The notes below the pieces were generated by a model that saw nothing but the letters and a program-made list of their open reading frames with translations, was not told the origin of the DNA and ran no database searches. The translations under genes and the position numbers were made by a program. Positions 1 to 64,000 of a stretch of 64,000 bases of DNA are shown one piece after another; the stretch's first letter is position 1; each line of letters starts with the position of its first letter. This DNA comes from Microvirga ossetica (lineage in GTDB: Bacteria; Pseudomonadota; Alphaproteobacteria; Rhizobiales; Beijerinckiaceae): contig NZ_CP016617.1 of NCBI RefSeq assembly GCF_002741015.1, positions 186,001-250,000 on the forward strand, read 5' to 3'.

Positions 1-650
1 CTGGTGCCGTGAGGTCGAAGTTCACCGGCTCGCTAGTAGTGGTCTTGGCTGTAACGGGACCTTTCAGCACCCCGCGCTGTTCAATGTTCCTCGGATCGCG
101 GCCTTCCGCTTCCAGGCCGGGAGGGGTGAGCGGAAGTATCAGTCGTTCGCCTCCAGGCCGGTAAACCTCTCTTGGGGGGAAGTTATTTACAGTGTCAGCA
201 AGAACACGAGATGCTGCCGAGTCTTGCGCTGGCTCTGGCAGTGGGGTTACCGCGAGAGCCGCTGGTTGTGATGGAGTTAACTGTGTGGAGATCGGGTCGG
301 TCAGCACCGATGAGGGATCATGTGCCTCAAGAGGCGCTTGCCCAGCGGCGGAGTCCATAGGATCAAGGTGTCCTGCCGGGAGATCCCACCTGGGTGTGGA
401 TGAGGATGGTCCTGTCGTTTCGTCTCCTCCGGCGCGGTCCTGATTTTCAGTCTGAAGAGGGACACGCGCGCCACCATTGGAAGATGCCCCTGCTAATTCC
501 TCCGCATGCAGACCACTAGCAGAGATCCCATTCAGGCCGCCTTCTTGTGCGAACCCAATAAGCGATGTCTCTTCTAGAAACTCGGAACCATCCAAAGAAT
601 CCATTCCGTCCGTTTCGGGCTCTGAAATTCTATCACTTGATTGGAGCATG
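1..650 (-). CDS. N-terminal part of a large, probably secreted protein (runs off left edge)
   Basis: Read leftward from an ATG at 648-650 there is an open frame of 216 codons without a stop to the window edge, with a GGGAG ribosome-binding site just upstream. The first 150 residues are acidic and rich in Ser, Pro, Thr and Ala (low complexity), followed by a stretch containing VYRPGGERL and ending SEPVNFDLTAP. No catalytic motif or classical signal peptide is visible. Long Ser/Pro-rich starts are common in large alphaproteobacterial adhesins and RTX-type exported proteins, so a surface protein is possible, but this is inference. Function unknown; existence of the gene is well supported by the uninterrupted frame and start signals. 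Confidence 0.6.
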
Positions 651-763
651 AGAAACTCCCATAGATACGTGACTTCAGGGCAGTGTTAACTACACTTTGT
701 CATCATAATAACTGTTTCAAAAGTCCCATAATCCGGTCCGGTCTGGCACTTAGTAGGTAGATC

Positions 764-1622
764 TCAACGTGCTCCGCGATAACAATACAGTGGCTGAGTG
801 ATCTTCCCTGGCAGTGCGAGCGGCATGCCCGCGAACCAGGCATCAAGCCCAATGAGGTTCAGGGCTGCTGCCGTCAGCACGTGCCGGAGATGCGTTTTGG
901 CGAGACCGATATAGCGGGAGCGCCGCAGGTGCAGGACCCGGACGCCCGCCGAAATCGTTCCCTCGATCCCGGCGCGCTGTCGATCCTCCTTTGAGAAGGC
1001 AAGCTGCGCCTCGCGCTGGCGAGCCGCCTCCAGCGTCTCGTGTTCCTCGGGTGGTCGCAGTGTGAGAAGGCGCCGGCCGCTTCGGGTACACCGTGACTTC
1101 AACGGACAGGGGCGACAGTGGATCGTCGAGAAGCGCACCTTGAAGGCGGTCCGTCCCTGCCAGTAATCAGGAAGCCAACGCCTGCTCGTGTGCGCTGCCG
1201 GACAGGTCGCCACTTGCCGATTCTGTTCCCGGCACAGGACCAGGAGGGTGTCGAGCAGGTGTTCTTCCGCGCCTCCCGCCACCAGACAACTGCGGAATTC
1301 GCTCAGGACCGAGGCATCGAAGCCAGGGTCGGTCAATTCCAGTCCCAGCAGGTATTTCCAGTCAATGCGGCTGCGACGGCCTCGGCCGCCTGACGGTCAG
1401 ACAAGTTCTCGGCGAACTGAAGCAAGCTCACCAGCGCCAGCCGCCACGGGCATTCGGTGGGCTGTCTGCAACTCGCGAAGAGAGGCGCGAACTGGGCGTC
1501 AGTGGAAATCGTCCCGAGTTGGTCGCATAGGCGCAGATTTGAATTGCCACGCGGGAAGGCGGCATGGGCAACGGCTGCGGTGGAAGCCGGAACATCAGCA
1601 CACAAGGTCGGGCAGAGTGACA
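764..1622 (-). pseudogene. IS1182-family transposase remnant
   Basis: The N-terminal part (start about 1622) matches the IS1182 pattern also seen in the intact copy at 7770-9419: AAFPRGN, LALVSLLQFAENLSDRQAAEAV. The frame then shifts near 1335, and the second piece jumps from LSEFRSCLVAGGAEEHLLDTLL straight to a C-terminal block (VATCPAAHTSRR, GIEGTISAGVRV, RRSRYIGLAKTHLRHVLTAAALNL). About half of the expected 550 residues, including the middle of the catalytic domain, is missing. Inactive relic with a frameshift and an internal deletion. Confidence 0.85.
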
Positions 1623-1639
1623 TAGAACCCTCCAGAGTT

Positions 1640-2021
1640 GCAGAATTCAGGTCCTGCAACCCGAATGCCAAGCCTACCTCAAACGCTCCAACCCATTCGC
1701 CAGCAGTATCGGGAAAATGGAAAGCACTTTTGTGACCGAGGAGGTTCTCCATGCCTCAACAGCCCCGGCGCTTTACGTAGGAATTGCGGGATGAAGCCGT
1801 TCGGCTTCGCAGCTAAACCGCGTCTATTTTGGGAACCGTAGTTCTTCCTCCTTGGGGTCGAGCTGATCCTTGACCCAGAGGCGATCGGCCAGGGCGCATG
1901 GATCCTTGTTGATGCGGGTTTCATTTCGGCGCGGTCAGTCATCAGGGCACTCTGCTGACAAAGCAGAGCGCTCTTCCGATCTGCGATTGCCTCGGTGATC
2001 TGTTACCTTAGGCGTGGATGG
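1640..2021. other. Gene-free stretch with hairpin and adapter-like 14-mer
   Basis: No convincing coding frame. A perfect 7-bp stem (CTCTGCT/AGCAGAG, five-base loop) lies at 1950-1968 just downstream of the leftward small gene ending at 2022. It is not followed by a T-run in that direction, so a terminator role is doubtful. Positions 1969-1982 read CGCTCTTCCGATCT, identical to the 3' end of a common Illumina adapter (see findings). Confidence 0.4.
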
Positions 2022-2288
2022 CTATTCTTCTCTGTGGCGGTTGCGGTAGCGGCGCATCAGCACATAGCCACCGGCCAGAAGCAGGAACGGCAGCCCGGCC
2101 CCGGCAATCGGTCCAGGAACGCCTTTGCTGCCGCCCTCCGGCTTGCCTCCAGGTTTACTGCCATGAGCGTTCACGAACTCAGAGATCCATTTGACCCCAG
2201 CCTCTGCTTGGGACGGAAACGCATAGGAAACGCCCACGGCGCCGAACAACACAGTCCCCGCGACAAGAACACTTGGCCAAGTGCGCAT
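2022..2288 (-). CDS. Small secreted protein with VPGP-type C-terminal sorting signal
   Basis: 88 aa. Start chosen at ATG 2286-2288, six bases after an AGGAG. An N-terminal signal peptide (hydrophobic core SVLVAGTVLFGAVGVSYA) is followed by a short Gly/Lys/Pro-rich linker. The tail has the tripartite layout of PEP-CTERM-like sorting signals: motif KGVPGP, then a hydrophobic helix (AGAGLPFLLLAGGYVL), then a basic end (RRYRNRHR). The same 30-residue tail, with two conservative changes, is found in the divergent neighbour at 2482-2742. An exosortase-like gene follows that neighbour, so this is probably a substrate of that enzyme. The mature part is only about 40 residues, so its role is unknown. 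Confidence 0.8.
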   Translation of the reverse strand: MRTWPSVLVAGTVLFGAVGVSYAFPSQAEAGVKWISEFVNAHGSKPGGKPEGGSKGVPGPIAGAGLPFLLLAGGYVLMRRYRNRHREE

Positions 2289-2481
2289 CAAGTTCTCCTA
2301 TGAGGTCACCTTATCTCAATCGGCCAACAGCGGACCTTAAGGTTTCATCATGCCTCTCAGTCTGATGCGCTGAAACCCACCTATCTGAGGTACCTCCCTG
2401 GAGGCTATTAATCTCATAAAAGTAGTTGTCAATCAGCCGAGTGACGCGTTGTTGTTATACTTCCTCAACGCGAGGTGTGGA
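2289..2481. promoter_or_regulatory. Divergent control region of the two sorting-signal proteins
   Basis: Both small genes point away from this 193-bp gap. It holds an inverted repeat GGTTTCA (2341-2347) / TGAAACC (2371-2377) and a perfect 10-bp palindrome GAGGTACCTC (2387-2396). Either could be an operator that coordinates both genes. No promoter hexamers stand out. Confidence 0.4.
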
Positions 2482-2742
2482 ATGTTAAAGCAAGTCACCT
2501 TAGCCACATTGCTTGTGGCGGCAACGGCAACCGTGCCCGCTCTGGCCCATCATAAGGCAGGCCATAGCGGCGGCGGTGGAGGCGGTGGAGGCTCCATAGG
2601 CGGCGGCGGAGGCGGCGGTGGTGGAGGCGGTGGCAATAAAGGGGTTCCTGGCCCGATTGCCGGAGCCGGGCTGCCGTTCCTGCTGATCGCAGGCGGCTAT
2701 GTCTTGGTCCGCCGCTACCGCGCCCGGGGCCAAGCTCAATAG
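2482..2742 (+). CDS. Small Gly-rich secreted protein with VPGP-type sorting signal
   Basis: 86 aa. The ATG at 2482 follows GAGG with six-base spacing; an in-frame TTG at 2449 is less likely. A signal peptide (LATLLVAATATVPALAHH) is followed by a His/Gly segment and two long Gly runs built from GGC/GGT repeats, then KGVPGPIAGAGLPFLL, a hydrophobic stretch and RRYRARGQAQ. Architecture is signal peptide, flexible spacer, sorting tail, as expected for a processed surface protein. The exosortase-like gene starts about 10 bases downstream on the same strand, so co-transcription is likely. The Gly-codon repeat is prone to length change. Confidence 0.82.
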   Translation: MLKQVTLATLLVAATATVPALAHHKAGHSGGGGGGGGSIGGGGGGGGGGGGNKGVPGPIAGAGLPFLLIAGGYVLVRRYRARGQAQ

Positions 2743-2752
2743 ACCGGGCCAC

Positions 2753-4138
2753 ATGCTGAACATTGATCGGCTCCCGCGCCCTTTGTCTGCAGACGCGGGA
2801 GCCATGATCGTGAATGGACAGGCCGCAGCCACATTTGTCTCCCGCAACGAGCTATTCGCCGGGCTGGCCGTGGTCGGCTTTGCCAATGGCATCAGCGAGA
2901 GAGTCAGCCACGCGGTGGCAGACATCGGAATTGTTGCTGCGCTGGTGAGCACTTTCGATATCAGCGCCATTGTCTGGGTTGCCTGGGGCCTTAGCCTCGT
3001 GATCCTGCTTCGTAGTCCTATGCAGCCGGTCCGCCGTTCGGATTGGCTTGTGGCCAGTGGCGCTCTTCTCGCCTTCCTCGGGCCAGTCGCACCGCTGAGC
3101 TGGCTGGCCCTTGCTGCTTTGGCCATCTACTTGTTGCGGACGTCGCCGCACTCGAGCCTGTTCCACCGCGGTGCCTGGATCCTCCTCACCCTGACGGTAC
3201 CGATGTTCTGGAGCCGCCTGCTGTTTGCTATCCTCAGCGACACCATCCTGCAGGGTGATGCGCTGCTGGTGGGCTGGCTGGTAGGAACCCCTCGCAGTGG
3301 CAATGCAATTCAACTCGCCGATGGCTCCGGCTATCTCTGGATTGCCCCGGCGTGTTCGTCCCTGGCCAACGTGTCGCTGGCGATCCTGTGCTGGGTGACG
3401 GTTAACAAGGGTATGGGACGTTCCAGCTCGCTGTGGGATGTCGGGTGGATTGTGCTCGCCTGTGCCGCGGTGGTCGCCATTAACGTCACCCGCATCAGCC
3501 TGATCGGGTTTTACCCCGCCTATTTTGACCTGCTCCACGGCCCGGTTGGGGCCACTGTCGCAAGCTGGCTGACCCTGGGGATTGTGATAGCGATCTGCAT
3601 ATTGGCGGTCCGGCGCGATCTTCCGGCTCGAGCCAACTCAGGATCTGCCGTGAAGATCCAACCTGGGCTTGGGATCGGACTTAGTCTGGCGCTGGTGGCG
3701 AGCCTGTTTCTCAAGGTTTCAGGCCTGGCGCATCCTACCCCCAGCCCTGCGGTAGACACAGCACCCGTGTTTCCTGATGAGGTCACAACCCTGCTTGAGC
3801 AGCAGGGCTTCCACATGAAGCTGCTTACCCCTAAGGACGACTTGCCTTGGGTGGTTGGGACTGCGGGAGATTGCCAAGTTCGAGTGACGAAGGTCGCACC
3901 CCAAGGGTGGCAGCAGGGACTGCTGACAGCGTTGGCTCAAGATCAGCACCTCGTGTACCTGTTTGATGGAGCGAGTTACCTGGAGCAGCCGATGATGCGA
4001 ACGCGGGCTGATTTCTACTGGACCCGGCTGAACCGCTACCTCGGGCGCAAGGCCCCGAGCCGCCCTGTCCTTGCTGTGCTCTCGACTTCAGCCTGTGAGA
4101 ACCTGCCGTTGCGCGAACTGGCTGACCTGTCTGGATGA
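2753..4138 (+). CDS. Exosortase/archaeosortase-family transpeptidase-like membrane protein
   Basis: 461 aa from ATG 2753; an in-frame start at 2699 would overlap the preceding gene, and ATG 2804 is also possible. Multiple hydrophobic helices fill residues 35-300. Candidate catalytic residues fit the exosortase Cys-Arg-His pattern: C201 in PACSSLAN, R247 in NVTRISLIG, H262 in LLHGPVGA, each at the edge of a membrane segment. Known family role: cleaves C-terminal PEP-CTERM-type signals and passes the protein on to the envelope. After the last helix there is an extra domain of about 130 residues (FPDEVTTLLEQQGF to the end) that would lie outside the membrane; its function is unknown. The two neighbouring small proteins with matching tails are the obvious substrates. 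Confidence 0.8.
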   Translation: MLNIDRLPRPLSADAGAMIVNGQAAATFVSRNELFAGLAVVGFANGISERVSHAVADIGIVAALVSTFDISAIVWVAWGLSLVILLRSPMQPVRRSDWLVASGALLAFLGPVAPLSWLALAALAIYLLRTSPHSSLFHRGAWILLTLTVPMFWSRLLFAILSDTILQGDALLVGWLVGTPRSGNAIQLADGSGYLWIAPACSSLANVSLAILCWVTVNKGMGRSSSLWDVGWIVLACAAVVAINVTRISLIGFYPAYFDLLHGPVGATVASWLTLGIVIAICILAVRRDLPARANSGSAVKIQPGLGIGLSLALVASLFLKVSGLAHPTPSPAVDTAPVFPDEVTTLLEQQGFHMKLLTPKDDLPWVVGTAGDCQVRVTKVAPQGWQQGLLTALAQDQHLVYLFDGASYLEQPMMRTRADFYWTRLNRYLGRKAPSRPVLAVLSTSACENLPLRELADLSG

Positions 4139-4299
4139 AGCCGGTGCAGAATAAGGCCGTGTGTGGACGGCGCCTGCGTGGCAAGAGGGCTCTTGGTGTC
4201 TTGACGCTTTGGTCGGGTGCTGTTGGGGTGGACGGCCCCCTTACGGCATCGCTGTGCCAGAATGAGGTCGTTGCCGATCTCAAACACAGGAGACCGTCC

Positions 4300-5343
4300 A
4301 TGGACCAGATTATTCGCATCGGAATGGATACGTCAAAGCACGTCTTCCAGCTGCACGGGGTGAATGCCGCCGAGGAGCCAGTCCTGCGCAAGAAGCTGCG
4401 GCGCCAGGACCTGATCACCTTCTTTGACAAGCTTCCGCCCACCGTGGTTGCCCTCGAAGCCTGTGGGGGCTCGCATCATTGGGCGCGCCTGTTGCAGTCG
4501 TTAGGGCACCAGGTGAAGCTGATCGCGCCGCAACTGGCCAAGCCATACGTCAAGCGTGGCAAGAACGATGCCGCCGATGCCGAGGCCCTGTGCGAGGCGA
4601 TGAGCCGGCCGACCATGCGCTTCGTGCCGGTTAAGACCCCAGAGCAGCAGGCGGCCCTGATGCTGGTGGGGGTGCGCGATCGGTTGATCCGCCAGCGCAC
4701 CCAGCTGGTCAACGTGATCCGCGGCTATGCGGCCGAGTTTGGGCTCATTGCCCCAAAGGGACTGTGTCGGATCGAGCCCCTCCTGGAGCGGGTCAAGACC
4801 GAAGAGACCTTGCCGGCTCTGGCCCGAGAGCTGTTTGAGATGCAGGCCACAGAATATGCGCGATTGCAGGTCCAATTGGAGGAGGTCGAAGATCGCCTTA
4901 TGGCTTGGCACCGCGCCCATGAGGGCAGCCGACGCTTGGCTCGGATCCCTGGGGCGGGGCCGATCGGGGCCGCCATGCTGGTGATGAAGACGCCCGCGCC
5001 CGAGGCCTTCCGGTCCGCCCGCCACTTTGCCGCCTGGCTCGGCTTGACCCCAAAGGATCATTCGACTGCCGGCAAGGTGCGGCATGGGGTGATCACGCGC
5101 GCCGGTGACGAGATCCTGCGCAGCGTGCTGGTGGTCGGCGCTACGGCTGTCATCCGGCAGTTGCGGCGCGGCCAGTGTGCGCCTGCTTCGCTCTGGCTGG
5201 TGGAGTTGCTCAAGCGCAAGCCACCAAAGCTGGTCGCCGTAGCGCTGGCCAACAAGATCGCCCGCATTGCCTGGAAGCTGATGGTGACAGGCGAGAGCTA
5301 CAAAGGCCCCTCGGCCAGACCGGCATCGGCATGCGTAGTTTAG
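4300..5343 (+). CDS. IS110-family transposase (IS110-A)
   Basis: 347 aa. The ATG at 4300 has AGGAG seven bases upstream; the frame stays open further upstream but lacks homology. The N-terminal RuvC-like DEDD domain begins RIGMDTSKHVFQLHG and includes KNDAADAEALCEA. The C-terminal Transposase_20 region carries LARIPGAGPIGAAM and FAAWLGLTPKDHSTAGK with the serine-containing block. Length is normal and no damage is visible. The element begins directly after the exosortase gene; the 160 bases before the start are non-coding and could hold the guide (bridge) RNA known for this family. Confidence 0.9.
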   Translation: MDQIIRIGMDTSKHVFQLHGVNAAEEPVLRKKLRRQDLITFFDKLPPTVVALEACGGSHHWARLLQSLGHQVKLIAPQLAKPYVKRGKNDAADAEALCEAMSRPTMRFVPVKTPEQQAALMLVGVRDRLIRQRTQLVNVIRGYAAEFGLIAPKGLCRIEPLLERVKTEETLPALARELFEMQATEYARLQVQLEEVEDRLMAWHRAHEGSRRLARIPGAGPIGAAMLVMKTPAPEAFRSARHFAAWLGLTPKDHSTAGKVRHGVITRAGDEILRSVLVVGATAVIRQLRRGQCAPASLWLVELLKRKPPKLVAVALANKIARIAWKLMVTGESYKGPSARPASACVV

Positions 5344-5490
5344 AGATCAGCCCGACATGAGATCCTCTCGAGTGCTCTCATGTTGAACTGGTGTCGGACC
5401 TTGCAAGGAAGCGAGCAGATGGTGTGATCGTCGATCCAGACGGTGAGACACTCCGCACATGACTGTGGTCTGGCGAGGCCGCGGTGCTGT

Positions 5491-6545
5491 TAAAGCGCTT
5501 TTGATCTGGACTTGAATCGCTTCGGGTGGTCTGTGCGTTGACTGGGATATGGCCCGGGAGGCAAACCATGCCCCAGCCCTATTCTCCTGATCTGCGTGAG
5601 CGTGTTCTTGTCGCCTGTGCGCGTGGCGACCTTCCTCAGGTTGAGATTGCCCGCCGCTTCCAGGTCTGCCCCGCCACCGTCTCGAACTGGCGCCGCCAAG
5701 AGCGCGAGGAGGGCCGACGCTGTCCCAAGCCGCACAGCGGCGGCGTGCCCTCGCGCCTGGATGCAGCAGCTCTGGAGGTGCTGCGTCAGCTCGTGGCCGA
5801 AGACAATGACGCGCTGCTGCGCGAGTACCGCGAGCGCCTGGCCGAGCGAACGGGCGTGACGGTGTGTCTGGCGGTGATCTGCGAGGCGCTCAAGCGGCTC
5901 AAGCTGCGTCCGAAAAAAAGACCCTTCGGGCGGCCGAGCAGGAGCGGCCCGAGATTGCCGCCGAGCGCGAGGCCTATCGCCAGCAGATGAGCGAGCTTCC
6001 CGTGGAACGCCTGGTGTTCCTCGATGAGAGCGGAGTGACGACCAAGATGGCCCGCACTCATGCGCGAGCGCCACGTGGGCAACGCGCCTATGGCTCCATC
6101 CCGCTCGGCTCGTGGCAGCGGCTGACGGTCTTGGGCGCACTCGCCTGTGAGGGCCTGGTCGCTACGATGAGCATCGAGGCCTCGACCTCGACCTCCGTGC
6201 TTTTGGCCTATCTCGAGCAAATCCTGGTACCGGCCCTCAAACGCACCAAGCCGGATGCCATTCTGGTGTTGGACAACCTGCGCCCGCATCGGGCCACAGA
6301 AGTGCGAGACCTGCTCGCGCAGGCCGGGATCGGGCTTTTGTACCTGCCGCGCTATTCCCCGGAGTTCAACCCGATCGAGCCCGCCTGGGCCAAGATGAAA
6401 GAGCGGCTCAAGGCGAAAGCGCCTCGCACTCTTGAAGCTTTGGAAGCGGAACTCAAACCCGCCCTCGACACCATCACCGCAAAGGATGCCCGAGGCTGGA
6501 TCAGGCATGCCGGCTATGCCCTACACTGATCCCAAAAGCGCTTTA
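5491..6545 (+). mobile_element. IS630-family element IS630-A
   Basis: Ends are near-perfect inverted repeats (TAAAGCGCTTTTGATC at 5491; its counterpart ends AAAAGCGCTTTA at 6545). A TA flanks each side, as expected for the IS630/Tc1 target. It holds one transposase read in two frames. Confidence 0.85.
5568..6529 (+). CDS. IS630 transposase, two frames joined by a slippery A-run
   Basis: Frame one (from ATG 5568) carries the helix-turn-helix (YSPDLRERVLVACARGD, VEIARRFQVCPATVSNW). Frame two (5864-6529) carries the DDE domain: LVFLDESGVTTKM, ILVLDNLRPH and YSPEFNPIEPAWAKMK. The frames overlap around a run of seven A followed by G near 5915 (LRPKKRPF versus SEKKTL), a classic -1 slippage site, so this is probably programmed frameshifting and not damage. 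Total joined length of about 320 aa is normal for the family. Confidence 0.85.
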
Positions 6546-6939
6546 GGAACTCACAGAGCGGACGCCATCTTGGCCAGCGGTCCTGTGCGACTGCACCAAC
6601 AGGCCGGACATATGACCGCAAGCGATCCGATCAGAACACTGTCCAACACCCTTGCGAGGCGGGGGCCGGTTCTCTAATCACGGGTCTCCAGTCAAGCGCA
6701 AAAAGCTCTGGCACCTTTGCTTCTCCCCGGATCACGGTTCTCTCCGCGGTCGGCACGGGCCGCCGCATCATCGGGTTCAACAGCACGAGCCTTCCAAGGT
6801 CCACAACGTGATCAGCTGGTAGATCCAGCTCTCACAGGCCCCGCTTGCGGAATGACCCGTACCCTCGCCCCGAGGAGCAAGCACGGCACCTGGCGCTCAC
6901 CTCACGATGAATGCCAAGTCAATCTCATCCTTCCCATTC
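6546..6939. other. No recognisable gene
   Basis: About 390 bases between the IS630-A right end and an IS110 fragment. Open frames are short, without start signals or recognisable motifs. Confidence 0.5.
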
Positions 6940-7277
6940 TCATGCGGCAGCCTCCAGTTTGGTCCAGCGGAAGGGCTCACCCGTCCGCCAGATCGCATGC
7001 AGAATGACGGCGAGCTTGCGGGCCAGGGCCACCCGGGCCTTGTTGAACCCACTGCGCTGCACCAGCCGCACCGCCCAGGCCTTGAGCGGCGACCAGCGTT
7101 GCACCCGAGTCAGCAAGACACCGGCGGCCTCGAACAGATAGGATCGCACCAGTTCGTCACCGCATTTCGAGATGCGGCCGCTCCGGTCGATCTCGCCGGA
7201 CTGATATCGCCGCGGCGTGAGACCCAAATGAGCTCCGACATTGCGGGACTGCCGAAAGTGGATTTGCTTCAGTTTAG
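6940..7277 (-). pseudogene. C-terminal fragment of an IS110-family transposase
   Basis: The frame encodes the family's C-terminal block ([32 protein letters not shown], then [25 protein letters not shown]). It is cut at 7278, exactly where the IS3-B end TGGAGAGC begins. The N-terminal two thirds are absent nearby. It belongs to a different subgroup from IS110-A. Confidence 0.8.
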
Positions 7278-7753
7278 TGGAGAGCGGTTTTGTAACTATC
7301 CGGCCAGCCTTTCGAACTGAACCGGACTGACATAATCGAGTGTCGAATGACGCCGGACGGGATTGTAAAACCCATCGATGTAACGACCAATCGCCTTCTT
7401 GGCCTCGGCCCTCGTCTGGAAGACGGTGCGCCAGACCAGTTCGGATTTCAAGGTCTTGAAGAAGGTCTCGACCACGGCATTGTCGAAACAATTGCCTGTC
7501 CCGGACATGGAGATCCGGATGCCGTGCTTCCGCAACTCGGCCTGATAGGCTGTCGAGCAATATTGACTGCCGCGGTCCGCGTGATGGGTCAGCCCCTCAC
7601 CTGGCTGCCGGATGACCAGGGCTTTGCGCAGCGCCTCGAGAGCCAGCTCCGTGTGCAGCCGGTCGCTCACCGCCCAGCCGACCACCCGCCGGGCGAAGAG
7701 ATCGAGGACCACGGCCAGGTAGAGCCAGCCCTCGTTCGTCCACAGATAGGAGA

Positions 7754-9468
7754 GATACTGTCGGCGAATTCAGAGGGCTGGCGCCAACGCAGCAAAGCGG
7801 GTCACGCGCGTCTTGGTGCGCGGCCATCCGTCCAACCAGTGTACGACCCGCAAGACGTTCATCGCAGCCGCCGAACACACTTCCTGGAGGCCGGTCTTCA
7901 GGAGCCCGATATACCGGCTCCGGCGCATTCCGAATACCCGCACACCCTGTGAGAGAGTGCCCTCGACGCCAGCCCGGATATGATACCGCTCCTTCCATGT
8001 GGGATCGTGCATCCGGGATCGGGCTGCATTCAATGCCTCGTACTCCTGGCGCGTGTGGAAGTAGACGGCGCGGCGGGCTTCCTTCGCGGGCGTGCACAGC
8101 GCTCTGACGACGCAGGCTCCACAATCAGAGCGGCTGAACACGGCATTGATGCGCGGGCTTCCATCCTCTCTGCGCGCGACGCGCCACGTCACGGAGACCT
8201 TACCCTGTGGGCAGGTTACTTGTTCGCGCTCCCAGTCGATCACGAAGTTGGGCAGATCATATCCCTGTCCCGTGCGGGCCTGCCAGGACGATACGCCCCG
8301 CACCGGCCCCTCGAGCGAGATCCCGTGGTCCCGCCGGCTGCTGACCAACAAGGCCGCATCAATGTAGGCCGAGTCCACGTAATGCTCAGAAGGGAGGAGG
8401 CCTTTGGCGGCCAGGCACGCATGGATCTCGGCCGTGCTCGTCATGTCCTGCTCCATGGCCGGGCAGGTCTTGACGTGCGTGATCAGGTGCGCGGCATCGT
8501 CATCGCAGGTCTCGGTGACGTGGACCTTGTAGCCGGACCACTCCATCTGACGCTTTGTGCAGTAATGCATCTCGGGATCATAGGGCGACTGCAGCCGTTC
8601 GCCGACCGGTGGCAGTTCCGCTCCCGCCCGCCAGCGCGGCCGCCCATCGTCCCGTGCGTAATGCACCCGCCACACGTCGCGCAGCGTCTGCACCATCGGC
8701 ACCGCTCGAGCCGCAGCCGGTGCGCTCGCATCGTCCAAGGCGTCGAGCAGGAAGAACCCGTCCGTGCCAATCTCCAGCGAGAGAGCTTCACGCTTCTCCC
8801 GGCTCTTGGGCAGACGATAGTCCTCAATGCGATGTGCATAGCGCTCGAACCACGCCGGCTGAGCGATCACGCGAATCCAGTCCGGAACAACGGCGGCCAG
8901 ATCATCGAGAGTGGCGCGCAGCGTCTCAGCGACAAGTTCGAGAAGATGGAGGTCATGCACGGCCCCCAACACATGCGTGCTGTCGGTGCGTTGCTTGCCG
9001 CGCGCTTTGATCAGACCGCGGGCCTTGAACCGCTCGAGCATGGTGTCCAACAGCAGATGCTCCGCTTGGCCGGCGACAAGGCGGGCCCGAAATTCGGTGA
9101 GCACGCTGAAGTGGAACCCGGGATCAGTCAGCTCGAGCCCCAGGGCGTACTTCCAGTCGATCCGGGCCCGGACAGCGTCAGCGGCTTGTCGATCGCTGAG
9201 GTGCTCGAGGAACTGGAAGATCGTGATCAAAGCCAGCCGCCACGGCGCAAGGGCGGGTTGCCCCCGGCTCGGGTAGAACCGTCGGAAGTCCTCATCCTGG
9301 TAGAGGATGCTAAATTCATCCCGGAGCCGGGCCACAATGTTGCCCTTAGGGAAAGCTGCCCGGGCAACTCGCACGGTCTCGGCCGGGATCTCACCAATCG
9401 GCTCGGGATGAAGGCTCATGGATTCCTCCTCTTGCTGAATAGCCAACAGGGAATTCGCCGACAGTATC
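7754..9468 (-). mobile_element. IS1182-family element IS1182-B
   Basis: Inverted ends GATACTGTCGGCGAATTC (7754) and its complement (ending 9468). They are flanked by a 7-bp direct repeat TAGGAGA (7747-7753 and 9469-9475). It is inserted inside OrfB of IS3-B. Confidence 0.9.
7770..9419 (-). CDS. IS1182-family transposase, intact
   Basis: 549 aa. Start at ATG 9417-9419 with GGAGGAATCC just upstream; an earlier in-frame start at 9446 is less likely. The N-terminal DUF772-type domain (AAFPKGNIVARLRDEF, LALITIFQFLEHLSDRQAADAVR, LTDPGFHFSVLTEFRARL) precedes the DDE region (KQRTDSTHVLGAV, EHYVDSAYIDAALLV, GVEGTLSQGVRVFGMRRSRYIGL). It serves as the undamaged reference for the wreck at 764-1622. Confidence 0.9.
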   Translation of the reverse strand: MSLHPEPIGEIPAETVRVARAAFPKGNIVARLRDEFSILYQDEDFRRFYPSRGQPALAPWRLALITIFQFLEHLSDRQAADAVRARIDWKYALGLELTDPGFHFSVLTEFRARLVAGQAEHLLLDTMLERFKARGLIKARGKQRTDSTHVLGAVHDLHLLELVAETLRATLDDLAAVVPDWIRVIAQPAWFERYAHRIEDYRLPKSREKREALSLEIGTDGFFLLDALDDASAPAAARAVPMVQTLRDVWRVHYARDDGRPRWRAGAELPPVGERLQSPYDPEMHYCTKRQMEWSGYKVHVTETCDDDAAHLITHVKTCPAMEQDMTSTAEIHACLAAKGLLPSEHYVDSAYIDAALLVSSRRDHGISLEGPVRGVSSWQARTGQGYDLPNFVIDWEREQVTCPQGKVSVTWRVARREDGSPRINAVFSRSDCGACVVRALCTPAKEARRAVYFHTRQEYEALNAARSRMHDPTWKERYHIRAGVEGTLSQGVRVFGMRRSRYIGLLKTGLQEVCSAAAMNVLRVVHWLDGWPRTKTRVTRFAALAPAL

Positions 9469-9980
9469 TAGGAGATATCCGCGGCCCACTTCTGGTTCGG
9501 GCGCTCGGCCGAGAAGTCCTGCTCGAGCAGGTTGGGCGCAATAGGAAAGGCGTGGTGGCTGTCGGTGGTGCGCTTGAAGCGGCGCTTCTGCCGGGCCTTG
9601 AGGCCGTTCTCGCGCATCAGTCGGGCCGTCCGACGGCGACCGATTGGCAGGCCCTGATCCTGGAGTTCGCGCGTCATCCGTGGGCTGCCATCGGTGCCAT
9701 GCGACTCTCGAAAGGCGGACCGGACATGGGCGAGCAGCACCCGATCGTCGCGCTGACGCTGGCACGCCGGACGACTTCGCCAGGCAAAGTACCCGCTCTG
9801 GCTCACCTCAAGAACCTGGCACAGGCGCTGGTGCGTGTTTCGCGTGATCGTGAGCAGCGATTTCGCGGCACCGTGAGCAACGATTTCAGAGGATCGTGAG
9901 CACCTTTTCGGAGGTGCCGGGAGCTTCGGCCGACAACTCAACCGGCTACGGGTGCCTCGTTCAACCCACGAGGAGGCCCG

Positions 9981-11519
9981 ATGCCAACCCAGAGATTGTC
10001 GATGCGCCGGATCCGAGAAGTACTTCGTTTAAGACATGTCCAAGGCCTGACCGAGCGCGTCATCGCGCGCACGCTGGGGATCAGCAATGGCGTCGTTCAT
10101 GGCTACCTGCGCCGCGCCCGTCTGGCAGGGCTGAGCTGGCCGCTGCCGGACGGGCTCGATGACGACGCGCTCGAACTCCTGCTGTTTCCGGCACCATCCT
10201 CGGCTCAGACCGATCGGCGCCCGGTCCCCGACTGGGTTTATGTCGAGAAGGAGCTGCGCCGGCGTGGCGTGACGCGCGTGCTGCTCTGGGAGGAATATCG
10301 CGCCGCCCATCCCGATGGCTTCGGCTACACCTGGTTCTGCACCACCTACGAGGCCTGGAAGGGGCGCGTTCGCCCAACAATGCGCCAGACCCACAGGGGC
10401 GGCGAGAAGGTGTTTGTCGATTTTGCCGGCGACACCATCGACGTCTTCGATCCGCTGACCGGCCAAGCCCATCCCATGAAGCTGTTCGTCGCCGCCATGG
10501 GCGCCTCCAACTACACCTATGCCGAGGCCTGCGCGAGCGAGAGCCTGCCGGACTGGATTGCCGTGCACGCCAACCTGTTTGCCTTCCTGGGCGGGGTTCC
10601 GAAGTTCGTGATCTGCGACAACCTCAAGGCGGCGGTGACCAATCCCGACCGCTACGATCCCGGCCTCAACCGCACCTATGCCGAGATGGCCGGCCATTAC
10701 GGCACCGCCATTCTCGCGGCGCGGCCGAGACGCCCGAAGGATAAGGCCAAAGTTGAGGTCGCGGTCCAAATCGCCCAGCGCTGGATCCTGGCCCGGCTGC
10801 GCAACCATCGCTTCTTCGCGCTCGCCGAGCTCAATCGCGCCATTCGCAGCCTGGTCGTCGAACTCAACGCCCGCCAGATGCGCGGCTTCGGCTCCAGCCG
10901 GGCCGAACTCTTTGCCGAGATCGACCGGCCCCGGCTGGGAGCGCTGCCAGACGAGCCCTACGTCTTCGCCCGCTGGAAGCGCTGCCGCGTCGCGCCGGAC
11001 TACCATGTCGAGGTCGACGGCCACTGGTACTCCGTGCCCTACCGCCTGATCCGGGAACTCGTCGACGTGCGCCTTGCCGGTGCGACGGTCGAGATCTTCC
11101 ACAAGGGCCAGCGGGTCGCCAGCCATGCCCGGGCGCCGAACCGGCGCGGCCACACCACCGTTGCCGAGCATATGCCGAGCGCCCATCGCCGCCACGGCCA
11201 GTGGACCCCACGAGGCCTGATCGCCGCCGGTGAACGGATTGGGCCCTCCGTCGCGGCTTTCTTCGAGGCGGTGATCGCCGACCGTCCACATCCCGAGCAG
11301 GGCTTCCGCACCTGCCTCGGCATCCTGTCGCTGGCCAGGAGCTATGGCGACACCCGCGTCGAGGCCGCCTGCCGGCGCGGCCTCCTCATCAAGGCACGCT
11401 CCGTCGCCTCGATCCGGTCGATTCTCAAGAATGGCCTCGACCGCGCCGTCGTTGACGAGACGCCCGACCACGAACCCCTGCGCCACGGCAACATCCGCGG
11501 CCAGGGTTACTTCCACTGA
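9981..11519 (+). CDS. istA: IS21 transposase IstA
   Basis: 512 aa. N-terminal HTH (LRLRHVQGLTERVIARTLGISNGVVHGYLRRA). The rve core has Asp in EKVFVDFAGDTIDVF, Asp in PKFVICDNLKAAV and Glu in RPKDKAKVEVAVQ. C-terminal Mu-transposase-like beta-barrel (YHVEVDGHWYSVPYRL). It is followed 18 bases later by istB. Length and motifs are complete, so it is probably functional. Confidence 0.92.
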   Translation: MPTQRLSMRRIREVLRLRHVQGLTERVIARTLGISNGVVHGYLRRARLAGLSWPLPDGLDDDALELLLFPAPSSAQTDRRPVPDWVYVEKELRRRGVTRVLLWEEYRAAHPDGFGYTWFCTTYEAWKGRVRPTMRQTHRGGEKVFVDFAGDTIDVFDPLTGQAHPMKLFVAAMGASNYTYAEACASESLPDWIAVHANLFAFLGGVPKFVICDNLKAAVTNPDRYDPGLNRTYAEMAGHYGTAILAARPRRPKDKAKVEVAVQIAQRWILARLRNHRFFALAELNRAIRSLVVELNARQMRGFGSSRAELFAEIDRPRLGALPDEPYVFARWKRCRVAPDYHVEVDGHWYSVPYRLIRELVDVRLAGATVEIFHKGQRVASHARAPNRRGHTTVAEHMPSAHRRHGQWTPRGLIAAGERIGPSVAAFFEAVIADRPHPEQGFRTCLGILSLARSYGDTRVEAACRRGLLIKARSVASIRSILKNGLDRAVVDETPDHEPLRHGNIRGQGYFH

Positions 11520-11537
11520 ACCCAGGAGACCCAACCG

Positions 11538-12299
11538 ATGCTGACCCATCCCACCCATGAGCGCCTGATCGCGCTTGGCCTGACCGGCATGGCCAAAGCC
11601 TTCGAGGAGCAGCGACGATTGCCCGATCTCGACGCTCTGTCCTTTGAGGAGCGCATCGGGCTGTTGGTCGACCGCGAAGCGGCCGAGCGCGACACCAAGC
11701 GTCTCACCGCGCGGCTCAAGTTCGCGGCGCTGCGCCAGAACGCCTGCGTCGAGGACGTCGATTGGCGAACCCCGCGCGGCATCGATCGCGCGGTCTTTGC
11801 CCGGCTGGTTGTTGGCGACTGGATCGACCGGCATGAGAATGTGCTGATTACAGGGGCGGCCGGCCTCGGCAAGAGCTGGATCGCCTGCGCGCTCGGCCAC
11901 AAGGCCTGCCGGGATAACCGCTCGGTGCTCTACCACCGCGTGCCGCGCCTGTTCGAGGCATTGGCGCTCGCGCGCGGCGACGGGCGCTATGGCCGCCTGC
12001 TCAAGGCCCTCGGTCGCGTACAGGTGCTGATCCTCGATGATTGGGGCTTGTCAGTGCTCACCGGGTCCGAGCGGCGCGATCTCCTGGAAATCCTCGACGA
12101 TCGTCACGGCCGCTCATCGACCATCGTCACGAGCCAGGTTCCCGTGGACGCATGGCATGACCTGATTGGGGATCCCACTCTTGGAGACGCAATCTTGGAT
12201 CGTCTTGTTCACAATGCCCACCGCCTTCAACTCGCCGGAGAAAGCATGAGAAAGCAGAACGCCAGAGCCCGCCCTCTTGACGGCGACCAAATCTCCTGA
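11538..12299 (+). CDS. istB: IS21 helper ATPase IstB
   Basis: 253 aa. An N-terminal IstB domain (RLIALGLTGMAKAFEEQ) leads to a DnaC-like AAA+ core: Walker A LITGAAGLGKSWIACALG, Walker B VLILDDWGL, and sensor region STIVTSQVPVDAWHDLIGDPTLGDAILDRL. It directs IstA to target DNA. Intact; AGGAG lies before the start at 11538. Confidence 0.92.
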   Translation: MLTHPTHERLIALGLTGMAKAFEEQRRLPDLDALSFEERIGLLVDREAAERDTKRLTARLKFAALRQNACVEDVDWRTPRGIDRAVFARLVVGDWIDRHENVLITGAAGLGKSWIACALGHKACRDNRSVLYHRVPRLFEALALARGDGRYGRLLKALGRVQVLILDDWGLSVLTGSERRDLLEILDDRHGRSSTIVTSQVPVDAWHDLIGDPTLGDAILDRLVHNAHRLQLAGESMRKQNARARPLDGDQIS

Positions 12300-12442
12300 C
12301 TCCATCACCCCATCGGTCGACGCGACCGCTCATGATCGCGTGAAATGCCTGCTCACGATCCCACGAAATGAGCGCTCACGATCCGCGAGATGCGCACGCT
12401 GGAGGGGGAATTCCGCTTTCGCCGCATCGATGAACGTGAACC

Positions 12443-12730
12443 TCATCGACTTCCCTCCTTGACGAAAAAAGCGGTGGCCTTCTTGAGGATGTCGCGCTCT
12501 TGGCGCAGCACCTCGTTCTCGCGGCGGAGGCGCTTGAGCTCGTCCACGATGTCCTCATTGGGCGGCGTGGCCGACGAAGGCCGCATATCCTGGTGCTCCG
12601 CCATCCAGCGCGCGAGCGTCGAACGGTTCACCCCAAGATCGTCGGCGATCGCGCGCTGGGAGCGCCCACTCGTCAAAACGAGGCGGACGGCCTCATCCTG
12701 AAACTCTCTCGTAAAACGGGTCTTCGGCAT
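12443..12730 (-). CDS. IS3-B OrfA
   Basis: 95 aa. An HTH_Tnp_1 domain (FTREFQDEAVRLVLTSGRSQRAIADDLGVNRSTLARWM) is followed by a leucine-zipper coiled coil (LKRLRRENEVLRQERDILKKA). The stop overlaps the OrfB start (ATGA, 12443-12446), usual for IS3 elements where the OrfAB fusion is made by frameshifting. Confidence 0.85.
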   Translation of the reverse strand: MPKTRFTREFQDEAVRLVLTSGRSQRAIADDLGVNRSTLARWMAEHQDMRPSSATPPNEDIVDELKRLRRENEVLRQERDILKKATAFFVKEGSR

Positions 12731-12769
12731 GGAGATCCTCCTGCTTCATCAGAAGCTCTCCATTTTTTC

Positions 12770-12912
12770 GATACTGCTGGCGAACTCGCTTCAGGGCTGC
12801 CGAGGCAGCTGCCAAGCTTCCGGAGTGGACAGCCGGCGCTCTGTATCCGAGCGCTGCAGGTCAGCCCTCCAGCTGCGAATGAAGCGGCAACATCGAATTC
12901 GCCAGCGGTATG
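12770..12912. repeat. Short IS1182-like inverted-end element (MITE-like)
   Basis: Ends ATACTGCTGGCGAACTCG (from 12770) and GAATTCGCCAGCGGTAT (ending near 12912) form an imperfect 18-bp inverted repeat related to the ends of IS1182-B. About 140 bp with no coding frame in between. TTTTTCG is found beside both ends (near 12763-12769 and 12914-12920), consistent with a 7-bp target duplication. Confidence 0.55.
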
Positions 12913-13186
12913 TTTTTCGAAGCAAGTCCAAGAAGCGCTCCCGCAGCCATTCGTCCAAGCCATCGAACGCCGTCCGGCGCACGGGCTTGCGGAACGCCAC
13001 AGGTCCGCCCTGGCGCAGATACCGCCGCACCGTGTTGCGCGCGCACCCGAATTCCCTAGCCAGCCGCTTGGCTCCCCAGCCAAGCCCATGCAGCCGCAGC
13101 ATCGCGGCCACCTCCTCAGCCTGAAGCATATCGTCTCCCCGCATCGTCCGCGACAATGCAGGATCCACTGAAACCCCAGTCGACAT
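12913..13186 (-). pseudogene. N-terminal fragment of an IS21 istA (IS21-B)
   Basis: The frame gives the IstA helix-turn-helix (MLQAEEVAAMLRLHGLGWGAKRLAREFGCARNTVRRYLR), then loses similarity at about 12920 where the short inverted-end element lies. Only about 75 of 500 residues remain. It differs from IS21-A, so it is a second IS21 lineage. Confidence 0.7.
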
Positions 13187-13238
13187 CTATTCCTCCTCTG
13201 CCAAGGAGGGGGCAGCTCTTCATTTCGTCAGGGGGCGC

Positions 13239-14907
13239 ATTGCCTCACGTTGAATGTTACCGGTAGCTTCGCCGTCCCGGACGGGATGCGTCATCTTTTG
13301 TCATCCTGGTTCGGGGATGGTGGATGGCAAGGCATCTCAGCATGGCAACACGCTCGGAATTGGTCGAAGCGATCATCGAGCGCTACCGATCAAGCGGCCG
13401 GGCGGACAAGCAGCACATCCTGGATGAGTTCGTTGCGGTCACCGGCTATCACCGCAAGCATGCAATCCGGGTCCTCTGTCGACCTGAGAAGAAGCCACCC
13501 GCCACCAGGCAATACGCCACCCGGTATGATGCCAGGGTGCGCGAGGCCCTGGTTGTGTTGTGGGAGGCGTCCGACCGTCTCTGCTCGAAGCGCCTGAAGC
13601 CGATGATCCCCATTCTGTTGCCGGCCCTGGAGCGACATGGCCGGCTCGATGTAGATGACGAGCTGCAGGGCAAGTTACTGACGGTCAGCACGGCCACGAT
13701 GGACCGGCTGCTGTCGCAGGTGCGCATCGTCGCTCGTGGCGGTCAGCGCCGTCGCGCCGGCATGAGTTCGGCGGTGCGCCGTTCGGTGCCGGTGCGCACC
13801 TTCGGCGATTGGAATGATCCTGTGCCCGGGTATGTCGAGGTCGACTTCGTGGCCCATTCCGGCACCTCGTCGTCCGGCAGCTTCGTCCAGACGATGGTTC
13901 TGACCGATATCGCCACGGGCTGGACCGAGTGCGTGCCGGTGCGCACGCGCGACGGCAGTCTTGTGATTGGGGCGATCCAGCAGGCCCGGTCGCTGTTTCC
14001 CTTCCCACTGCTCGGCGTAGACTTCGACAATGACAGCGCCTTCATGAATGAACTGGTGGTCTGCTGGTGCCGAGGCCAGGGGCTGGAGGTGACGCGGTCG
14101 CGTGCCTATCGCAAGAACGACCAAGCCTGGGTGGAGCAGAAGAACGGCGCCATCGTGCGCAGTCTGGTGGGCTATGGCAGGTTCGTCGGGGCAGAGGCGA
14201 CGGCCTCACTGGCCCGCCTTTACGCTGTGGTGCGTCTGCACGGCAATCTGTACCAGCCCTCGTTCAAGCTGCGGGAGAAGACCCGGATCGGGGCCCGCGT
14301 GATCAAGCGCTATCATGCGCCAGTTCCGCCTGCCGCCCGTGTGTTGGCTCATCCCAGCGTGAGCGAGACAGACAAAGAGCGGCTACGGGATCTGATAGAA
14401 GCATCGGATCCGGTCATGCTGTTTACCGGGATCCGCGTGGCCCAGGAAGAGCTTGGAAAACGGGTTGATCATCGCGGCCTGAACATCAAGCCCGAGGAAC
14501 CTGTGGCCATTGATCTTCAGCGCTTCGCTGCGAGCCTGAAGACGGCCTGGCAGGCCGGCGAGACCCGACCGACGCATCGACGGCCGTATCGGCGGACCAA
14601 GCCGTATCCGAAGCGGCCGAGCATGTTTGAGCCGCATGAGGCCCAGATCAAGGCATGGCTTGAGGCCGAGCCGGCGATCCCGGCGGCGACAGTGCTCCAG
14701 CGTCTCATGGATGCCGATCCGTCGCGCTTCCGGACGAAAAGCCTGAGGATGGTGCAAAAGGTTGTGAAGGCTTGGCGGGTTGACGTGATGGGACGGATCA
14801 TCCTCGACGGCGACTGGATCAAGCAGGTGCCCGCTTCTCCTCCTGCCGCGGGAGGAGAGATCGTCCGCTCCATCACGACGCCCGGTAACATTCTTCGGTG
14901 TGGCAAC
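13239..14907 (+). mobile_element. Integrase-core transposon of unassigned family
   Basis: Imperfect inverted ends share GAATGTTACCGG (13252-13263) and CCGGTAACATTC (14882-14893), with TTGCC outermost (left) and GGCAA (right). One large transposase gene fills it. It lies against an RTX gene scrap on the right. Confidence 0.65.
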
Positions 14908-14919
14908 AGGAGGGGTTAG
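13342..14919 (+). CDS. DDE integrase-core transposase
   Basis: 525 aa from ATG 13342 (another in-frame ATG is at 13324). N-terminal HTH-like region (RYRSSGRADKQHILDEFVAVTGYHRKHAIRVL). The rve core has Asp in YVEVDFVAHSG, Asp in LLGVDFDNDSAF and Glu in DQAWVEQKNGAIVR. The C-terminus is basic (RRPYRRTKPYPKRP). I recognise the architecture from proteins annotated as integrase catalytic domain transposases in rhizobia, but do not assign an IS family. The stop lies just outside the inverted repeat, so the last residues come from flanking DNA. Confidence 0.8.
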   Translation: MATRSELVEAIIERYRSSGRADKQHILDEFVAVTGYHRKHAIRVLCRPEKKPPATRQYATRYDARVREALVVLWEASDRLCSKRLKPMIPILLPALERHGRLDVDDELQGKLLTVSTATMDRLLSQVRIVARGGQRRRAGMSSAVRRSVPVRTFGDWNDPVPGYVEVDFVAHSGTSSSGSFVQTMVLTDIATGWTECVPVRTRDGSLVIGAIQQARSLFPFPLLGVDFDNDSAFMNELVVCWCRGQGLEVTRSRAYRKNDQAWVEQKNGAIVRSLVGYGRFVGAEATASLARLYAVVRLHGNLYQPSFKLREKTRIGARVIKRYHAPVPPAARVLAHPSVSETDKERLRDLIEASDPVMLFTGIRVAQEELGKRVDHRGLNIKPEEPVAIDLQRFAASLKTAWQAGETRPTHRRPYRRTKPYPKRPSMFEPHEAQIKAWLEAEPAIPAATVLQRLMDADPSRFRTKSLRMVQKVVKAWRVDVMGRIILDGDWIKQVPASPPAAGGEIVRSITTPGNILRCGNRRG

Positions 14920-15091
14920 TTTCTCAGTTCGGCCGACAGAGCTCCCCAGAAGCCAGTCGTTGCCGTTTCCTCCATCGAGCGTCACGGGCCCATACGTGAA
15001 GCGTGTGGAGGTCAGGTCGATCAAATCGTTTCCGGCTCCACCATTGATCTGCCGGACATTGATCAGGCGCGGAGTGTCATGACCTAACCTA
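14908..15091 (-). pseudogene. RTX calcium-binding repeat gene fragment
   Basis: The leftward frame contains INGGAGNDLIDLTS and LDGGNGNDWLLGSS, two hemolysin-type GGxGNDxL nonapeptide repeats that bind calcium in secreted type I substrates. It is cut on the upstream side by IS1380-1 (15092) and on the downstream side by the integrase-core transposon. Only about 60 residues survive and no other part is found beside it. Confidence 0.65.
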
Positions 15092-16703
15092 TCTAGCCCA
15101 TCGTATTCACCAGAGTTGGTCGGGATGATTTGATCTGCAGCGCGGGCGTGCGGATCCGCTGCGTTTCTTCCACCGCGGCGAGGTTTGGAACGTCGGAACG
15201 CGTTGGCGGAGAAGACATGGGGTGACCGGGGCGACAGCAGCCCCGTCGCTCAGGGCGAGGCCGCCCGGGGCTGGGGTGCCAGAGCGCTCGCAAGGCGGCG
15301 GAAGAGGTCGGCGTCCGGGCAACAGGAGGCAAAGGCCAGCCGGATGCGACTGGTGGTTTCCTGCACCCGCACGGCGATCTTGAGCAGGCGCAGCCGCAGC
15401 GTCACGAACTCCGCCCGGGCGAGATCGCGTGCCGCCGGGATGGCCTCCCGCACCGCCAGCATCAGCCAGTAGGCGGCCGTGTGCAGCACGAGCCGGACCT
15501 GGTTGGCCACGGCGCGCCGGCACGAGGTCCGGTCGGAGGCAAGTTGCGCCTTGTGGAACTTGATCCAGTTCTCGGCCTGGCCGCGGGCACAGTACAGGCT
15601 CTCGTAGACGACGCGTGGGCTGGTCCCGCTCAGGTTGGTGACCACAAAGCGGATGTCGAGCCCGAGGCGGGTCGCCTCGATGCGGGCAACCGCGCGACGC
15701 TCGCACGACCAGCTCTTGGCCCGGTGCGTCGTCTCGGCAAAGCCGCGAACGACCTCGCGATCCTCGATCGCCCTTTGAGTGCGCACCGCATCAGCGGTGT
15801 CCTGCACCTTGCTTGTGAGCGGCCGGCTACCGGCTCGCCCGAAGAGATAGCTGAGGCCGTTCTGCTCGCAGAAGTCCATGGCCTCGGGACGGGCCTAGTG
15901 GCTGTCGCCCTGGATCGTGATCTGCGTGGTCGGCCAGCGCGTGCGGATGCGGCGCACGAGGCGGCGTAGATGCGCTCGCACCTCGATGCCCGAGGGCGTC
16001 TTGCCGGGCCGCAGCACGACGGCGACCGGGCGGCCGGTGGCGCGGTCGTAGACATGGATGGGGAGAAAGCAGCGTTCGTCATAATGAGCGTTGAACAGCG
16101 ACAACTGCTGATGGCCGTGGACGACATCGCAGGTGTCGTCGATATCCAGCACCACGCCGTCCGGCGCGGTGGCATAGCTTTCCATCCATTGATCCACCAG
16201 AGCATAGGTCAACCGGATGGCATCGCGCAGGCTCGGGGCGTTCTCCAGGCGTGAGAGGGTTGGCTGCGAGGCCAGATCCGCCCCGGTTTCCGGCAAGTGC
16301 CCGCAGGCGAGCTTGAACGCCGGATCAGCGCGCAGCGGGCCGAAGTCGTTGCAGTCCTCATAGCCGCACGCGATGGCGAAGATGCGGGCCGGATCATGTC
16401 CGCCACAGCATGCCTGACGCGGGTCGGATCGCGCCGATCGGGGATGAAGCAGGCGAGCCGCTCGGCGATCCCGATCCGGCGCTCGGCCTGGGCCAGGATC
16501 ATGACGCCGCCGTCGGATGACAAGCGACCACCATCGAAAGCGGCGGTGATCTTCTTGCGGGACACGGCTGGAAACGAGAACGTCGCAGGTGTATCGTCCG
16601 GCATGGCGGGTGTGGCACAGTGCAATTGGTAGCAGGAGTTAGTCTCAGCAACTAAATCCTACGCTGCTTCAAGTGCTTAAGCTACATTCGCCAGCCCTCA
16701 TCA
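15092..16703 (-). mobile_element. IS1380-family element, copy 1
   Basis: Boundaries come from the limits of similarity with the inverted copy at 25632-27240: CTCTGGTGAATACGATGGGCTAGA at one end, TGATGAGGGCTGGCG at the other. Positions about 15405-16353 are identical to copy 2 apart from isolated differences at the margins; both flanks of that tract diverge. Confidence 0.8.
15250..16604 (-). pseudogene. IS1380-family transposase, copy 1 (frameshift plus amber stop)
   Basis: Start at 16604 (MPDDTPATFSF). KKITAAFDGGRLSSDGGVMILAQAERR is the typical IS1380 (DDE_Tnp_1) beginning. A one-base deletion near 16395 (GATCCGGCCC versus GATCCGCGCCC in copy 2) shifts the frame. A TAG at 15895-15897 after ITIQGDSH interrupts the segment that resumes ARPEAMDFCEQNG. 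The later part (RRAVARIEATRLGLDIRFVVTNL, LYCARGQAENWIKFHK) is otherwise intact. Confidence 0.85.
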
Positions 16704-16728
16704 GCCGCATAATGAATAAGAGTGACAG

Positions 16729-16884
16729 CTAGAGATGGTTCGCCAGCAGAGCCAGAAGAATGACGCTCACAAGAATAAGCAAAAGCAGCACGATGCGGCT
16801 CAGCCGTTCATGGCGAGCGAGACGGGCCTTGGCGACTTCGACCTTGCGGCGTTGCTCATCTCGTTCGGAAGGGGGAGGCGACAC
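16729..16884 (-). CDS. Short membrane-anchored protein
   Basis: 51 aa if started at GTG 16884. A charged amphipathic helix (ERDEQRRKVEVAKARLARHERL) is followed by one hydrophobic helix of about 20 residues rich in Leu/Val (IVLLLLILVSVILLALLA) and the end NHL. No strong ribosome-binding site is seen, and the upstream frame closes at a stop, so it could be the tail of a gene cut by the neighbouring transposon. Function unknown. Confidence 0.4.
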   Translation of the reverse strand: MSPPPSERDEQRRKVEVAKARLARHERLSRIVLLLLILVSVILLALLANHL

Positions 16885-17021
16885 GACACTGTTACGCTTT
16901 AGAATTGGACTAAATTTCTATCATCGGTTGTTTCTAGTAGTCTCGCGCGTACGTGAGAAGATTGTCCGCTATGTGGCAACCAAGTTGAAATGTCGCTTGA
17001 AGCGCAAAGTAGAGATGTCAG

Positions 17022-18362
17022 TCAGGCCGGGTGAGACGGAGCCTGGGGCGGCGGTGCGCAGACCGTCCGATCGGAGCGCCGGCGGCCCAGGCGTTTGGGT
17101 TTGGGCTGGGACTGGGCAACCTGCGCCAGGCGATCCGCGCGATCTTTCATCAGGCCGGCCTTCTGGCTCGAGCGGCGGGGGCCTGCACCAAGGCCAGATG
17201 GAACGGGCCGGGCGTCCTGCTGCTCCTTGATCCACGCCAGCACCTCGCCCAGCCGCTTGTTCTCGACAATCGCCGCATGATTGACCCGCTGCAGCTTGTC
17301 GAACGCCGCATAGGCCAGCGGCAGACCCTTCCAGCGGATCTCGAGCCGCCCATCGGGAAAGTCAAAGATCTCCACCAGCTGACCCACCAGTCGCGCCGTG
17401 ATATCAGTTGGATGCAACGTGAACTTCATCCGGTTGTAGTGCACGACCAACTGCCGGGAGACCCGCCGCGTCTCGCGCCAGCACAGGATATCGCCAAGAT
17501 CGTTCATCCCGTTCAATGGCCGGTGCAGATCCCGATCCCGCGCCGGCGGTCGGGCGAACTTGCTGTTGTAGCTCTCGATGAAGCCGGGCAGGAACGCATT
17601 GGCCGCCTCCAGATCGCTGATGCCGGCCAGCCGCAGCTCCTTCACCAGCCGGTCCGGCAAGGTCGCATGCGCGCGCTCGACCCGGCCCTTGGCCTGACTG
17701 GAGTTGGCACAGATGATGTCGATGTTCAGCTCCGCAAGCGCCCGGCCGAACTGGGTCATGCCATCGCCGCTGGCCGCCTCCTCCTTGCTGACCCGGAAGA
17801 TGGAATGCTTGTCGGAGTAGAACGCGACCGGCTTGCCGTGCGTGTCCAGATAGCGTCTGAGCACCTCAAAGTACGCAAAGGCACTTTCCGACGGCACGAA
17901 GCCGAGGGCCATCAGGCGGCTGGTGGCATCGTCCACGAACACCAGAAGCGTGCAGGGTGGGCCGCGATCCTCGAACCAGCGGTGCTCGCAGCCATCGATC
18001 TGGACCAGCTCGCCCAAATGCTCGCGACGGTGGCGCGGCTGATGAAAGCGCTTGCGCTCGGCGCGTGGCAACCAGAGCCCGGCTTGGATCATCCAGGTCC
18101 GCAGCGTCTCACGCGAGATCCGCAGAGCGTGGCGTTCCTCAAGCTTCTCAGCCGCCAGGGTTGGGCCGAAATCCGCATAATGCTGCCGTACCAAGCTGAC
18201 GGCATGCTCGCGCAGGACTTCCGGCAGACGATTGTTGGAGGGGCGGCCGCGCCGGCGATCGGCGATCCCGGCTGGACCGCTGTCGCGAAAGCGGCGCACC
18301 AGGCGGTAGACCTGACGCTCACTGACCCACAGCAGTTTGGAGGCAGCCGCTAGCGCAGGGCC
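17022..18362 (-). pseudogene. ISNCY (IS1202-like) transposase lacking its N-terminus (ISNCY-A)
   Basis: About 445 residues: remainder of the HTH (AASKLLWVSERQVYRLVRRFRDSGPAG), then the rve core with GELVQIDGCEHRWFEDRGPPCTLLVFVDDATSRL, a later Asp (VAFYSDKHSIFRV) and Glu (SSQAKGRVERAHATLPDRL), and a C-terminal domain. Upstream of 18362 the frame meets a stop and the first 20-30 residues expected for the family are missing. A related, more broken copy is at 48718. Confidence 0.8.
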
Positions 18363-18639
18363 TCATGCATAGGAGACAGGCCTGCGACGAAGCATATCAG
18401 GTGCCCTACCGCATGCGGAACTGTCGGGTATCCGGGGTTCCTTGCCGCGTGCCACGCGATGTCTCCTTCCAGATCATCGTTATGGCTCACACGAAATTCC
18501 AGACAGTACCGCCCGTTCAGGCCCAGACGATTAGGCTCCATACGATTTCTGGCTAAAAATCGCACTCGCAGCTCTACAGGATCGGAGCCCACCACCCATT
18601 GGTTCAAGCTGAATCGCCGATCTTAGGTTCAGATCTGCT
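18363..18639. other. Spacer without clear gene
   Basis: A leftward frame of 85 codons (18607-18350) overlaps the transposase remnant and has no recognisable motif or start signal. I regard it as non-coding. Confidence 0.4.
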
Positions 18640-19434
18640 TTAATAACCGTACTTTCTGGGGTCGAACCGACATTTGTTCAATACGACTCCAAGGAGGTTA
18701 GTTTCTTCCCGAAGCGTGTGCTCACAAACATCAATCTCACTGATTGTGCTTACTTCTGCAGCCGCTACAAGAATTGCGCAATCAACGTTGGGAAGAAATG
18801 CAAGCACATCGTCGGTAGCCAGCATTGGGGGAAGATCGAATAATATCAGATCCGGCCTTAGCTGCTCTTTCATCTCCGTCATTCTGCGCCGAATACCCGG
18901 TCCGTGCAGCAATTCGGCAGCATGAGCTATATAACCGCGGTTGGCACCGATTGCAAGATTTTCGCCGAAACGCGCGAAAACGCATTCGATTGGTGCATCC
19001 CTCACTAGGAAATCCTCAATCGAGGAGAGCTGGCCCATACCGAGAACGTCAGCTACCTTAGGTTGCCTGAGGTCAAGGTCTACCAAAACGGTACGGCAGT
19101 CTAATAGACTTGCGAAACTGAAGGCTAAGTTTAGACCTACGACGGTTTTGCCGCATCCAACCGTCGGCGATGTAATGGCCACAGATGTCCATTTGTTCTC
19201 ACGCATAATCCTAAGCATCTTCGTGCGCAAGATATCAAACGGGAAATGAGCAGGGTTTGTGCGGGTAATTGTGACGATTCGTTCGTCAGCCGCGCGACTT
19301 TCGTCAACCTTCATCTGACGCAGACGCATCCAGGTTAGATTTTCGTCAGGCGGGAAAGACGACGCACGGCTCTCTGCGAAAGTAACCGATGTTTCATTTT
19401 CGGAATTCAAAAGTACGTCGTGAATCTGTTCCAT
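18640..19434 (-). CDS. Polysaccharide BY-kinase-like ATPase (CpsD/CapB/Wzc cytoplasmic domain type)
   Basis: 264 aa. Walker A SPTVGCGKTVVGLNL (residues 89-103), Walker A' TVLVDLDLRQPKV (about 115-127) and Walker B LILFDLPPM (about 195) define the BY-kinase/ParA-type fold; an FDILRTKMLRIM helix precedes it. The C-terminus ends KYGY with only one or two tyrosines, not the usual Tyr cluster, so autophosphorylation may be limited or it may act as an ATPase switch. It follows the Wzz-type gene by 107 bases on the same strand, reproducing as two proteins what Wzc/ExoP has as one. Expected role: control of exopolysaccharide chain length and export at the inner membrane. Confidence 0.85.
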   Translation of the reverse strand: MEQIHDVLLNSENETSVTFAESRASSFPPDENLTWMRLRQMKVDESRAADERIVTITRTNPAHFPFDILRTKMLRIMRENKWTSVAITSPTVGCGKTVVGLNLAFSFASLLDCRTVLVDLDLRQPKVADVLGMGQLSSIEDFLVRDAPIECVFARFGENLAIGANRGYIAHAAELLHGPGIRRRMTEMKEQLRPDLILFDLPPMLATDDVLAFLPNVDCAILVAAAEVSTISEIDVCEHTLREETNLLGVVLNKCRFDPRKYGY

Positions 19435-19541
19435 AATCCGGGCTCAACCTTCCTGCTTGGACCCGACATTAGCCAACGCGAGCTTATGTCGAAAGTGCAC
19501 GACTATAAGGGTTATATCCATAGCCAATCCGGCGGGATGAC

Positions 19542-21077
19542 TCAGTGCTCCTTTTGGATTTTACCCATAAGCGCAACATTTCGTGGCCCGCTACCGGTGT
19601 GCGCTTGTGCACGTTGTGGTGATGGCTGGTTCCTAAGCGGGGTTGTCTTAGTAGATTGCCGTTGGTTCGTCAGCCCAGTAAGGGGTGCTCGGTCGCCTCC
19701 TACAATAAAAGGGATCGTCGCCAAAGGCTCAATTTCGAGCTTGGCGACCAAATCTGTGGGGCGCCGGATTACATTACTCAATAGCTCCAAAAGAACTATG
19801 AGGGCTGCGCCTAGGCCAACTCCGAGCGCCAAGCCGCCTGCAGCAATCATGCGGCGGTTTTGCTCGATCGGTCGGCGAGGTGGCATAGCTTGTTCAAGAA
19901 CGGAAAGTCGCTCGCCCTTCGATCGGGCTTCGATCTGCTGACCAATCAAAGCCTCCGCAAGTCTGGCTGTCGCCGCACCGTATTGAGACTGAGTATTTTG
20001 GTACTCTCGTTCAAGTGCTCGCAACTCGGTTTCTGTAACAGGCGCCTTAGTGACAGAATCATTCAACTCCTCGAGGCGCTTTTGGATTGCTTCCTTTTCC
20101 TGCAGGATAAGCGCGAGCTTCCGCGAAATTTCGGCCAGACGTAGATCCACCTCTGGTGGTCTATTCTTGCTAGCCTCTCCTTCTCCGGCCCTCGCCCTAT
20201 CCGAATCAATTTCTTTCTCGAGGGAAGCGATCTGAGACATTATGGCAACGATAGCAGGGCTCGTCTCCGAATAAATGGCTCGCTTGTCGATCAGAACACG
20301 CCGGAACTGCTCAAGGGTCTGTTGCTTCAACGTCGGGCTACTTGGACCAAGCAGAGCCATCTGCGCAGTTCTGAGGTCTTCATCGCGCAGAGCGGCCGCC
20401 TCACGCGCGATTTGCGAAAGCCTCTCCTGAAGGCTGGTTTGCTGGCTTTGACGGAACGCCGCATTTTCAGGCAAGGTGTTCTCGTGGCTTTTCTTGAAAT
20501 CGACGATCTTGCTTTCAATTTCTTGAAGCCTATCGGCGTGGCGCTGCACCTCCTGCTGAAAAAAATGCAGAGTATCGCCCGCCTGATCCGTGCGAAGGCT
20601 CACATTTTTCCGAATAATCATTTCAACAAGCTGATTGACCAAATTGGCAGCTAGCGCAGGGTCGGGCGAGCTAAAGGATATCGACAGGCCAAATGTCCCT
20701 TTGCTTGAATTGTCGAGATGAACCGGATCGACGCTGATGTTTGACCGCATATCTTGCGCGATTTCGTCGGAAGAAAGTTCGGGATTGTCGTGATAAAGGC
20801 CTAGCCGGTTGGCAAGCGTGTATAAGTTATCTCTCGACATCACCTGCATTTTTATGCGCAAAAGCTGTTTGACGATCTCCTCAGGGATCGTTGAGCGAGC
20901 CAGTTCGTTCGGAATCTGTGGGGACTCAACGAGTATTGTGGCGTCCGCTCGGTAAACCGGGGCCAGAAAGTAGGCAACAGCAATGCCAATCGCCGTTGTA
21001 AACGCGACGATGATAGCGAAGTAGGGAAGACGTCGACGAAAGATCGAGATGTAGAATCGTAGGTCGGCGATGTTCAT
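19542..21077 (-). CDS. Wzz/GumC-like polysaccharide co-polymerase
   Basis: 511 aa. A Wzz domain starts after the first membrane helix (residues 17-39) and includes YRADATILVESPQIP. A long coiled coil occupies about 150-390 (HADRLQEIESKIVDFKKSHENT, LAEISRKLALILQEKEAIQKRLEEL), then a GNVR-like region (ETELRALEREYQNTQSQYGAATARLAEA) and a second helix at about 405-425. It ends with a Pro/Gln/Ser-rich cytoplasmic tail and no kinase domain; the kinase is the next gene. Typical of the inner-membrane partner that spans the periplasm to an outer-membrane exporter, here probably the ExoF-like protein encoded divergently. Confidence 0.88.
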   Translation of the reverse strand: MNIADLRFYISIFRRRLPYFAIIVAFTTAIGIAVAYFLAPVYRADATILVESPQIPNELARSTIPEEIVKQLLRIKMQVMSRDNLYTLANRLGLYHDNPELSSDEIAQDMRSNISVDPVHLDNSSKGTFGLSISFSSPDPALAANLVNQLVEMIIRKNVSLRTDQAGDTLHFFQQEVQRHADRLQEIESKIVDFKKSHENTLPENAAFRQSQQTSLQERLSQIAREAAALRDEDLRTAQMALLGPSSPTLKQQTLEQFRRVLIDKRAIYSETSPAIVAIMSQIASLEKEIDSDRARAGEGEASKNRPPEVDLRLAEISRKLALILQEKEAIQKRLEELNDSVTKAPVTETELRALEREYQNTQSQYGAATARLAEALIGQQIEARSKGERLSVLEQAMPPRRPIEQNRRMIAAGGLALGVGLGAALIVLLELLSNVIRRPTDLVAKLEIEPLATIPFIVGGDRAPLTGLTNQRQSTKTTPLRNQPSPQRAQAHTGSGPRNVALMGKIQKEH

Positions 21078-21413
21078 CCAATTCCTGCCGGTGATTTAAG
21101 TGTCCACCCAATAGAGGAGCTTGGCATCATCTGTCCTCGGTTTGCGAGTGTCAGTTATGGTAAAGGCCACATCGTGAACGACGCAAACGTCGATAATTCA
21201 AGACCAGTTAGTCAAGCTAGTAAAAGCATGTGGAGCTTACGACAGTAGGGCGAGATATGTCTAGAGATCGTGGGAAGTCCGATATGGAAGCCAAATGATT
21301 AGCTACAAAGAGCGATAGAAGAGAAAAAAAGTATTAACTCGCGATAGCATGGTCGAGAGGCGATGAACCGCAGTTGCCAAAGCCTTTAGCTAAAGAGATC
21401 ATGTGGCACTGTA
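21078..21413. promoter_or_regulatory. Divergent intergenic region between wzz-like and exoF-like genes
   Basis: 336 bases, noticeably AT-richer than the flanks, with no coding frame. Being between divergent start codons it must hold promoters for both transcription units. I could not pick out confident hexamers or an operator dyad. Confidence 0.4.
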
Positions 21414-22748
21414 ATGGCTACCGATAGGATCGAACCGGTGCAAATGATGAATGTCCGGGCAGCAGCGCTAAGATCATTGAGCAACATTTGGGCGGCAGCT
21501 TTCATTATTGCACTCAGTGCTATGCTCCCTCGTCAAGCCCTCGCGGAGCGGCTTGCGCTTGTCCCTCAAATGAAGCTAAGAGTAAATATCGTACAATGGG
21601 TTCCTTCCAAGGGCGAGTATCAACACTGGGACTCGGTTAGTGGCGAGTTCGTCGTATCAACAGATGGAACTGTTACGCTTCCACTCCTTGGAACATTTGC
21701 CGTCACGGAGTTCGACACTCGAGAGCTTGCTAGTGAAATCGTAGAGCGCTTTAAGACTAAAGCTGGATTACTTGACGCTCCTGATGCTACAGTCGACGTT
21801 GTTGAGTACCCATCGATTTTCCTAGTCGGCAGCGTCGCCGCACCAGGTGCGAAGCCTTTTCGACCTGGGCTAACAGTGCTTCAGGCTCTGTCGTTGGGAG
21901 GAGGGGTATTTCGGCCAGACAGTAACTCGGGCCTGACGGGACAACTCGCGACAGTTGGTGAATTGGAAGACGTGCGCAGCCAGATTCTGCGCCATACCGC
22001 CCGCTTGTCCAGACTGCGGGCCGAGATGGCAGGCGACAAAGAGATCAGCTTCCCGCCTGAAATGAAGGTAGGCTCCGACGAAGCGGTCCTTGTCGAAATT
22101 GTTGCGCAAGAGAAGATTATCTTCAGAGCCCGCCGAAACGCACTTGAACGCCAGTTGCAGAACTTGGCCGAGCTACAGGGCTTGCTCAGCTCTGAAATTG
22201 ACATTCTCGGCCAGAAAACACAAGCACTTGAGGGTAGTATCAAGCTTTCGGAGAACGAATTGTCTGACGTCAAGTCACTTGTCGACCGCGGAATTGCAAC
22301 AGTCTCCCGACGGTCGGAGCTAGAGCGGGCAGTTGCCGCATTAAGATCCGATCGATTGGATCAAATTACTGCAATAATGAGAGGACGCCAGAGCATCAGC
22401 GAGGCGATGCGGAGCGAAGTGGGGCTTCGCGATAAGTTCCAAACAGACGTATCGACCGAGTTACAGGACGTTCAGGCGAGCCTCGAGCGGCTAAGGATTA
22501 AAGAGGAAGTTCTCAAGAAGACACTCGTGCTGACGCCTGCTACCAGTAGCAATGGTGGGATGGCGTTGAGCAGTGCGGACCCGGAGTTGTCTTTCGCAGT
22601 CGTCAGAAAGACAAAGGATAGAGTTGAGGAGTTCGCGGCATCGGAGAGAACCGTGCTTGCTCCAAATGATGTAGTAAAGGTAACGTTAGGCGAGCGGAGT
22701 AAGAGGTCGGCCGGTGCATCTGTCGCGGTGTCCGGTGTAAGTCGTTGA
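21414..22748 (+). CDS. ExoF/GumB-like polysaccharide export protein
   Basis: 444 aa from ATG 21414; starts at 21444/21447 are also possible. A signal peptide (IWAAAFIIALSAMLPRQALA) leads into a Poly_export domain (GEYQHWDSVSGEFVVSTDGTVTLPLLGTFAV) and an SLBB-like domain (VEYPSIFLVGSVAAPGAKPFRPGLTVLQALSLGGGV). The rest is a long periplasmic coiled coil (residues about 185-380) and a short SLBB-like end (VLAPNDVVKVTLGE). This arrangement resembles rhizobial ExoF and not the short lipoprotein Wza. Expected role: periplasmic/outer-membrane step of exopolysaccharide export with the divergently encoded Wzz-like protein. Confidence 0.82.
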   Translation: MATDRIEPVQMMNVRAAALRSLSNIWAAAFIIALSAMLPRQALAERLALVPQMKLRVNIVQWVPSKGEYQHWDSVSGEFVVSTDGTVTLPLLGTFAVTEFDTRELASEIVERFKTKAGLLDAPDATVDVVEYPSIFLVGSVAAPGAKPFRPGLTVLQALSLGGGVFRPDSNSGLTGQLATVGELEDVRSQILRHTARLSRLRAEMAGDKEISFPPEMKVGSDEAVLVEIVAQEKIIFRARRNALERQLQNLAELQGLLSSEIDILGQKTQALEGSIKLSENELSDVKSLVDRGIATVSRRSELERAVAALRSDRLDQITAIMRGRQSISEAMRSEVGLRDKFQTDVSTELQDVQASLERLRIKEEVLKKTLVLTPATSSNGGMALSSADPELSFAVVRKTKDRVEEFAASERTVLAPNDVVKVTLGERSKRSAGASVAVSGVSR

Positions 22749-22780
22749 TTCGACTTCTAGGGTTGTCCTGGTGAGGCAGT

Positions 22781-22855
22781 GCGCCCATAGTACATGCGGG
22801 GAAAACCAGGGTTCCAAGGGATTTTCTTTTTACGCGGCCCGTCGTGGGCGCTTTT
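22781..22855 (+). terminator. Possible terminator or leader hairpin after exoF-like gene
   Basis: GCGCCCA (22781-22787) and TGGGCGC (22845-22851) can pair across a long loop and are followed by CTTTTG. The long loop makes this weak. Confidence 0.25.
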
Positions 22856-23008
22856 GAGCAGATGAGATTCTGGCAGACATTGTTTAAGTTGCTCAATGCA
22901 CCTTGAACAATGGTAGCTTTAGAGTTCATCTCGGCGTTATGTGAGCCCCTGCCCATAAGGCTTCTACCTTCGCTCGCCTTTGCTCTTCCAATAGAATGCA
23001 TCGAAATT

Positions 23009-24553
23009 ATGGAATCGTTGTTTGTCACTATGCACCCAAATTTAAGATTTGGCCGGAGCAAAGCTGAAATCCTGAAATCTGTAGCGATGATGGGTGGCGC
23101 GTCCGTTGTGAACATTGCCTTTGGGATGATCCGGAGCAAGGCAATTGCTTTGCTACTCGGGCCGGGTGGTGTAGGTCTATTCAGCCTGTATAATTCTATC
23201 ACGGAAATCACCAAGGCTCTGACGAACCTAGGCATTCCAAACAGTGGGGTTAGGCAGATCGCCGAAGCCGCCGGCTCCGGCGACACCAACAGGATCGCCA
23301 AGACCGCAACAGTCCTAAGGCGTATGTCGATACTATTCGCCCTTGCCGGTGCCATCGTCCTGGCCGGATTGGCTGGACCGGTTTCGGAGTTTACCTTTCG
23401 TGGCGACCGCAGCCAATCGGCTGGGGTGGCACTTCTCGCCATCGCGGTATTCTTCCTCTCCGTGTCAGCAGGACAAGCTGCCCTCATCCAAGGGATGCGT
23501 CGAATAGCGGATCTCGCCCGGATGAACATGTTGTCCGCACTATCAAGCACAACTGTTAGTATTATTTTTATCTACACGTTCCGTGAAGAAGGAATTGTGC
23601 CCTCGTTAGTGGCCGTAGCCATCGTTTCTGCATTTGTATCCTGGTGGTACAGTCGAAAGCTTCAAGTGCAGTCTGTCCGTATGAAGATCTCTGACACTCT
23701 ATCAGAGGCAGCAAAGCTATTGAAGCTTGGCATCGCTTTCGCAGCAAATTCGATTCTTACACTTGGCGCCGCTTATGCAATTCGACTTATTCTGATTCAG
23801 AGCCACGGCGTCGAAACGGCTGGCCTATATCAAGCGGCCTACACGCTGGGCGGGCTCTATACCGGCTTTATTCTTCAAACTATGAGCACGGATTTTTATC
23901 CAAGACTCACAAGCGTGTCTCAGGACGATGGTGAGTGTAATCGTCTTGTGAACGAGCAAACTCATATCAGTATTTTGCTTGCGGGACCAGGGATTGTCGC
24001 CACGCTGACTTTTGCGTCGTTGGTGATGACAACGTTCTACTCGGCTGAATTCACGCCTGGGGTCAATCTAATCCGCTGGATCTGCCTTGGCATGATGCTT
24101 AGGGTCATCGCCTGGCCAATGGGCTTCATCGTGCTAGCCAAGGGTGCGCAATGGGTGATTCTTTGGATAGAGATTTGGGCAGCGATCGTACACGTCGGAC
24201 TTGCGAGTATTCTCGTCGCAAAGTTCGGCTTTGAGGGTGCCGGCGCGGCATTCTTCGCCCTATATGTCTCGCATAGCTTCGTTGTCTACTTGGTCGTTCG
24301 CCGCTTGAGCGGCTTCCGGTGGTCTAGGGAGAACGTGTGGTTGGGAGCATTGTTTCTTCTCAGTGCAGCAATAACATTCTGCGGCTTCCTCCTTCTCTCA
24401 TTCTGGCCTGCAACGGCTCTCGGACTTGTGGTACTGCTTTTCAGCAGCTTGTATTCCTTGTGGACGCTTATCAGCCTCTGCTCGACGGATATGTTGCCTT
24501 CAGCCCTGAGGCCTTGGCTTGCACGCTTCGCCCGAGACCCTGAGAAATTATGA
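23009..24553 (+). CDS. Wzx-type polysaccharide flippase
   Basis: 514 aa from ATG 23009; the frame is open from 22910 and ATG 23030 is another option. About 12-14 hydrophobic helices run through the whole length. Early conserved block KSVAMMGGASVVNIAFGMIRSKAIALLLGPGGVGLFSLYNS is typical of the WzxE/O-antigen translocase (MATE/MOP) group. Expected role: flips lipid-linked repeat units across the inner membrane. It lies between the export protein and the beta-helix gene on the same strand. No glycosyltransferase or Wzy polymerase is nearby. Confidence 0.88.
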   Translation: MESLFVTMHPNLRFGRSKAEILKSVAMMGGASVVNIAFGMIRSKAIALLLGPGGVGLFSLYNSITEITKALTNLGIPNSGVRQIAEAAGSGDTNRIAKTATVLRRMSILFALAGAIVLAGLAGPVSEFTFRGDRSQSAGVALLAIAVFFLSVSAGQAALIQGMRRIADLARMNMLSALSSTTVSIIFIYTFREEGIVPSLVAVAIVSAFVSWWYSRKLQVQSVRMKISDTLSEAAKLLKLGIAFAANSILTLGAAYAIRLILIQSHGVETAGLYQAAYTLGGLYTGFILQTMSTDFYPRLTSVSQDDGECNRLVNEQTHISILLAGPGIVATLTFASLVMTTFYSAEFTPGVNLIRWICLGMMLRVIAWPMGFIVLAKGAQWVILWIEIWAAIVHVGLASILVAKFGFEGAGAAFFALYVSHSFVVYLVVRRLSGFRWSRENVWLGALFLLSAAITFCGFLLLSFWPATALGLVVLLFSSLYSLWTLISLCSTDMLPSALRPWLARFARDPEKL

Positions 24554-24585
24554 TCGTCGAATAGCCTTTTACAACAGGTGTTACG

Positions 24586-25572
24586 ATGTCTCTGTGCAAA
24601 GTATCAAATGATGTAGCTGAGGCGACCATAGTTAAGGCCCACACTTGCCACGTCACTATCCGCTCAGGACTAGTGGCCACATTCGTCCTCGGCATGGCGA
24701 CTCTTTTACCCGCAAGCGCGTGTTGTATGCAGATCGAGGAAGATCTCAGGCTCAGTGACACCAGTGATAGACCTGAAGGATCGGGATTTCCCACAGCAGC
24801 TAACACGGGCGTTCCGTCCGGTACCACTCTGACGCCCTCTGGCGACATCATGGTCACCAAGGCAGGGACCGTGCTCAGTGGTCTCGACATCAAGGGTATG
24901 GTGGTCATCCGCGCCGACAACGTGACCATCCAGAACAGCAAGATCAGTTCTGACGGATATTCTGGCGTCAAAGTCGAGCGGGGATTCAAGGGTGCATCGG
25001 TGATCAACTCCGACATTGATGGCATGGGCTCAACCGCCGGCTCGTATGGCATCATGGGCAACGGCACGTTCGTCGGCAACGACATCCGGGGCTTTGAGAA
25101 CGGAATCAACCTGACCGGTGGCTCCTCGACAGTGCGCGGCAACTATATCCATGGCCTACAGGCTCCCGGCTCGCCGCATTACGACGGTATCCAGAGCATG
25201 GGTGGACAGTCAGACACGCTAATCGAGGGCAACACGATTCGCGCGCGTGGCACTTCGGCGATCTTTATCGACAACATGTTCGGCCCAGTCAACGGCGTGA
25301 CAGTCCGCAACAACTATCTCGGGGACGACGGTCAGTTCTTGGGCTACACGATGTATGTCCTCGGGGACCGCGGTGGCCACTATCCGGTGATGAATGTCAT
25401 TATCCGAGACAACTATATCATAAAGGGCAAGTACGGTTTCTACTCCATTCGTCCCGACTACTACGGTCATCTGCCTACCATCGTCGGCAATACCGAAGTT
25501 CTTTATAAAGTGCCGCCCGAACGGATACCAGGCGGCGCTATGGTGCCTGCGGCAGATTTGATGCCCCAATAG
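24586..25572 (+). CDS. Secreted right-handed beta-helix protein
   Basis: 328 aa. The start at 24586 follows an AGGTG. An N-terminal hydrophobic segment (LVATFVLGMATLLPASACC) acts as signal peptide. The body has repeating short strands typical of parallel beta-helix proteins (VVIRADNVTIQNSKISSDGYSGVKV, NDIRGFENGINLTGGSSTVRGNYIHG, TLIEGNTIRARGTSAIFIDN, VTVRNNYLGDDG). Such folds include pectate-lyase-like polysaccharide lyases and epimerases, and they occur in exopolysaccharide clusters. I cannot identify catalytic residues. A role in trimming or modifying the exported polymer is inferred from position only. Confidence 0.75.
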   Translation: MSLCKVSNDVAEATIVKAHTCHVTIRSGLVATFVLGMATLLPASACCMQIEEDLRLSDTSDRPEGSGFPTAANTGVPSGTTLTPSGDIMVTKAGTVLSGLDIKGMVVIRADNVTIQNSKISSDGYSGVKVERGFKGASVINSDIDGMGSTAGSYGIMGNGTFVGNDIRGFENGINLTGGSSTVRGNYIHGLQAPGSPHYDGIQSMGGQSDTLIEGNTIRARGTSAIFIDNMFGPVNGVTVRNNYLGDDGQFLGYTMYVLGDRGGHYPVMNVIIRDNYIIKGKYGFYSIRPDYYGHLPTIVGNTEVLYKVPPERIPGGAMVPAADLMPQ

Positions 25573-25631
25573 TCGGAATATCCGGGTCTGACATGTACAA
25601 TTCCTAGCCGTTCTTATGCATCGGAAGAGTG

Positions 25632-27240
25632 ATGAGGGCTGGCGGATGTAGCTTAAGCACTTGAAGCAGCGTAGGATTTGGTTGCTGAAGCCGATCCTGC
25701 TCTCCGTTCGAGGCTGCCACACCCGCCATGCCGGACGATACAACCGCAACGTTCCCGTTTCCAGCCGTGGGCCGCAAGAAGATCACCGCCGCTTTCGATG
25801 GCGGGCGCTTGTCGTCCGACGGCGGTGTCATGCTCCTGGCCCAAGCCGAGCGCCGGCTGGGGATTGCCGCGCGGCTGGCGCGCATCATCCCGGATCGGCG
25901 CGACCCGACCCGCGTGACGCACGCGATCACAGATATGATCCGCGCCCGCATCTTCGCCATCGCGTGCGGCTATGAGGATTGCAACGACTTCGGCCCGCTG
26001 CGCGCTGATCCGGCGTTCAAGCTCGCCTGCGGGCACTTGCCGGAAACCGGGGCGGATCTGGCCTCGCAGCCAACCCTCTCACGCCTGGAGAACGCCCCGA
26101 GCCTGCGCGATGCCATCCGGTTGACCTATGCTCTGGTGGATCAATGGATGGAAAGCTATGCCACCGCGCCGGACGGCGTGGTGCTGGATATCGACGACAC
26201 CTGCGATGTCGTCCACGGCCATCAGCAGTTGTCGCTGTTCAACGCTCATTATGACGAACGCTGCTTTCTCCCCATCCATGTCTACGACCGCGCCACCGGC
26301 CGCCCGGTCGCCGTCGTGCTGCGGCCCGGCAAGACGCCCTCGGGCATCGAGGTGCGAGCGCATCTACGCCGCCTCGTGCGCCGCATCCGCACGCGCTGGC
26401 CGACCACGCAGATCACGATCCAGGGCGACAGCCACTAGGCCCGTCCCGAGGCCATGGACTTCTGCGAGCAGAACGGCCTCAGCTATCTCTTCGGGCGAGC
26501 CGGTAGCCGGCCGCTCACAAGCAAGGTGCAGGACACCGCTGATGCGGTGCGCACTCAAAGGGCGATCGAGGATCGCGAGGTCGTTCGCGGCTTTGCCGAG
26601 ACGACGCACCGGGCCAAGAGCTGGTCGTGCGAGCGTCGCGCGGTTGCCCGCATCGAGGCGACCCGCCTCGGGCTCGACATCCGCTTTGTGGTCACCAACC
26701 TGAGCGGGACCAGCCCACGCGTCGTCTACGAGAGCCTGTACTGTGCCCGCGGCCAGGCCGAGAACTGGATCAAGTTCCACAAGGCGCAACTTGCCTCCGA
26801 CCGGACCTCGTGCCGGCGCGCCGTGGCCAACCAGGTCCGGCTCGTGCTGCACACGGCCGCCTACTGGCTGATGCTGGCGGTGCGGGAGGCCATCCCGGCG
26901 GCACGCGATCTCGCCCGGGCGGAGTTCGCGACGCTGCGCCTTCGCCTGCTCAAGATCGCCGTGCGGGTGCAGGAAACGGCGAGCCGCATCCGCTTGGCCT
27001 ACGCGTCCTGCTGTCCCGAAGCCGACCTCTTCCGCGCCATAGCGGCGACTCTCCTGCCCAGCCCGAGAGCAGCCTCGCCCTGAGAGACGGGGCCGCCATC
27101 GCCCCGATCATCCCACCCGATCCTGCAAACGCGTTCCCAACGTTCCAGACCTCGCCGCGGTGGAAGAAACGCAGCGGATCCGCACGCCGGGGCTGCAGAT
27201 CACGTCATCCCGACAAACTCTGGTGAATACGATGGGCTAG
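25632..27240 (+). mobile_element. IS1380-family element, copy 2 (inverted relative to copy 1)
   Basis: Starts TGATGAGGGCTGGCG at about 25632 and ends GAATACGATGGGCTAGA at about 27240. It lies 60 bases after the beta-helix gene, so the two copies bracket 16.7-25.6 kb. Confidence 0.8.
25728..27083 (+). pseudogene. IS1380-family transposase, copy 2 (single amber stop)
   Basis: Starts MPDDTTATFPFPAVGRKK at 25728 and is open to a TAG at 26436-26438 (after ITIQGDSH). The same frame then continues ARPEAMDFCEQNGLSYLFGRAGSR to 27083. Apart from that codon the reading frame of about 450 residues is complete, unlike copy 1, which also has a frameshift. The shared stop suggests either loss of function, read-through, or copying of the mutation between the two elements. 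Confidence 0.85.
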
Positions 27241-27252
27241 AGCATCGGACGG

Positions 27253-28210
27253 TTAAACGGACGCATATCCGGCAGCCTTAAGGTAGTTCCAGCACTCTTG
27301 TGGTTCGAACAGGTTGCAGATCTCACCGAGCGCTCGCCAGAGCGCGTCGAACGTTCGGGCCTCGGCCTTGCGCAAGTGCGCTTTGATCTTGGCAAAGGCC
27401 TGTTCAATTGGATTAAGATCAGGCGAATAAGCAGGTAAAAACAGGAACCAGGCTCCGCGTTGCTTCAGACACTGAGCGGCCTTCTCGCTCTTGTGGACAG
27501 CCAGGTTGTCGAGAATCACCACATCGCCTTTGCGCAGCGTCGGCGCGAGCTGCGTCTCAATGTAAGCCTCGAACGCCAACCGGGTGATCGGGCCATCGAT
27601 GATCCACGGCGCGCACAACTCGTTGCACCGTAGCCCAGCCAGAAAGGTATGGGTTTTCCAGTGTCCAAAGGGAGCTTTCATGCGTAGGCGCTGGCCCCTG
27701 CGGCTCCGCCCGCGCAGGCGCGTCATCTTGGTGTTGACATACGTCTCGTCCAGGAACACCAGCCGGTGCGTCTCCTGGCGCATGCGCGGCTGGCGCTGGG
27801 CATGCCAGACCCGGCGCTCATCCCGCACATCGGCGCGTGCGCACTCCGCCGCCATCAGGCATTTTTTTATATGAGAAGCCGTGCCGGCACAGGAAGCGCG
27901 AGAGCATCGCGGGAGCCGCAACGATCCCATGCTCAGTCAGCAGCCTTGCGGCCAGCTCGGGCATGGTGATGGCCGGCTCGGCCTCGACCGTCTGGATCAA
28001 GAAGCTCTCATAGGGCACCAGCTTGCCGCGTCCGGGCGGACGGCCTTGCCGGGCCGGTGCCGGCGAGCCGAACCGCCGCTTCCGGTGCACCAGCTTGATG
28101 GCGAAACTCTCGCTGACGTCAAAGTGCTGGGCTGCCGCCCGGCAGGAATGACCTGCATCGACAAAGTCGGCGACGCGCACCCGCAGATCCAGGGAATAGC
28201 AATGACCCAT
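27253..28210 (-). CDS. IS630-family transposase IS630-B, two frames at an A-run
   Basis: Frame one (28210-27818) holds the HTH ([37 protein letters not shown]). Frame two (to 27253) holds the DDE domain: [34 protein letters not shown] and [20 protein letters not shown]. They overlap at seven consecutive A on the coding strand (near 27868), where slippage could join them, as in IS630-A. The joined product of about 310 aa has normal length. Confidence 0.82.
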
Positions 28211-28292
28211 AATCCACCTCCCAGTCCAGGCAGTGAATCACAGCTCTAGATGCCGTAATGGGCCTGGCGCTCTCGAGCTAGCGGAGCGGGGT

Positions 28293-28364
28293 GGCTGTCC
28301 CTCAGAGTGATGGTGTTGAACCGGGGTCCGAGCGGATCGGCCCCAAGCATCATGAGGGACAGCC
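28293..28364. repeat. 12-bp perfect inverted repeat upstream of an IS110 start
   Basis: GGCTGTCCCTCA (28293-28304) pairs with TGAGGGACAGCC (28353-28364), which ends immediately before the ATG of the truncated IS110 gene. It could be a structured leader, or part of the non-coding guide RNA known in this family. Confidence 0.5.
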
Positions 28365-28525
28365 ATGGACTATTATGCAGGGATCGACGTGTCGTTGGAA
28401 CTGAGCAGCGTCTGCATCCTCGATGCCGCGGGACAGATCGTCCGCGAGGCGAAGGTCGCCAGCGAGCCGGAGGCGCTCACCGCCTTTCTGTCGGGCTTGG
28501 GCTTGCCGCTCACGCGCGTTGGCCT
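28365..28525 (+). pseudogene. N-terminal stub of an IS110-family transposase
   Basis: MDYYAGIDVSLELSSVCILDAAGQIVREAKVASEPEAL is the start of the DEDD domain. Similarity ends at about residue 54 (RVGL), where DNA leading into the IS66 element takes over. The remaining 300 residues are absent. It could belong to the same subgroup as the C-terminal scrap at 6940-7277, but nothing links the two physically. Confidence 0.75.
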
Positions 28526-28654
28526 CGGCCAGCGAGAAGAAGGTTTGGTGCCGCAGCCGTCCGAGAAGTAAGCACTTGGTGTGTGCCCTCTTGTGAGAGC
28601 GCTGTTTGCGCGTGACGTTCTGACCTTAAGGCTCGCTTTAAGGTCAGCAGATCG

Positions 28655-29026
28655 ATGAAGATCGAAGTTCTCGGCACAGAGCGCCGGCGGCGCTGGAGCC
28701 TCCAGGACAAACTCCAGATCGTGGAAGAGACGCTGCAGCCGGGCGTGACGGTGACCGAAGTGGCCCGCCGCCATGGGCTCGCACCCAGCGTGGTTTTCAC
28801 CTGGCACCGGCTGGCCCGCGAAGGACGGCTCGGCGACGCCGGTCCCGCCTTCATACCGGTCAAGATTACACCTATCCCAGGGCAGACTACGCCGATAGCA
28901 TCACCACCGCGGCGCACCGGTCTGATCGAGATCGTCTTGAGGCACGGGCGCCGCGTTCGCGTGGACCGCGAGGTCGATGCCGAGGCGCTGCGGCGAGTGC
29001 TGCAGGTGATGGAGAGCCTATCATGA
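28655..29026 (+). CDS. IS66 accessory protein TnpA
   Basis: 123 aa. Helix-turn-helix of the IS66 Orf1 type ([50 protein letters not shown]) and a C-terminal conserved tail ([35 protein letters not shown]). The stop overlaps the tnpB start (ATGA at 29023-29026), so the two are translationally coupled. Intact. Confidence 0.88.
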
Positions 29027-29221
29027 TCCCGGTGCCGACCGGCGTACGTGTGTGGCTGGCCACCGGCCACACCGACATGCGCAAGGGCTTTGGCGGCCTC
29101 TCCCTGCTCGTGCAGGAGACGCTCAAACGGGATCCGCATTTATGTGTCGTGAGAGATTATGTGACGGCGGCAGAGCCGATGGCGGCATCCCAGCATTTTG
29201 CGGCTCCCAGCCGCCACATAA

Positions 29222-30223
29222 TTATAGGCTCTCAAGCAGTTGAAGCACCGCGTCCTTTGCCTTGAACCGGGCGGGGTGCTTGCCCGGGATGGCGGCGTGG
29301 TCGAGACCGCGGCGCATCATCTCGACATCGGCGGCCGCATAGCGATGTGTCGTCGCGACCTGGGCATGACCGAGCCAGGCCTGGATCGTGAGCAGGTCGA
29401 CACCCGATTGCAGCAGCGTCATGGCGAGGGTGTGGCGCAGAACATGGGGCGACACGACCTTGCATGCTAACCCCGGCTGCGTGACCGCGGCTACCGCGCG
29501 CCGGACGACGTGCGTCACACCGAACCGAGTCATTCGCTCACCACGGGCGCCGCGGAATATCGGATCCCGCGAATCATGGTTGAGGCCATGTTCGGCGATC
29601 AAGGCTCTGAGGGCTTGAGCGAGATCGGCCGAGACTGGCACAACACGTTCCCTGCGCCCCTTGCCGCGCAGAAGCACCTGGGGCCTGGTCCGGTCGAGCT
29701 GGACATCGTCGACATTGACGCCCGTTGCTTCGGTTACCCGGGCGCCGGTGCGACCGAGAAACAGCAGCAAGGTTCGATCGCGGCGGCCCCGTACGGTCCG
29801 TTGATCAGGCGCCGCGATGAGCGCATCCAGCTCCGTGCGCGTGAGGTGATGGGTGATCTCGGTGTGCGCTTTCTTCAGCGGGATGGCGAGGATCCTATGG
29901 GCGATGCCAAGCGAGGCGGGGTCGTTGGCGGCGACGTGCTGGAAGAAGGATCGCACCGCCGCCAGCCGCGCATTGCGCGTCTGGACCTTGTTCCCGCGCG
30001 AGACCTCCAGGTGATCGAGGAAGGCAAGGATGGTGTCGCGATCCAAGTCGCCGATGGTGAGATCGCATGGCGTACATCCGGTCCTATCGGCGGCAAACAG
30101 GATCAGCATGCGAAGGGCATCCCGATAACTGGCGATCGTTGCTGGCGTGGCATTGCGCTGCTTGGCCATGCGATGGCGGAAGAAGGACTCCAGCAGCGAC
30201 GGAAAGGAGAAGCGGCCGGTCAT
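29222..30223 (-). CDS. RIT tyrosine recombinase 3 (last gene)
   Basis: 333 aa. XerC/D-like: N-terminal SAM-like domain ([27 protein letters not shown]), Arg in [16 protein letters not shown], HxxR in [15 protein letters not shown], His and Tyr in [17 protein letters not shown]. The stop lies at the subterminal inverted repeat at 29208-29223. Last gene of the trio, coupled to the middle gene by ATGA. Confidence 0.88.
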
Positions 30224-31155
30224 GGCGTCTCTCCCCAGGCCAAGGCCCGTTCGGCGGCCATGGCCAAAAGATCGGCGTCCGCGGTGACGTAATAGGCGGT
30301 GTCGCTGTAGTGGCCATGGCCGAGATAGGTCGCGAGCAGCGGCAGCATCGCTCGCGCATCGGCGCCTTGCTGGTGCCAGTTCGCCAGCCGCCTGACCGCG
30401 AAACGGTGACGCAGGTCGTGGAGACGCACCGGCTTGCCGCGATCGAGGCCGGCGAGGGAGCGCGCCGCGCCGAAGGCGGCGTTCAGACCGGACTTCGACA
30501 ATCGCGTCCCACGCGAGCTGACGAAGAATGCTGGCATGTCCGGCATTGGAAAGGCCCCATCCCGGAGTCTTGCATAGTCGCGCAGGACCGCCAGCGTCGA
30601 AGGATGGACAGGAACCAGGCGATCCTTGCGGAACTTGGTCCTTCGAATGTGGAGAATCCCCTGAGCCAGATCGGCATCACCGCGATCGAGGCGCAACGCC
30701 TCGCCGGACCGCATGCCGGTGCTGGCGAGCAGGCCGACGAGCGGCGTCAGGAACCGGGCGCGCTCGGGATAATCGGGCGACACCGCGCGGCATGCCGCCA
30801 TGAGCCGTGAGAGTTCCTCGTCGGTGAGGATCCTGGGTGGCGGGATGGCTCGGTTCCTGGGAAAGGCCTTGGGGTCAAGCGCGTCGGTGCGCGGATCGAA
30901 GATGGCGAGATACTCGCTGAATCTGCGAACCACGCCGTAGCGAACGGCCCGTCCATTCGCCGTGCCCGCCCAGGAGCCTATGAAGCCGAGCACCGTTTGG
31001 CGGCAGAGTGGACCATCGAGCTGTTCGCCATCGACATAGGCGACGAGCGCGCGCAGGATCGTGGCCTGCTTGCTGAGCGAGAAGCCGAGCGAGCGTCGAA
31101 GCGCGACATAGGCCTCGACATGCTTGCTGAGTCTGCTGGAGAATGTGCTCATCAC
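30220..31155 (-). CDS. RIT tyrosine recombinase 2 (middle gene)
   Basis: 311 aa. Core-binding domain (HVEAYVALRRSLGFSLSKQATILRALVAYV) then catalytic domain: Arg in LASTGMRSGEALRL, HxxR in RLHDLRHRFAVRR, His and Tyr in YLGHGHYSDTAYYVTA. Overlaps both neighbours by four bases, giving a tight three-gene unit. All catalytic residues are present, so it appears functional. Confidence 0.88.
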   Translation of the reverse strand: MMSTFSSRLSKHVEAYVALRRSLGFSLSKQATILRALVAYVDGEQLDGPLCRQTVLGFIGSWAGTANGRAVRYGVVRRFSEYLAIFDPRTDALDPKAFPRNRAIPPPRILTDEELSRLMAACRAVSPDYPERARFLTPLVGLLASTGMRSGEALRLDRGDADLAQGILHIRRTKFRKDRLVPVHPSTLAVLRDYARLRDGAFPMPDMPAFFVSSRGTRLSKSGLNAAFGAARSLAGLDRGKPVRLHDLRHRFAVRRLANWHQQGADARAMLPLLATYLGHGHYSDTAYYVTADADLLAMAAERALAWGETP

Positions 31156-32372
31156 GCGTCTCCGGGAAAAGGAAGGGCGACTTCGGCGAGTTGCGACACC
31201 GCGACCTTCACGTAGATGGCGGTCGTATCGATGCTGCGATGGCCGAGCAGGTCGGCGATCTCGTTGATCGGTCGTCGCCGGTTGACAAGATGGGTCGCCA
31301 AGCTATGCCGGATGAGATGGGCGCCGATGGGACCGTTTAGCACGATGCCGGCGCGCTGCAGTGCGGAGCGGACGATGCGGGAGATGTTGGTGCTGCAGTC
31401 GATCGGGCGCACGGGCGGGAGGTGCACCAGGAACACGCGACGGCTGCGGCAATCGGGCCGGGCCCGCAAGACATAATCGGCGAGCGCTTCGCCCGCCTCC
31501 TGCGTGAGGGGCACGCTCCGATCGCGCCTCGCCTTGGTGCGGCGTATCCGAACCTGCGCATCGCGCCACCGAATATCCTCGAGGACGAGTGAGCGAAGTT
31601 CCTTGTTGCGGATGCCGGTCGTGGCCAGCAACAGGAGGATAGCCCGATCGCGACTGCCGGTAGGGGTCGCAGGGTCGATGGCGTCGATCGCCTTCCTGAT
31701 ATCCTCCCAACCCAGTTGCCGCGGCAAATGCGCGAGACGGTAGCATGGCGTGCGCGGCACGAACCGCGCAAGGTCCAGGTCATTGAGGTTGGCCCAGTGC
31801 AGGAACCTCAGAAACCGGCGCATATAGGACCCGGTCGCTGCCCGCGTGTTATCCATGGACGACAGGCCCATGAGGTGACCGGTGAGCGCCAGCACATGTA
31901 TGCCGGTCATGGCCGAGAGCGGCTCGCTGGCGTGATGCCGCTCCCACCAGGCAAGCAGCCGCCGCGCGAGGAGCATCTGACCCTCCCGCGTCTTCACTGC
32001 CAGACCGCGCACCTCACGCAGGTAGCTGGAATAGCCTGTCAGCAGGGCCTCATGTGGATGGGGCTCGTGACGGCCAATCTCGAAGCGGTGAGGAACAATC
32101 CTCCGGGCTAGGGCGATCGCGGTGCGTGCGGCGACACGTGAGGTTTTGGTCGGACAACCGGCGACAAAGCCATCGATCAGGGCTTGGGTGATCGGCTTTG
32201 CGCGTGATACGACTCCACCGAACCGTCCCAATCGGCCGAGGTAGATCTTCGCTGAAGTGCGCTGATAGCCGCTCTCGAAAAGATGGGTTGCGATGCAATC
32301 GAGCTCGTCACCCAGGCCGCCGCCTCTCAAGCGATGCAGGACCCTCGGATACTTGAAGTAGCGTTCCAGCAT
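31152..32372 (-). CDS. RIT tyrosine recombinase 1 (first gene)
   Basis: 406 aa from the ATG at 32372 (an in-frame start at 32411 is less likely). Phage-integrase catalytic domain in the C-terminal half: Arg in TTGIRNKELRSL, His-x-x-Arg in AHLIRHSLATHL, His in LLGHRSIDTTAIYVKV with the Tyr nucleophile there. The N-terminal half is a SAM-like core-binding domain. The stop overlaps the next gene's start by four bases (31152-31155), so translation is coupled. Recombinases of this kind cut and join element ends; the need for three different ones is not understood. Confidence 0.88.
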   Translation of the reverse strand: MLERYFKYPRVLHRLRGGGLGDELDCIATHLFESGYQRTSAKIYLGRLGRFGGVVSRAKPITQALIDGFVAGCPTKTSRVAARTAIALARRIVPHRFEIGRHEPHPHEALLTGYSSYLREVRGLAVKTREGQMLLARRLLAWWERHHASEPLSAMTGIHVLALTGHLMGLSSMDNTRAATGSYMRRFLRFLHWANLNDLDLARFVPRTPCYRLAHLPRQLGWEDIRKAIDAIDPATPTGSRDRAILLLLATTGIRNKELRSLVLEDIRWRDAQVRIRRTKARRDRSVPLTQEAGEALADYVLRARPDCRSRRVFLVHLPPVRPIDCSTNISRIVRSALQRAGIVLNGPIGAHLIRHSLATHLVNRRRPINEIADLLGHRSIDTTAIYVKVAVSQLAEVALPFPGDA

Positions 32373-32513
32373 GTGCGTTCTCCATGCGAGCGCGGATAGC
32401 CCAACGTCCACTGGAGAAATGGCTCAGATTATGTAGCGGCCAGGAACCGCAATGCGCTGGAACTCCACCGTCAGCGATCCCGCCGCCACATCATCTCTCA
32501 CGACACATAAGAA

Positions 32514-32539
32514 CGGATATGTGGCGCGCCACATATCCG
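32514..32539. repeat. 26-bp perfect palindrome beside the RIT right end
   Basis: CGGATATGTGGCG followed by its exact complement CGCCACATATCCG. It is not part of tnpB, because removing 29140-32542 restores that gene. It therefore moved with the element or was made during insertion. Confidence 0.75.
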
Positions 32540-32578
32540 CATTCCGGCAGCCTATTTGTCTTCCGCGGCCGGCGCGGC

Positions 32579-33065
32579 CAACAAACGACATAGAGCATAC
32601 GGTTTTCGGTCTGCCACCATTGCGTATCCCTGGCATCCGCTGTTCGGACAAACCGTTCAGGTCTCGCGGTATCGGCGCGGGAAGGCGTTGAGCTTCGTCT
32701 ATACCCAGGAGCGACCGGACCTCTCACGGGAATTGCCGGACTGGATGCTCGACCAGGCCTATTGCGCCGGCATGAGCTTGGGATCTCCACAGGTCAGCGT
32801 TGAGGGCCTTGCCGAGCTGGCCGCTGTCCTTGCGTCGTGGACGACGAATCGCCGCCATGGTGCACGATCTCGTCCTTCGCAGAAGGAGATCGGTCATGCC
32901 AAGATCCCGCCACCGCTCCCGGGCCCAGCCCGCTCTGGCGCTGGAGCCCCGCAAAGCACAGCCGCCCGTGGCCCCGACCCTGAAGGGGATCGTCGAAGCC
33001 CTCGCCGAGCTTCTCCTCGACGCTGCTCAGGCCGAACGCCCGACACGCCAGGGAGGCTTCCATGA
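32579..33065 (+). CDS. DUF5372-like small protein of SR-1
   Basis: The frame is open from the element's left edge. The recognisable part is ATIAYPWHPLFGQTVQVSRYRRG followed by an ELPDWMLDQAYCAGMSLGSPQVSVEGLAELAAVLAS segment, resembling transposon-linked DUF5372 proteins. The actual start is unclear: no ATG precedes the conserved part inside the element, so a rare start, or a start in upstream IS66 sequence, may be used. The C-terminal third overlaps the next gene and is low-complexity, so it may not be conserved. Role unknown; a related gene heads SR-2. Confidence 0.6.
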
Positions 33066-33084
33066 GCGCCCGGATCACCACTGA
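32896..33084 (+). CDS. Small helical protein of SR-1
   Basis: 62 aa. ATG 32896 preceded by AAGGAG at seven-base spacing. An Arg/Pro/Gln-rich start leads into one helix (TLKGIVEALAELLLDAAQAERP). It overlaps the recombinase start by 23 bases, so translation is probably coupled. A similar gene is in the same place in SR-2 (helix RREIVKDLAVVLQEVK). Possible recombination accessory or directionality factor, by position only. Confidence 0.65.
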   Translation: MPRSRHRSRAQPALALEPRKAQPPVAPTLKGIVEALAELLLDAAQAERPTRQGGFHERPDHH

Positions 33085-35146
33085 GCATCTGCGGCGCGCG
33101 GCGGTCGTCTATGTTCGCCAGTCGACAATGGCCCAGGTCATGGGCAATCTCGAAAGCCAGCGCCGGCAATACGATCTGGCTGGGGAAGCGCGGGCCAAGG
33201 GCTTTGCCTCGGTCACCGTGATCGACGATGATCTGGGACGCTCCGGATCGGGCCGCAGCGAGCGTCCGGGCTTCGAGCGGCTGGTCGCTCTGGTCTGTTC
33301 CGGCGAGGTCGGAGCCGTTTATTGTATCGAGGCGTCGCGCTTGGCCCGCAATGGGCGTGACTGGCATCATCTGATCGATCTGTGCGCACTCGCCGGCTCG
33401 CTCGTGATCGATCCCGATGGGGCGTACGATCCGCGGCTGGTTAACGACCGCCTGCTGTTGGGGTTGAAGGGAACCATGTCGGAATACGAGTTGAGCCTGA
33501 TGCGCCAGCGCGGGATCGCCGCCCGCGATGCGAAGGCGCAACGCGGTGAGTTCCGGTTCATGCTGCCGCCTGGGTTCTGCTGGAACGAGGAGGGCCGGAT
33601 CGAGATCGATCCTGACGAGCATGTTGCCGACACGATCCGGCTGGTCTTCACGAAGTTCCGGGAGTTGGGCAGTGCCCGCCAGGTCTTTCTTTGGCTTAGG
33701 GACGCGGCGATCAAGATGCCGGTCGTGCGGCGCAATGTCGATGTGTGCAAGCTCATCTGGAAGGCGGCGGCTTATCACAGTGTCGTCCAGATCCTGCACA
33801 ACCCACTCTATGCCGGCGCCTATGCCTTCGGCCGCACGGGACAGCGCACCCGCCTCACAGAGGGCCGTGCCAGGACCGTTGGCGGACGCAAGACCAGGAA
33901 CGAGTGGAGCGTGCTCCTGCGGGATCATCATCCCGGCTACATCACCTGGCAGGAGTTCGAGGACAACCAGAAGCTTCTGCTTGAGAACGCGCATATGAAG
34001 AAGAACTGCGCCCGCAAGTCGGCCCGGGGCGGGCGGGCGCTTCTGACGGGACTGATGCGATGCGGCCATTGCGGGCGCATGATGCGGGTCTTCTACGGCA
34101 TGGGAAAGGGCAATGCGCACCGCTATCAGTGCCGTGGCGACGATGCCCATGTCGGTTCCGGCCTGTGCATCGGCATCGGCGGGGTTCGGGTCGATCGGGC
34201 GGTGGCGCTCGAGATCCTCGACGCCGTCTCCGAGCGGGCTGTCGAAGCGGCGATCCTGGCCGCGGATCAAACCGAGCGGACACGCCAGGATGCGATCGCT
34301 GCTGTACGGCGCGAGCTCGAACAGGCCCGTTACGAGACCTCCCTCGCCGGACGGCGCTACGAGTTGGTGGATCCGGCCAAACGTCACGTCGCACGGGAGC
34401 TGGAAGCACGCTGGAACGATGCCCTGGAGCGGGCCACGCAGATCGCGCGTCGGCTGGAGGAACTCTCGTCGTCCCTGGCGGCAAGCCCGCCGATCGACCG
34501 GGTCCTTCTGCTTCAACTCGCCCACGACCTGCCCGCGGCCTGGAATGCAGCAGCGGACATGCGCAGCAAACAGCGCCTGCTTCACATCGTGATTCAGGAG
34601 ATCGTCTGCAATCTCGACGACGCGACGAACGAGGCCGTGCTGTTGATCCATTGGTCCGGTGGACGTCATAGCGAAGTCCGGGTGGCCCGTGTCAAATCCG
34701 GCCGTTACCCAGCTGACAGAGCGCCCTCCGCCGTGGAGGCGTTGCGCACCATGGCGGGGCATTGGCCGGATCGGGAATTGGCGGTGGCGCTCAACCGGAT
34801 GCGCTGCCAGACGGGCGATGGCAACACCTGGACCATAGTGCGGGTGCGGGAGATGCGCGAGCGCCTGGGGTTGCCGCACTACGTGGTGGATCCTGCAAGG
34901 CCGCGGACCGTCACCTTGATGAAGACGGCCGAGCATTTTGGCATCTGTATCGAGTCCGTCAAACGGCTTGTGTCGCGCGGCATCCTGCCCGCGACCCAGA
35001 TCATTCCGGGTGCTCCCTGGCTCGTTCCCGTCGAAGCGCTCTCGTGTGAGACCGTTCGCCAAGGAGTGCAGGCGGTCATCGCCCGCAGGCCGAAGAACTA
35101 CGAGAATTATCAGGACATTAAGATGATCCGCCTCCCGGGGATCTGA
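33062..35146 (+). CDS. Large serine recombinase of SR-1
   Basis: 694 aa; start with GGAGG six bases upstream. Resolvase domain: nucleophile S21 in VVYVRQSTMAQV, EASRLARNGRDWHHLID and LLGLKGTMSEYELSLMRQR. Recombinase domain (QILHNPLYAGAYAFGR). Zinc ribbon (LMRCGHCGRMMRVFYG with a later YQCRG and C). A long coiled coil (residues about 395-470), then a C-terminal HTH-like region (TAEHFGICIESVKRLVSRGILPA). Complete. It probably integrates and excises SR-1. Confidence 0.9.
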   Translation: MSARITTEHLRRAAVVYVRQSTMAQVMGNLESQRRQYDLAGEARAKGFASVTVIDDDLGRSGSGRSERPGFERLVALVCSGEVGAVYCIEASRLARNGRDWHHLIDLCALAGSLVIDPDGAYDPRLVNDRLLLGLKGTMSEYELSLMRQRGIAARDAKAQRGEFRFMLPPGFCWNEEGRIEIDPDEHVADTIRLVFTKFRELGSARQVFLWLRDAAIKMPVVRRNVDVCKLIWKAAAYHSVVQILHNPLYAGAYAFGRTGQRTRLTEGRARTVGGRKTRNEWSVLLRDHHPGYITWQEFEDNQKLLLENAHMKKNCARKSARGGRALLTGLMRCGHCGRMMRVFYGMGKGNAHRYQCRGDDAHVGSGLCIGIGGVRVDRAVALEILDAVSERAVEAAILAADQTERTRQDAIAAVRRELEQARYETSLAGRRYELVDPAKRHVARELEARWNDALERATQIARRLEELSSSLAASPPIDRVLLLQLAHDLPAAWNAAADMRSKQRLLHIVIQEIVCNLDDATNEAVLLIHWSGGRHSEVRVARVKSGRYPADRAPSAVEALRTMAGHWPDRELAVALNRMRCQTGDGNTWTIVRVREMRERLGLPHYVVDPARPRTVTLMKTAEHFGICIESVKRLVSRGILPATQIIPGAPWLVPVEALSCETVRQGVQAVIARRPKNYENYQDIKMIRLPGI

Positions 35147-35338
35147 AGAAAGGCTGCATTATGAAAGAAACTTCGGCGATCTGATCAAGGTCCTCTGGTA
35201 TGATGGCCAGGGCCTATGTTTGTTCTCGAAGCGCATTGATCGTGGTCGTTTTCTGTGGCCGTCGCCGGCCGACGGCACGGTGTCGATTTCCACCGCGCAG
35301 TTGGGTTATCTGCTCGAAGGGTTGGAGTGATACCCCGT

Positions 35339-37402
35339 CTAATCATGGCGATGCTCCCTCAGATCGAGCTGATGAATGTTGCCGGCGCGCAGCGCACGGA
35401 TGGCCTCCAAGGCATCCGCCGTGTCAGGGATGAGATGGCGCCCTGACGCTTCGCGCATCGTCTGAAGAATGCCGCGCCGCAGCCGTTCGCACAGCCATTT
35501 GCGCGGAACTCCCAATCGTTCCACAACCTGCGTAACGGTCAAGCAGCCAGGCACGACTGGCCACCGGGTCTGGCGCCGCGCAACCGTAATGCCATGCCGC
35601 CGCCGAATGCCGCGGACCGTGTTGACCAGAACCCCATTCTGAAGCCCGGGTGAACGGTATTCCTCCGCCGTCAAGATCTGCGCGATCTCGTCATCATACA
35701 CGCCCGCGCGAACCAGCTCGAGGACTCGGGTCTCCATCTCGCCACCGCGCGAGAGTGCACGCAGCGTCGGGACCGGCATCGGTACGGTCAATTCGGTGAT
35801 GGCACCGCCGCGCCACACAATCCGGACGGCAGCCTGATCCCGGGCGCAGCGGTGCAGGATGATCTTGTCGATCAGACACCGCAGCAGTGCCTTGCGCTGA
35901 GACCGGCGCAGGGCTGGATTGGCCCAGATCTCCGGTAGCCGCTGCCCCAGGGCAACAATCTTGGTGTGCAGGCGCGGTGAGATTGGCCGATGCTCCTCAG
36001 CCTGGGTTGTTCTGCGAGCGAGATCGTCCTCGGCCTGACGCAACGTCAGCAAAGCCGCTTCCCATCGGCGTTCCAGTTCAGCGGCAACCAGCCGGTTGTC
36101 CGGGTCGACCCGGTGGAACTGCCGCTCGGCCAGCGCTGCCTCATAGCGCAGGCGTTCGATCTGCTGCTCCTCAGCATGCCGCAGCGCCGCAGTCGCCTGA
36201 CGCTCGCTCTTGCGGGCAAGGTTCCAGGCCTCGATCTCCGCCGGGGCGACCGCGCTCAGGAAAGCCTGAGCCACCGCTGCGTCGATGGGTCCGGCGCGTA
36301 GACATTGGCACTCCGGCACGTTGAACTGCCGATGCAGATGGTTGCAGACGTATTGGCTGCCGCCTTTGTAGCGTACCATCATCTTATGGCCGCACTCGCC
36401 GCACCACGTGATGCCGTGAAGAAGTGCGGCGCCATCGCGCGGGATGCCACGTCCCTTCACACGTTGGTAATCGGCCCGGTTGTCGCTCAGCATGGCCTGG
36501 ATCTTCGCAAATGTATCCCAGTCGATATAGGCAGGATATTTGCCCCGTACGACCGTCCGCCACGCGCCAAAGGGCACTGGCGTTTTGAGCGGGGGGCGGC
36601 CTGAGGCCGTGGGGGGCTGTTGACGGGTGCGCCCATACACGAAAGCGCCGGCGTAAGCCGGGTTTTTGAGAATATTCGTCACTGCCGCAGTCGTGGGCTG
36701 CCTCCAACAGATGTCGCCGAAACGGTTGCGCCGCGGCAGCATCAGACCGCGCTCCGTCATCAATCGGGTGGTCTTCACCGCGGTGCGCATTTGCAGGAAA
36801 GCGGAGAAGACAAGACCGATCCGCTCCTGGACCTCGCGGTTAGGATCCTTTGTGACGACCCCTGTCGGATCCCGGAGAAGACCGGCCGGCAACAACTGGG
36901 CAAGCTCGCCTCGTTCCGCCTTGGCCAGGAGCCCTGCCGTAAGGCGGCCTCGGATGGTATGCAATTCGAGTTCGGAGATCGTCCCCTTGAGCCCCAGCAG
37001 CAGGCGACCGTTGGCGGAACTCGGATCATAGACGCCATCCCGGTCAGCGATCAGGCAGTCCCGATGAGCGCAGACATCGAGAAGCGGATACCAGTCCGAG
37101 CAGTTGCGGGCGAGGCGCGTCACTTCGATTGATAGGATGAGCCCGACTTCGCCCAGCGCCACGCGGGCCACGAGGTCCTTAAAGCCCTGACGGTGCGACC
37201 CGGCTGCGCCGCTCAAGCCGAGATCGGAATCGATGATGTCAATATTGGCCTCATGCCACCCGAGTTCGCGGGCGCGCTCTTGAAGGGCATATTGCAGCCG
37301 CAGGCTTTCCTGGTTGCTGATGACCTGATGCGGCGTCGACTGACGCACATAGATCACGGCATGGCGCGTGAGATGGGTTGAGGTCACGAGTTCCGAGCTC
37401 AT
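35339..37402 (-). CDS. Large serine recombinase of SR-2
   Basis: 687 aa; near-perfect AGGAGGTG five bases before the ATG at 37402. Nucleophile S22 in VIYVRQSTPHQV; resolvase domain with EVTRLARNCSDWYPLLD and LLGLKGTISELELHTIRGR. Recombinase domain (NILKNPAYAGAFVYGRTRQQ), zinc ribbon (WCGECGHKMMVRY, later YVCN and C), coiled coil (about 395-470) and a C-terminal HTH-like segment (TVTQVVERLGVPRKWLCERLRRGIL). Same layout as the SR-1 enzyme but clearly divergent in sequence, so the two elements are relatives and not a recent duplication. Confidence 0.9.
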   Translation of the reverse strand: MSSELVTSTHLTRHAVIYVRQSTPHQVISNQESLRLQYALQERARELGWHEANIDIIDSDLGLSGAAGSHRQGFKDLVARVALGEVGLILSIEVTRLARNCSDWYPLLDVCAHRDCLIADRDGVYDPSSANGRLLLGLKGTISELELHTIRGRLTAGLLAKAERGELAQLLPAGLLRDPTGVVTKDPNREVQERIGLVFSAFLQMRTAVKTTRLMTERGLMLPRRNRFGDICWRQPTTAAVTNILKNPAYAGAFVYGRTRQQPPTASGRPPLKTPVPFGAWRTVVRGKYPAYIDWDTFAKIQAMLSDNRADYQRVKGRGIPRDGAALLHGITWCGECGHKMMVRYKGGSQYVCNHLHRQFNVPECQCLRAGPIDAAVAQAFLSAVAPAEIEAWNLARKSERQATAALRHAEEQQIERLRYEAALAERQFHRVDPDNRLVAAELERRWEAALLTLRQAEDDLARRTTQAEEHRPISPRLHTKIVALGQRLPEIWANPALRRSQRKALLRCLIDKIILHRCARDQAAVRIVWRGGAITELTVPMPVPTLRALSRGGEMETRVLELVRAGVYDDEIAQILTAEEYRSPGLQNGVLVNTVRGIRRRHGITVARRQTRWPVVPGCLTVTQVVERLGVPRKWLCERLRRGILQTMREASGRHLIPDTADALEAIRALRAGNIHQLDLREHRHD

Positions 37403-37499
37403 GCTTCACCTCCTGTAGAACGACCGCTAGGTCTTTGACGATCTCCCGGCGGAGCGCCGCCGGCAGGGTGGTCCAGACGCCTTGAGGGTGGATGGGCAT
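37251..37499 (-). CDS. Small helical protein of SR-2
   Basis: 82 aa from ATG 37499 (MPIHPQGVWTTLPAALRREIVKDLAVVLQEVKHEL). The helix is similar in place and kind to the 62-aa protein of SR-1. It overlaps the recombinase start by about 150 bases, and the overlapped C-terminal part may be unconserved. Likely coupled translation; accessory function inferred from conserved order only. Confidence 0.5.
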   Translation of the reverse strand: MPIHPQGVWTTLPAALRREIVKDLAVVLQEVKHELGTRDLNPSHAPCRDLCASVDAASGHQQPGKPAAAICPSRARPRTRVA

Positions 37500-37896
37500 G
37501 CGCCCTCGCTCTCTCCGGCCACGACGAGCAGATCCTGGATTGCCTCCGTGCTGAGCTTGGCCGTCGGCATGGACGGCTCCCCGCAAGGCCAAAGGCTTGT
37601 GGCCGGAAGCGCTAACCGCAACGTGAGACCGAATCGATACTCTACCCGGACCACGCCTCCAGGCCATGACGCAGGCTCCACGCTGATGAGCCGGAAGCGC
37701 CGGCGATAGAGCGGATGAGCGGAATCAACGACAACAACCTCGGCCGCGTCCGGACAATCATCGTTCGAAATAGGGGTATCTCTCGACCCCCTCGCTCGAG
37801 GGCATCGACTGGCGTAATCCCCAGCAAACCTGGCGCCCGACTGCGGCCGGATGAGCACCAAAGCCTTGCCATGCCACGGGTTCGTGGCACACTGGA
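37427..37896 (-). CDS. DUF5372-like small protein of SR-2
   Basis: The conserved part VVVVDSAHPLYRRRFRLISVEPASWPGG, then VRVEYRFGLTLRLALPATSL and TAKLSTEAIQDLLVVAGESE, follows the HPLF/HPLY plus terminal helix layout seen in SR-1. Start not clear; the frame opens near the element edge, as in SR-1. The end overlaps the small helical gene. Confidence 0.55.
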
Positions 37897-37899
37897 AGT

Positions 37900-39567
37900 G
37901 TGGCAAATCACCCTGATCCGCTTCCCGCCAGTCTGGCTGACGCTCACGCGATGATCCGCGCCGAGCGCGCTGCCCGTCTGGCCGCGGAAGCCCGCGCGGG
38001 GGATCTGGAGATCGCTCGCGCTGCGTTGGAAGTCGCCCGGCTTGAAGCCACGCAAGCGCACGCCGCCCGCTATGCCCTGGAGCTGGAGATCGAACGGCTC
38101 AAGCTGCAGATCGCCAAGTTGCGCCGCCAGCACTTCGGCACTTCATCGGAACGCAGCGCCCGCCTCGACCAACTCTTGCTCGCCCTGGAAGACCTGGAGG
38201 AGAGCGCCGCTCACATGGATGCCGAGGCTGCGGCGAAGGATGCCGCCGCAGCGCCGGAGGCACCCCAGTGGACGGTGGAGGAGTTGAAGCGGGCCAAGCC
38301 CGCCCGCGGGCCCTTGCCCGGGCACCTGCCGCGCCGGCGCGTCGTCATCCCCGGCCCAACCTCGTGCGGCTGCTGCGGTGGCAGCTTGCGCAAACTCGGA
38401 GAGGTGATGAGCGAGACCCTGGAGCGCATCCCAGCCAAGTGGGTCGTGCTGCAGACGGTACGCGAGAAGTTCAGCTGTGCGGCCTGTGAGACGATCACCG
38501 AGACGCCGGCACCCTTCCATGCCATTCCGCGTGGCCGCGCCGGTCCCCACCTGCTGGACGAGATCACGGTCGGCAAGTTCGGACTGCATCTGCCGCTGAC
38601 CCGCCAGAGCGCGGTGTTTGCCCAGGAAGGCGTCGATCTGGATGTCTCGACCCTGTGCGACTGGATCGGTGCGGTCGCGGTTGCGACCCAGCCGTTGAGC
38701 GCGCTGATCACCGACCACGTGATGAAGGCCGAGCGGCTGCATGCCGACGACACGCCGGTGCCGGTGCTGGCCAAGGGCAAGACCAAGACCGGGCGGCTCT
38801 GGACGGTGGTGCGCGATGATCGTCCCTTTGGAGGGGCCGATCCGCCGGCTGCGGTGTATTTCTACTCGCCGGATCGCAAGGGCGAGCATCCGCAGGGCTT
38901 CCTGAAGAGCTACAGCGGGATTCTGCGGGCAGATGCCTATTCCGGCTTCGGGCAACTGTATGAGCCAGGCCGCATGATCGGGGCTGCGATCGAGGCAGCG
39001 TGTTGGGCGCATGCGCGGCGCAAATTCTTTGAACTGGCCGAGTTGCGGAAGGGGCCGATCGCGATCGAGGCCGTCAAGCGCATCGATGCGCTGTTTGCCA
39101 TTGAGCGTGAGATCAACGGCCGGTCGCCTGACGAGCGACGCGCCATCCGTGCCGCGCAATCCAAGTCTCTGGTCGACGATCTGGAGAGCTGGTTGCGGGC
39201 GCAGCGCGGACGGTTGTCGCCCAAGAGTGAGACCGCCAAAGCCATCGATTACATGCTGCGGCGTTGGGCTTCCTTCGCGCTCTTCCTCGAGGACGGGCGG
39301 GTCTGCCTGTCGAACAACGCGGCCGAGCGGGCGATCCGTGGCATTGCAGTCGGGCGCCGGAACTGGACCTTCGCTGGCTCGGATGTGGGTGGCCATCGGG
39401 CGGCCGCGCTGTACACGCTGGTCGAGACCTGCAAGCTCAATGATGTCGACCCGCGCGCGTGGCTGGCCGACGTTCTGGCACGACTGCCGGAGCATCCAGC
39501 CAAACGCCTCGCCGAGCTGCTGCCCTGGAACTGGAAGGCACCGCGCCACCAGCAGGCGGCCGCCTGA
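37900..39567 (+). CDS. IS66 transposase TnpC
   Basis: 555 aa from GTG 37900 (ATG 37951 is an alternative). N-terminal leucine-zipper coiled coil (LELEIERLKLQIAKLRRQHFGTSSERSARL). IS66 zinc-binding segment (TSCGCCGGSLRKLGE, KFSCAACETIT). DDE core with Asp in LHADDTPVPVLAKGK, Asp in LRADAYSGFGQLY and Glu in LSNNAAERAIRGIAVGRRNW. C-terminal IS66_C (AALYTLVETCKLNDVDPRAWLADVLARL). Intact although its partner tnpB is split. Confidence 0.92.
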   Translation: MANHPDPLPASLADAHAMIRAERAARLAAEARAGDLEIARAALEVARLEATQAHAARYALELEIERLKLQIAKLRRQHFGTSSERSARLDQLLLALEDLEESAAHMDAEAAAKDAAAAPEAPQWTVEELKRAKPARGPLPGHLPRRRVVIPGPTSCGCCGGSLRKLGEVMSETLERIPAKWVVLQTVREKFSCAACETITETPAPFHAIPRGRAGPHLLDEITVGKFGLHLPLTRQSAVFAQEGVDLDVSTLCDWIGAVAVATQPLSALITDHVMKAERLHADDTPVPVLAKGKTKTGRLWTVVRDDRPFGGADPPAAVYFYSPDRKGEHPQGFLKSYSGILRADAYSGFGQLYEPGRMIGAAIEAACWAHARRKFFELAELRKGPIAIEAVKRIDALFAIEREINGRSPDERRAIRAAQSKSLVDDLESWLRAQRGRLSPKSETAKAIDYMLRRWASFALFLEDGRVCLSNNAAERAIRGIAVGRRNWTFAGSDVGGHRAAALYTLVETCKLNDVDPRAWLADVLARLPEHPAKRLAELLPWNWKAPRHQQAAA

Positions 39568-39570
39568 GGC

Positions 39571-39801
39571 TCAGGGCTGTCGCGTGAACAGCGCCTTGAA
39601 CAGCTCTTCGGCTTTCTGCAGTCCTTCCTCGGTGAGGACAACGGACTTGGCCTTGCTGGCGGGGTCGCAGATGAACCCCTTCTGGTAGAGCCGGTCCGTC
39701 ACACCCCAATCAAAGCTCTTCCAGGCCCGGCATCCATCATGCAGCGTCAGCCACATCAGGGCGAGAACTGCCTCATCGATCTTGTCATGGTCGATCTCCA
39801 T
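39571..39801 (-). CDS. DUF6429 family protein (IS66 passenger)
   Basis: 76 aa. MEIDHDKIDEAVLALMWLTLHDGCRAWKSFDWGVTDRLYQKGFI and KSVVLTEEGLQKAEELFKALF match the DUF6429 family often found convergent with IS66 tnpC in rhizobia. Winged-helix-like appearance; function unknown. Ends three bases from the tnpC stop. Confidence 0.8.
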   Translation of the reverse strand: MEIDHDKIDEAVLALMWLTLHDGCRAWKSFDWGVTDRLYQKGFICDPASKAKSVVLTEEGLQKAEELFKALFTRQP

Positions 39802-39824
39802 TACGGTACTCTACCACACCGCAG

Positions 39825-40693
39825 CTAGAGATTCCGCGGTCGTCGGCGGATGCGTACTCCGAGAATGCAGGCCTGGGCAAAGCGCACGCCATTCTCCACT
39901 TTGGCTTTGTCCTTGGGCTTTCGTGGCCGCGCCGGCAGAACGCCGACGCCGTAATGCGCGGCCATCATGCGTAGCTGCGGTTGATCTCCGGATCGTAGAA
40001 CGAGGCCCGGTTGACCCCGGACTTGAGATTGTCCGGTACGATCAGGCGCGGGACGCCACCGAGGAAGCAAAACATGCGTCCGTGCGCGCCGATCCAGTCC
40101 GGCAGGGCTTGGGTCCAGGTCGCCTCGGCGTAGGTGAAGTTGGAGGCGCCAAGCACGGCGACGAAGATCTCGGCGTGGCGGATCTCGCCGGTGCGGGGAT
40201 CGACAATGGCGATCTTCTTGCCGGAATAGTCGACGAAGACTTTGTCGCCGGCGACATGGTCCTGGCGCATGGTCGGCGAGAGGCGGCCCTCAAACGAGCG
40301 GAAGAGCTCGCAGAAGCGGCTGTAGCCATATCCATTGGGATGGACGGCCCGATACTCCTCCCAGAGGATTTGCAGCGTGACGCCGGGCTTTCTCAGCTCG
40401 ATGACTGCATCAGCCCAGTGGGGCTCGGGCCGGCGACGCTGTCCCTGCTTGACGCCGGCACGGGCGAAGAGCCTGCCCTCCAGGGCCTCGTCGGTCAGCG
40501 CGCCGGGCAAGGGCCAGCTCAAGCCCGCCTGTTCGGCGCGCTTGAGGTTCTCCTGGACGGTGCTGCGTGCGATCCCAAGCCTCTCGGCAATGTCGCGCAC
40601 GCTCACGCCGTCCCGGGAAAGGCGCAGCATCTGTCTCAACTGTCTCATGGTCAGCTTCCTCTTGGCAGGCATTCCGTTCTCCTCGTTCGCCAT
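39825..40693 (-). pseudogene. IS21 istA, frameshifted and C-terminally truncated (IS21-C)
   Basis: The N-terminal HTH (RQLRQMLRLSRDGVSVRDIAERLGIARSTVQENLKRAEQAG) and most of the rve core (DKVFVDYSGKKIAIV, PRLIVPDNLKSGV) are readable. After NRSYA a frameshift at about 39965 moves to MMAAHYGVGVLPARPRKPKDKAKVENGV, then the gene ends abruptly near 39840 against IS66. No istB is present. Confidence 0.85.
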
Positions 40694-40747
40694 GAGGAGG
40701 GTGATGCCCGAGTTGCTGACCCAGGGGATCGTCAGTGTGGGGAAAGT

Positions 40748-40830
40748 GTCCGGTGATTGATTGGAACGGCGTCCGGCTTCATTCCGGAATGCTGTCCGGC
40801 TTCAAATCGGAATACCTGTCCGGATTGCGC
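40748..40830. repeat. IS21-C terminal repeats
   Basis: GTCCGG recurs at 40748, 40771, 40794 and 40818 (period about 23), each followed by a variable TTCAxxxCGGAAT-like block. This is the multiple-repeat end typical of IS21, marking the end of the element that held the istA remnant. Confidence 0.7.
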
Positions 40831-40832
40831 CG

Positions 40833-40917
40833 GAATCCGCAGGCGCCTCCGCAAATCGGCGCCAACCAGTGAATCACAAGTCATTGCTCGGATTCAACTT
40901 TCACTCGGACAGGCTCT
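40833..40917 (-). repeat. Orphan end of the IS5/IS427-type element
   Basis: Matches the left end of the full element at 44195, in reverse: GGCGCCAACCAGTGAATCACAA ... CTCGGATTCAACTTTCACTCGGACAGGCTCT. Only the first 80 or so bases remain; IS21-C truncates the rest. Confidence 0.8.
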
Positions 40918-40921
40918 TAAG

Positions 40922-42072
40922 TCAGGTTATCAAAATGCAACCTAGTATAAGCAATGGCCGGCGCCACGGACACTTTCGAATGGTGAACGGTATTCTTCTC
41001 AGGATTTGAAGAATTTGGCCGCCAATTGCTTGTTTCAAGTAAGAGTTCACGTCTTTAAGGAATGTCAACATGCCAGGCATTGATACCGGATAGTGTCGCA
41101 GCGTGACCCTTTCTACCGCGATTGCACTCCACGTATCGTGCCAAGGCTCGGCTTCTCCAAGAAAATGGTGCCCGAGCAGCCCGTCCGCTTGCCCATGCTT
41201 GAGAGCCTCATGACTCAACAGCAGTCCAGGCGAGCAATTGGCGAAGCGCTCGTCGTAGCCGATTTTGAGCTCCCATGTCTTGTTGCCACACAGAACATCG
41301 ATGCGAGCAGCGGCTGTCGCTTCACCGATCTTCATGAAGCCAAGGCGAAGCGTTTCTTCGCGCGCCATTCGGTCACAATACAACCGAAAGAACGAAGCCC
41401 GCTGGACATCGTATTGCAGGCCCGTTGCAGCCCTTCCTTTCCAACCCGAGGACTCGACCCGGAAGAACTCGTCGAGAAGGTCAGGAAGCTCCTCGGGGCG
41501 CGGCCGCAGGATCCTGAAGCCGACCGGGCCATGCTTTTCCGCAGCCTTTCGTTTGCGCCTCAGTGTACTGCGGCGGCTCAACGACATGCGCTCTTCGACA
41601 CTGTTCCCCGCATCGCCAAACGAAATAAAGGAATCCTTGCTGCCGCTTGCTGCAACCATGGCGATGCCATAACCGGAACTCGTCCTGAAGCACTGGGGAT
41701 CCGGGCATTGGGCCGTGACACCCTGCAGAATCAAGGGATAGCGGAGCGCTCTCAGGGCTTTGAAAAGGAGCTGCAGGCTCTGTTCGTCGCGCGCGATCAG
41801 CCGCTGCGGCTCGGCCAGCATGTAGTCGAGAGATTCCAGTCGGTGAGTGAGGCCATAGGGCCGCAGCACCAGAGGCGCGGCGGCATGAAGGACGCCGGCC
41901 TCGTGCACGATCACCACGCAGAGCTGATCTCGCCGATAAGTCTGCGCTGCCGAGATAATCCATTCAAATTGGGCCATGGGCCATGGAATATTTCGGGCCA
42001 GCGCATGCCACTGCTCTTCAAGTGCCTCGAGTTGCGACAGTTCACCGATTACCTCTACTTTAGCGGCCATGA
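40922..42072 (-). CDS. GNAT/CelD-like acyltransferase 1
   Basis: About 383 aa from ATG 42072 (in-frame alternative 42094). N-terminal part MAAKVEVIGELSQLEALEEQWHALARNIP is followed by a family block (LSRRSTLRRKRKAAEKHGPVGFRIL, LLDEFFRVESSGWKGRAATGL) and an acetyltransferase-like C-terminal half (ELKIGYDERFANCSPGLLLSHEALKHG). This is the Acetyltransf_6 (CelD/BcsL) group seen with cellulose and exopolysaccharide genes. It overlaps the preceding gene and is therefore co-transcribed. Substrate unknown. The end is cut close to the IS5 remnant (stop at 40922, five bases from the repeat). Confidence 0.8.
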
Positions 42073-43266
42073 TAGTCCTAGCGAATGGACCCACCCCATG
42101 ACGTTCCTCTTGTCGCAGAGGTTACGGTAGGCCCGCCTCATTACAGGGGGAATGCGAGGCTGCACATAATGTCGGTACAGAGATCGCAAGGCAACCTGCG
42201 GAAGCTGAAACAACACTGCCAGCGTATTCAGACGAACCAGATGGACGTTGACGTACTGGTCACGAGGCATGTGAAACAACCGATGCTGGGTCGAGTCGCT
42301 CATGGGATTGAGTTCGGCTAACTCAGGGCGGGAGAACGCATCCTTGATGACCTCCTCCATCAGGAGATGGCCCGGCATACAGTTCGCGAAAGCCTCATCA
42401 TAGGCGTACTTGGGGAGCATAAGTGAAGCCCCGCACCGGACCGCCAGTTGCGCTGCGACGAGACGACCATCAACCCGGATCGCATGCCATTCCAGCCGCT
42501 CTTGAGCGGCAAAGCTCCTGACCAAGCTGGTATAGAAGGTAACCAGATCATGGTTCTTGAGGATGGCGGTCCCCATGCGACCCTTCCAGCCGGAGGCTTC
42601 AAGCGTGAGAAACTCGGCAAGAAAGTCTTCGCCGGCCCTTGCTCCTCTTCTCAACTCAACAGAGACGGTGCCGTGTTTCTCAAGGCATTGGCGACCAACC
42701 CGCAGGTTGCGACGCATCTTACCCAAACTAGCGAAGTAGCGATCTGAATCACTTTGCACATTGAGGAAAGAGTACAGCGAGCACAGGCCATGGCGCAGGA
42801 AATAGCCCGTAGGCTCATCCTGCAGGGCCCTCCAGACAGGGGAGTTCTGCCGCACGGCGGTGAGATCAAGGCCGAGATGGCCTGGCACCTCCCGCATCAC
42901 CTCAGCCAGCAAAGCTCCAAATGCTGCCGCTGCGTGGTCAGGCGCAAGCACAATGTCACCGGAGGGGGTGTACGCATCAAACGGTGTCTGTAACTGCGGC
43001 CAGCGAAGCCCAAGAAGCCAATGTGGCGTGACAATAACGGGCAGCACGCCCACAAGCCTATCACCAGCATAGGCAAAGCTGCAGAACCAGCGCTGATCTG
43101 GCTTCAGTCTATGGTGGAAGAAGGCGTCAACCCAGCCCGGCAGCAGAGTCGGCAGTTGCTGGGGAGCCTCCCTGGCGAGACAATCCCAAGCTGACACATG
43201 CGGGGCGAGAGCACCAAAATCCCGAACAGTAATCGTTCTTAGGAGATGGCGGTGTGAGTAGGGCAA
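42055..43266 (-). CDS. GNAT/CelD-like acyltransferase 2
   Basis: 403 aa. TTG start at 43266; no ATG or GTG is available in frame upstream. Same family as the downstream gene: YFASLGKMRRNLRVGRQCLEKHGTVSVELRR, FLTLEASGWKGRMGTAILKN, and LPKYAYDEAFANCMPGHLLMEEVIKDAF. The two proteins differ widely, so the pair is an old duplication or a functional heteropair. It ends 18 bases inside the next gene. Probably modifies a surface polymer or lipid; inferred from family association only. Confidence 0.8.
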   Translation of the reverse strand: MPYSHRHLLRTITVRDFGALAPHVSAWDCLAREAPQQLPTLLPGWVDAFFHHRLKPDQRWFCSFAYAGDRLVGVLPVIVTPHWLLGLRWPQLQTPFDAYTPSGDIVLAPDHAAAAFGALLAEVMREVPGHLGLDLTAVRQNSPVWRALQDEPTGYFLRHGLCSLYSFLNVQSDSDRYFASLGKMRRNLRVGRQCLEKHGTVSVELRRGARAGEDFLAEFLTLEASGWKGRMGTAILKNHDLVTFYTSLVRSFAAQERLEWHAIRVDGRLVAAQLAVRCGASLMLPKYAYDEAFANCMPGHLLMEEVIKDAFSRPELAELNPMSDSTQHRLFHMPRDQYVNVHLVRLNTLAVLFQLPQVALRSLYRHYVQPRIPPVMRRAYRNLCDKRNVMGWVHSLGLSWPLK

Positions 43267-43563
43267 CGCATCATCGCCCTGCTGTAATGACGAATTCCTC
43301 AGGGTCGGTCCTCAGTAAAAATTCTCTTGATCCAAATCACCCTCCTGCAAACCAACGGGTATTCGAGAGGGGTTCTCGCAGTTGAAGATCCTCTACTGGC
43401 ACGCCAGAGGGGATCTCCTTACAGAATTACCGATGGAGACCGACATTGTTGCTTTGGTTACAGGTATACAATTTTGCGCACCAGATTGTGAATGCCTACT
43501 ATGGATTAGAGAATATTTGTACGAGTTGAGATTACTTGCCTGAAACTGTCGCCTGCGAGCGGC
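43267..43563. other. Upstream region of the acyltransferase pair
   Basis: No supported gene; AT-richer than surroundings. It presumably holds the promoter for the leftward pair. Confidence 0.35.
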
Positions 43564-43935
43564 CTAAACTCGCTCCAGTGCCCGCTTCGCCTGCACGGCA
43601 CTCCACTCACCACCATGTGCCGTTTGGATGCCCTTGGCGTTCAGTTCGGCAGTAATCTGCCGGAGGGGGACAGCACCGGCAGATCGCAGCTCCTCGATGA
43701 CGGGCAGGAGCTCTGAGGTGCGGTTATTGGCCTTGAACTGACGTGTCGCGAGGCTGATGGCTCGGCCTTTGTCGCCAATGACAGGCAGGTTGCCTCGGTT
43801 GCCGCCGAGCCTCTTCCCACGGGCCTTAGTCTTAGCCACCGCCAAAACATCGTTAGTTCGCTTCGAGGTCATGGGACGCTCCTCGTCGGCCACCTTGGCC
43901 ATGATGCCAACCGCGAGACGGTTGGCGGCCGGCAA
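43564..43935 (-). pseudogene. C-terminal part of a small serine resolvase/invertase
   Basis: ANRLAVGIMAKVADEERPMTSKRTNDVLAVAKTKARGKRLGGNRGNL is the helix-E region of small serine recombinases, and LRQITAELNAKGIQTAHGGEWSAVQAKRALERV is the C-terminal HTH. The catalytic N-terminal 100 residues with the serine are absent upstream of 43935. Confidence 0.7.
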
Positions 43936-44037
43936 GCCATGAGCTCAAGGCATGTAAGTATAGAGCCTTATTTTCAGCGCAATCCAATTAGTAGGATGAG
44001 CATAACTAAAAATGCATCGAGCAAGGGGAGATGCATT

Positions 44038-44211
44038 ATGATATTCAAGGTTTTACTTTACGCCGCTTCTGGCGGGATAATTTCGTGTTTACTTGCCTAT
44101 CCGTATGGATGGTTAGGAATGATCCTCGCTTATATGGCAGGATCTATTGCCTTTCCTCTCATTGCAGGATTATTGACTTATAACCGGCCCCCTAAGAGCC
44201 TGTCCGAGTGA
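44038..44211 (+). CDS. Small membrane protein cut at its end by IS5
   Basis: 57 aa from ATG 44038 (AAGGGGAG seven bases before). Two hydrophobic helices (VLLYAASGGIISCLLAYPYGW and GMILAYMAGSIAFPLIAGLL). The last residues KSLSE come from the IS5 end, which begins at 44195. If the element and one TA are removed the frame would read on RFSRSRARLKCISK to a stop at about 45175. Function unknown. Confidence 0.6.
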   Translation: MIFKVLLYAASGGIISCLLAYPYGWLGMILAYMAGSIAFPLIAGLLTYNRPPKSLSE

Positions 44212-45131
44212 AAGTTGAATCCGAGCAATGAGTTGTGATTCACTGGTTGGCGCCGATTAGCGGAGGCGCCCATGTGGACCCCAGAGAACCGAGGTCGCTA
44301 CGCTCGCACAGGTTTGCGCTACCCGAGCGACCTGACGGATGCCGAATGGGATCTGGTGCGACCGTTTCTGCGCCGTCGCACGAGGTCCGGGCCAGTGCCG
44401 GAGCGCTTGCGCGAGATCCTCAATGCCGTTCTGTCCGTCTTGAGCACAGGCTGCCAGTGGCGGGCTTTGCCCAGAGACCTGCCGCCGCGCAGCACCGTGC
44501 ACGGCTGGTTCGTGCGCTGGCATTGCGATGGCGTGCTCGAGCGCCTGCACTTCGCGCTCTACCAGCAGGTCCGCGCGCTTGAGGGACGCCACGCCAGTCC
44601 CACCGCCGCGATCGTCGACAGCCAGAGTGTCAAGAGCGCCGAAAAAGGGGGAGGCCTATCGATCCGATCGGCGATGACGCGGCCAAGACAGTCAAAGGCA
44701 AGAAGCGCCACCTTATCGTCGACACGCTGGGCCTGATGCTCGGGCTGAATGTGACACCGGCCGATGTGCAGGATCGGGAGGGCTTTCTGCCGCTTCTGAC
44801 GAGTGTGCGGCGCGTGTTCGTGTTCCTGCAGCGCCTGTTTGCCGATGGCGCCTACAGCGGCACAGCAACAGCCGCGGCCGCGAAACGGACCGGCAAGGTG
44901 GTTCTGGAGATTGTCAAACGATCGGATGCCGCCAAAGGCTTCGTGGTGGTCGCGAAGCGGTGGGTTGTCGAGAGAACCTTCGGGTGGCTCGGTCGCTGCC
45001 GCCGGCTGGTCAAGGATTTTGAGAACCTCACGCGCACGCAGCTGGCGTTCGTGCAACTCGCCATGATCCGGCTCATGACCCGCAGGATCGCAAGGCTTTG
45101 TCAAAGCTCATGAATCGCTCGGACCGACTCT
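44195..45131 (+). mobile_element. IS5-family (IS427-like) element IS5-C
   Basis: Inverted ends AGAGCCTGTCCGAGTGAAAG and CGCTCGGACCGACTCT, with a TA duplicated at 44193-44194 and 45132-45133. 937 bp. The same end occurs alone at 40833-40917. Confidence 0.85.
44272..45113 (+). CDS. IS5/IS427 transposase in two frames
   Basis: Frame one (44272-44736) holds the N-terminal DUF4096-type domain (YPSDLTDAEWDLVRPFL, GCQWRALPRDLPPRSTVHGWFVRW) to the first Asp (IVDSQSVKSAEKGG). Frame two (to 45113) holds HLIVDTLGL, FADGAYSG and ERTFGWLGRCRRLVKDFEN. The switch lies at AAAAAGGGGG near 44643, a slip-prone site known in this group, so programmed frameshifting is likely. Product of about 280 aa is normal. 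Confidence 0.82.
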
Positions 45132-46050
45132 TAGATTTTCAAGATCTCGTGCAAGACTCAAATGCATATCAAAGTAAGCTGTTTATTTTTTAGGAGCCGT
45201 TGTGATCACAATCATGCTCGCGATGAAACGGGTGTTTTTCTGCGCATTGTTCGCTGGGACACGTCTACTCGCCACATCAGCATTAGTTGGGTCAATAGCA
45301 TGCTTTTCTGGATCCTTTAGTCCGTAGTGTGGAAAGATCCACTGAACCTAGCCGAATACATAGCCAGTATCGGCTTTGATCCTTTTGCCCGGGTACGAAC
45401 CACGAAAAATTGACGTTACAGATGCCGATAGCCGCGTCGCCGCTTCGCCCGGGCGACCGTATCAAGCGCCTCCCCGGCATCGAGCTCGTGTTCGCGGCCA
45501 ACACCTAGGCGACGAGGACCCAGCCGGATCCTACTCGCGCTGCCGGATCGGAATCCGCGCATCGTCGAGAACGCTTTAGGAATAAAGTGGCCAGTCCGAG
45601 GTACAGCCATTGCCCTGCAGCAAGGTTCTTTAGGCCAGCTATCCTCCTCCTTGCTTGGCGTTGCGGCAGTTGCCCCTGACCGCAATGATAACCGGGCGGG
45701 GAGGTCGGGGATGGTGCCATTTGTATGGTCCGGCCGTGCGTCGCAAGATGATGTTGGCAGACTGACGAACGTGAGAGCTGCATCAATGTATTCGGCCTCG
45801 TGGTGGAGCCTGTGCTCCGGGCCAGCATGGGTATCCGCGCGCATCCAGGACTCGCTAGCTGAAAGACCTCTGTGGGCCAAAATGGCACCCAGTCTTGTGG
45901 TTGCGCCGGGCAGACCGTTCGTCCATCTCCTTCATCCCTCTCGCAGACCTCGGCGGGAAACGGCTGGTTATCTGACGGATGTCATTGTTCAATCCTCAGG
46001 GTGGATGGTTCACCCGAACCCATTCCGGAAAGATCACGAGCAAGTTCGCC
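45132..46050. other. Degenerate stretch without a supported gene
   Basis: Two leftward frames (45880-45416 and 45888-45505) look like scrambled coding DNA. One contains EYIDAALTFVS, which resembles the YIDAALLV block of IS1182 transposases and may be a decayed copy. Nothing else is recognisable. Confidence 0.3.
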
Positions 46051-46746
46051 TCAGACGGCATGAGAAGCACTCCTGGGCTGATAGGCGTGGCCGCGCGCCA
46101 GCACCGCCCAGGCAATGCGGGCGAGCTTGTTGGCGAGGGCAATCACCAGCATATTGCGATGGAGTCTCCCGCCCGCGGTCTCAATCCAGGGCCACAGGCC
46201 AAGCCTGGCCCCATGCGGTCGACGTACCAGCACGATGTGCGCGGCCTGCACGAACAGGGTCCTTAGGTATTTGTTGCCGCGCCTCGAGATCTTGCCCAGG
46301 ATGGTGCGGGCGCCGGTCGACTCCTGTTTGGGCACCAGCCCAAGCCAAGCCCCGAAGTCCCGCCCCTGCTTGAAGCCTGCACCTGTCCCAATCGCCGCCA
46401 CGACGGCTGACGAGATGATTGGCCCCACGCCCGGCACACTCATCAGCCGCTGGCAGTGCTCGTCTTGCACCGCCAGCGCCTCGACCTCGGCGGAGACAGC
46501 CGCAATGCGCTCATCCAGCCGGCGCCAATCCTCCACCAGATCAGCGATCAGGCGAACCAGGCGCGGTGACAGGCTGTCAGAGGGTGAGCTGAGAATCCCT
46601 GGCAACGTCTGACGCAACGGCGCGAGCCCCTGCCGCACGGTGATGCCGCGCTCGAGGAGAAAGCCGCGGATCTGGTTGGTGATGCTTGTGCGCTGACTGA
46701 CCAGGTGAACCGCGCCGGATTTTCCGGAGGCTGGTTGGCTTGGATT

Positions 46747-47649
46747 CTACGCGGCCATCGGCGTGACCTCAAGCTGGGCATAGTAGGCGGCTTCCGCCTC
46801 GGCGGGCGGGATGTTGCCGATGGGCTCAAGCAGGCGCCGGTTGTTGTACCCGTCGACCCATTCAAGAGTGGCGAACTCGACGCTCTCAAAGGAGCGCCAT
46901 GGACCACGCCGATGGATCACTTCGGTCTTGAACAGGCCGATGACGGTTTCCGCCAGGGCATTGTCGTACGAGTCGCCGACACTGCCGAGGGATGGCTCTA
47001 TCCCCGCCGTCGCGAGGCGCTCGGTGTACTTAATCGACACGTATTGAACTCCCCTGTCCGAATGGTGGATGAGGTTGGCTCGCCAGGGCTGCCGGTCATG
47101 GAGAGCCGGCTCCAGGGCATCGAGCACGAACTCGGCCCGGGCTGAGCGTGATACCCGCCAGCCCACGATCCGGCGGGCGAAGGCGTCGATCACAAACGCC
47201 ACATAGACGAAGCCCGACCAGGTCGCGACAAACGTGAAGTCGCTGACCCACAAGGCGTTCGGCCGCGACGCGTTGAACTGCCGGTTCACCCGGTCACGTG
47301 GACAAGGGGCCGTGGCGTCACTGACCGTCGTCCTGATGCTTCTGCCGCGAACCACACCCTTCAGGCCCATCTGCCGCATCAGCCGGGCGACCGCGCATCG
47401 TGCGACCGCGATCCCTTCGCGCTGCAGTTGGCGCCAGACCTTGCGGACGCCATAGACGCCGAAGTTGGCCGCGAACACCCGGTGGATCTCCTGGCTGAGT
47501 TCGGCATCCCGGCGCTCGCGTGCCGGTCTGCGGTCGGGATTGGCCTTGCGGGCAGCATGCTCATGGTAGGTCGACGGGGCGATCGGCAGCACACGGCAGA
47601 TCGGCTCGACCCCGTAAACCTCACGATGCTCGTCGATAAACGCCTTCAT
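46747..47649 (-). CDS. IS3-A OrfB, intact
   Basis: 300 aa. HTH_21 region ([31 protein letters not shown]) then rve core with Asp in [26 protein letters not shown], Asp in [20 protein letters not shown] and Glu in [21 protein letters not shown]51/IS3-like. With OrfA it forms a complete and probably active transposase. Confidence 0.9.
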
Positions 47650-47972
47650 GGCTTGAAGCGGCGGTCGAGCTCCGCCTGGGCAAAATAGGCGCTGGCCTTG
47701 CGCAGGATCTCGTTGGCCTGGCGCAGTTCGCGCACCTCACGCTCGAGGGCCTTGATCTTTTCCTGCTCCGCGCTCGTCGGCCCAGCCCGAAGGCCCTGGT
47801 CACGCTCCGCCTGGCGCACCCAGTGGCGCAGCGTCTCGCGCGAGCAGCCGATCTTGGCCGCAATCGACAGGATCGCCTCATACTGCGAGGTGTACTCGTC
47901 GCGATGCTCGAAAACCATCCGGACCGCCCGTTCGCGGACCTCTGGTGAATACGGGGGTGTTTTCTTCGTCAT
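47646..47972 (-). CDS. IS3-A OrfA
   Basis: 108 aa. HTH_Tnp_1 domain ([47 protein letters not shown]) and leucine zipper ([27 protein letters not shown]). Overlaps orfB by four bases. Intact. Confidence 0.9.
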
Positions 47973-48427
47973 GGCTCCATCCTGTCAGGAGTTGGAGCCT
48001 CCGGGAATCCCGGCGCGGTTCACAGGCGTGAACGCACCCGGTGCAGGGCGAGCAGATCCATTTGGTCTGGCGTCTTGATCGCCACAAACGACATGGTGGG
48101 CCGCTGCACCGCCTCCGCGATGGCTTCGGCATCGCGATAATCGTTCTTGTGGCCCTTGAGGAAAGGTTTGACGTACTGAGCCGGGATCAGGCGCACGTCA
48201 TGACCCAGCGCTTGCAGTTGTCGGCCGATATGGTGGGCGCCGGCGCAGGCCTCCATGCCGATCAGGCACGGCGGGATGTTGGCCAGCCGCTGGGTGAGCT
48301 GCGTGCGGGAGAGCTTGATCCGCAGCACGATCGCGCCGCGCTCCTCCTGCCCGACGAGATGGAAGCTGGTCTTGCCCAGATCGATGCCCAGGGTGGCGAT
48401 CGCAGCGAAAGAAGAAGACCGTGACAT

Positions 48428-48717
48428 GGGACGTGCTCCTTGCGTGGCTCGAAGCCCCACACTTTACGAACAAGCGGGGCAGGAGCACGGCCGGACCATC
48501 CCATTACCGGCCTCTCTCTTCCCACGAAAAACTCCCCCGCCGATAGGGACCGACGAGGGAGCTTTTGCAGTACGAATACGCGGTGAAGCCTTCAAATCGC
48601 GTTCCATACTGAGGGTTATGCGAATTCATGTGTGTAGAACCCCGTTAGAAAGGTCACTCCTCTCCCCGTTACAAATGTCACTCTCCCTGGGTGATCGTGC
48701 TGGGGAGATTGGGTCTG
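48428..48717. other. IS110-B and ISNCY-B non-coding ends
   Basis: Holds an AAAACTCCC ... GGGAGCTTTT dyad near 48524-48565 (perhaps the IS110 non-coding end) and two similar blocks GTTAGAAAGGTCACTC and GTTACAAATGTCACTC (48646-48685) that look like ISNCY terminal repeats. No gene. Confidence 0.4.
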
Positions 48718-49287
48718 ATGACGGTGATCGGGATGAGCCGGCCGGAGATCGATCGGGTTCACATTCTGCGGGACGTCGTGGCGGAGCGAATTACAGTGCG
48801 CGAAGCCGCCCAGGTGCTGCGGATCACGCGACGCCAAGTGTTCCGATTACTCAAGGCCTATCATGCGGGCGGTCCGGCGGCGTTGGTTTCGTCACGCCGC
48901 GGCAAGCCCAGCAACCGCTCCTACCCGGCGGCGCTGCGGACCGAGGTGCTGGCACTGATCACAGCCAACTATGCCGATTTCGGCCCGACGCTCGCCTGCG
49001 AGAAGCTCGCCGAGCGGCACGGCATCGCTCTGGGCGTCGAGACGATCCGACGCTGGATGATCGCGGCGGGTCTCTGGCAGGAGCGCCGGCAGAAGCTCAA
49101 GCGCGTGCACCAGCCGCGCTACCGGCGCGACTGCGTCGGCGAACTCGTCCAGATCGACGGCTCCGAGCACTCCTGGTTTGAGGATCGCGGCCCACCCTGC
49201 ACGCTTCTGGTCTACATTGACGATGCCACCAGCCGGCTGATGCACCTGAAGTTCGTCGAGACCGAGTCGACCTTTGATTATTTCGGC
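48718..49287 (+). pseudogene. ISNCY (IS1202-like) transposase, 3' part lost (ISNCY-B)
   Basis: From ATG 48718: HTH ITVREAAQVLRITRRQVFRLLKAYHAGGPAALVSSRRGKPSNR, FGPTLACEKLAERHG, GELVQIDGSEHSWFEDRGPPCTLLVYIDDATSRLMHLKFVETESTFDYF. Similarity stops at 49287, where an IS5-type element starts; the second half of the catalytic core is missing. Confidence 0.85.
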
Positions 49288-50148
49288 AGCGCCACTACGA
49301 CAGAGGCAGGTCGTCGCGCAATCCAAGCTGGTCAAGAAAGCGTAAGAGCTTTGGCCCGACGCCGCCTTGTTGCATGGACAGGCGATTTGGCTGCCGAGCC
49401 TGGAACGCATAGAAGGACGGTGCCTTCCAGATCTCGGATTCGACCGTGCCGTTCAAGACCAATGCCGCTCGCCGTCACCGCATTCCCAAGCAGCAGCACC
49501 GGGTCACGAACTGGGCGGAGTATGACACGGCCCTGCGCCAGCGCGGAAGCCTCACCGTCTGGTTCTCACAGGAGGCGATTGCCCCCTGGCGGGCCGAGCC
49601 TCGCACAACACCGGGCGTCAGCCGCATTACTCAGCTCTGGCGATCCGAACAGCCCTGACGCTGCGGGCGGTGTTCCGGCTGGCGCTTCGTCAAAGCGAAG
49701 GCCTGATTCGCTCGATCCTGAAGCCCCTGAGTCTGGATCTGGCCGTGCCAGATCATTCAACCCTGAGCCAGCGGGCCGAAACCCTGGAGGTACCAAGGCC
49801 ATGTCTTAGCTCCGGAGGGCCGGTTCACCTGCTGGTGGACAGCACACGCCTGCAACTCTGTGGTGCCGGCGAATGGTTGGTCAAGAAGCATAGCACCCGA
49901 AGACGCCGCTCCTGGCGAAAGCTGCACATCGGTGTTGACACCGACACTGGGAAGATCCTCGCGGCAGATTGAGCGAGTTGTGAATTCGATGATGGCTCGC
50001 AGGTCGAGCCCTTGCTTGACCAGATCACGGCTCCTCTGGCCTCTTTCATCGGCGACGGAGCCTATGATCAGGCTGGCATTTACGACACCATCGCCAAGCG
50101 CGATCCTGATGCGCAAGTGATCGTTCCACCACGAGCGACTGCCGCGCC
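49288..50148 (+). pseudogene. IS5-family transposase, several frame breaks (IS5-B)
   Basis: The start at about 49446 reads MPFKTNAARRHRIPKQQHRVTNWAEYD and RGSLTVWFSQEAIAPW. The frame is then broken near 49640 and resumes LTLRAVFRLALRQSEGLIRSILKPL and AVPDHSTLSQRAETLEVPRP to LHIGVDTDTGKILAAD. A stop there separates a last piece (DDGSQVEPLLDQITAPLASFIGDGAYDQAGIYD). It is truncated by IS6-A at 50149. Different IS5 subgroup from IS5-C. Confidence 0.85.
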
Positions 50149-50937
50149 GGGCGTTGTCACGATAACTGCCAGCAAGCGCACTTAAGGCCGATTTGGTCGC
50201 CGGCAGGCTCAACCAGCAATGTTTGTCATAGCTTTCCACTCCGCCATGGCATTGAGGCGGTGCAGGCGTGTGGCAGGGGCGAAGCGGTTGGAGCGAGGTG
50301 GAACGAAAAGATTGCGGACGGCAGAGAAGACGCTGACGAACCGCTGCAGGTACCTGGGTGATCGAAAGCCTTGCATCACCCGCTCTCGTCGCCGGAAGGG
50401 CAGATGCGAGTTCTCCGCCCGATTATTAAGCCTCTTCTGCGAGCGGTGTTCGACTTCTGGCATGATCTGACGCTGTGCAGCAGCGTATGAGCCGAGCTTG
50501 TCGGTGATCATCCGTCGTGGAGGGCAGCCCTGCTTCCGCAAGAGACGCTTCAGCAAGCGCTTGGCGGCCTTGGTATCGCGGCGCGTCTGCACGACCTCAT
50601 CGAGCACGTATCCATCCTGATCAACGGCTCGCCACAGCCAGTGTTTCTTGCCAGATGTCGTGGCGGCTCGGTGCCTTGCGCCTGAGGCGGCGGGTGTAAG
50701 CCGGCCCGAACTTCAGCGCCCATCGCCGGACGGTCTCGTAGGACACGACGATGCCGCGCTCGAGCAGCATCTCCTCGACCAGCCGCAGGCTCAGAGGAAA
50801 CCGGAAATACAACCAGACCGCATGGGCAATAATCTGAGGCGGAAAGCGATGGCGTTTGTAGCTGTAGCTGACGGGTTTGCTCATGCCGGACCATCTACAC
50901 CGCTCGATCTCATGTCCAGGTTAACGTGACAACGCCC
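50149..50937 (-). mobile_element. IS6-family element IS6-A
   Basis: Perfect 12-bp ends GGGCGTTGTCAC (50149) and GTGACAACGCCC (ending 50937). The 8-bp flanks do not match, so one side was probably rearranged after insertion. Confidence 0.85.
50209..50884 (-). pseudogene. IS6-family transposase with internal deletion
   Basis: The N-terminal half (FPPQIIAHAVWLYFRFPLSLRLVEEMLLERGIVVSYETVRRW) ends at SRHDIWQ. About 30 bases that should encode the HLDE motif, with the first catalytic Asp, are missing, and the frame shifts. The second part (LDEVVQTRRDTKAAKRLLKRLL, ITDKLGSY, NNRAENSH) keeps the other catalytic residues. Non-functional alone. Confidence 0.85.
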
Positions 50938-50976
50938 GAAATACCTCGCCCTATCACTCCCGTAAGATGCTTCGTT

Positions 50977-51156
50977 TCATCGCCGGACCGGCATATTTTC
51001 GCGCCGGGAGAGTTCGATATCCTCAGCATCGAAGTAGCGGTCCAGCCATTCAAAGGCGTCTTGAATCAGGGCTCTGCGCGCTGACGGGTCCGGATGCCGC
51101 TTCGCGAGGCTCATGGCTCTCATGTAGCGGGACCAGCAGTAAATGCAGTTATTCAT
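50977..51156 (-). CDS. Small Cys-containing hypothetical protein
   Basis: 59 aa from ATG 51156 with GGAGG eight bases upstream. Begins MNNCIYCWSRYMRAMSLAKRHPDPSARRALIQDAFEWLDRYFDAEDI: a CxxC near the N-terminus and an amphipathic helix. Not recognised. Good start signals make it a likely real gene. Confidence 0.55.
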   Translation of the reverse strand: MNNCIYCWSRYMRAMSLAKRHPDPSARRALIQDAFEWLDRYFDAEDIELSRRENMPVRR

Positions 51157-51336
51157 CGCACAGGCCTCCGTAAACAAATCCGAATGACTGCCCCATTCTA
51201 TCTTGGGGTCTCTCGGCTATCTGTAGCCGAGATCACACTCGGAGTTGGCCCATGAAGCACCGGCCAGGCTTTACGGACCAAAATCTGATGCGCTACAGCC
51301 GCTTCATCAGCCGCGCCGCTGCCGCTCCGAGTCTGA

Positions 51337-51672
51337 CTAATGAGCCGAGAGAGCATCAAGCGGAATGACCTGCACTGCCTGACCTGAGGCATCGACAATC
51401 TCCAGCTGCCATCCCTGCCACTCATCCGAGTTCAAGGGATCCTGGGCCCGAAGCTCTTCGACGGCTTCCATCGCGGAGACCACGGCGGCTTGGAGACTGG
51501 ACGCCGTGATGCCCTCCTCGTCGCGGATCATGCTGTCGCCATCAGTGAGATTGAAGTAGTAACGCGCTGGCGCCGAAAGACCTGTAGCGGATCCAGCCGA
51601 AGTTCCGGCTGGCGGATCAATTTCGACAGCGTCTTCAGCAGGTGCCTGCTTGCCATTCGTGAAAGTTACCAT
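51337..51672 (-). CDS. DUF6894 family protein 1
   Basis: 111 aa. ARYYFNLTDGDSMIRDEEGITASSLQAAVVSAMEAVEEL and WQLEIVDASGQAVQVIPLDAL match the DUF6894 pattern of a Y[YF]F(N/D) opening, a D/E-rich (I/L)RDEEG motif and a final beta strand. An N-terminal extension of about 35 residues is unusual. The family is common and multi-copy in Methylobacterium/Microvirga-type genomes; function unknown. A second member is at 54032. Confidence 0.75.
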   Translation of the reverse strand: MVTFTNGKQAPAEDAVEIDPPAGTSAGSATGLSAPARYYFNLTDGDSMIRDEEGITASSLQAAVVSAMEAVEELRAQDPLNSDEWQGWQLEIVDASGQAVQVIPLDALSAH

Positions 51673-51684
51673 GGCTCGGACACC

Positions 51685-52098
51685 TTACTGGACTGCTGGA
51701 GAGGCGAGGTTTTCAAGATCCACCCAGCCGGTGCAGGTTGGGATCTCAGGGACAAGGTAAGCGCGGCTTCCATCGAGCTTCTCAACGCGACATGGATAGG
51801 TTCTCTTGTCTCCTGGTGGACGGTACAATACCAAGCTCCCCGCTGAGACAACATCGCCTGAGACTGGCTCTAGGGAGGCTTGTGCGATTGGCCCAAGCTG
51901 CTCAAGGCCGAGGGTATCGCGAGAGATACTCTGCTCAGCGGCCCGGACGCGATCGAGAGCCGCAATAGCAAGGCGGGCGCGGTCCCGGTACCGGTCCATG
52001 ACCAACTTCAGTGGGCCTCGCTCCTGCCCTGAATGCCAGGACACACCTCCCGCTTTGGCCAACTCTGCTGCTACGGCTTCAACCTCACCCTCTGTCAT
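51685..52098 (-). CDS. Conserved hypothetical protein
   Basis: 137 aa from ATG 52098 with GGGAGGG upstream (GTG 52113 is also possible). N-terminal helices (EGEVEAVAAELAKAGGVSWHSGQERGPLKLVMDRYRDRARLAIAALDRVRAAE), then a small beta-rich region (GSLVLYRPPGDKRTYPCRVEKLDGSRAYLVPEIPTCTGWVDLENL). It looks like rhizobial hypothetical proteins with an EVEAVA..L start; no function known. Ends 12 bases before the DUF6894 gene, so they are probably co-transcribed. Confidence 0.65.
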   Translation of the reverse strand: MTEGEVEAVAAELAKAGGVSWHSGQERGPLKLVMDRYRDRARLAIAALDRVRAAEQSISRDTLGLEQLGPIAQASLEPVSGDVVSAGSLVLYRPPGDKRTYPCRVEKLDGSRAYLVPEIPTCTGWVDLENLASPAVQ

Positions 52099-52511
52099 CG
52101 TCAGCCCTCCCACTTTCTAACTTAGGGCTGCATTCCTGTGCTGCAATCGCAACATTCTGATAAATTCCGTGATGGAATAAATCCGTACCTGCCTCCGTTA
52201 ATATAGCATCTGACGTTACCCGACAGCAGGAGTGGCCCGTGGCCGACCCGCATACCTCCGAAACTCTTCACGGCAAGGCTTTTGACCCGTAGGGCGTGAC
52301 CGATGCTAACCCGTCCTTTCAGTGTGCGTCTGCTCTCTTTGTGGCCTCGCTCGGCTCCTTCATCGGAGCAAGCCTTTTGCTGGCCAGTCTCTGAAAAGTA
52401 CGCCGCTCCTTTAACCGAATGTGTTGGTGCAGATGGTAAAGACCCCGAGGCAACAGGTAAGTTAGCACTTCATGAACGCCATATTGCGTTGCGCCTCATA
52501 GGAGGGTGCTT
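52099..52511. other. No supported gene
   Basis: A rightward frame of 70 codons (52303-52515) lacks a convincing start and motif. The region probably contains the promoters for the leftward pair and for the 44-aa gene at 52512. Confidence 0.4.
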
Positions 52512-52646
52512 GTGAAATACGAAATAGATTCAATGAAGCCTGCGAGTGCTTCTACTAGCAACGACCGGTCGGAGCGGGCTCTCGAATGGATGGGCCTGCT
52601 CCCGGCGATAGGCGTATGCGCATGGGTCATTCTCAATTTTGGTTGA
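52512..52646 (+). CDS. 44-aa single-pass membrane protein
   Basis: GTG 52512 follows a strong AGGAGGGTG. The product has a polar N-terminus (KYEIDSMKPASASTSNDRSERALEW) and one hydrophobic segment (MGLLPAIGVCAWVILNFG). Too short for standard gene calls but well signalled. Convergent with another short membrane protein at 52738. Confidence 0.5.
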   Translation: MKYEIDSMKPASASTSNDRSERALEWMGLLPAIGVCAWVILNFG

Positions 52647-52737
52647 GAAAATCACCTTCAAGCCAAGGCCAGCGTGCAATTGCCACCCAAGCTCATCGCT
52701 CGCCAATCTGCCTGCGGTTGCCTGCTCGATTGCGCCA

Positions 52738-52914
52738 CTATTTACCACTGTCCTTGTTGCGTCCTCCGGCTTCCACGGCGCAGACCAAGATGAAGAGACT
52801 GAGAACGGCAGCCAGTTGGGCGAAGGCCTCGACAGCCGCTGGCACACTGTCGCGAAAGGGGCCACTGGCGAGAGCCGCGAACACCAGGATGGGAAGGGCA
52901 GCCCAAACGAGCAT
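52738..52914 (-). CDS. 58-aa membrane protein
   Basis: ATG 52914 preceded by GGAGGTGAG. Two hydrophobic segments (MLVWAALPILVFAALASG and AFAQLAAVLSLFILVCAVEA), with a short polar turn and end (GGRNKDSGK). Two-helix hairpin topology. Not recognised. Confidence 0.55.
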   Translation of the reverse strand: MLVWAALPILVFAALASGPFRDSVPAAVEAFAQLAAVLSLFILVCAVEAGGRNKDSGK

Positions 52915-53776
52915 CAGCTCACCTCCACAGTTTCAGAGCTATTTTAGCATCACAAACTACTGCAGATCCGTCCCACACCCTGAGGCGCATCAATCTGCTC
53001 AGGCCGCTGACTATCGCTCAGGTTGTCTTCGGACAATTGCTACTGCTTGGTACCGGAGGAGCCTCTGGTTTGGCGGTGACGTCCGGTGGCTGCTGGAGGA
53101 TGGCAATTGCACGAGCGACGGTGTCGTCAACGCGCTTGGAAAGCCATGAATCGTCTGTCTGAGCATCGTGTGTGCCCCAGCAAGGTGGTCGGGGAACGCA
53201 TACGCTACGCAACCAACCCTTAACGCAGCTTAGGAGCCCGAGTTCCGAGCTCAACGTGCACTTGCCGCCGACCCATACCTGTTCAAACAAACGGGCCCCA
53301 TCCTGAGGAGAGGGCCCGAGGTGACACGCAGTCACTCGCTAGTCGCGCTTTATCCGGGTTGTTGTCCCGCTGATTGGATCAGATTGTCGAGCGGAAGGAT
53401 ACCTCCGACATTCGGCTGACGGCTGGAGGTCTGCTTCCCAGGTGGTGTCTGTATCGTGGCCTCCATCCATTCAGGGCCGTGGCAGGGGCTCGGTCCAAGG
53501 AACCTCGTGATTGGCTGCCGTTGGGAACCCGCAGAAGCAGTCAGGCCAGTCGGCGTGCTGGTGACGGGCATTTCAGAGCGAGACATCAACCCATCACACA
53601 ACCCCAAAGCCCTCGCCCTGGAGTTGGTTTCAGCGGGGCTGAAAAGAAAAGTTCGTAGCGAGTGCCCGGCTGGCCACGAGGTTTCTTATAGCTTCGCTGA
53701 AACCAGTTCACCGGTCCGTGAGTTTCGGCTGGAATATGCAAGACGAAGTGCACCGATAGCGCAATGGAGGAGATCC
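52915..53776. other. Mostly non-coding; no convincing gene
   Basis: Leftward frames at 53335-53018 and 53607-53350 and the upstream part of the NepR frame have no recognisable domain or good start signals. A 7-bp stem CGGGCCC/GGGCCCG at 53292-53318 could be a terminator stem but has no T-run. Confidence 0.4.
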
Positions 53777-53971
53777 ATGCTGCCGGACGATAAAAGAAAC
53801 TGCACCGGATCAGCGCTGATTGGCCCCACTGTCCAGCAACAGCGGATCACCTTCTTCCTCGGCCATTCCCTTCGGAGCCATTACGAGGATGTGATAAAGG
53901 AACCTATCCCGGACCGTCTGCAAGCGCTCGCTGAACAATTGGAGCGAAGGGCATTCTTTGACGTTCAATAG
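53777..53971 (+). CDS. NepR-like anti-sigma factor
   Basis: 64 aa from ATG 53777, with GGAGGAG seven bases upstream; the frame is open further upstream but without homology. ITFFLGHSLRSHYEDVIKEPIPDRLQALAEQLER fits the NepR core (G..LR..Y..VV.EPVPDRF..LL..L). Known family role: binds the EcfG sigma factor and is displaced by phosphorylated PhyR in the alphaproteobacterial general stress response. No phyR or ecfG is in the window, so this is an extra or orphan copy that may act on a chromosomal sigma factor. Confidence 0.75.
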   Translation: MLPDDKRNCTGSALIGPTVQQQRITFFLGHSLRSHYEDVIKEPIPDRLQALAEQLERRAFFDVQ

Positions 53972-54031
53972 GAAATTAAGTCAAAGTAGCAAGAAAGACC
54001 TTAACCTTCGTCCTGTGAGGAGACATTGCTC

Positions 54032-54298
54032 ATGCCAAGGTACTACTTCGACCTCTATCAGGGGGCGCAACGCATCTCCGAAGATGCCTCGGGCTATGAA
54101 TGTCCCAGTGACGAAGATGCCCGGCAGTTCGCCCGCATGAGCAATGGGTTGGTCGCTCTCGACCCGGTCTTGTCTAGTCCCTCGCAGAACCATCGCGTTG
54201 TAGTCTTGAACGAGGACGGGCAGAGCATCTTCACTATGTCCGTATCTCAAGCAGCCTTCTCTACAGCCGCTTCATCGGATGTCTCGCTTCTTTCCTGA
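54032..54298 (+). CDS. DUF6894 family protein 2
   Basis: 88 aa from ATG 54032 (GAGGAG nine bases upstream; TTG 54026 also possible). MPRYYFDLYQGAQRISEDASGYECPSDEDARQFARMS, then HRVVVLNEDGQSIFTMSVSQA, is the DUF6894 signature of a PRYYFD opening and a terminal V.DE.G strand. Lies 60 bases after the NepR-like gene on the same strand; such pairings hint at stress regulation, but this is inference. Confidence 0.75.
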   Translation: MPRYYFDLYQGAQRISEDASGYECPSDEDARQFARMSNGLVALDPVLSSPSQNHRVVVLNEDGQSIFTMSVSQAAFSTAASSDVSLLS

Positions 54299-54332
54299 GG
54301 CTGAGACCGCATTCTAACCTGCGAGATCCACC

Positions 54333-54572
54333 GTGACGTGCGAGGATTTGGTCGCGCCGTGCTTTTTGGATGAGCAGGCGCCACTCGCGGTTCCTGAGTT
54401 GAACCGTGAGCGAACTTTAAAGTATCTGGAGTGCTGCTATCAACAGGGGCTGTCATGGGAGGAGGCCAAGCAGCAGATCCAAGGCTTTCTGCAGCAAAAA
54501 GGTGTTCCCCACCAAGGGATTGTACGGCAGTTGCAACTCGCCAAGCCGCTGCTTCAGCCTTGGTTGGACTGA
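54333..54572 (+). CDS. Small helical hypothetical protein
   Basis: 79 aa from GTG 54333. Helix-rich (RTLKYLECCYQQGLSWEEAKQQIQGFLQQKGVPHQGIVRQLQLAKPLLQPWL), Gln-rich, with a Cys-Cys pair. Not recognised. Follows DUF6894-2 by 34 bases. Confidence 0.45.
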   Translation: MTCEDLVAPCFLDEQAPLAVPELNRERTLKYLECCYQQGLSWEEAKQQIQGFLQQKGVPHQGIVRQLQLAKPLLQPWLD

Positions 54573-54593
54573 CACTGCACCAAACTCAAAGCC

Positions 54594-54770
54594 GCCTCAT
54601 CAGTCGTGCCGCCGCCATGGCGAGATGGGTGTCTAGCATCTCCTCAGCCGCATCATACTTGGCCACCCACCGTTCATAGGTCGCCCAGCGCATGCCTTTG
54701 GGCTTGGGCGGCAGAACCCATTCATCCGGGTCCTCATGCCCGAGGAGAACTGCCGTCACCTTCGCCTTGG
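54594..54770 (-). pseudogene. Member of a small KPKGM...AARLM family, probably frameshifted
   Basis: KVTAVLLGHEDPDEWVLPPKPKGMRWATYERWVAKYDAAEEMLDTHLAMAAARLMRRL closely resembles the product at 58381. Upstream similarity (FRFRNQVHQ versus LRLSRNRLHH) is in another frame, so a frameshift at about 54765 separates the start. Function unknown. Confidence 0.5.
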
Positions 54771-54920
54771 TGCACTTGATTCCTGAATCGAAATCTCTTG
54801 GCTGAATCCGCCTCCTGCTCGGCGTTTTCCTCGCATGACCAGAATGCTTTTGTCAGCGAGTTCCCTTTCGTCCTTCTGAGCATTAGGTAGCGGACAGGAC
54901 GTCTCAATGACTTTTCAGAT

Positions 54921-56675
54921 CTAATAGAGCGCCCAAAGCCCGTCGACGGGCAGTAGGATCGCGGGCAAGTTCGGAGCAAGAGGCTCGGGAGCGGAATTCT
55001 CGCGGGTTGGAAACCGAGGAGAGCGCTTCAGTTTAACGACAGTGTCTCTGCCTGCCGCTCCGCTTGGCTTCGAGCTTGTAGAGGGTGGCCTGACCGATTT
55101 CTCTACGGATTTCAGTTGGAGAGTGCGGCGACGGGTCTGTGCCGTTGCTTCATCGGACAACTCGCGCTCCCTCTCGACTTGGGGTGGGAGAGACACCTGC
55201 CGAGCCTTACGTTGCGAGATATCGTCGTCTGTACCGGCTCCCCTGTTCAGCTTCGCGCCTCCCTGGAATGTATGGGTTGAAGGCTTGAGCAGGACAGGAG
55301 TGGTTTGGAAAAGTAATGCGGCGGGTACGAATTCTGTGCGGACTCCTACATCCGCGATTTGCTTCTTCAAAGCGTGCACGTCACGGAGTGCAGCAGCGGA
55401 ATTCTCTTTCTCTTGACGGAGCACTTCCTGAATTGTAGCAGCGCTTTCGGCTTGGGCTTTCAGAGCTAAAATTTCTCGCTCGGAAGCGCCTAACTGCCGA
55501 GTGACCGAAGCGCTGCGCCCTCTCTCTTGTTTTAACTCGTCCTGCATCTTGGCCTTGCTCTCTCGGAGAGCAGAGAGTTGCTCCTGCACGGCCGTCAACT
55601 GCTGAGATGTGGCATCTGCTCGCTCTTTCTCTTGGGTGGCTGATCTGACCGCTGCGGCGGAGCTAACTGCGCTTGTCTGGAGCGTGACGAGTTCTCTTCT
55701 CAGAGCCTCAAGCTTGCGGCCCGCAGATTTTACGGCATCTCTTTCCCGCTCAAGAGCCGGTCGCAATTCGTCTTTTTCTGCGGCACTCCCCTTGAGAAGC
55801 ACAAGTTGCTCTTGGGCTTCTGCCAATTTTGCCGTCAGTTCCAACAGTGCAGCTTTACCCTGTTCCGCCTCTTTGGCATGCTCATCTCTCGTGTCAGCGG
55901 CTCTTATGGCGTCCTGCGTCATTGCTGCGAGCTGGCTTCGCACGAGGCTCAAGTCATTTATCCCTGAAGCTGTCCGCCCTTTTTCCTGCTCCAGTTTATG
56001 CTCAAGCTCTACTACTCTGGCCTCCTTTTCCCTTAAAGCTGCGACTTGCTCTTGCACTGCGTGTAGCTCTTGTAACGCTTCTTCGGCACGCACCCTCTCT
56101 TTTTCGGCAGCATCGCCCGGTGCGCCTACTTTGCCCCCATTTGCTCCCGGGTCAGCGACTGGGATGCCCTGAGCCAAGCGGGTGTCTTGCCGCTCACGTG
56201 CTACAGCCTGCAGCAGCTTCTGCAGTTCTGGATCTTGCATACTATCACTGATGATTATCGCGAGTGTCCCTGCATTTACAGCAGCTTCAAGCCTCTGCCG
56301 TGCTCCGGTTAAGTCCTTCTGCCGCAGCAATTCTCCAACATCGGCAGCAAGCTCGGTTCTTTCAGGGCCTGTTAAAAGCTCCTGGAAAAGCGAGATCCAT
56401 TTCCTTTGCGGGGCTTCGACATTAGGGGATATTGCAATGTCCTGTTCCGCCGAATTAGGTGTTCGTTGTGTACCGTCTGGTGCATGGCCCTCTCCAATCT
56501 GAGGCGGATGGGGAGTGGCTCCACCAATCTCGTCACCTGCGAGACCGTGCGAAGAATACGCAAACACACCTACAGCAACGACAGTGGGTATAAGGCTCCG
56601 CCATCCGTGTCGCACCCTCGGTACGTGGTGGCTGTAGGCTGAGGCACCTGAAGGCCAAATGCTCTGTGACACCAT
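54921..56675 (-). CDS. Exported or membrane-anchored coiled-coil protein
   Basis: 584 aa; GGAGGGCTC before the ATG at 56675. A basic N-terminus and hydrophobic stretch (SLIPTVVAVGVFAYSSHGLAG) suggest a signal peptide or anchor. Residues about 190-430 are a near-continuous coiled coil of Glu/Gln/Ala heptads with three internal similar blocks (AVQEQVAALREKEARVVELEHKLEQEKGRTAS; AVQEQLSALRESKAKMQDELKQERGRSAS; LALKAQAESAATIQEVLRQEKENSAA). The C-terminal 130 residues are basic and Ser/Pro-rich. No enzyme motif. Likely structural protein of the envelope. It has the same leftward orientation as the next two secreted proteins. Confidence 0.7.
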   Translation of the reverse strand: MVSQSIWPSGASAYSHHVPRVRHGWRSLIPTVVAVGVFAYSSHGLAGDEIGGATPHPPQIGEGHAPDGTQRTPNSAEQDIAISPNVEAPQRKWISLFQELLTGPERTELAADVGELLRQKDLTGARQRLEAAVNAGTLAIIISDSMQDPELQKLLQAVARERQDTRLAQGIPVADPGANGGKVGAPGDAAEKERVRAEEALQELHAVQEQVAALREKEARVVELEHKLEQEKGRTASGINDLSLVRSQLAAMTQDAIRAADTRDEHAKEAEQGKAALLELTAKLAEAQEQLVLLKGSAAEKDELRPALERERDAVKSAGRKLEALRRELVTLQTSAVSSAAAVRSATQEKERADATSQQLTAVQEQLSALRESKAKMQDELKQERGRSASVTRQLGASEREILALKAQAESAATIQEVLRQEKENSAAALRDVHALKKQIADVGVRTEFVPAALLFQTTPVLLKPSTHTFQGGAKLNRGAGTDDDISQRKARQVSLPPQVERERELSDEATAQTRRRTLQLKSVEKSVRPPSTSSKPSGAAGRDTVVKLKRSPRFPTRENSAPEPLAPNLPAILLPVDGLWALY

Positions 56676-56811
56676 GTGAGCCCTCCAAAAAGGTCGTTCG
56701 TAGGTGCAATTCCGGCGGAGTACTAAAGTGTCCTGAAAAGTCCACGATGTTGCAGAGTTGTATGTTGGCTGCTGCTAAGTCAGCTCTCACTCTGTCGCGG
56801 CTGACCCGCTA

Positions 56812-57945
56812 TCAGCGGAGCGCCACCACTGCGCCGGACGCATTGAGCCGGCATGAAATGCGAGACTGGCGGACTTGGCGTGCATTCGCCCGAGCGTAAA
56901 CAACTCTCACTTCAAGGGGAGCCGTGAGTCCTCCGTCCGGTGTGCGGCTCGCTTGCCCGACACTGCCTGCATCCACCTGCACAGCTCCATAAGGAAGCGC
57001 TGCCGTCACAATGGACGTGCGACAGGCTTGGACAATCTGAATTGGGACACCTGCTCGCCGGACGAGGGGCTCCACAAAGTCTGCAGTTGCAGAGCCCGAT
57101 GTCTCAAGACGCGGCACGAGGGAGAGCGGCAGGGCCAATGCGGCACTGCTTCCTCTGACCCCGAGCGATGGCGGTATAGTTGCTGCGACCGAAACAGATG
57201 GCGCGGATCGTAGACTTGCAGCAGTTGGCGTTGCTGATGACCTTACGGCAGTCGACGCAGCTTGGGAGTTTGCAGCGGCTGGCGCTGCTCGTGAACTTGC
57301 TGTGCCTGCCGTATCTGGTGCTACGGACGTGGATGCTGAAGCCGACGCTCCCCCAGGTTTGCCGCTGCTGTTGTTGCTGGCCTGATTGCTTGTGCCTCCA
57401 GTGCTCCCGGCGCCTTTGGCACCAGCGCTGCCTCCGCTTCCATTGACTTGGCTGGGGCTGCCACTATTCCCGGCACTCTGATTATTGCCAGTTCCAGCGC
57501 TCCCACCGCCTTTGCCGCCACCGCCGGCATTTCCGCCGTTGCCTTGGCTACCACTGCCACCACCACCGGTGCTTCCACTGCCTTTGCCGCCCCTACTTCC
57601 ACTGCCCTGACCACCGCCTTCGGCATTTCCTCCGGTGGTTCCGTTGCCCTGACCGCCACTGCTACTGTTCCCGCCACCTCGTCCTCCACCTCCTCCGGCA
57701 TTTTCGCTGCTCTTATCACTGCCGCTGTTCCCATTACCCGGGCTGGAACCACCGTCTTTGCCGCTACTATTTCCGTTGCCTCCGCTGTTCCCGGTCCCTT
57801 GACCGCCCCCTCCGTCTCTTCCGCCGTCATTGTGATTACCCTGACCACCGCCGCCGTTACCTCCTTCACCTCCGCCCTTGGCGAAGACAGGCTGAGTGGC
57901 AAGCACCACAATTGTGATAACCGAAACGAGAGAGACCCGAAGCAT
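56812..57945 (-). CDS. Secreted Gly/Ser/Asn-rich repeat protein with C-terminal domain
   Basis: 377 aa from ATG 57945, with AGGAGGAGCC before it. Signal peptide (LRVSLVSVITIVVLATQPVFA), then about 170 residues of imperfect GGxGNGxxGG-type repeats, then an Ala/Ser/Thr-rich linker. A compact C-terminal part follows (PIQIVQACRTSIVTAALPYGAVQVDAGSVG, RTPDGGLTAPLEVRVVYARANARQVRQSRISCRLNASGAVVAL) with two Cys that could form a disulfide. Low-complexity middle suggests a surface or matrix protein. The repeat DNA gives long shadow frames on other strands. Specific function unknown. Confidence 0.75.
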   Translation of the reverse strand: MLRVSLVSVITIVVLATQPVFAKGGGEGGNGGGGQGNHNDGGRDGGGGQGTGNSGGNGNSSGKDGGSSPGNGNSGSDKSSENAGGGGGRGGGNSSSGGQGNGTTGGNAEGGGQGSGSRGGKGSGSTGGGGSGSQGNGGNAGGGGKGGGSAGTGNNQSAGNSGSPSQVNGSGGSAGAKGAGSTGGTSNQASNNSSGKPGGASASASTSVAPDTAGTASSRAAPAAANSQAASTAVRSSATPTAASLRSAPSVSVAATIPPSLGVRGSSAALALPLSLVPRLETSGSATADFVEPLVRRAGVPIQIVQACRTSIVTAALPYGAVQVDAGSVGQASRTPDGGLTAPLEVRVVYARANARQVRQSRISCRLNASGAVVALR

Positions 57946-58380
57946 GGCTCCTCCTGATGATTGCGCCGGACACACGCGGTTGCGCAGATTTCTGTGGTTT
58001 GGTTCTAGGCCGCCCTGTTCTCAGAGGTGCCACTTTCACGCGCTGGTTGCGAGGACAGCTCTACAGAGGGTGCCGGTTGGAACAGCCCAAGAGATCCGCC
58101 GCTAAATCGATTGCGCTCTAGCAACTGCCGTGGAGCGTACATTTTTTGTATGCCCCGCACGCAACAGCAATCTATTACTGCCCTGAATTGTGGCTTCGCC
58201 GTGCATCATCATTGGCAATTCGGGAGGATTATCCATTTGGATCCGCTCAAAGGCTGAACCGAAGCGGTTCCTTGTCACTCCCTGCTGGAATCCGCATGCC
58301 CAATTCATCTGCCTAAACATACTCCCCAGGTGTGCGGGCATGAAGTAAGGTGCCTTTGGTGACCTATCGGGACTTCTTGG
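57946..58380. other. Intergenic region upstream of the Gly-rich gene
   Basis: No supported gene in either strand; short frames lack start signals. Probably promoter for the gene starting at 57945. Confidence 0.4.
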
Positions 58381-58665
58381 CTAGATCCGCTTCATCAGCC
58401 GTGCCGCTGCCATGACGAGCTGCGCATCCAGCATTTCCTCGGCAGCATCGTACTTGGCCACCCACCGCTCATCGGTCGCCGAGCGCATGCCCTTGGGCTT
58501 GCGCAGCACATCCCATTCATCCGCGTTTGCATCCCCGAGTAGAGCCGCCTTCACCTCATGATGGAGGCGATTGCGGGAGAGCCTCAGCCGGTGCCGCCTC
58601 CAGCCCACGTTGACCGAGTACCTGCCGCAATTCCTCACTAAGGCTGTTAAACGGAATTGCCTCAT
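58381..58665 (-). CDS. Small KPKGM...AARLM family protein
   Basis: Open for 94 codons; the conserved part is RLSRNRLHHEVKAALLGDANADEWDVLRKPKGMRSATDERWVAKYDAAEEMLDAQLVMAAARLMKRI. Its first third overlaps the end of the secreted protein gene at 58556 in another frame, so the true start may lie inside that overlap. The family recurs at 54594 (frameshifted) and as a tail-only scrap near 51290-51312. No known function. Confidence 0.5.
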   Translation of the reverse strand: MRQFRLTALVRNCGRYSVNVGWRRHRLRLSRNRLHHEVKAALLGDANADEWDVLRKPKGMRSATDERWVAKYDAAEEMLDAQLVMAAARLMKRI

Positions 58666-59203
58666 ACTGAAACACCGTTATGCAGCGGCCTTCGATGCTG
58701 GCCATGACCATAGCGTCAGCCGACGATGGGCGCCCTTCGGTGGTTTGGGCACTCGCTGGGCTACGACGCTCCTCACCTGGACTCCCTTCCTTCCTCAGGA
58801 CGATGACGTACCAGACAAATCCAGCTTTAGCCGCTTCTGCTAGCATCTGCGCTCTTTGCTTCGCCTCATTCAACGCCTTTCGTCGTTCCTCGATGGACTC
58901 GCCTCGGGTGAAGGCGAGATTTGGAGGCGTGTCACCACTTTCGCCGTATGGATGGACGAAATTCAAGGTCATCCTCAAGCTGTCGACCCTGACCTCCCTG
59001 ACCGCAAGTGCCGCGGCCTCCTTTCGCCCCTGGACGAACTCACGGACGGCCACATCACAGGCGCGGAACTCATCCTGTTCTTGCGCCGCTCGGGGTGGCG
59101 CCCGCTCCTGAGCAGCAGTGCCACGTTTTCGAGGTGTTGCGCCCTCGGCTCCTGCGGAAACAGCTAAGGCAAATGCGATGGCCAATGGAAGAATCTGCAT
59201 CAT
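58556..59203 (-). CDS. Secreted hypothetical protein
   Basis: 215 aa; GGAGG before ATG 59203. Signal peptide (MMQILPLAIAFALAVSAGAEGA), a basic Gln/Arg-rich linker, then a globular part (FRACDVAVREFVQGRKEAAALAVREVRVDSLRMTLNFVHPYGESGD and RKALNEAKQRAQMLAEAAKAGFVWYVIVL, MASIEGRCITVFQYEAIPF). Not recognised. First of three leftward exported-protein genes; a 600-bp gap separates it from the Gly-rich gene, so separate promoters are likely. Confidence 0.65.
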   Translation of the reverse strand: MMQILPLAIAFALAVSAGAEGATPRKRGTAAQERAPPRAAQEQDEFRACDVAVREFVQGRKEAAALAVREVRVDSLRMTLNFVHPYGESGDTPPNLAFTRGESIEERRKALNEAKQRAQMLAEAAKAGFVWYVIVLRKEGSPGEERRSPASAQTTEGRPSSADAMVMASIEGRCITVFQYEAIPFNSLSEELRQVLGQRGLEAAPAEALPQSPPS

Positions 59204-59895
59204 GGCTCCATCCTCCCATAACAGGGAAGAACATTGCCAACCCGACCAATGCCCAAGCTGCTTCGGGCTAACGGCTCGTCAGCCGAGATGGCCACCGTTG
59301 ATAGACTAACGTTTTGGCAGGATTTTAGTTGCTAAGCCTTTGAAGTGTATTCGAAATCCTCGACCTCTTCCTTCAGGTCGCCGTCTAAACTGCCAATTGC
59401 TCCATGGCTTTCAAAACTTGGAGCATGGGATCAACTTTCGTCCTTGTGCTTAAGCGCTCGGATTGCAGCAGCAAGCTCCCGCAATAAGTGAACCGCGCCG
59501 AGTTTTCCGGAGGCTGATTGGCTTGGATTTTACGCGGCCATCGGCATGACCTCAAGCTGGTGTGGAACGGCACCGAAGGTTGACCCCTGGCGAGGGCAGC
59601 GCAACGCCTTGGTTTAGCGACTCAAACTGGAAACTCAGCGGGTCACGATCGGCACCGATCATGACCCCACTGGCGCTTTGAATTCGCCAGCAAAGTCATG
59701 CACTTCATGGCAGTCGGCTCAAGGGTCCGCATTCGATGCTGATTCACAGGCTGGGCGACGCACGGTCAGTCCATACATGGGGTCACCTCTGACGGTCCCA
59801 TGCCCTTCAGGAAGGTCTGCTGTGGCGCGATTAGCTGACCTCAGCCCTACGTCTCAGATGTGCCATAAGCATTCTCACGGTTAAGGCCGGCACAC
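59204..59895. other. Gene-free stretch with an IS3-A end remnant
   Basis: Positions 59488-59562 match the left end of IS3-A almost base for base (TGAACCGCGCC, TTTTCCGGAGGCT, TACGCGGCCATCGGC, TGACCTCAAGCTGG) and then stop. The rest has no recognisable gene. Confidence 0.6.
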
Positions 59896-60382
59896 TCATC
59901 TTGTTCGCGGCGGTCCTTCGAGTGCACTTACAATCTCACACGCGGCAGTCTGCAAGTCTCCGAGATGTCGGGAGGCAAAGTCCTCAACTGAAAACGCTGT
60001 CTTGATCCAGAGCAGGTTGATGGAGCCGTAGACCCGCCGCTGTCCTTGCAACGGAACCGCAATGGCGGCCAGTTGGTCGTTGATAGGCGGGGCTCCGTGA
60101 GGACCGCCTGTGAAGATCGGATCGCGCGTGCCGTACCCCCTTTCACGCGTCCGCGCCAGAATGCGCCCCAGTCGTTCGGGTTCCCTTGCAAGTTGATCAT
60201 CGGGCAGGTCGGAGCTTACAAGTCGGCTTACAATCCGCTTTCGCTCCTGTTCGGGGCAGAAGGCCAGATAGGCTCGCCCTACTCCGGTCAACAGCCATCC
60301 AACTAATTGCCCGACGCGGTCTCTACGGCCAGGATGCGGAAAAAACGGGCTCTGAAGCTGGCTCGTCTCTCGCCGCTCCATG
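59896..60382 (-). pseudogene. IclR-type regulator, effector domain only
   Basis: The frame holds the C-terminal IclR ligand-binding domain (LLTGVGRAYLAFCPEQERKRIVSRL, ILARTRERGYGTRDPIFTGGPHGAPPINDQLAAIAVPLQGQRRVYGSINLLWI). The upstream side is replaced by IS6-B at 60383, and no HTH half was found beyond the element. Inactivated. Confidence 0.75.
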
Positions 60383-61200
60383 TAGGGGCTTGTCACGTTT
60401 GCAGCTTGCTGACGGCATTGCATCGGCTTAGCTGTTCGATATGACCTCACCATTCTACTCCGGCTACCGCTTCCCCAGCGACATCATTCAGCGCGCGATC
60501 TGGCTCTACCTGCGTTTCACCCTCAGCTACCGGGATGCCGAGGAGCTCCTGGCCGAGCGTGGGGTCGAGGTGTCTTATGAGACCATTCGGCGCTGGGTGC
60601 TCACCTTTGGACCGGTGATCGCGCACCAGCTGCGGACCCGACGTCCTAAGCCTCACAGTCGCTGGCACCTGGACGAGATGTTTGTTCGCATTGGAGGCAA
60701 GCAGATGTATCTCTGGCGCGCCGTTGATGCTGAAGGCGAGGTCCTCGAGGTGCTGGTTCAAGCGAAGCGCGACAAGCGAGCCGCCCTGAAGCTCATTCGT
60801 AAGCTCCTGAAGAAGCACGGCACCGCTCCAACAGAGTGGGTCACGGACAAGTGTCCCGCCTATGGAGCTGCGCTTCGAGGCCTGAAGATCCAGAGGGCCG
60901 TTCATACCCAGGCCAAGCGGGCCAACAACCGAGCGGAGAGTTCGCACGTGCCGGTGCGACGACGAGAGTGGAAGCTGCAGGGGTTCAAGTCACCCGGCTC
61001 GGCCCAGCGGTTCCTCACAATGCATGCAGCGATCTACAACACGTTCACCGTTCCTCGCCATCTCACGACCGCCCGAACGCACCGGCTCCTCCGAGCCGAG
61101 GCGTTCGCCACGTGGCGCGAAGCTGCGGGTATAGTGGCATAGCGAGGGACATGTGGCAGATCCCATTTCGGTCAGACCCCGCAATGTGACAAGCCCCTAT
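60383..61200 (+). mobile_element. IS6-family element IS6-B
   Basis: Ends TAGGGGCTTGTCAC (60383) and GTGACAAGCCCCTA (ending 61200) are perfect 14-bp inverted repeats; 818 bp, one gene. No matching 8-bp flanks were seen. Confidence 0.88.
60441..61142 (+). CDS. IS6-family transposase, intact
   Basis: 233 aa. HTH region (FPSDIIQRAIWLYLRFTLSYRDAEELLAERGVEVSYETIRRWV). DDE core: Asp in RWHLDEMFVRIGGKQMYLWRAVD, Asp in EWVTDKCPAYGAAL and Glu in NNRAESSHVPVRRREWKLQGF. Complete, probably active, unlike IS6-A. Confidence 0.92.
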   Translation: MTSPFYSGYRFPSDIIQRAIWLYLRFTLSYRDAEELLAERGVEVSYETIRRWVLTFGPVIAHQLRTRRPKPHSRWHLDEMFVRIGGKQMYLWRAVDAEGEVLEVLVQAKRDKRAALKLIRKLLKKHGTAPTEWVTDKCPAYGAALRGLKIQRAVHTQAKRANNRAESSHVPVRRREWKLQGFKSPGSAQRFLTMHAAIYNTFTVPRHLTTARTHRLLRAEAFATWREAAGIVA

Positions 61201-61479
61201 GAGTCGCCTCCGGAATCTCCTGCCACCATGGCTCTGAGGGCTCGACGCGAGGGATGGAGCAAGTTCGAAGTGTGTTCTCCTGGCACTGAAGAGAAGTAAA
61301 GCGAACGTCGGCGTTGGCACCGTGAGCGGCCTTCTACACGGCCGCACTGCGGCTGTCACAATAACCTAGGTAGGAGGGCGAAGCGTGTCGACCGAAAGTC
61401 GCTCGCCAGCTCGCTGCGGCGAGTTCCTCCGGGCGCAAAGAGACGCGGCCCGCACATTCAGCACGATCCCAAACCGCGC
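61201..61479. other. No supported gene
   Basis: Short frames only; nothing resembling the missing IclR DNA-binding half. Confidence 0.4.
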
Positions 61480-62022
61480 CTAATCCGGGGCGCCGAACAG
61501 ATGTGCGAGGTCGTTCAGGGCCTCCTTCGGCAGCGACGCGTGGCGCTGGTCCGCGACGGCCGCCTGCCCCAGAAAAGCCCAGTAGAGGAACACGGCCCGA
61601 TGGGCTGCGCGCGTGGTGTCCACGCCAGCATCGACCAGCAATCGGGCAACGCGGGCGATCCGTCGGTCGTCCACGGCGGCAACAAGGCTCGCAACATCCT
61701 TGTCGTGGGCGGCCCAAGACCGGACGGCGCGGTCAAGCTTAGGCTGCCGACCGAAGGCGTCGTGCAGCAGATCCCGCAACCGGCCTGGGTCGCCCGGCCT
61801 GGCATCCAGCGCATCGATGATCTGATCCGTCGACGTTTCCTGCCAGTGCTGCAGGAGCTGGCTCCGGAAGTCCTCGATGTCCTGGAAATGCCAGTAGAAA
61901 CTGCCACGCGACACGTTGAGCGCAGCGGCCATCGGGCCGACCTTCAAGGCGCCCGGCCCAGCGTTCGCCAGCGTCCGCAGGCCCTGCTTCAACCAGTCCA
62001 ACTTTGTTCGCCGATCGCCCAT
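61480..62022 (-). CDS. TetR/AcrR-family repressor
   Basis: 180 aa from ATG 62022. N-terminal TetR HTH (LKQGLRTLANAGPGALKVGPMAAALNVSRGSFYWHFQDIEDFRSQLLQHW) with the typical SRGSFYWHF recognition helix. The helical ligand-binding part ends ALNDLAHLFGAPD. It faces the membrane protein gene at 62098 across a 75-bp region with two dyads, so it very likely represses that gene and itself. Ligand unknown. Confidence 0.88.
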   Translation of the reverse strand: MGDRRTKLDWLKQGLRTLANAGPGALKVGPMAAALNVSRGSFYWHFQDIEDFRSQLLQHWQETSTDQIIDALDARPGDPGRLRDLLHDAFGRQPKLDRAVRSWAAHDKDVASLVAAVDDRRIARVARLLVDAGVDTTRAAHRAVFLYWAFLGQAAVADQRHASLPKEALNDLAHLFGAPD

Positions 62023-62031
62023 GGCTGCACC

Positions 62032-62100
62032 ATACACATGTGTATTGACTCGTCCAGCCATTGGGCTATGGTCATCACCATACAGAGGTGTATGGTGATG
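62032..62100 (+). promoter_or_regulatory. Promoter and two operators between tetR-type gene and membrane gene
   Basis: Perfect palindrome ATACACATGTGTAT at 62032-62045; second inverted repeat CACCATACA/TGTATGGTG (four-base spacer) just before the start at 62098. Both share the half-site TACA/TGTA. Between them TTGACT (62045-62050) and TATGGT (62067-62072) with 16-bp spacing form a good sigma-70-type promoter, which bound repressor would block. Confidence 0.65.
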
Positions 62101-62484
62101 ACCAGACACGACGCCGCTCTCATCATCGCCGGGCTCATCGGCAGCTTTGGTGCCGTCGTGCACGGCATGCTCACCCAGTCTCGTATCGTCGATCCGGTTC
62201 AGGAGCTCGCGGCTGCCCGGATCAGTGCGCAGGTCCAGCGGCTTGTGACGCTCCTGCTGCAGTTCAGCACCTTCAACTGGTTCATTGGCGGGCTCGCGCT
62301 GATCGTAGCCGCCTGCACGTTCGGGCGGGAGGCCAGGCTGGCAACGGGCTTGCTGGTGGGAAGCTCGTACCTGTTTGCCACCCTCGGCAATCTCTGGGCT
62401 ACCCGAGGGCGGCACCCGGGCTGGATCGTCTATGGAGCCGCGCTCAGCCTGACCCTCTACGGGCTCGCCGAAACCAGCCTGTGA
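62098..62484 (+). CDS. Four-helix integral membrane protein under TetR-type control
   Basis: 128 aa from ATG 62098 (AGAGGTG seven bases before; ATG 62092 also in frame). Hydrophobic segments near 6-24, 52-72, 75-93 and 104-122 (IIAGLIGSFGAVVHGML, FNWFIGGLALIVAACTFG, LLVGSSYLFATLGNLWA, WIVYGAALSLTLYGLAE). It resembles small uncharacterised membrane proteins of the DoxX-like size class but I do not assign a family. Likely the target of the divergent repressor. Confidence 0.75.
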   Translation: MTRHDAALIIAGLIGSFGAVVHGMLTQSRIVDPVQELAAARISAQVQRLVTLLLQFSTFNWFIGGLALIVAACTFGREARLATGLLVGSSYLFATLGNLWATRGRHPGWIVYGAALSLTLYGLAETSL

Positions 62485-62599
62485 GCGCCCGCCGGGCTTC
62501 GCGCTGAACCAGGTCGTGTGATCGTCTGATGCAAGCACAGGGAGGCCGACATGAAGATTCTGGTCGCCGGGTCATCTTAACGTCAGCCGCTACGCTGAT

Positions 62600-62858
62600 T
62601 TATGCACCAATGTCACCTCGACCGGCTCATTCTCGCCCGCGAGCTGATTGGTCGGGTGACGACCAAGACCCGCAGCAATTCCAAGCTGCCAGCCCTGCTC
62701 GAGCTGTTCCTGTCGCGCCTGCTGGTGACGGTGCCCCTCGCGGCCAAGCTGTTGCAGGTCACCCCAAGGCCGTCGACCTGATGCTGGCGCAGCTCGGCGG
62801 GGCGCTGCCACGCGAGCTCACTGGCCGCACCCGCTATCGCGCCTGGGATATCGTGTAA
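62600..62858 (+). pseudogene. Fragment of a RHE_PE00001-type (DUF1612/HTH) plasmid gene
   Basis: Readable across one frameshift: LDRLILARELIGRVTTKTRSNSKLPALLELFLSR, LVTVPLAAKLLQVTPKAVDLMLAQLGGALPRELTGRTRYRAWDIV. This is the C-terminal winged-helix pattern of a family widespread on rhizobial plasmids. The frame breaks at CACCCCAAGGCC (near 62764) and the N-terminal DUF1612 part is missing. Confidence 0.5.
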
Positions 62859-62859
62859 G

Positions 62860-63225
62860 GCTCCCCAATAACATCTCATCCCCGAATTCTGAGCCATCTT
62901 GACCAATTCAAAGCCTTCAGTCCCGGAAGCGACATCGCAGCGGCCAGAGATCAAAAGGCCCAGCGCGAATTCAGGCTGGAAGGCTCGGCAATAGAGGCGT
63001 AAAATCGCTTTCTGGGATGGCGCGGCCTGTGTCCGAAAGCCACCCATTGCCAGGATTGCGCCGTTGCAGGAACTGGAGCGGCAACGTCGTCGCCTCATTG
63101 GGCGCACGGGCGAGGAACGCCGAGAGGACACACGCGAGAACGGTGCGCTGATCGACAATCGGTCCTGATCACTCCTCCAAGTGGGAAGACAGGCCTTATC
63201 CGATATCAAGTGGAGGGGACGCTCC
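62860..63225. other. Upstream region of the ABC binding-protein gene
   Basis: No supported gene; long leftward frame 63374-62613 is a shadow. It may hold the promoter for the gene at 63226. Confidence 0.4.
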
Positions 63226-64000
63226 ATGCACAGCACTTCAACCCGCCGCCATATCCTCGCTGGCCTCACTACGACCGGGCTAGCCGCCCTGCTCGATGCC
63301 CGGAGAGCCTCCTCGGAGGAGGCTCCGCTTGATACCACCACCGTTCGCTTCTCGAAATCTCCTGGGATCTGCAACGCACCGCAGTTTGTGGCAGAAGACC
63401 TGCTCCGCGCCGATGGGTTTTCCGACTTCCGTTACGTGGATGCAGTGGCCGGTCTAACCGCGACCGCGATGCTGGCCCGCAGCGAAGTGGACTTTGTTGT
63501 TGAGTTCGGAACCGCTCTGGCTCTGCAGATCGATCAAGGGGCGCCCCTCAAGATCCTCACCGGCGTGCATGTCGGATGCTACGAACTTTTCGCGCATGAG
63601 GGCATCAATAGTGTCCTCGACCTGAAAGGCAAGACTGTCGGCGCCGGGCAAAATCTGGGGTCCGACCCGCATGTCTTTGTGACAGCAATGGCGACCCATG
63701 TCGGGCTTGATCCGCTCAAGGACATCAATTGGGTGACGAGTGACGTCAACCCGATGGAGCTGTTCACGCAGGGCAGGATCGACGCCTTTGTGGCCTTTCC
63801 GCCAGAGCCGCAGGAGCTCCGCGCCCGCAGGGTCGGCCATGTCATTGTCAACAGCATTCTGGACCGCCCCTGGTCCCAATACTACTGCTGCATGCTGGCC
63901 ACCAATGCGTCGTATCTGGAGAACTATCCTGCGGCCACCAAAAGGGTTGTGCGCGCTGTTCTCAAGGCGACTGATCTGTGCGTCTCGAATCCCGAGCAGG
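63226..64000 (+). CDS. ABC transporter substrate-binding protein (nitrate/sulfonate/taurine type), partial
   Basis: Open for 258 codons from ATG 63226 (TGGAGGGGA about eight bases before) to the window edge. The N-terminus STRRHILAGLTTTGLAALLDA has a twin-arginine signal. The body fits the SsuA/TauA/NMT1 periplasmic-binding fold: VRFSKSPGICNAPQFVAEDLL, EVDFVVEFGTALALQIDQGAPLKILTGVHVGCYELFA, SVLDLKGKTVGAGQNLGSDPHVFVTAMATHVGLDPLKDINWV, LFTQGRIDAFVAFPPEPQELR. It would deliver a small anion or thiamine-precursor-like ligand to a membrane transporter outside the window. Confidence 0.85.
   Translation, partial: MHSTSTRRHILAGLTTTGLAALLDARRASSEEAPLDTTTVRFSKSPGICNAPQFVAEDLLRADGFSDFRYVDAVAGLTATAMLARSEVDFVVEFGTALALQIDQGAPLKILTGVHVGCYELFAHEGINSVLDLKGKTVGAGQNLGSDPHVFVTAMATHVGLDPLKDINWVTSDVNPMELFTQGRIDAFVAFPPEPQELRARRVGHVIVNSILDRPWSQYYCCMLATNASYLENYPAATKRVVRAVLKATDLCVSNPEQ

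Follow-up and report, generated by a model that had tools for sequence, protein, structure and literature searches.

Three site-specific recombinase elements in one IS66 tnpB gene of Microvirga ossetica and the recurrence of their insertion codons in related elements

The question raised by this locus is how a single transposon gene of about 350 bp came to hold three different recombinase elements. The locus lies in a 64,000-nucleotide stretch of contig C2 (positions 186001-250000; the window) of the Microvirga ossetica genome (9.63 Mb, six contigs). The intruders in the tnpB gene of one IS66 element are, as originally predicted, one RIT element with a trio of PF00589 recombinases and two large-serine-recombinase elements (LSR1 and LSR2; PF00239, PF07508, and PF13408). 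The breaks fall after codon 39 (RIT), at codon 51 (LSR1), and at codons 97-98 (LSR2), a span of about 60 codons (180 bp). TnpB (PF05717) is matched seven times in the 9.63-Mb genome, and four of these matches are halves of two interrupted genes. Because the matches are so few, three random insertions into one such gene were judged not credible.

The IS66-family element and its three insertions occupy positions 28568-39857 on the + strand, with the ends GTAAGC...GCGTAC. Homology to the IS66 copies at L001 and L003 stops at these bases, and homology to L002 reaches 10 bases beyond the left end. The 8-bp target duplication TCCGAGAA appears at 28560-28567 and, in identical form, at 39858-39865; since it is intact, IS66 came in whole and was split later. 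The tnpA gene (28655-29026, + strand, PF01527), tnpC (37900-39567, + strand, PF03050, E = 1.4e-93), tnpB, and the 8-bp duplication are all present and are common to the IS66 family and the window copy, which differs from the family in that its tnpB is divided by three guests. The best DNA relatives of this IS66 are found in Microvirga plasmids.

The tnpB gene was reassembled from four + strand pieces: codons 1-39 (29023-29139), codons 40-51 (32543-32578, of which the joined frame takes 32543-32575), codons 51-96 (35175-35312), and codons 97-115 (37795-37854), which end in LEGIDWRNPQQTWRPTAAG followed by the stop. The joined frame has 115 codons plus the stop, and its product shares 113 of 115 residues with the intact TnpB of Microvirga sp. 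VF16. In the reassembly first proposed from the sequence, the pieces 29023-29139 and 32543-32578 were right. The third piece, 35178-35327, was right to about 35312-35320, and its last few bases belong to the next element. The proposed fourth piece, 37897-37954, is the tnpB-tnpC spacer plus the start of tnpC (TnpC opens at 37900), and the true end at 37795-37854 had been overlooked. The reconstructed joins are present in relatives. The IS66 elements of M. lotononidis (L001) and Microvirga sp. VF16 (L002) are uninterrupted, and that of Microvirga sp. Mcv34 (L088) contains LSR1 alone and thus provides empty sites for the RIT and LSR2.

The RIT element (about 3.4 kb, 29140-32542, - strand) is bordered by ATCCGCAT at 29132-29139 and 32535-32542. 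The left inverted repeat TTATGTGTCGTGAGAGAT (29140-29157, + strand) and the right inverted repeat (32493-32510, - strand) were read from the sequence. A 26-bp palindrome, CGGATATGTGGCGCGCCACATATCCG, is located at the right end (32514-32539), and a similar palindrome with base changes was found in all six RIT right junctions inspected. Three tyrosine recombinases (PF00589), named RitA, RitB, and RitC here, are encoded on the - strand at 29222-30223, 30220-31155, and 31152-32411, respectively. Three adjacent overlapping tyrosine recombinase genes, together with terminal inverted repeats and a palindrome in about 3.5 kb, identify the element as a RIT, and a second copy in the same genome has the same ends. 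This second copy matches at 3398 of 3399 bases and lies in another IS66, where it interrupts tnpB at the identical codon and with the same relative orientation; the flanks of the two copies are 55% and 58% identical. The presence of two such similar copies in separate IS66 elements suggests that the RIT is mobile.

When RITs of the window type were surveyed, 11 of 13 were found to adjoin a tnpB broken near codon 39, five of them with both halves. The two exceptions are L079, which adjoins a tnpB broken at codon 24, and L182, which shows no tnpB. In two window-type RITs (VF16 and NGR234), ritA is itself interrupted near codon 245-275, and the genes of another RIT lie between the parts. Another RIT type is inserted at tnpB codon 21-22 in VF16 (L003) and is also present in the M. 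ossetica genome (L066), between the N-terminal halves of two IS66 elements. For distant RITs (relatives of the L003 RIT at 37-45% identity), tnpB was found beside the trio in none of nine fetched regions. This set (L228-L236) contains 10 RITs or parts of RITs, with L231 and L233 on contigs shorter than 3.6 kb and the G282 match left out. On the strength of these nine regions, a general preference of RITs for IS66 was rejected.

The LSR1 element (about 2.6 kb, 32578-35176, + strand) is flanked by a 2-bp overlap, GG, at 32576-32577 and 35175-35176. It encodes a recombinase of 694 amino acids (33062-35146, + strand) and a small accessory frame (32577-33062, + strand) that is weakly DUF5372-like (PF17342, E = 0.0034, below the cut-off). 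The LSR2 element (about 2.5 kb, 35321-37794, - strand; ends good to about ten bases) encodes a recombinase of 687 amino acids (35339-37402, - strand) and a small accessory frame (37430-37798, - strand) with no Pfam match and an HPLY motif recognized by eye. Both recombinases contain the resolvase, recombinase, and zinc-ribbon domains of large serine recombinases (LSRs). Neither small frame qualifies as a DUF5372 member, with 17.8 bits for the LSR1 frame and no match for the LSR2 frame against a Pfam gathering score of 25 bits. The closest LSR1 in the species-wide genome scan is that of Microvirga sp. Mcv34, at 96%.

In that scan an LSR1 alignment was compared with 84,980 species, each represented by a single genome, and the best 80 of 116 relatives (79 loci) were kept. 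The patterns used lie inside the recombinase only and are blind to the flanks. The loci are partly non-independent, with several per genome, and LSR genes at least 98% alike were merged separately. Among these best 80 of 116, an IS66 tnpB broken at codon 46-57 was found on one side at least for 57 of the 64 relatives with at least 53% identity; 50 of the 57 loci remain after merging, and both tnpB halves were detected by HMM at 28. One further case (L152) was read by eye beside masked bases. By record titles, the 57 loci comprise 39 from Alpha-, 7 from Beta-, and 1 from Gammaproteobacteria, 2 from other Pseudomonadota, 4 Verrucomicrobiota bins, 1 Actinomycetota-labelled bin, and 3 unassigned, where bin labels may err. 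The TnpB fragment ends within 700 bp of an LSR fall at codons 46-57 in 94 of 133 cases, for which the control is thin, with only 2 ends farther away.

Six of the 64 remain. In L093 the tnpB break lies elsewhere, L109 has a short flank, the left flank of L120 carries an IS1595-type transposase frame by Pfam, and L134 was seen by eye to adjoin a further LSR gene; the last two are L146 and L147, the latter with a flank that is istA-like by eye but has no Pfam match. Among the relatives below 53% identity in the best 80 of 116, none of 15 is at codon 51. Six of these interrupt tnpB at codons of about 66-70, with record titles of Verrucomicrobia or subgroups. For five of the remaining nine, the flanks were assigned by Pfam to IstB (L148), tyrosine recombinase (L151 and L153), DUF772 (L140), and rve (L154). 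The flank of L141 is istA-like by eye, and nothing nameable was found at L144, L156, and L157. These Pfam labels for the exceptions to codon 51 come from one flank each; five targets first read by eye were confirmed with Pfam and one (L147) was not.

Plasmid loci were chosen for diversity from 471, 461, and 637 records, giving 7, 11, and 9 loci for LSR1, LSR2, and the RIT, respectively. Five of the seven LSR1 plasmid loci are at codon 51 (L072-L076, where L074 and L098 are one place fetched twice), L078 is in istB, and L077, from Paracoccus yeei, is in a non-IS66 gene. In a survey of the order, five loci of other genomes (45% identity) were obtained, four at tnpC codon 481 or so (L067 and L068 being identical) and one (L071) in a tyrosine recombinase gene. 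Relatives were detected in at least 6 (LSR1), at least 1 (RitC), and at least 2 (LSR2) of 377 genomes of the order, that of M. ossetica included, and RitC relatives in at least 2 of 218 genomes of another family; these counts are lower bounds, with the best 3-8 candidates per genome scored (3-4 in the surveys of the order). All of these elements are rare at the thresholds used.

LSR2 relatives were found at a tnpB broken near codon 97 in 10 of 13 loci, in both orientations. Nine N-terminal or internal tnpB pieces end at codons 98-101 and that of L082 at about 90, and the short terminal pieces across the element give weak scores (E = 0.002 to 3). In the other three loci (L086, L087, and L177) the element is inside another LSR gene at codon 125-131 or so. 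The flank surveys thus gave recurrent codons for each kind of element (57 of 64 plus one by eye for LSR1, 10 of 13 for LSR2, and 11 of 13 for the RIT), which upholds the suggestion that IS66 tnpB is a preferred landing place. The recurrence bears on two other explanations. Random insertion with survival only in dispensable genes would suit transposase genes, which are dispensable, and some relatives do reside in other mobile-element genes, but most LSR1 relatives, with their two-base overlap, use one codon of 115. Survival cannot pick a codon, so this explanation is very improbable. A misassembly, or fortuitous nesting in a region where mobile elements pile up, is scarcely conceivable when the same junctions occur in many unrelated assemblies and the 8-bp duplication around IS66 is intact, even though mobile elements are abundant on the contig near the window.

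The crossover of the LSR1 family was located by comparing the two tnpB halves. In 31 rows with both halves, the left and right sides have the same base at positions 1, 2, and 3 of codon 51 in 27, 26, and 10 rows, respectively, and with one row per cluster (at least 98% alike) in 20, 19, and 5 of 24. Because bases 1 and 2 agree far more often than base 3, the crossover overlap of the family is two bases within codon 51. Three disagreeing rows (L122, L130, and L132) are visibly shifted alignments. A two-base overlap is typical of serine recombinases. The overlap bases vary within the family (GG, GC, CG, CC, and AA), and the orientation relative to tnpB is the same in 31 and opposite in 32 of 63 rows (27 and 27 over clusters), with both orientations in one cluster that is 98% alike. 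Both mixed orientation and varying core bases are unusual features for LSRs and weigh somewhat against site-specific integration.

The shared sites could also reflect common descent, in which each element was inserted once long ago and the composites were then spread by IS66 transposition. Two pairs of loci point this way. L098 and L104 in one plasmid have like IS66 flanks (98.3% over 4786 bp), and in L100 and L101, from two Novosphingobium species, the match starts at the IS66 end. Both pairs are compatible with trans-mobilised IS66::LSR composites. As the general account, common descent is unlikely, as the two orientations are equally common and even coexist within one 98% cluster, L088 and the window have one IS66 type with different occupancy, and near-identical RIT and g3 copies are found in IS66 elements whose flanks are only 55-65% identical. 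The g3 LSR group, 45% identical to LSR1, has four near-identical copies in the M. ossetica genome, all at tnpC codon 479-485 or so. The left flanks compared (L056, L057, and L060) are 58-65% identical, so the host IS66 elements differ; L058 was omitted from this comparison, its left flank being the N-terminal half. The exchanged halves of L058 and L060 are interpreted as the result of an inversion between these copies.

Other LSR groups in the same genome occupy other genes. The two g4 copies are in IS21 istB (PF01695) in opposite orientations, and the five g2b copies are in a DDE_3 transposase gene (three, with shared flanks), a reverse transcriptase gene (one), and a dctP gene (one). This analysis leaves out six weaker LSR matches (L020-L025). 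A tnpB frame at C4:831200 stops near codon 50, and no LSR is listed there.

The target labels were placed on a tree of 88 LSRs (quick LG+G4; frameshifted LSRs left out), with the labels of L112 and L170 set by hand and non-IS66 targets taken from flank readings. The labels require 19 changes compared with a mean of 35.2 after shuffling, and a value as low was obtained in 0 of 200 shuffles, on a tree where long branches meet in places and near-copies favour clustering. The clade of 57 around LSR1 contains 52 codon-51 loci, one tnpB broken elsewhere, one IS1595, and three with no target named. The six at tnpB 66-70 make up one side of a starred branch, as do the two at tnpC-481. Some LSR clades target istB, integrase, other LSR, or host genes rather than IS66. 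The preference for IS66 tnpB is clade-specific, because several LSR clades use other genes and the more distant RITs are not beside tnpB in the nine regions fetched.

Site-specific integration is the preferred reading. Recurrent sites, the LSR1 two-base overlap, both orientations, identical elements in different IS66 copies, and empty sites were all observed. Each intruder is very probably a small integrative element whose recombinase recognizes a fixed stretch of an IS66 gene and inserts without net loss. Evidence on the other side comprises the nine fetched regions in which distant RITs do not adjoin tnpB, the 15 LSR relatives below 53% identity with none at codon 51, the g2b copies and L077 in non-IS66 genes, and the weak scores of the tnpB end pieces beside LSR2 relatives. 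A circular element would most likely be integrated by its own encoded recombinase reading a tnpB or tnpC site. The attachment site of LSR1 would be tnpB codons 47-54 or so (FRGRRGD), with crossover at two bases of codon 51; those of LSR2 and the RIT would be codons of about 97-100 (LEGI) and 37-41 (DP..G), respectively. The small frame upstream of each LSR may, as a guess, encode a directionality factor. An alignment of 144 distinct TnpB fragments, most of which come from the surveyed loci themselves, shows locally conserved residues at the used sites: R20 and G22; D37, P38, and G41; F46-K55; L66-L71; and L96, G99, and D101. The site motifs are conserved across IS66, which would make IS66 a portable, expendable docking place, and the presumed benefit is a target that is common, dispensable, harmless, and mobile. 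The further suggestion that one arrival attracted the next is unnecessary, since single use of the sites is seen in other IS66 copies: L088 contains LSR1 alone, and L003 a RIT of another type alone. In a Microvirga-like genome, all three insertions probably just happened to fall in the same IS66.

A broader reading is favoured by a narrow margin of confidence. Several LSR clades, together with two or more RIT types, each on different codons of IS66 tnpB or tnpC, would form a guild of cargo-free recombinase elements specialized on conserved coding motifs in the enzymes of other mobile elements, with sister clades on IS21 istB, tyrosine recombinase genes, LSR genes, and ritA, acting as site-specific hyperparasites that silence their hosts. 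The results predict attachment sites for families mostly annotated just as recombinase family protein, account for a class of broken IS66 genes, and suggest that mobile elements are kept in check by other mobile elements via site-specific integration. Members of the codon-51 family are found in Alpha-, Beta-, and Gammaproteobacteria and in Verrucomicrobia-labelled bins, and the family offers a natural series for changes of target, orientation, and core bases in serine recombinases.

No earlier report of LSRs in IS66 was found among open-licence papers; for serine recombinases with IS66, the available portions of PMC3925955 and PMC7371123 have no bearing on the matter, and the term tnpB occurs 0 times in the main text of PMC10083194. 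In the accessible part of PMC3414803, RITs are described as trios of neighbouring tyrosine recombinase genes that overlap by 4 bp, about 3.4 kb in length, with an inverted repeat and a palindrome, and the window RIT agrees in its gene trio, overlaps, size, inverted repeat, and palindrome. The same portion reports single cases, with one RIT inside a transposase gene and another inside radC, and an excerpt of PMC2864759 describes one CH34 trio that inactivates an IS66-family tnpA gene. The primary literature on RITs (Van Houdt 2009; Ricker 2013) may already have described their target sites. Compared with the single cases in these excerpts, a fixed IS66 tnpB target that recurs over species is added here. 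For LSRs, the large target survey in PMC10083194 names, in the part available, Mg chelatase-like, prolyl isomerase, and competence genes as targets. LSR1 and LSR2 resemble the LSRs described there in domain architecture and in the use of one conserved coding-sequence site, but differ from them in that the target is a transposon gene and the elements are about 2.5 kb without evident cargo.

The host gene of three relatives of LSR2, one of the two large serine recombinase (LSR) elements in the window tnpB, is another LSR gene, so that a recombinase element lies inside a recombinase gene. The host genes are entered at codon ~125–131, and the elements occupy L086:3001-5079, L087:3001-5043, and L177:2501-4543. 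Two RITs of the window type are found with ritA, the first gene of the recombinase trio, broken near codon 245–275 and the parts separated by the genes of a second RIT (NGR234, NC_000914.2 232251-236658; VF16, NZ_CP069355.1 500629-507683). The more distant RITs of regions L230 and L232 are flanked by long inverted copies of one host stretch.

An IstA-like frame (HTH and a weak rve match) is located directly to the right of the window IS66, at 39965-40693 on the minus strand. The IS66 may be lodged within an IS21. Positions 25728-27083 and 27253-28210 hold a transposase gene (PF13701) that is split across two reading frames, and a further transposase frame matching PF13358. A Pfam search at E 0.001 gave no match for the 308-aa frame at 48255-49181.

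The match of the tnpB frame at locus L202 (G000:C4:831200-831340, own genome) ends near codon 50, the LSR1 site, and no LSR is listed at this spot. Two tnpB fragments end at codon 24 with no recombinase match directly adjoining (L079:3647-3715, a window-type RIT locus; L066:18443-18511, own genome).

The LSR elements of L076 and L128, both LSR1-relative loci, are 99.7% identical over 2.6 kb and lie in opposite orientations in different tnpB genes. The tnpC flanks are swapped between two identical LSR copies of the own genome, L058 and L060 (G000:C2 ~117–168 kb), with two N-terminal halves of tnpC at one copy and two C-terminal halves at the other. The pattern resembles that expected after a ~48-kb inversion between both LSR copies.
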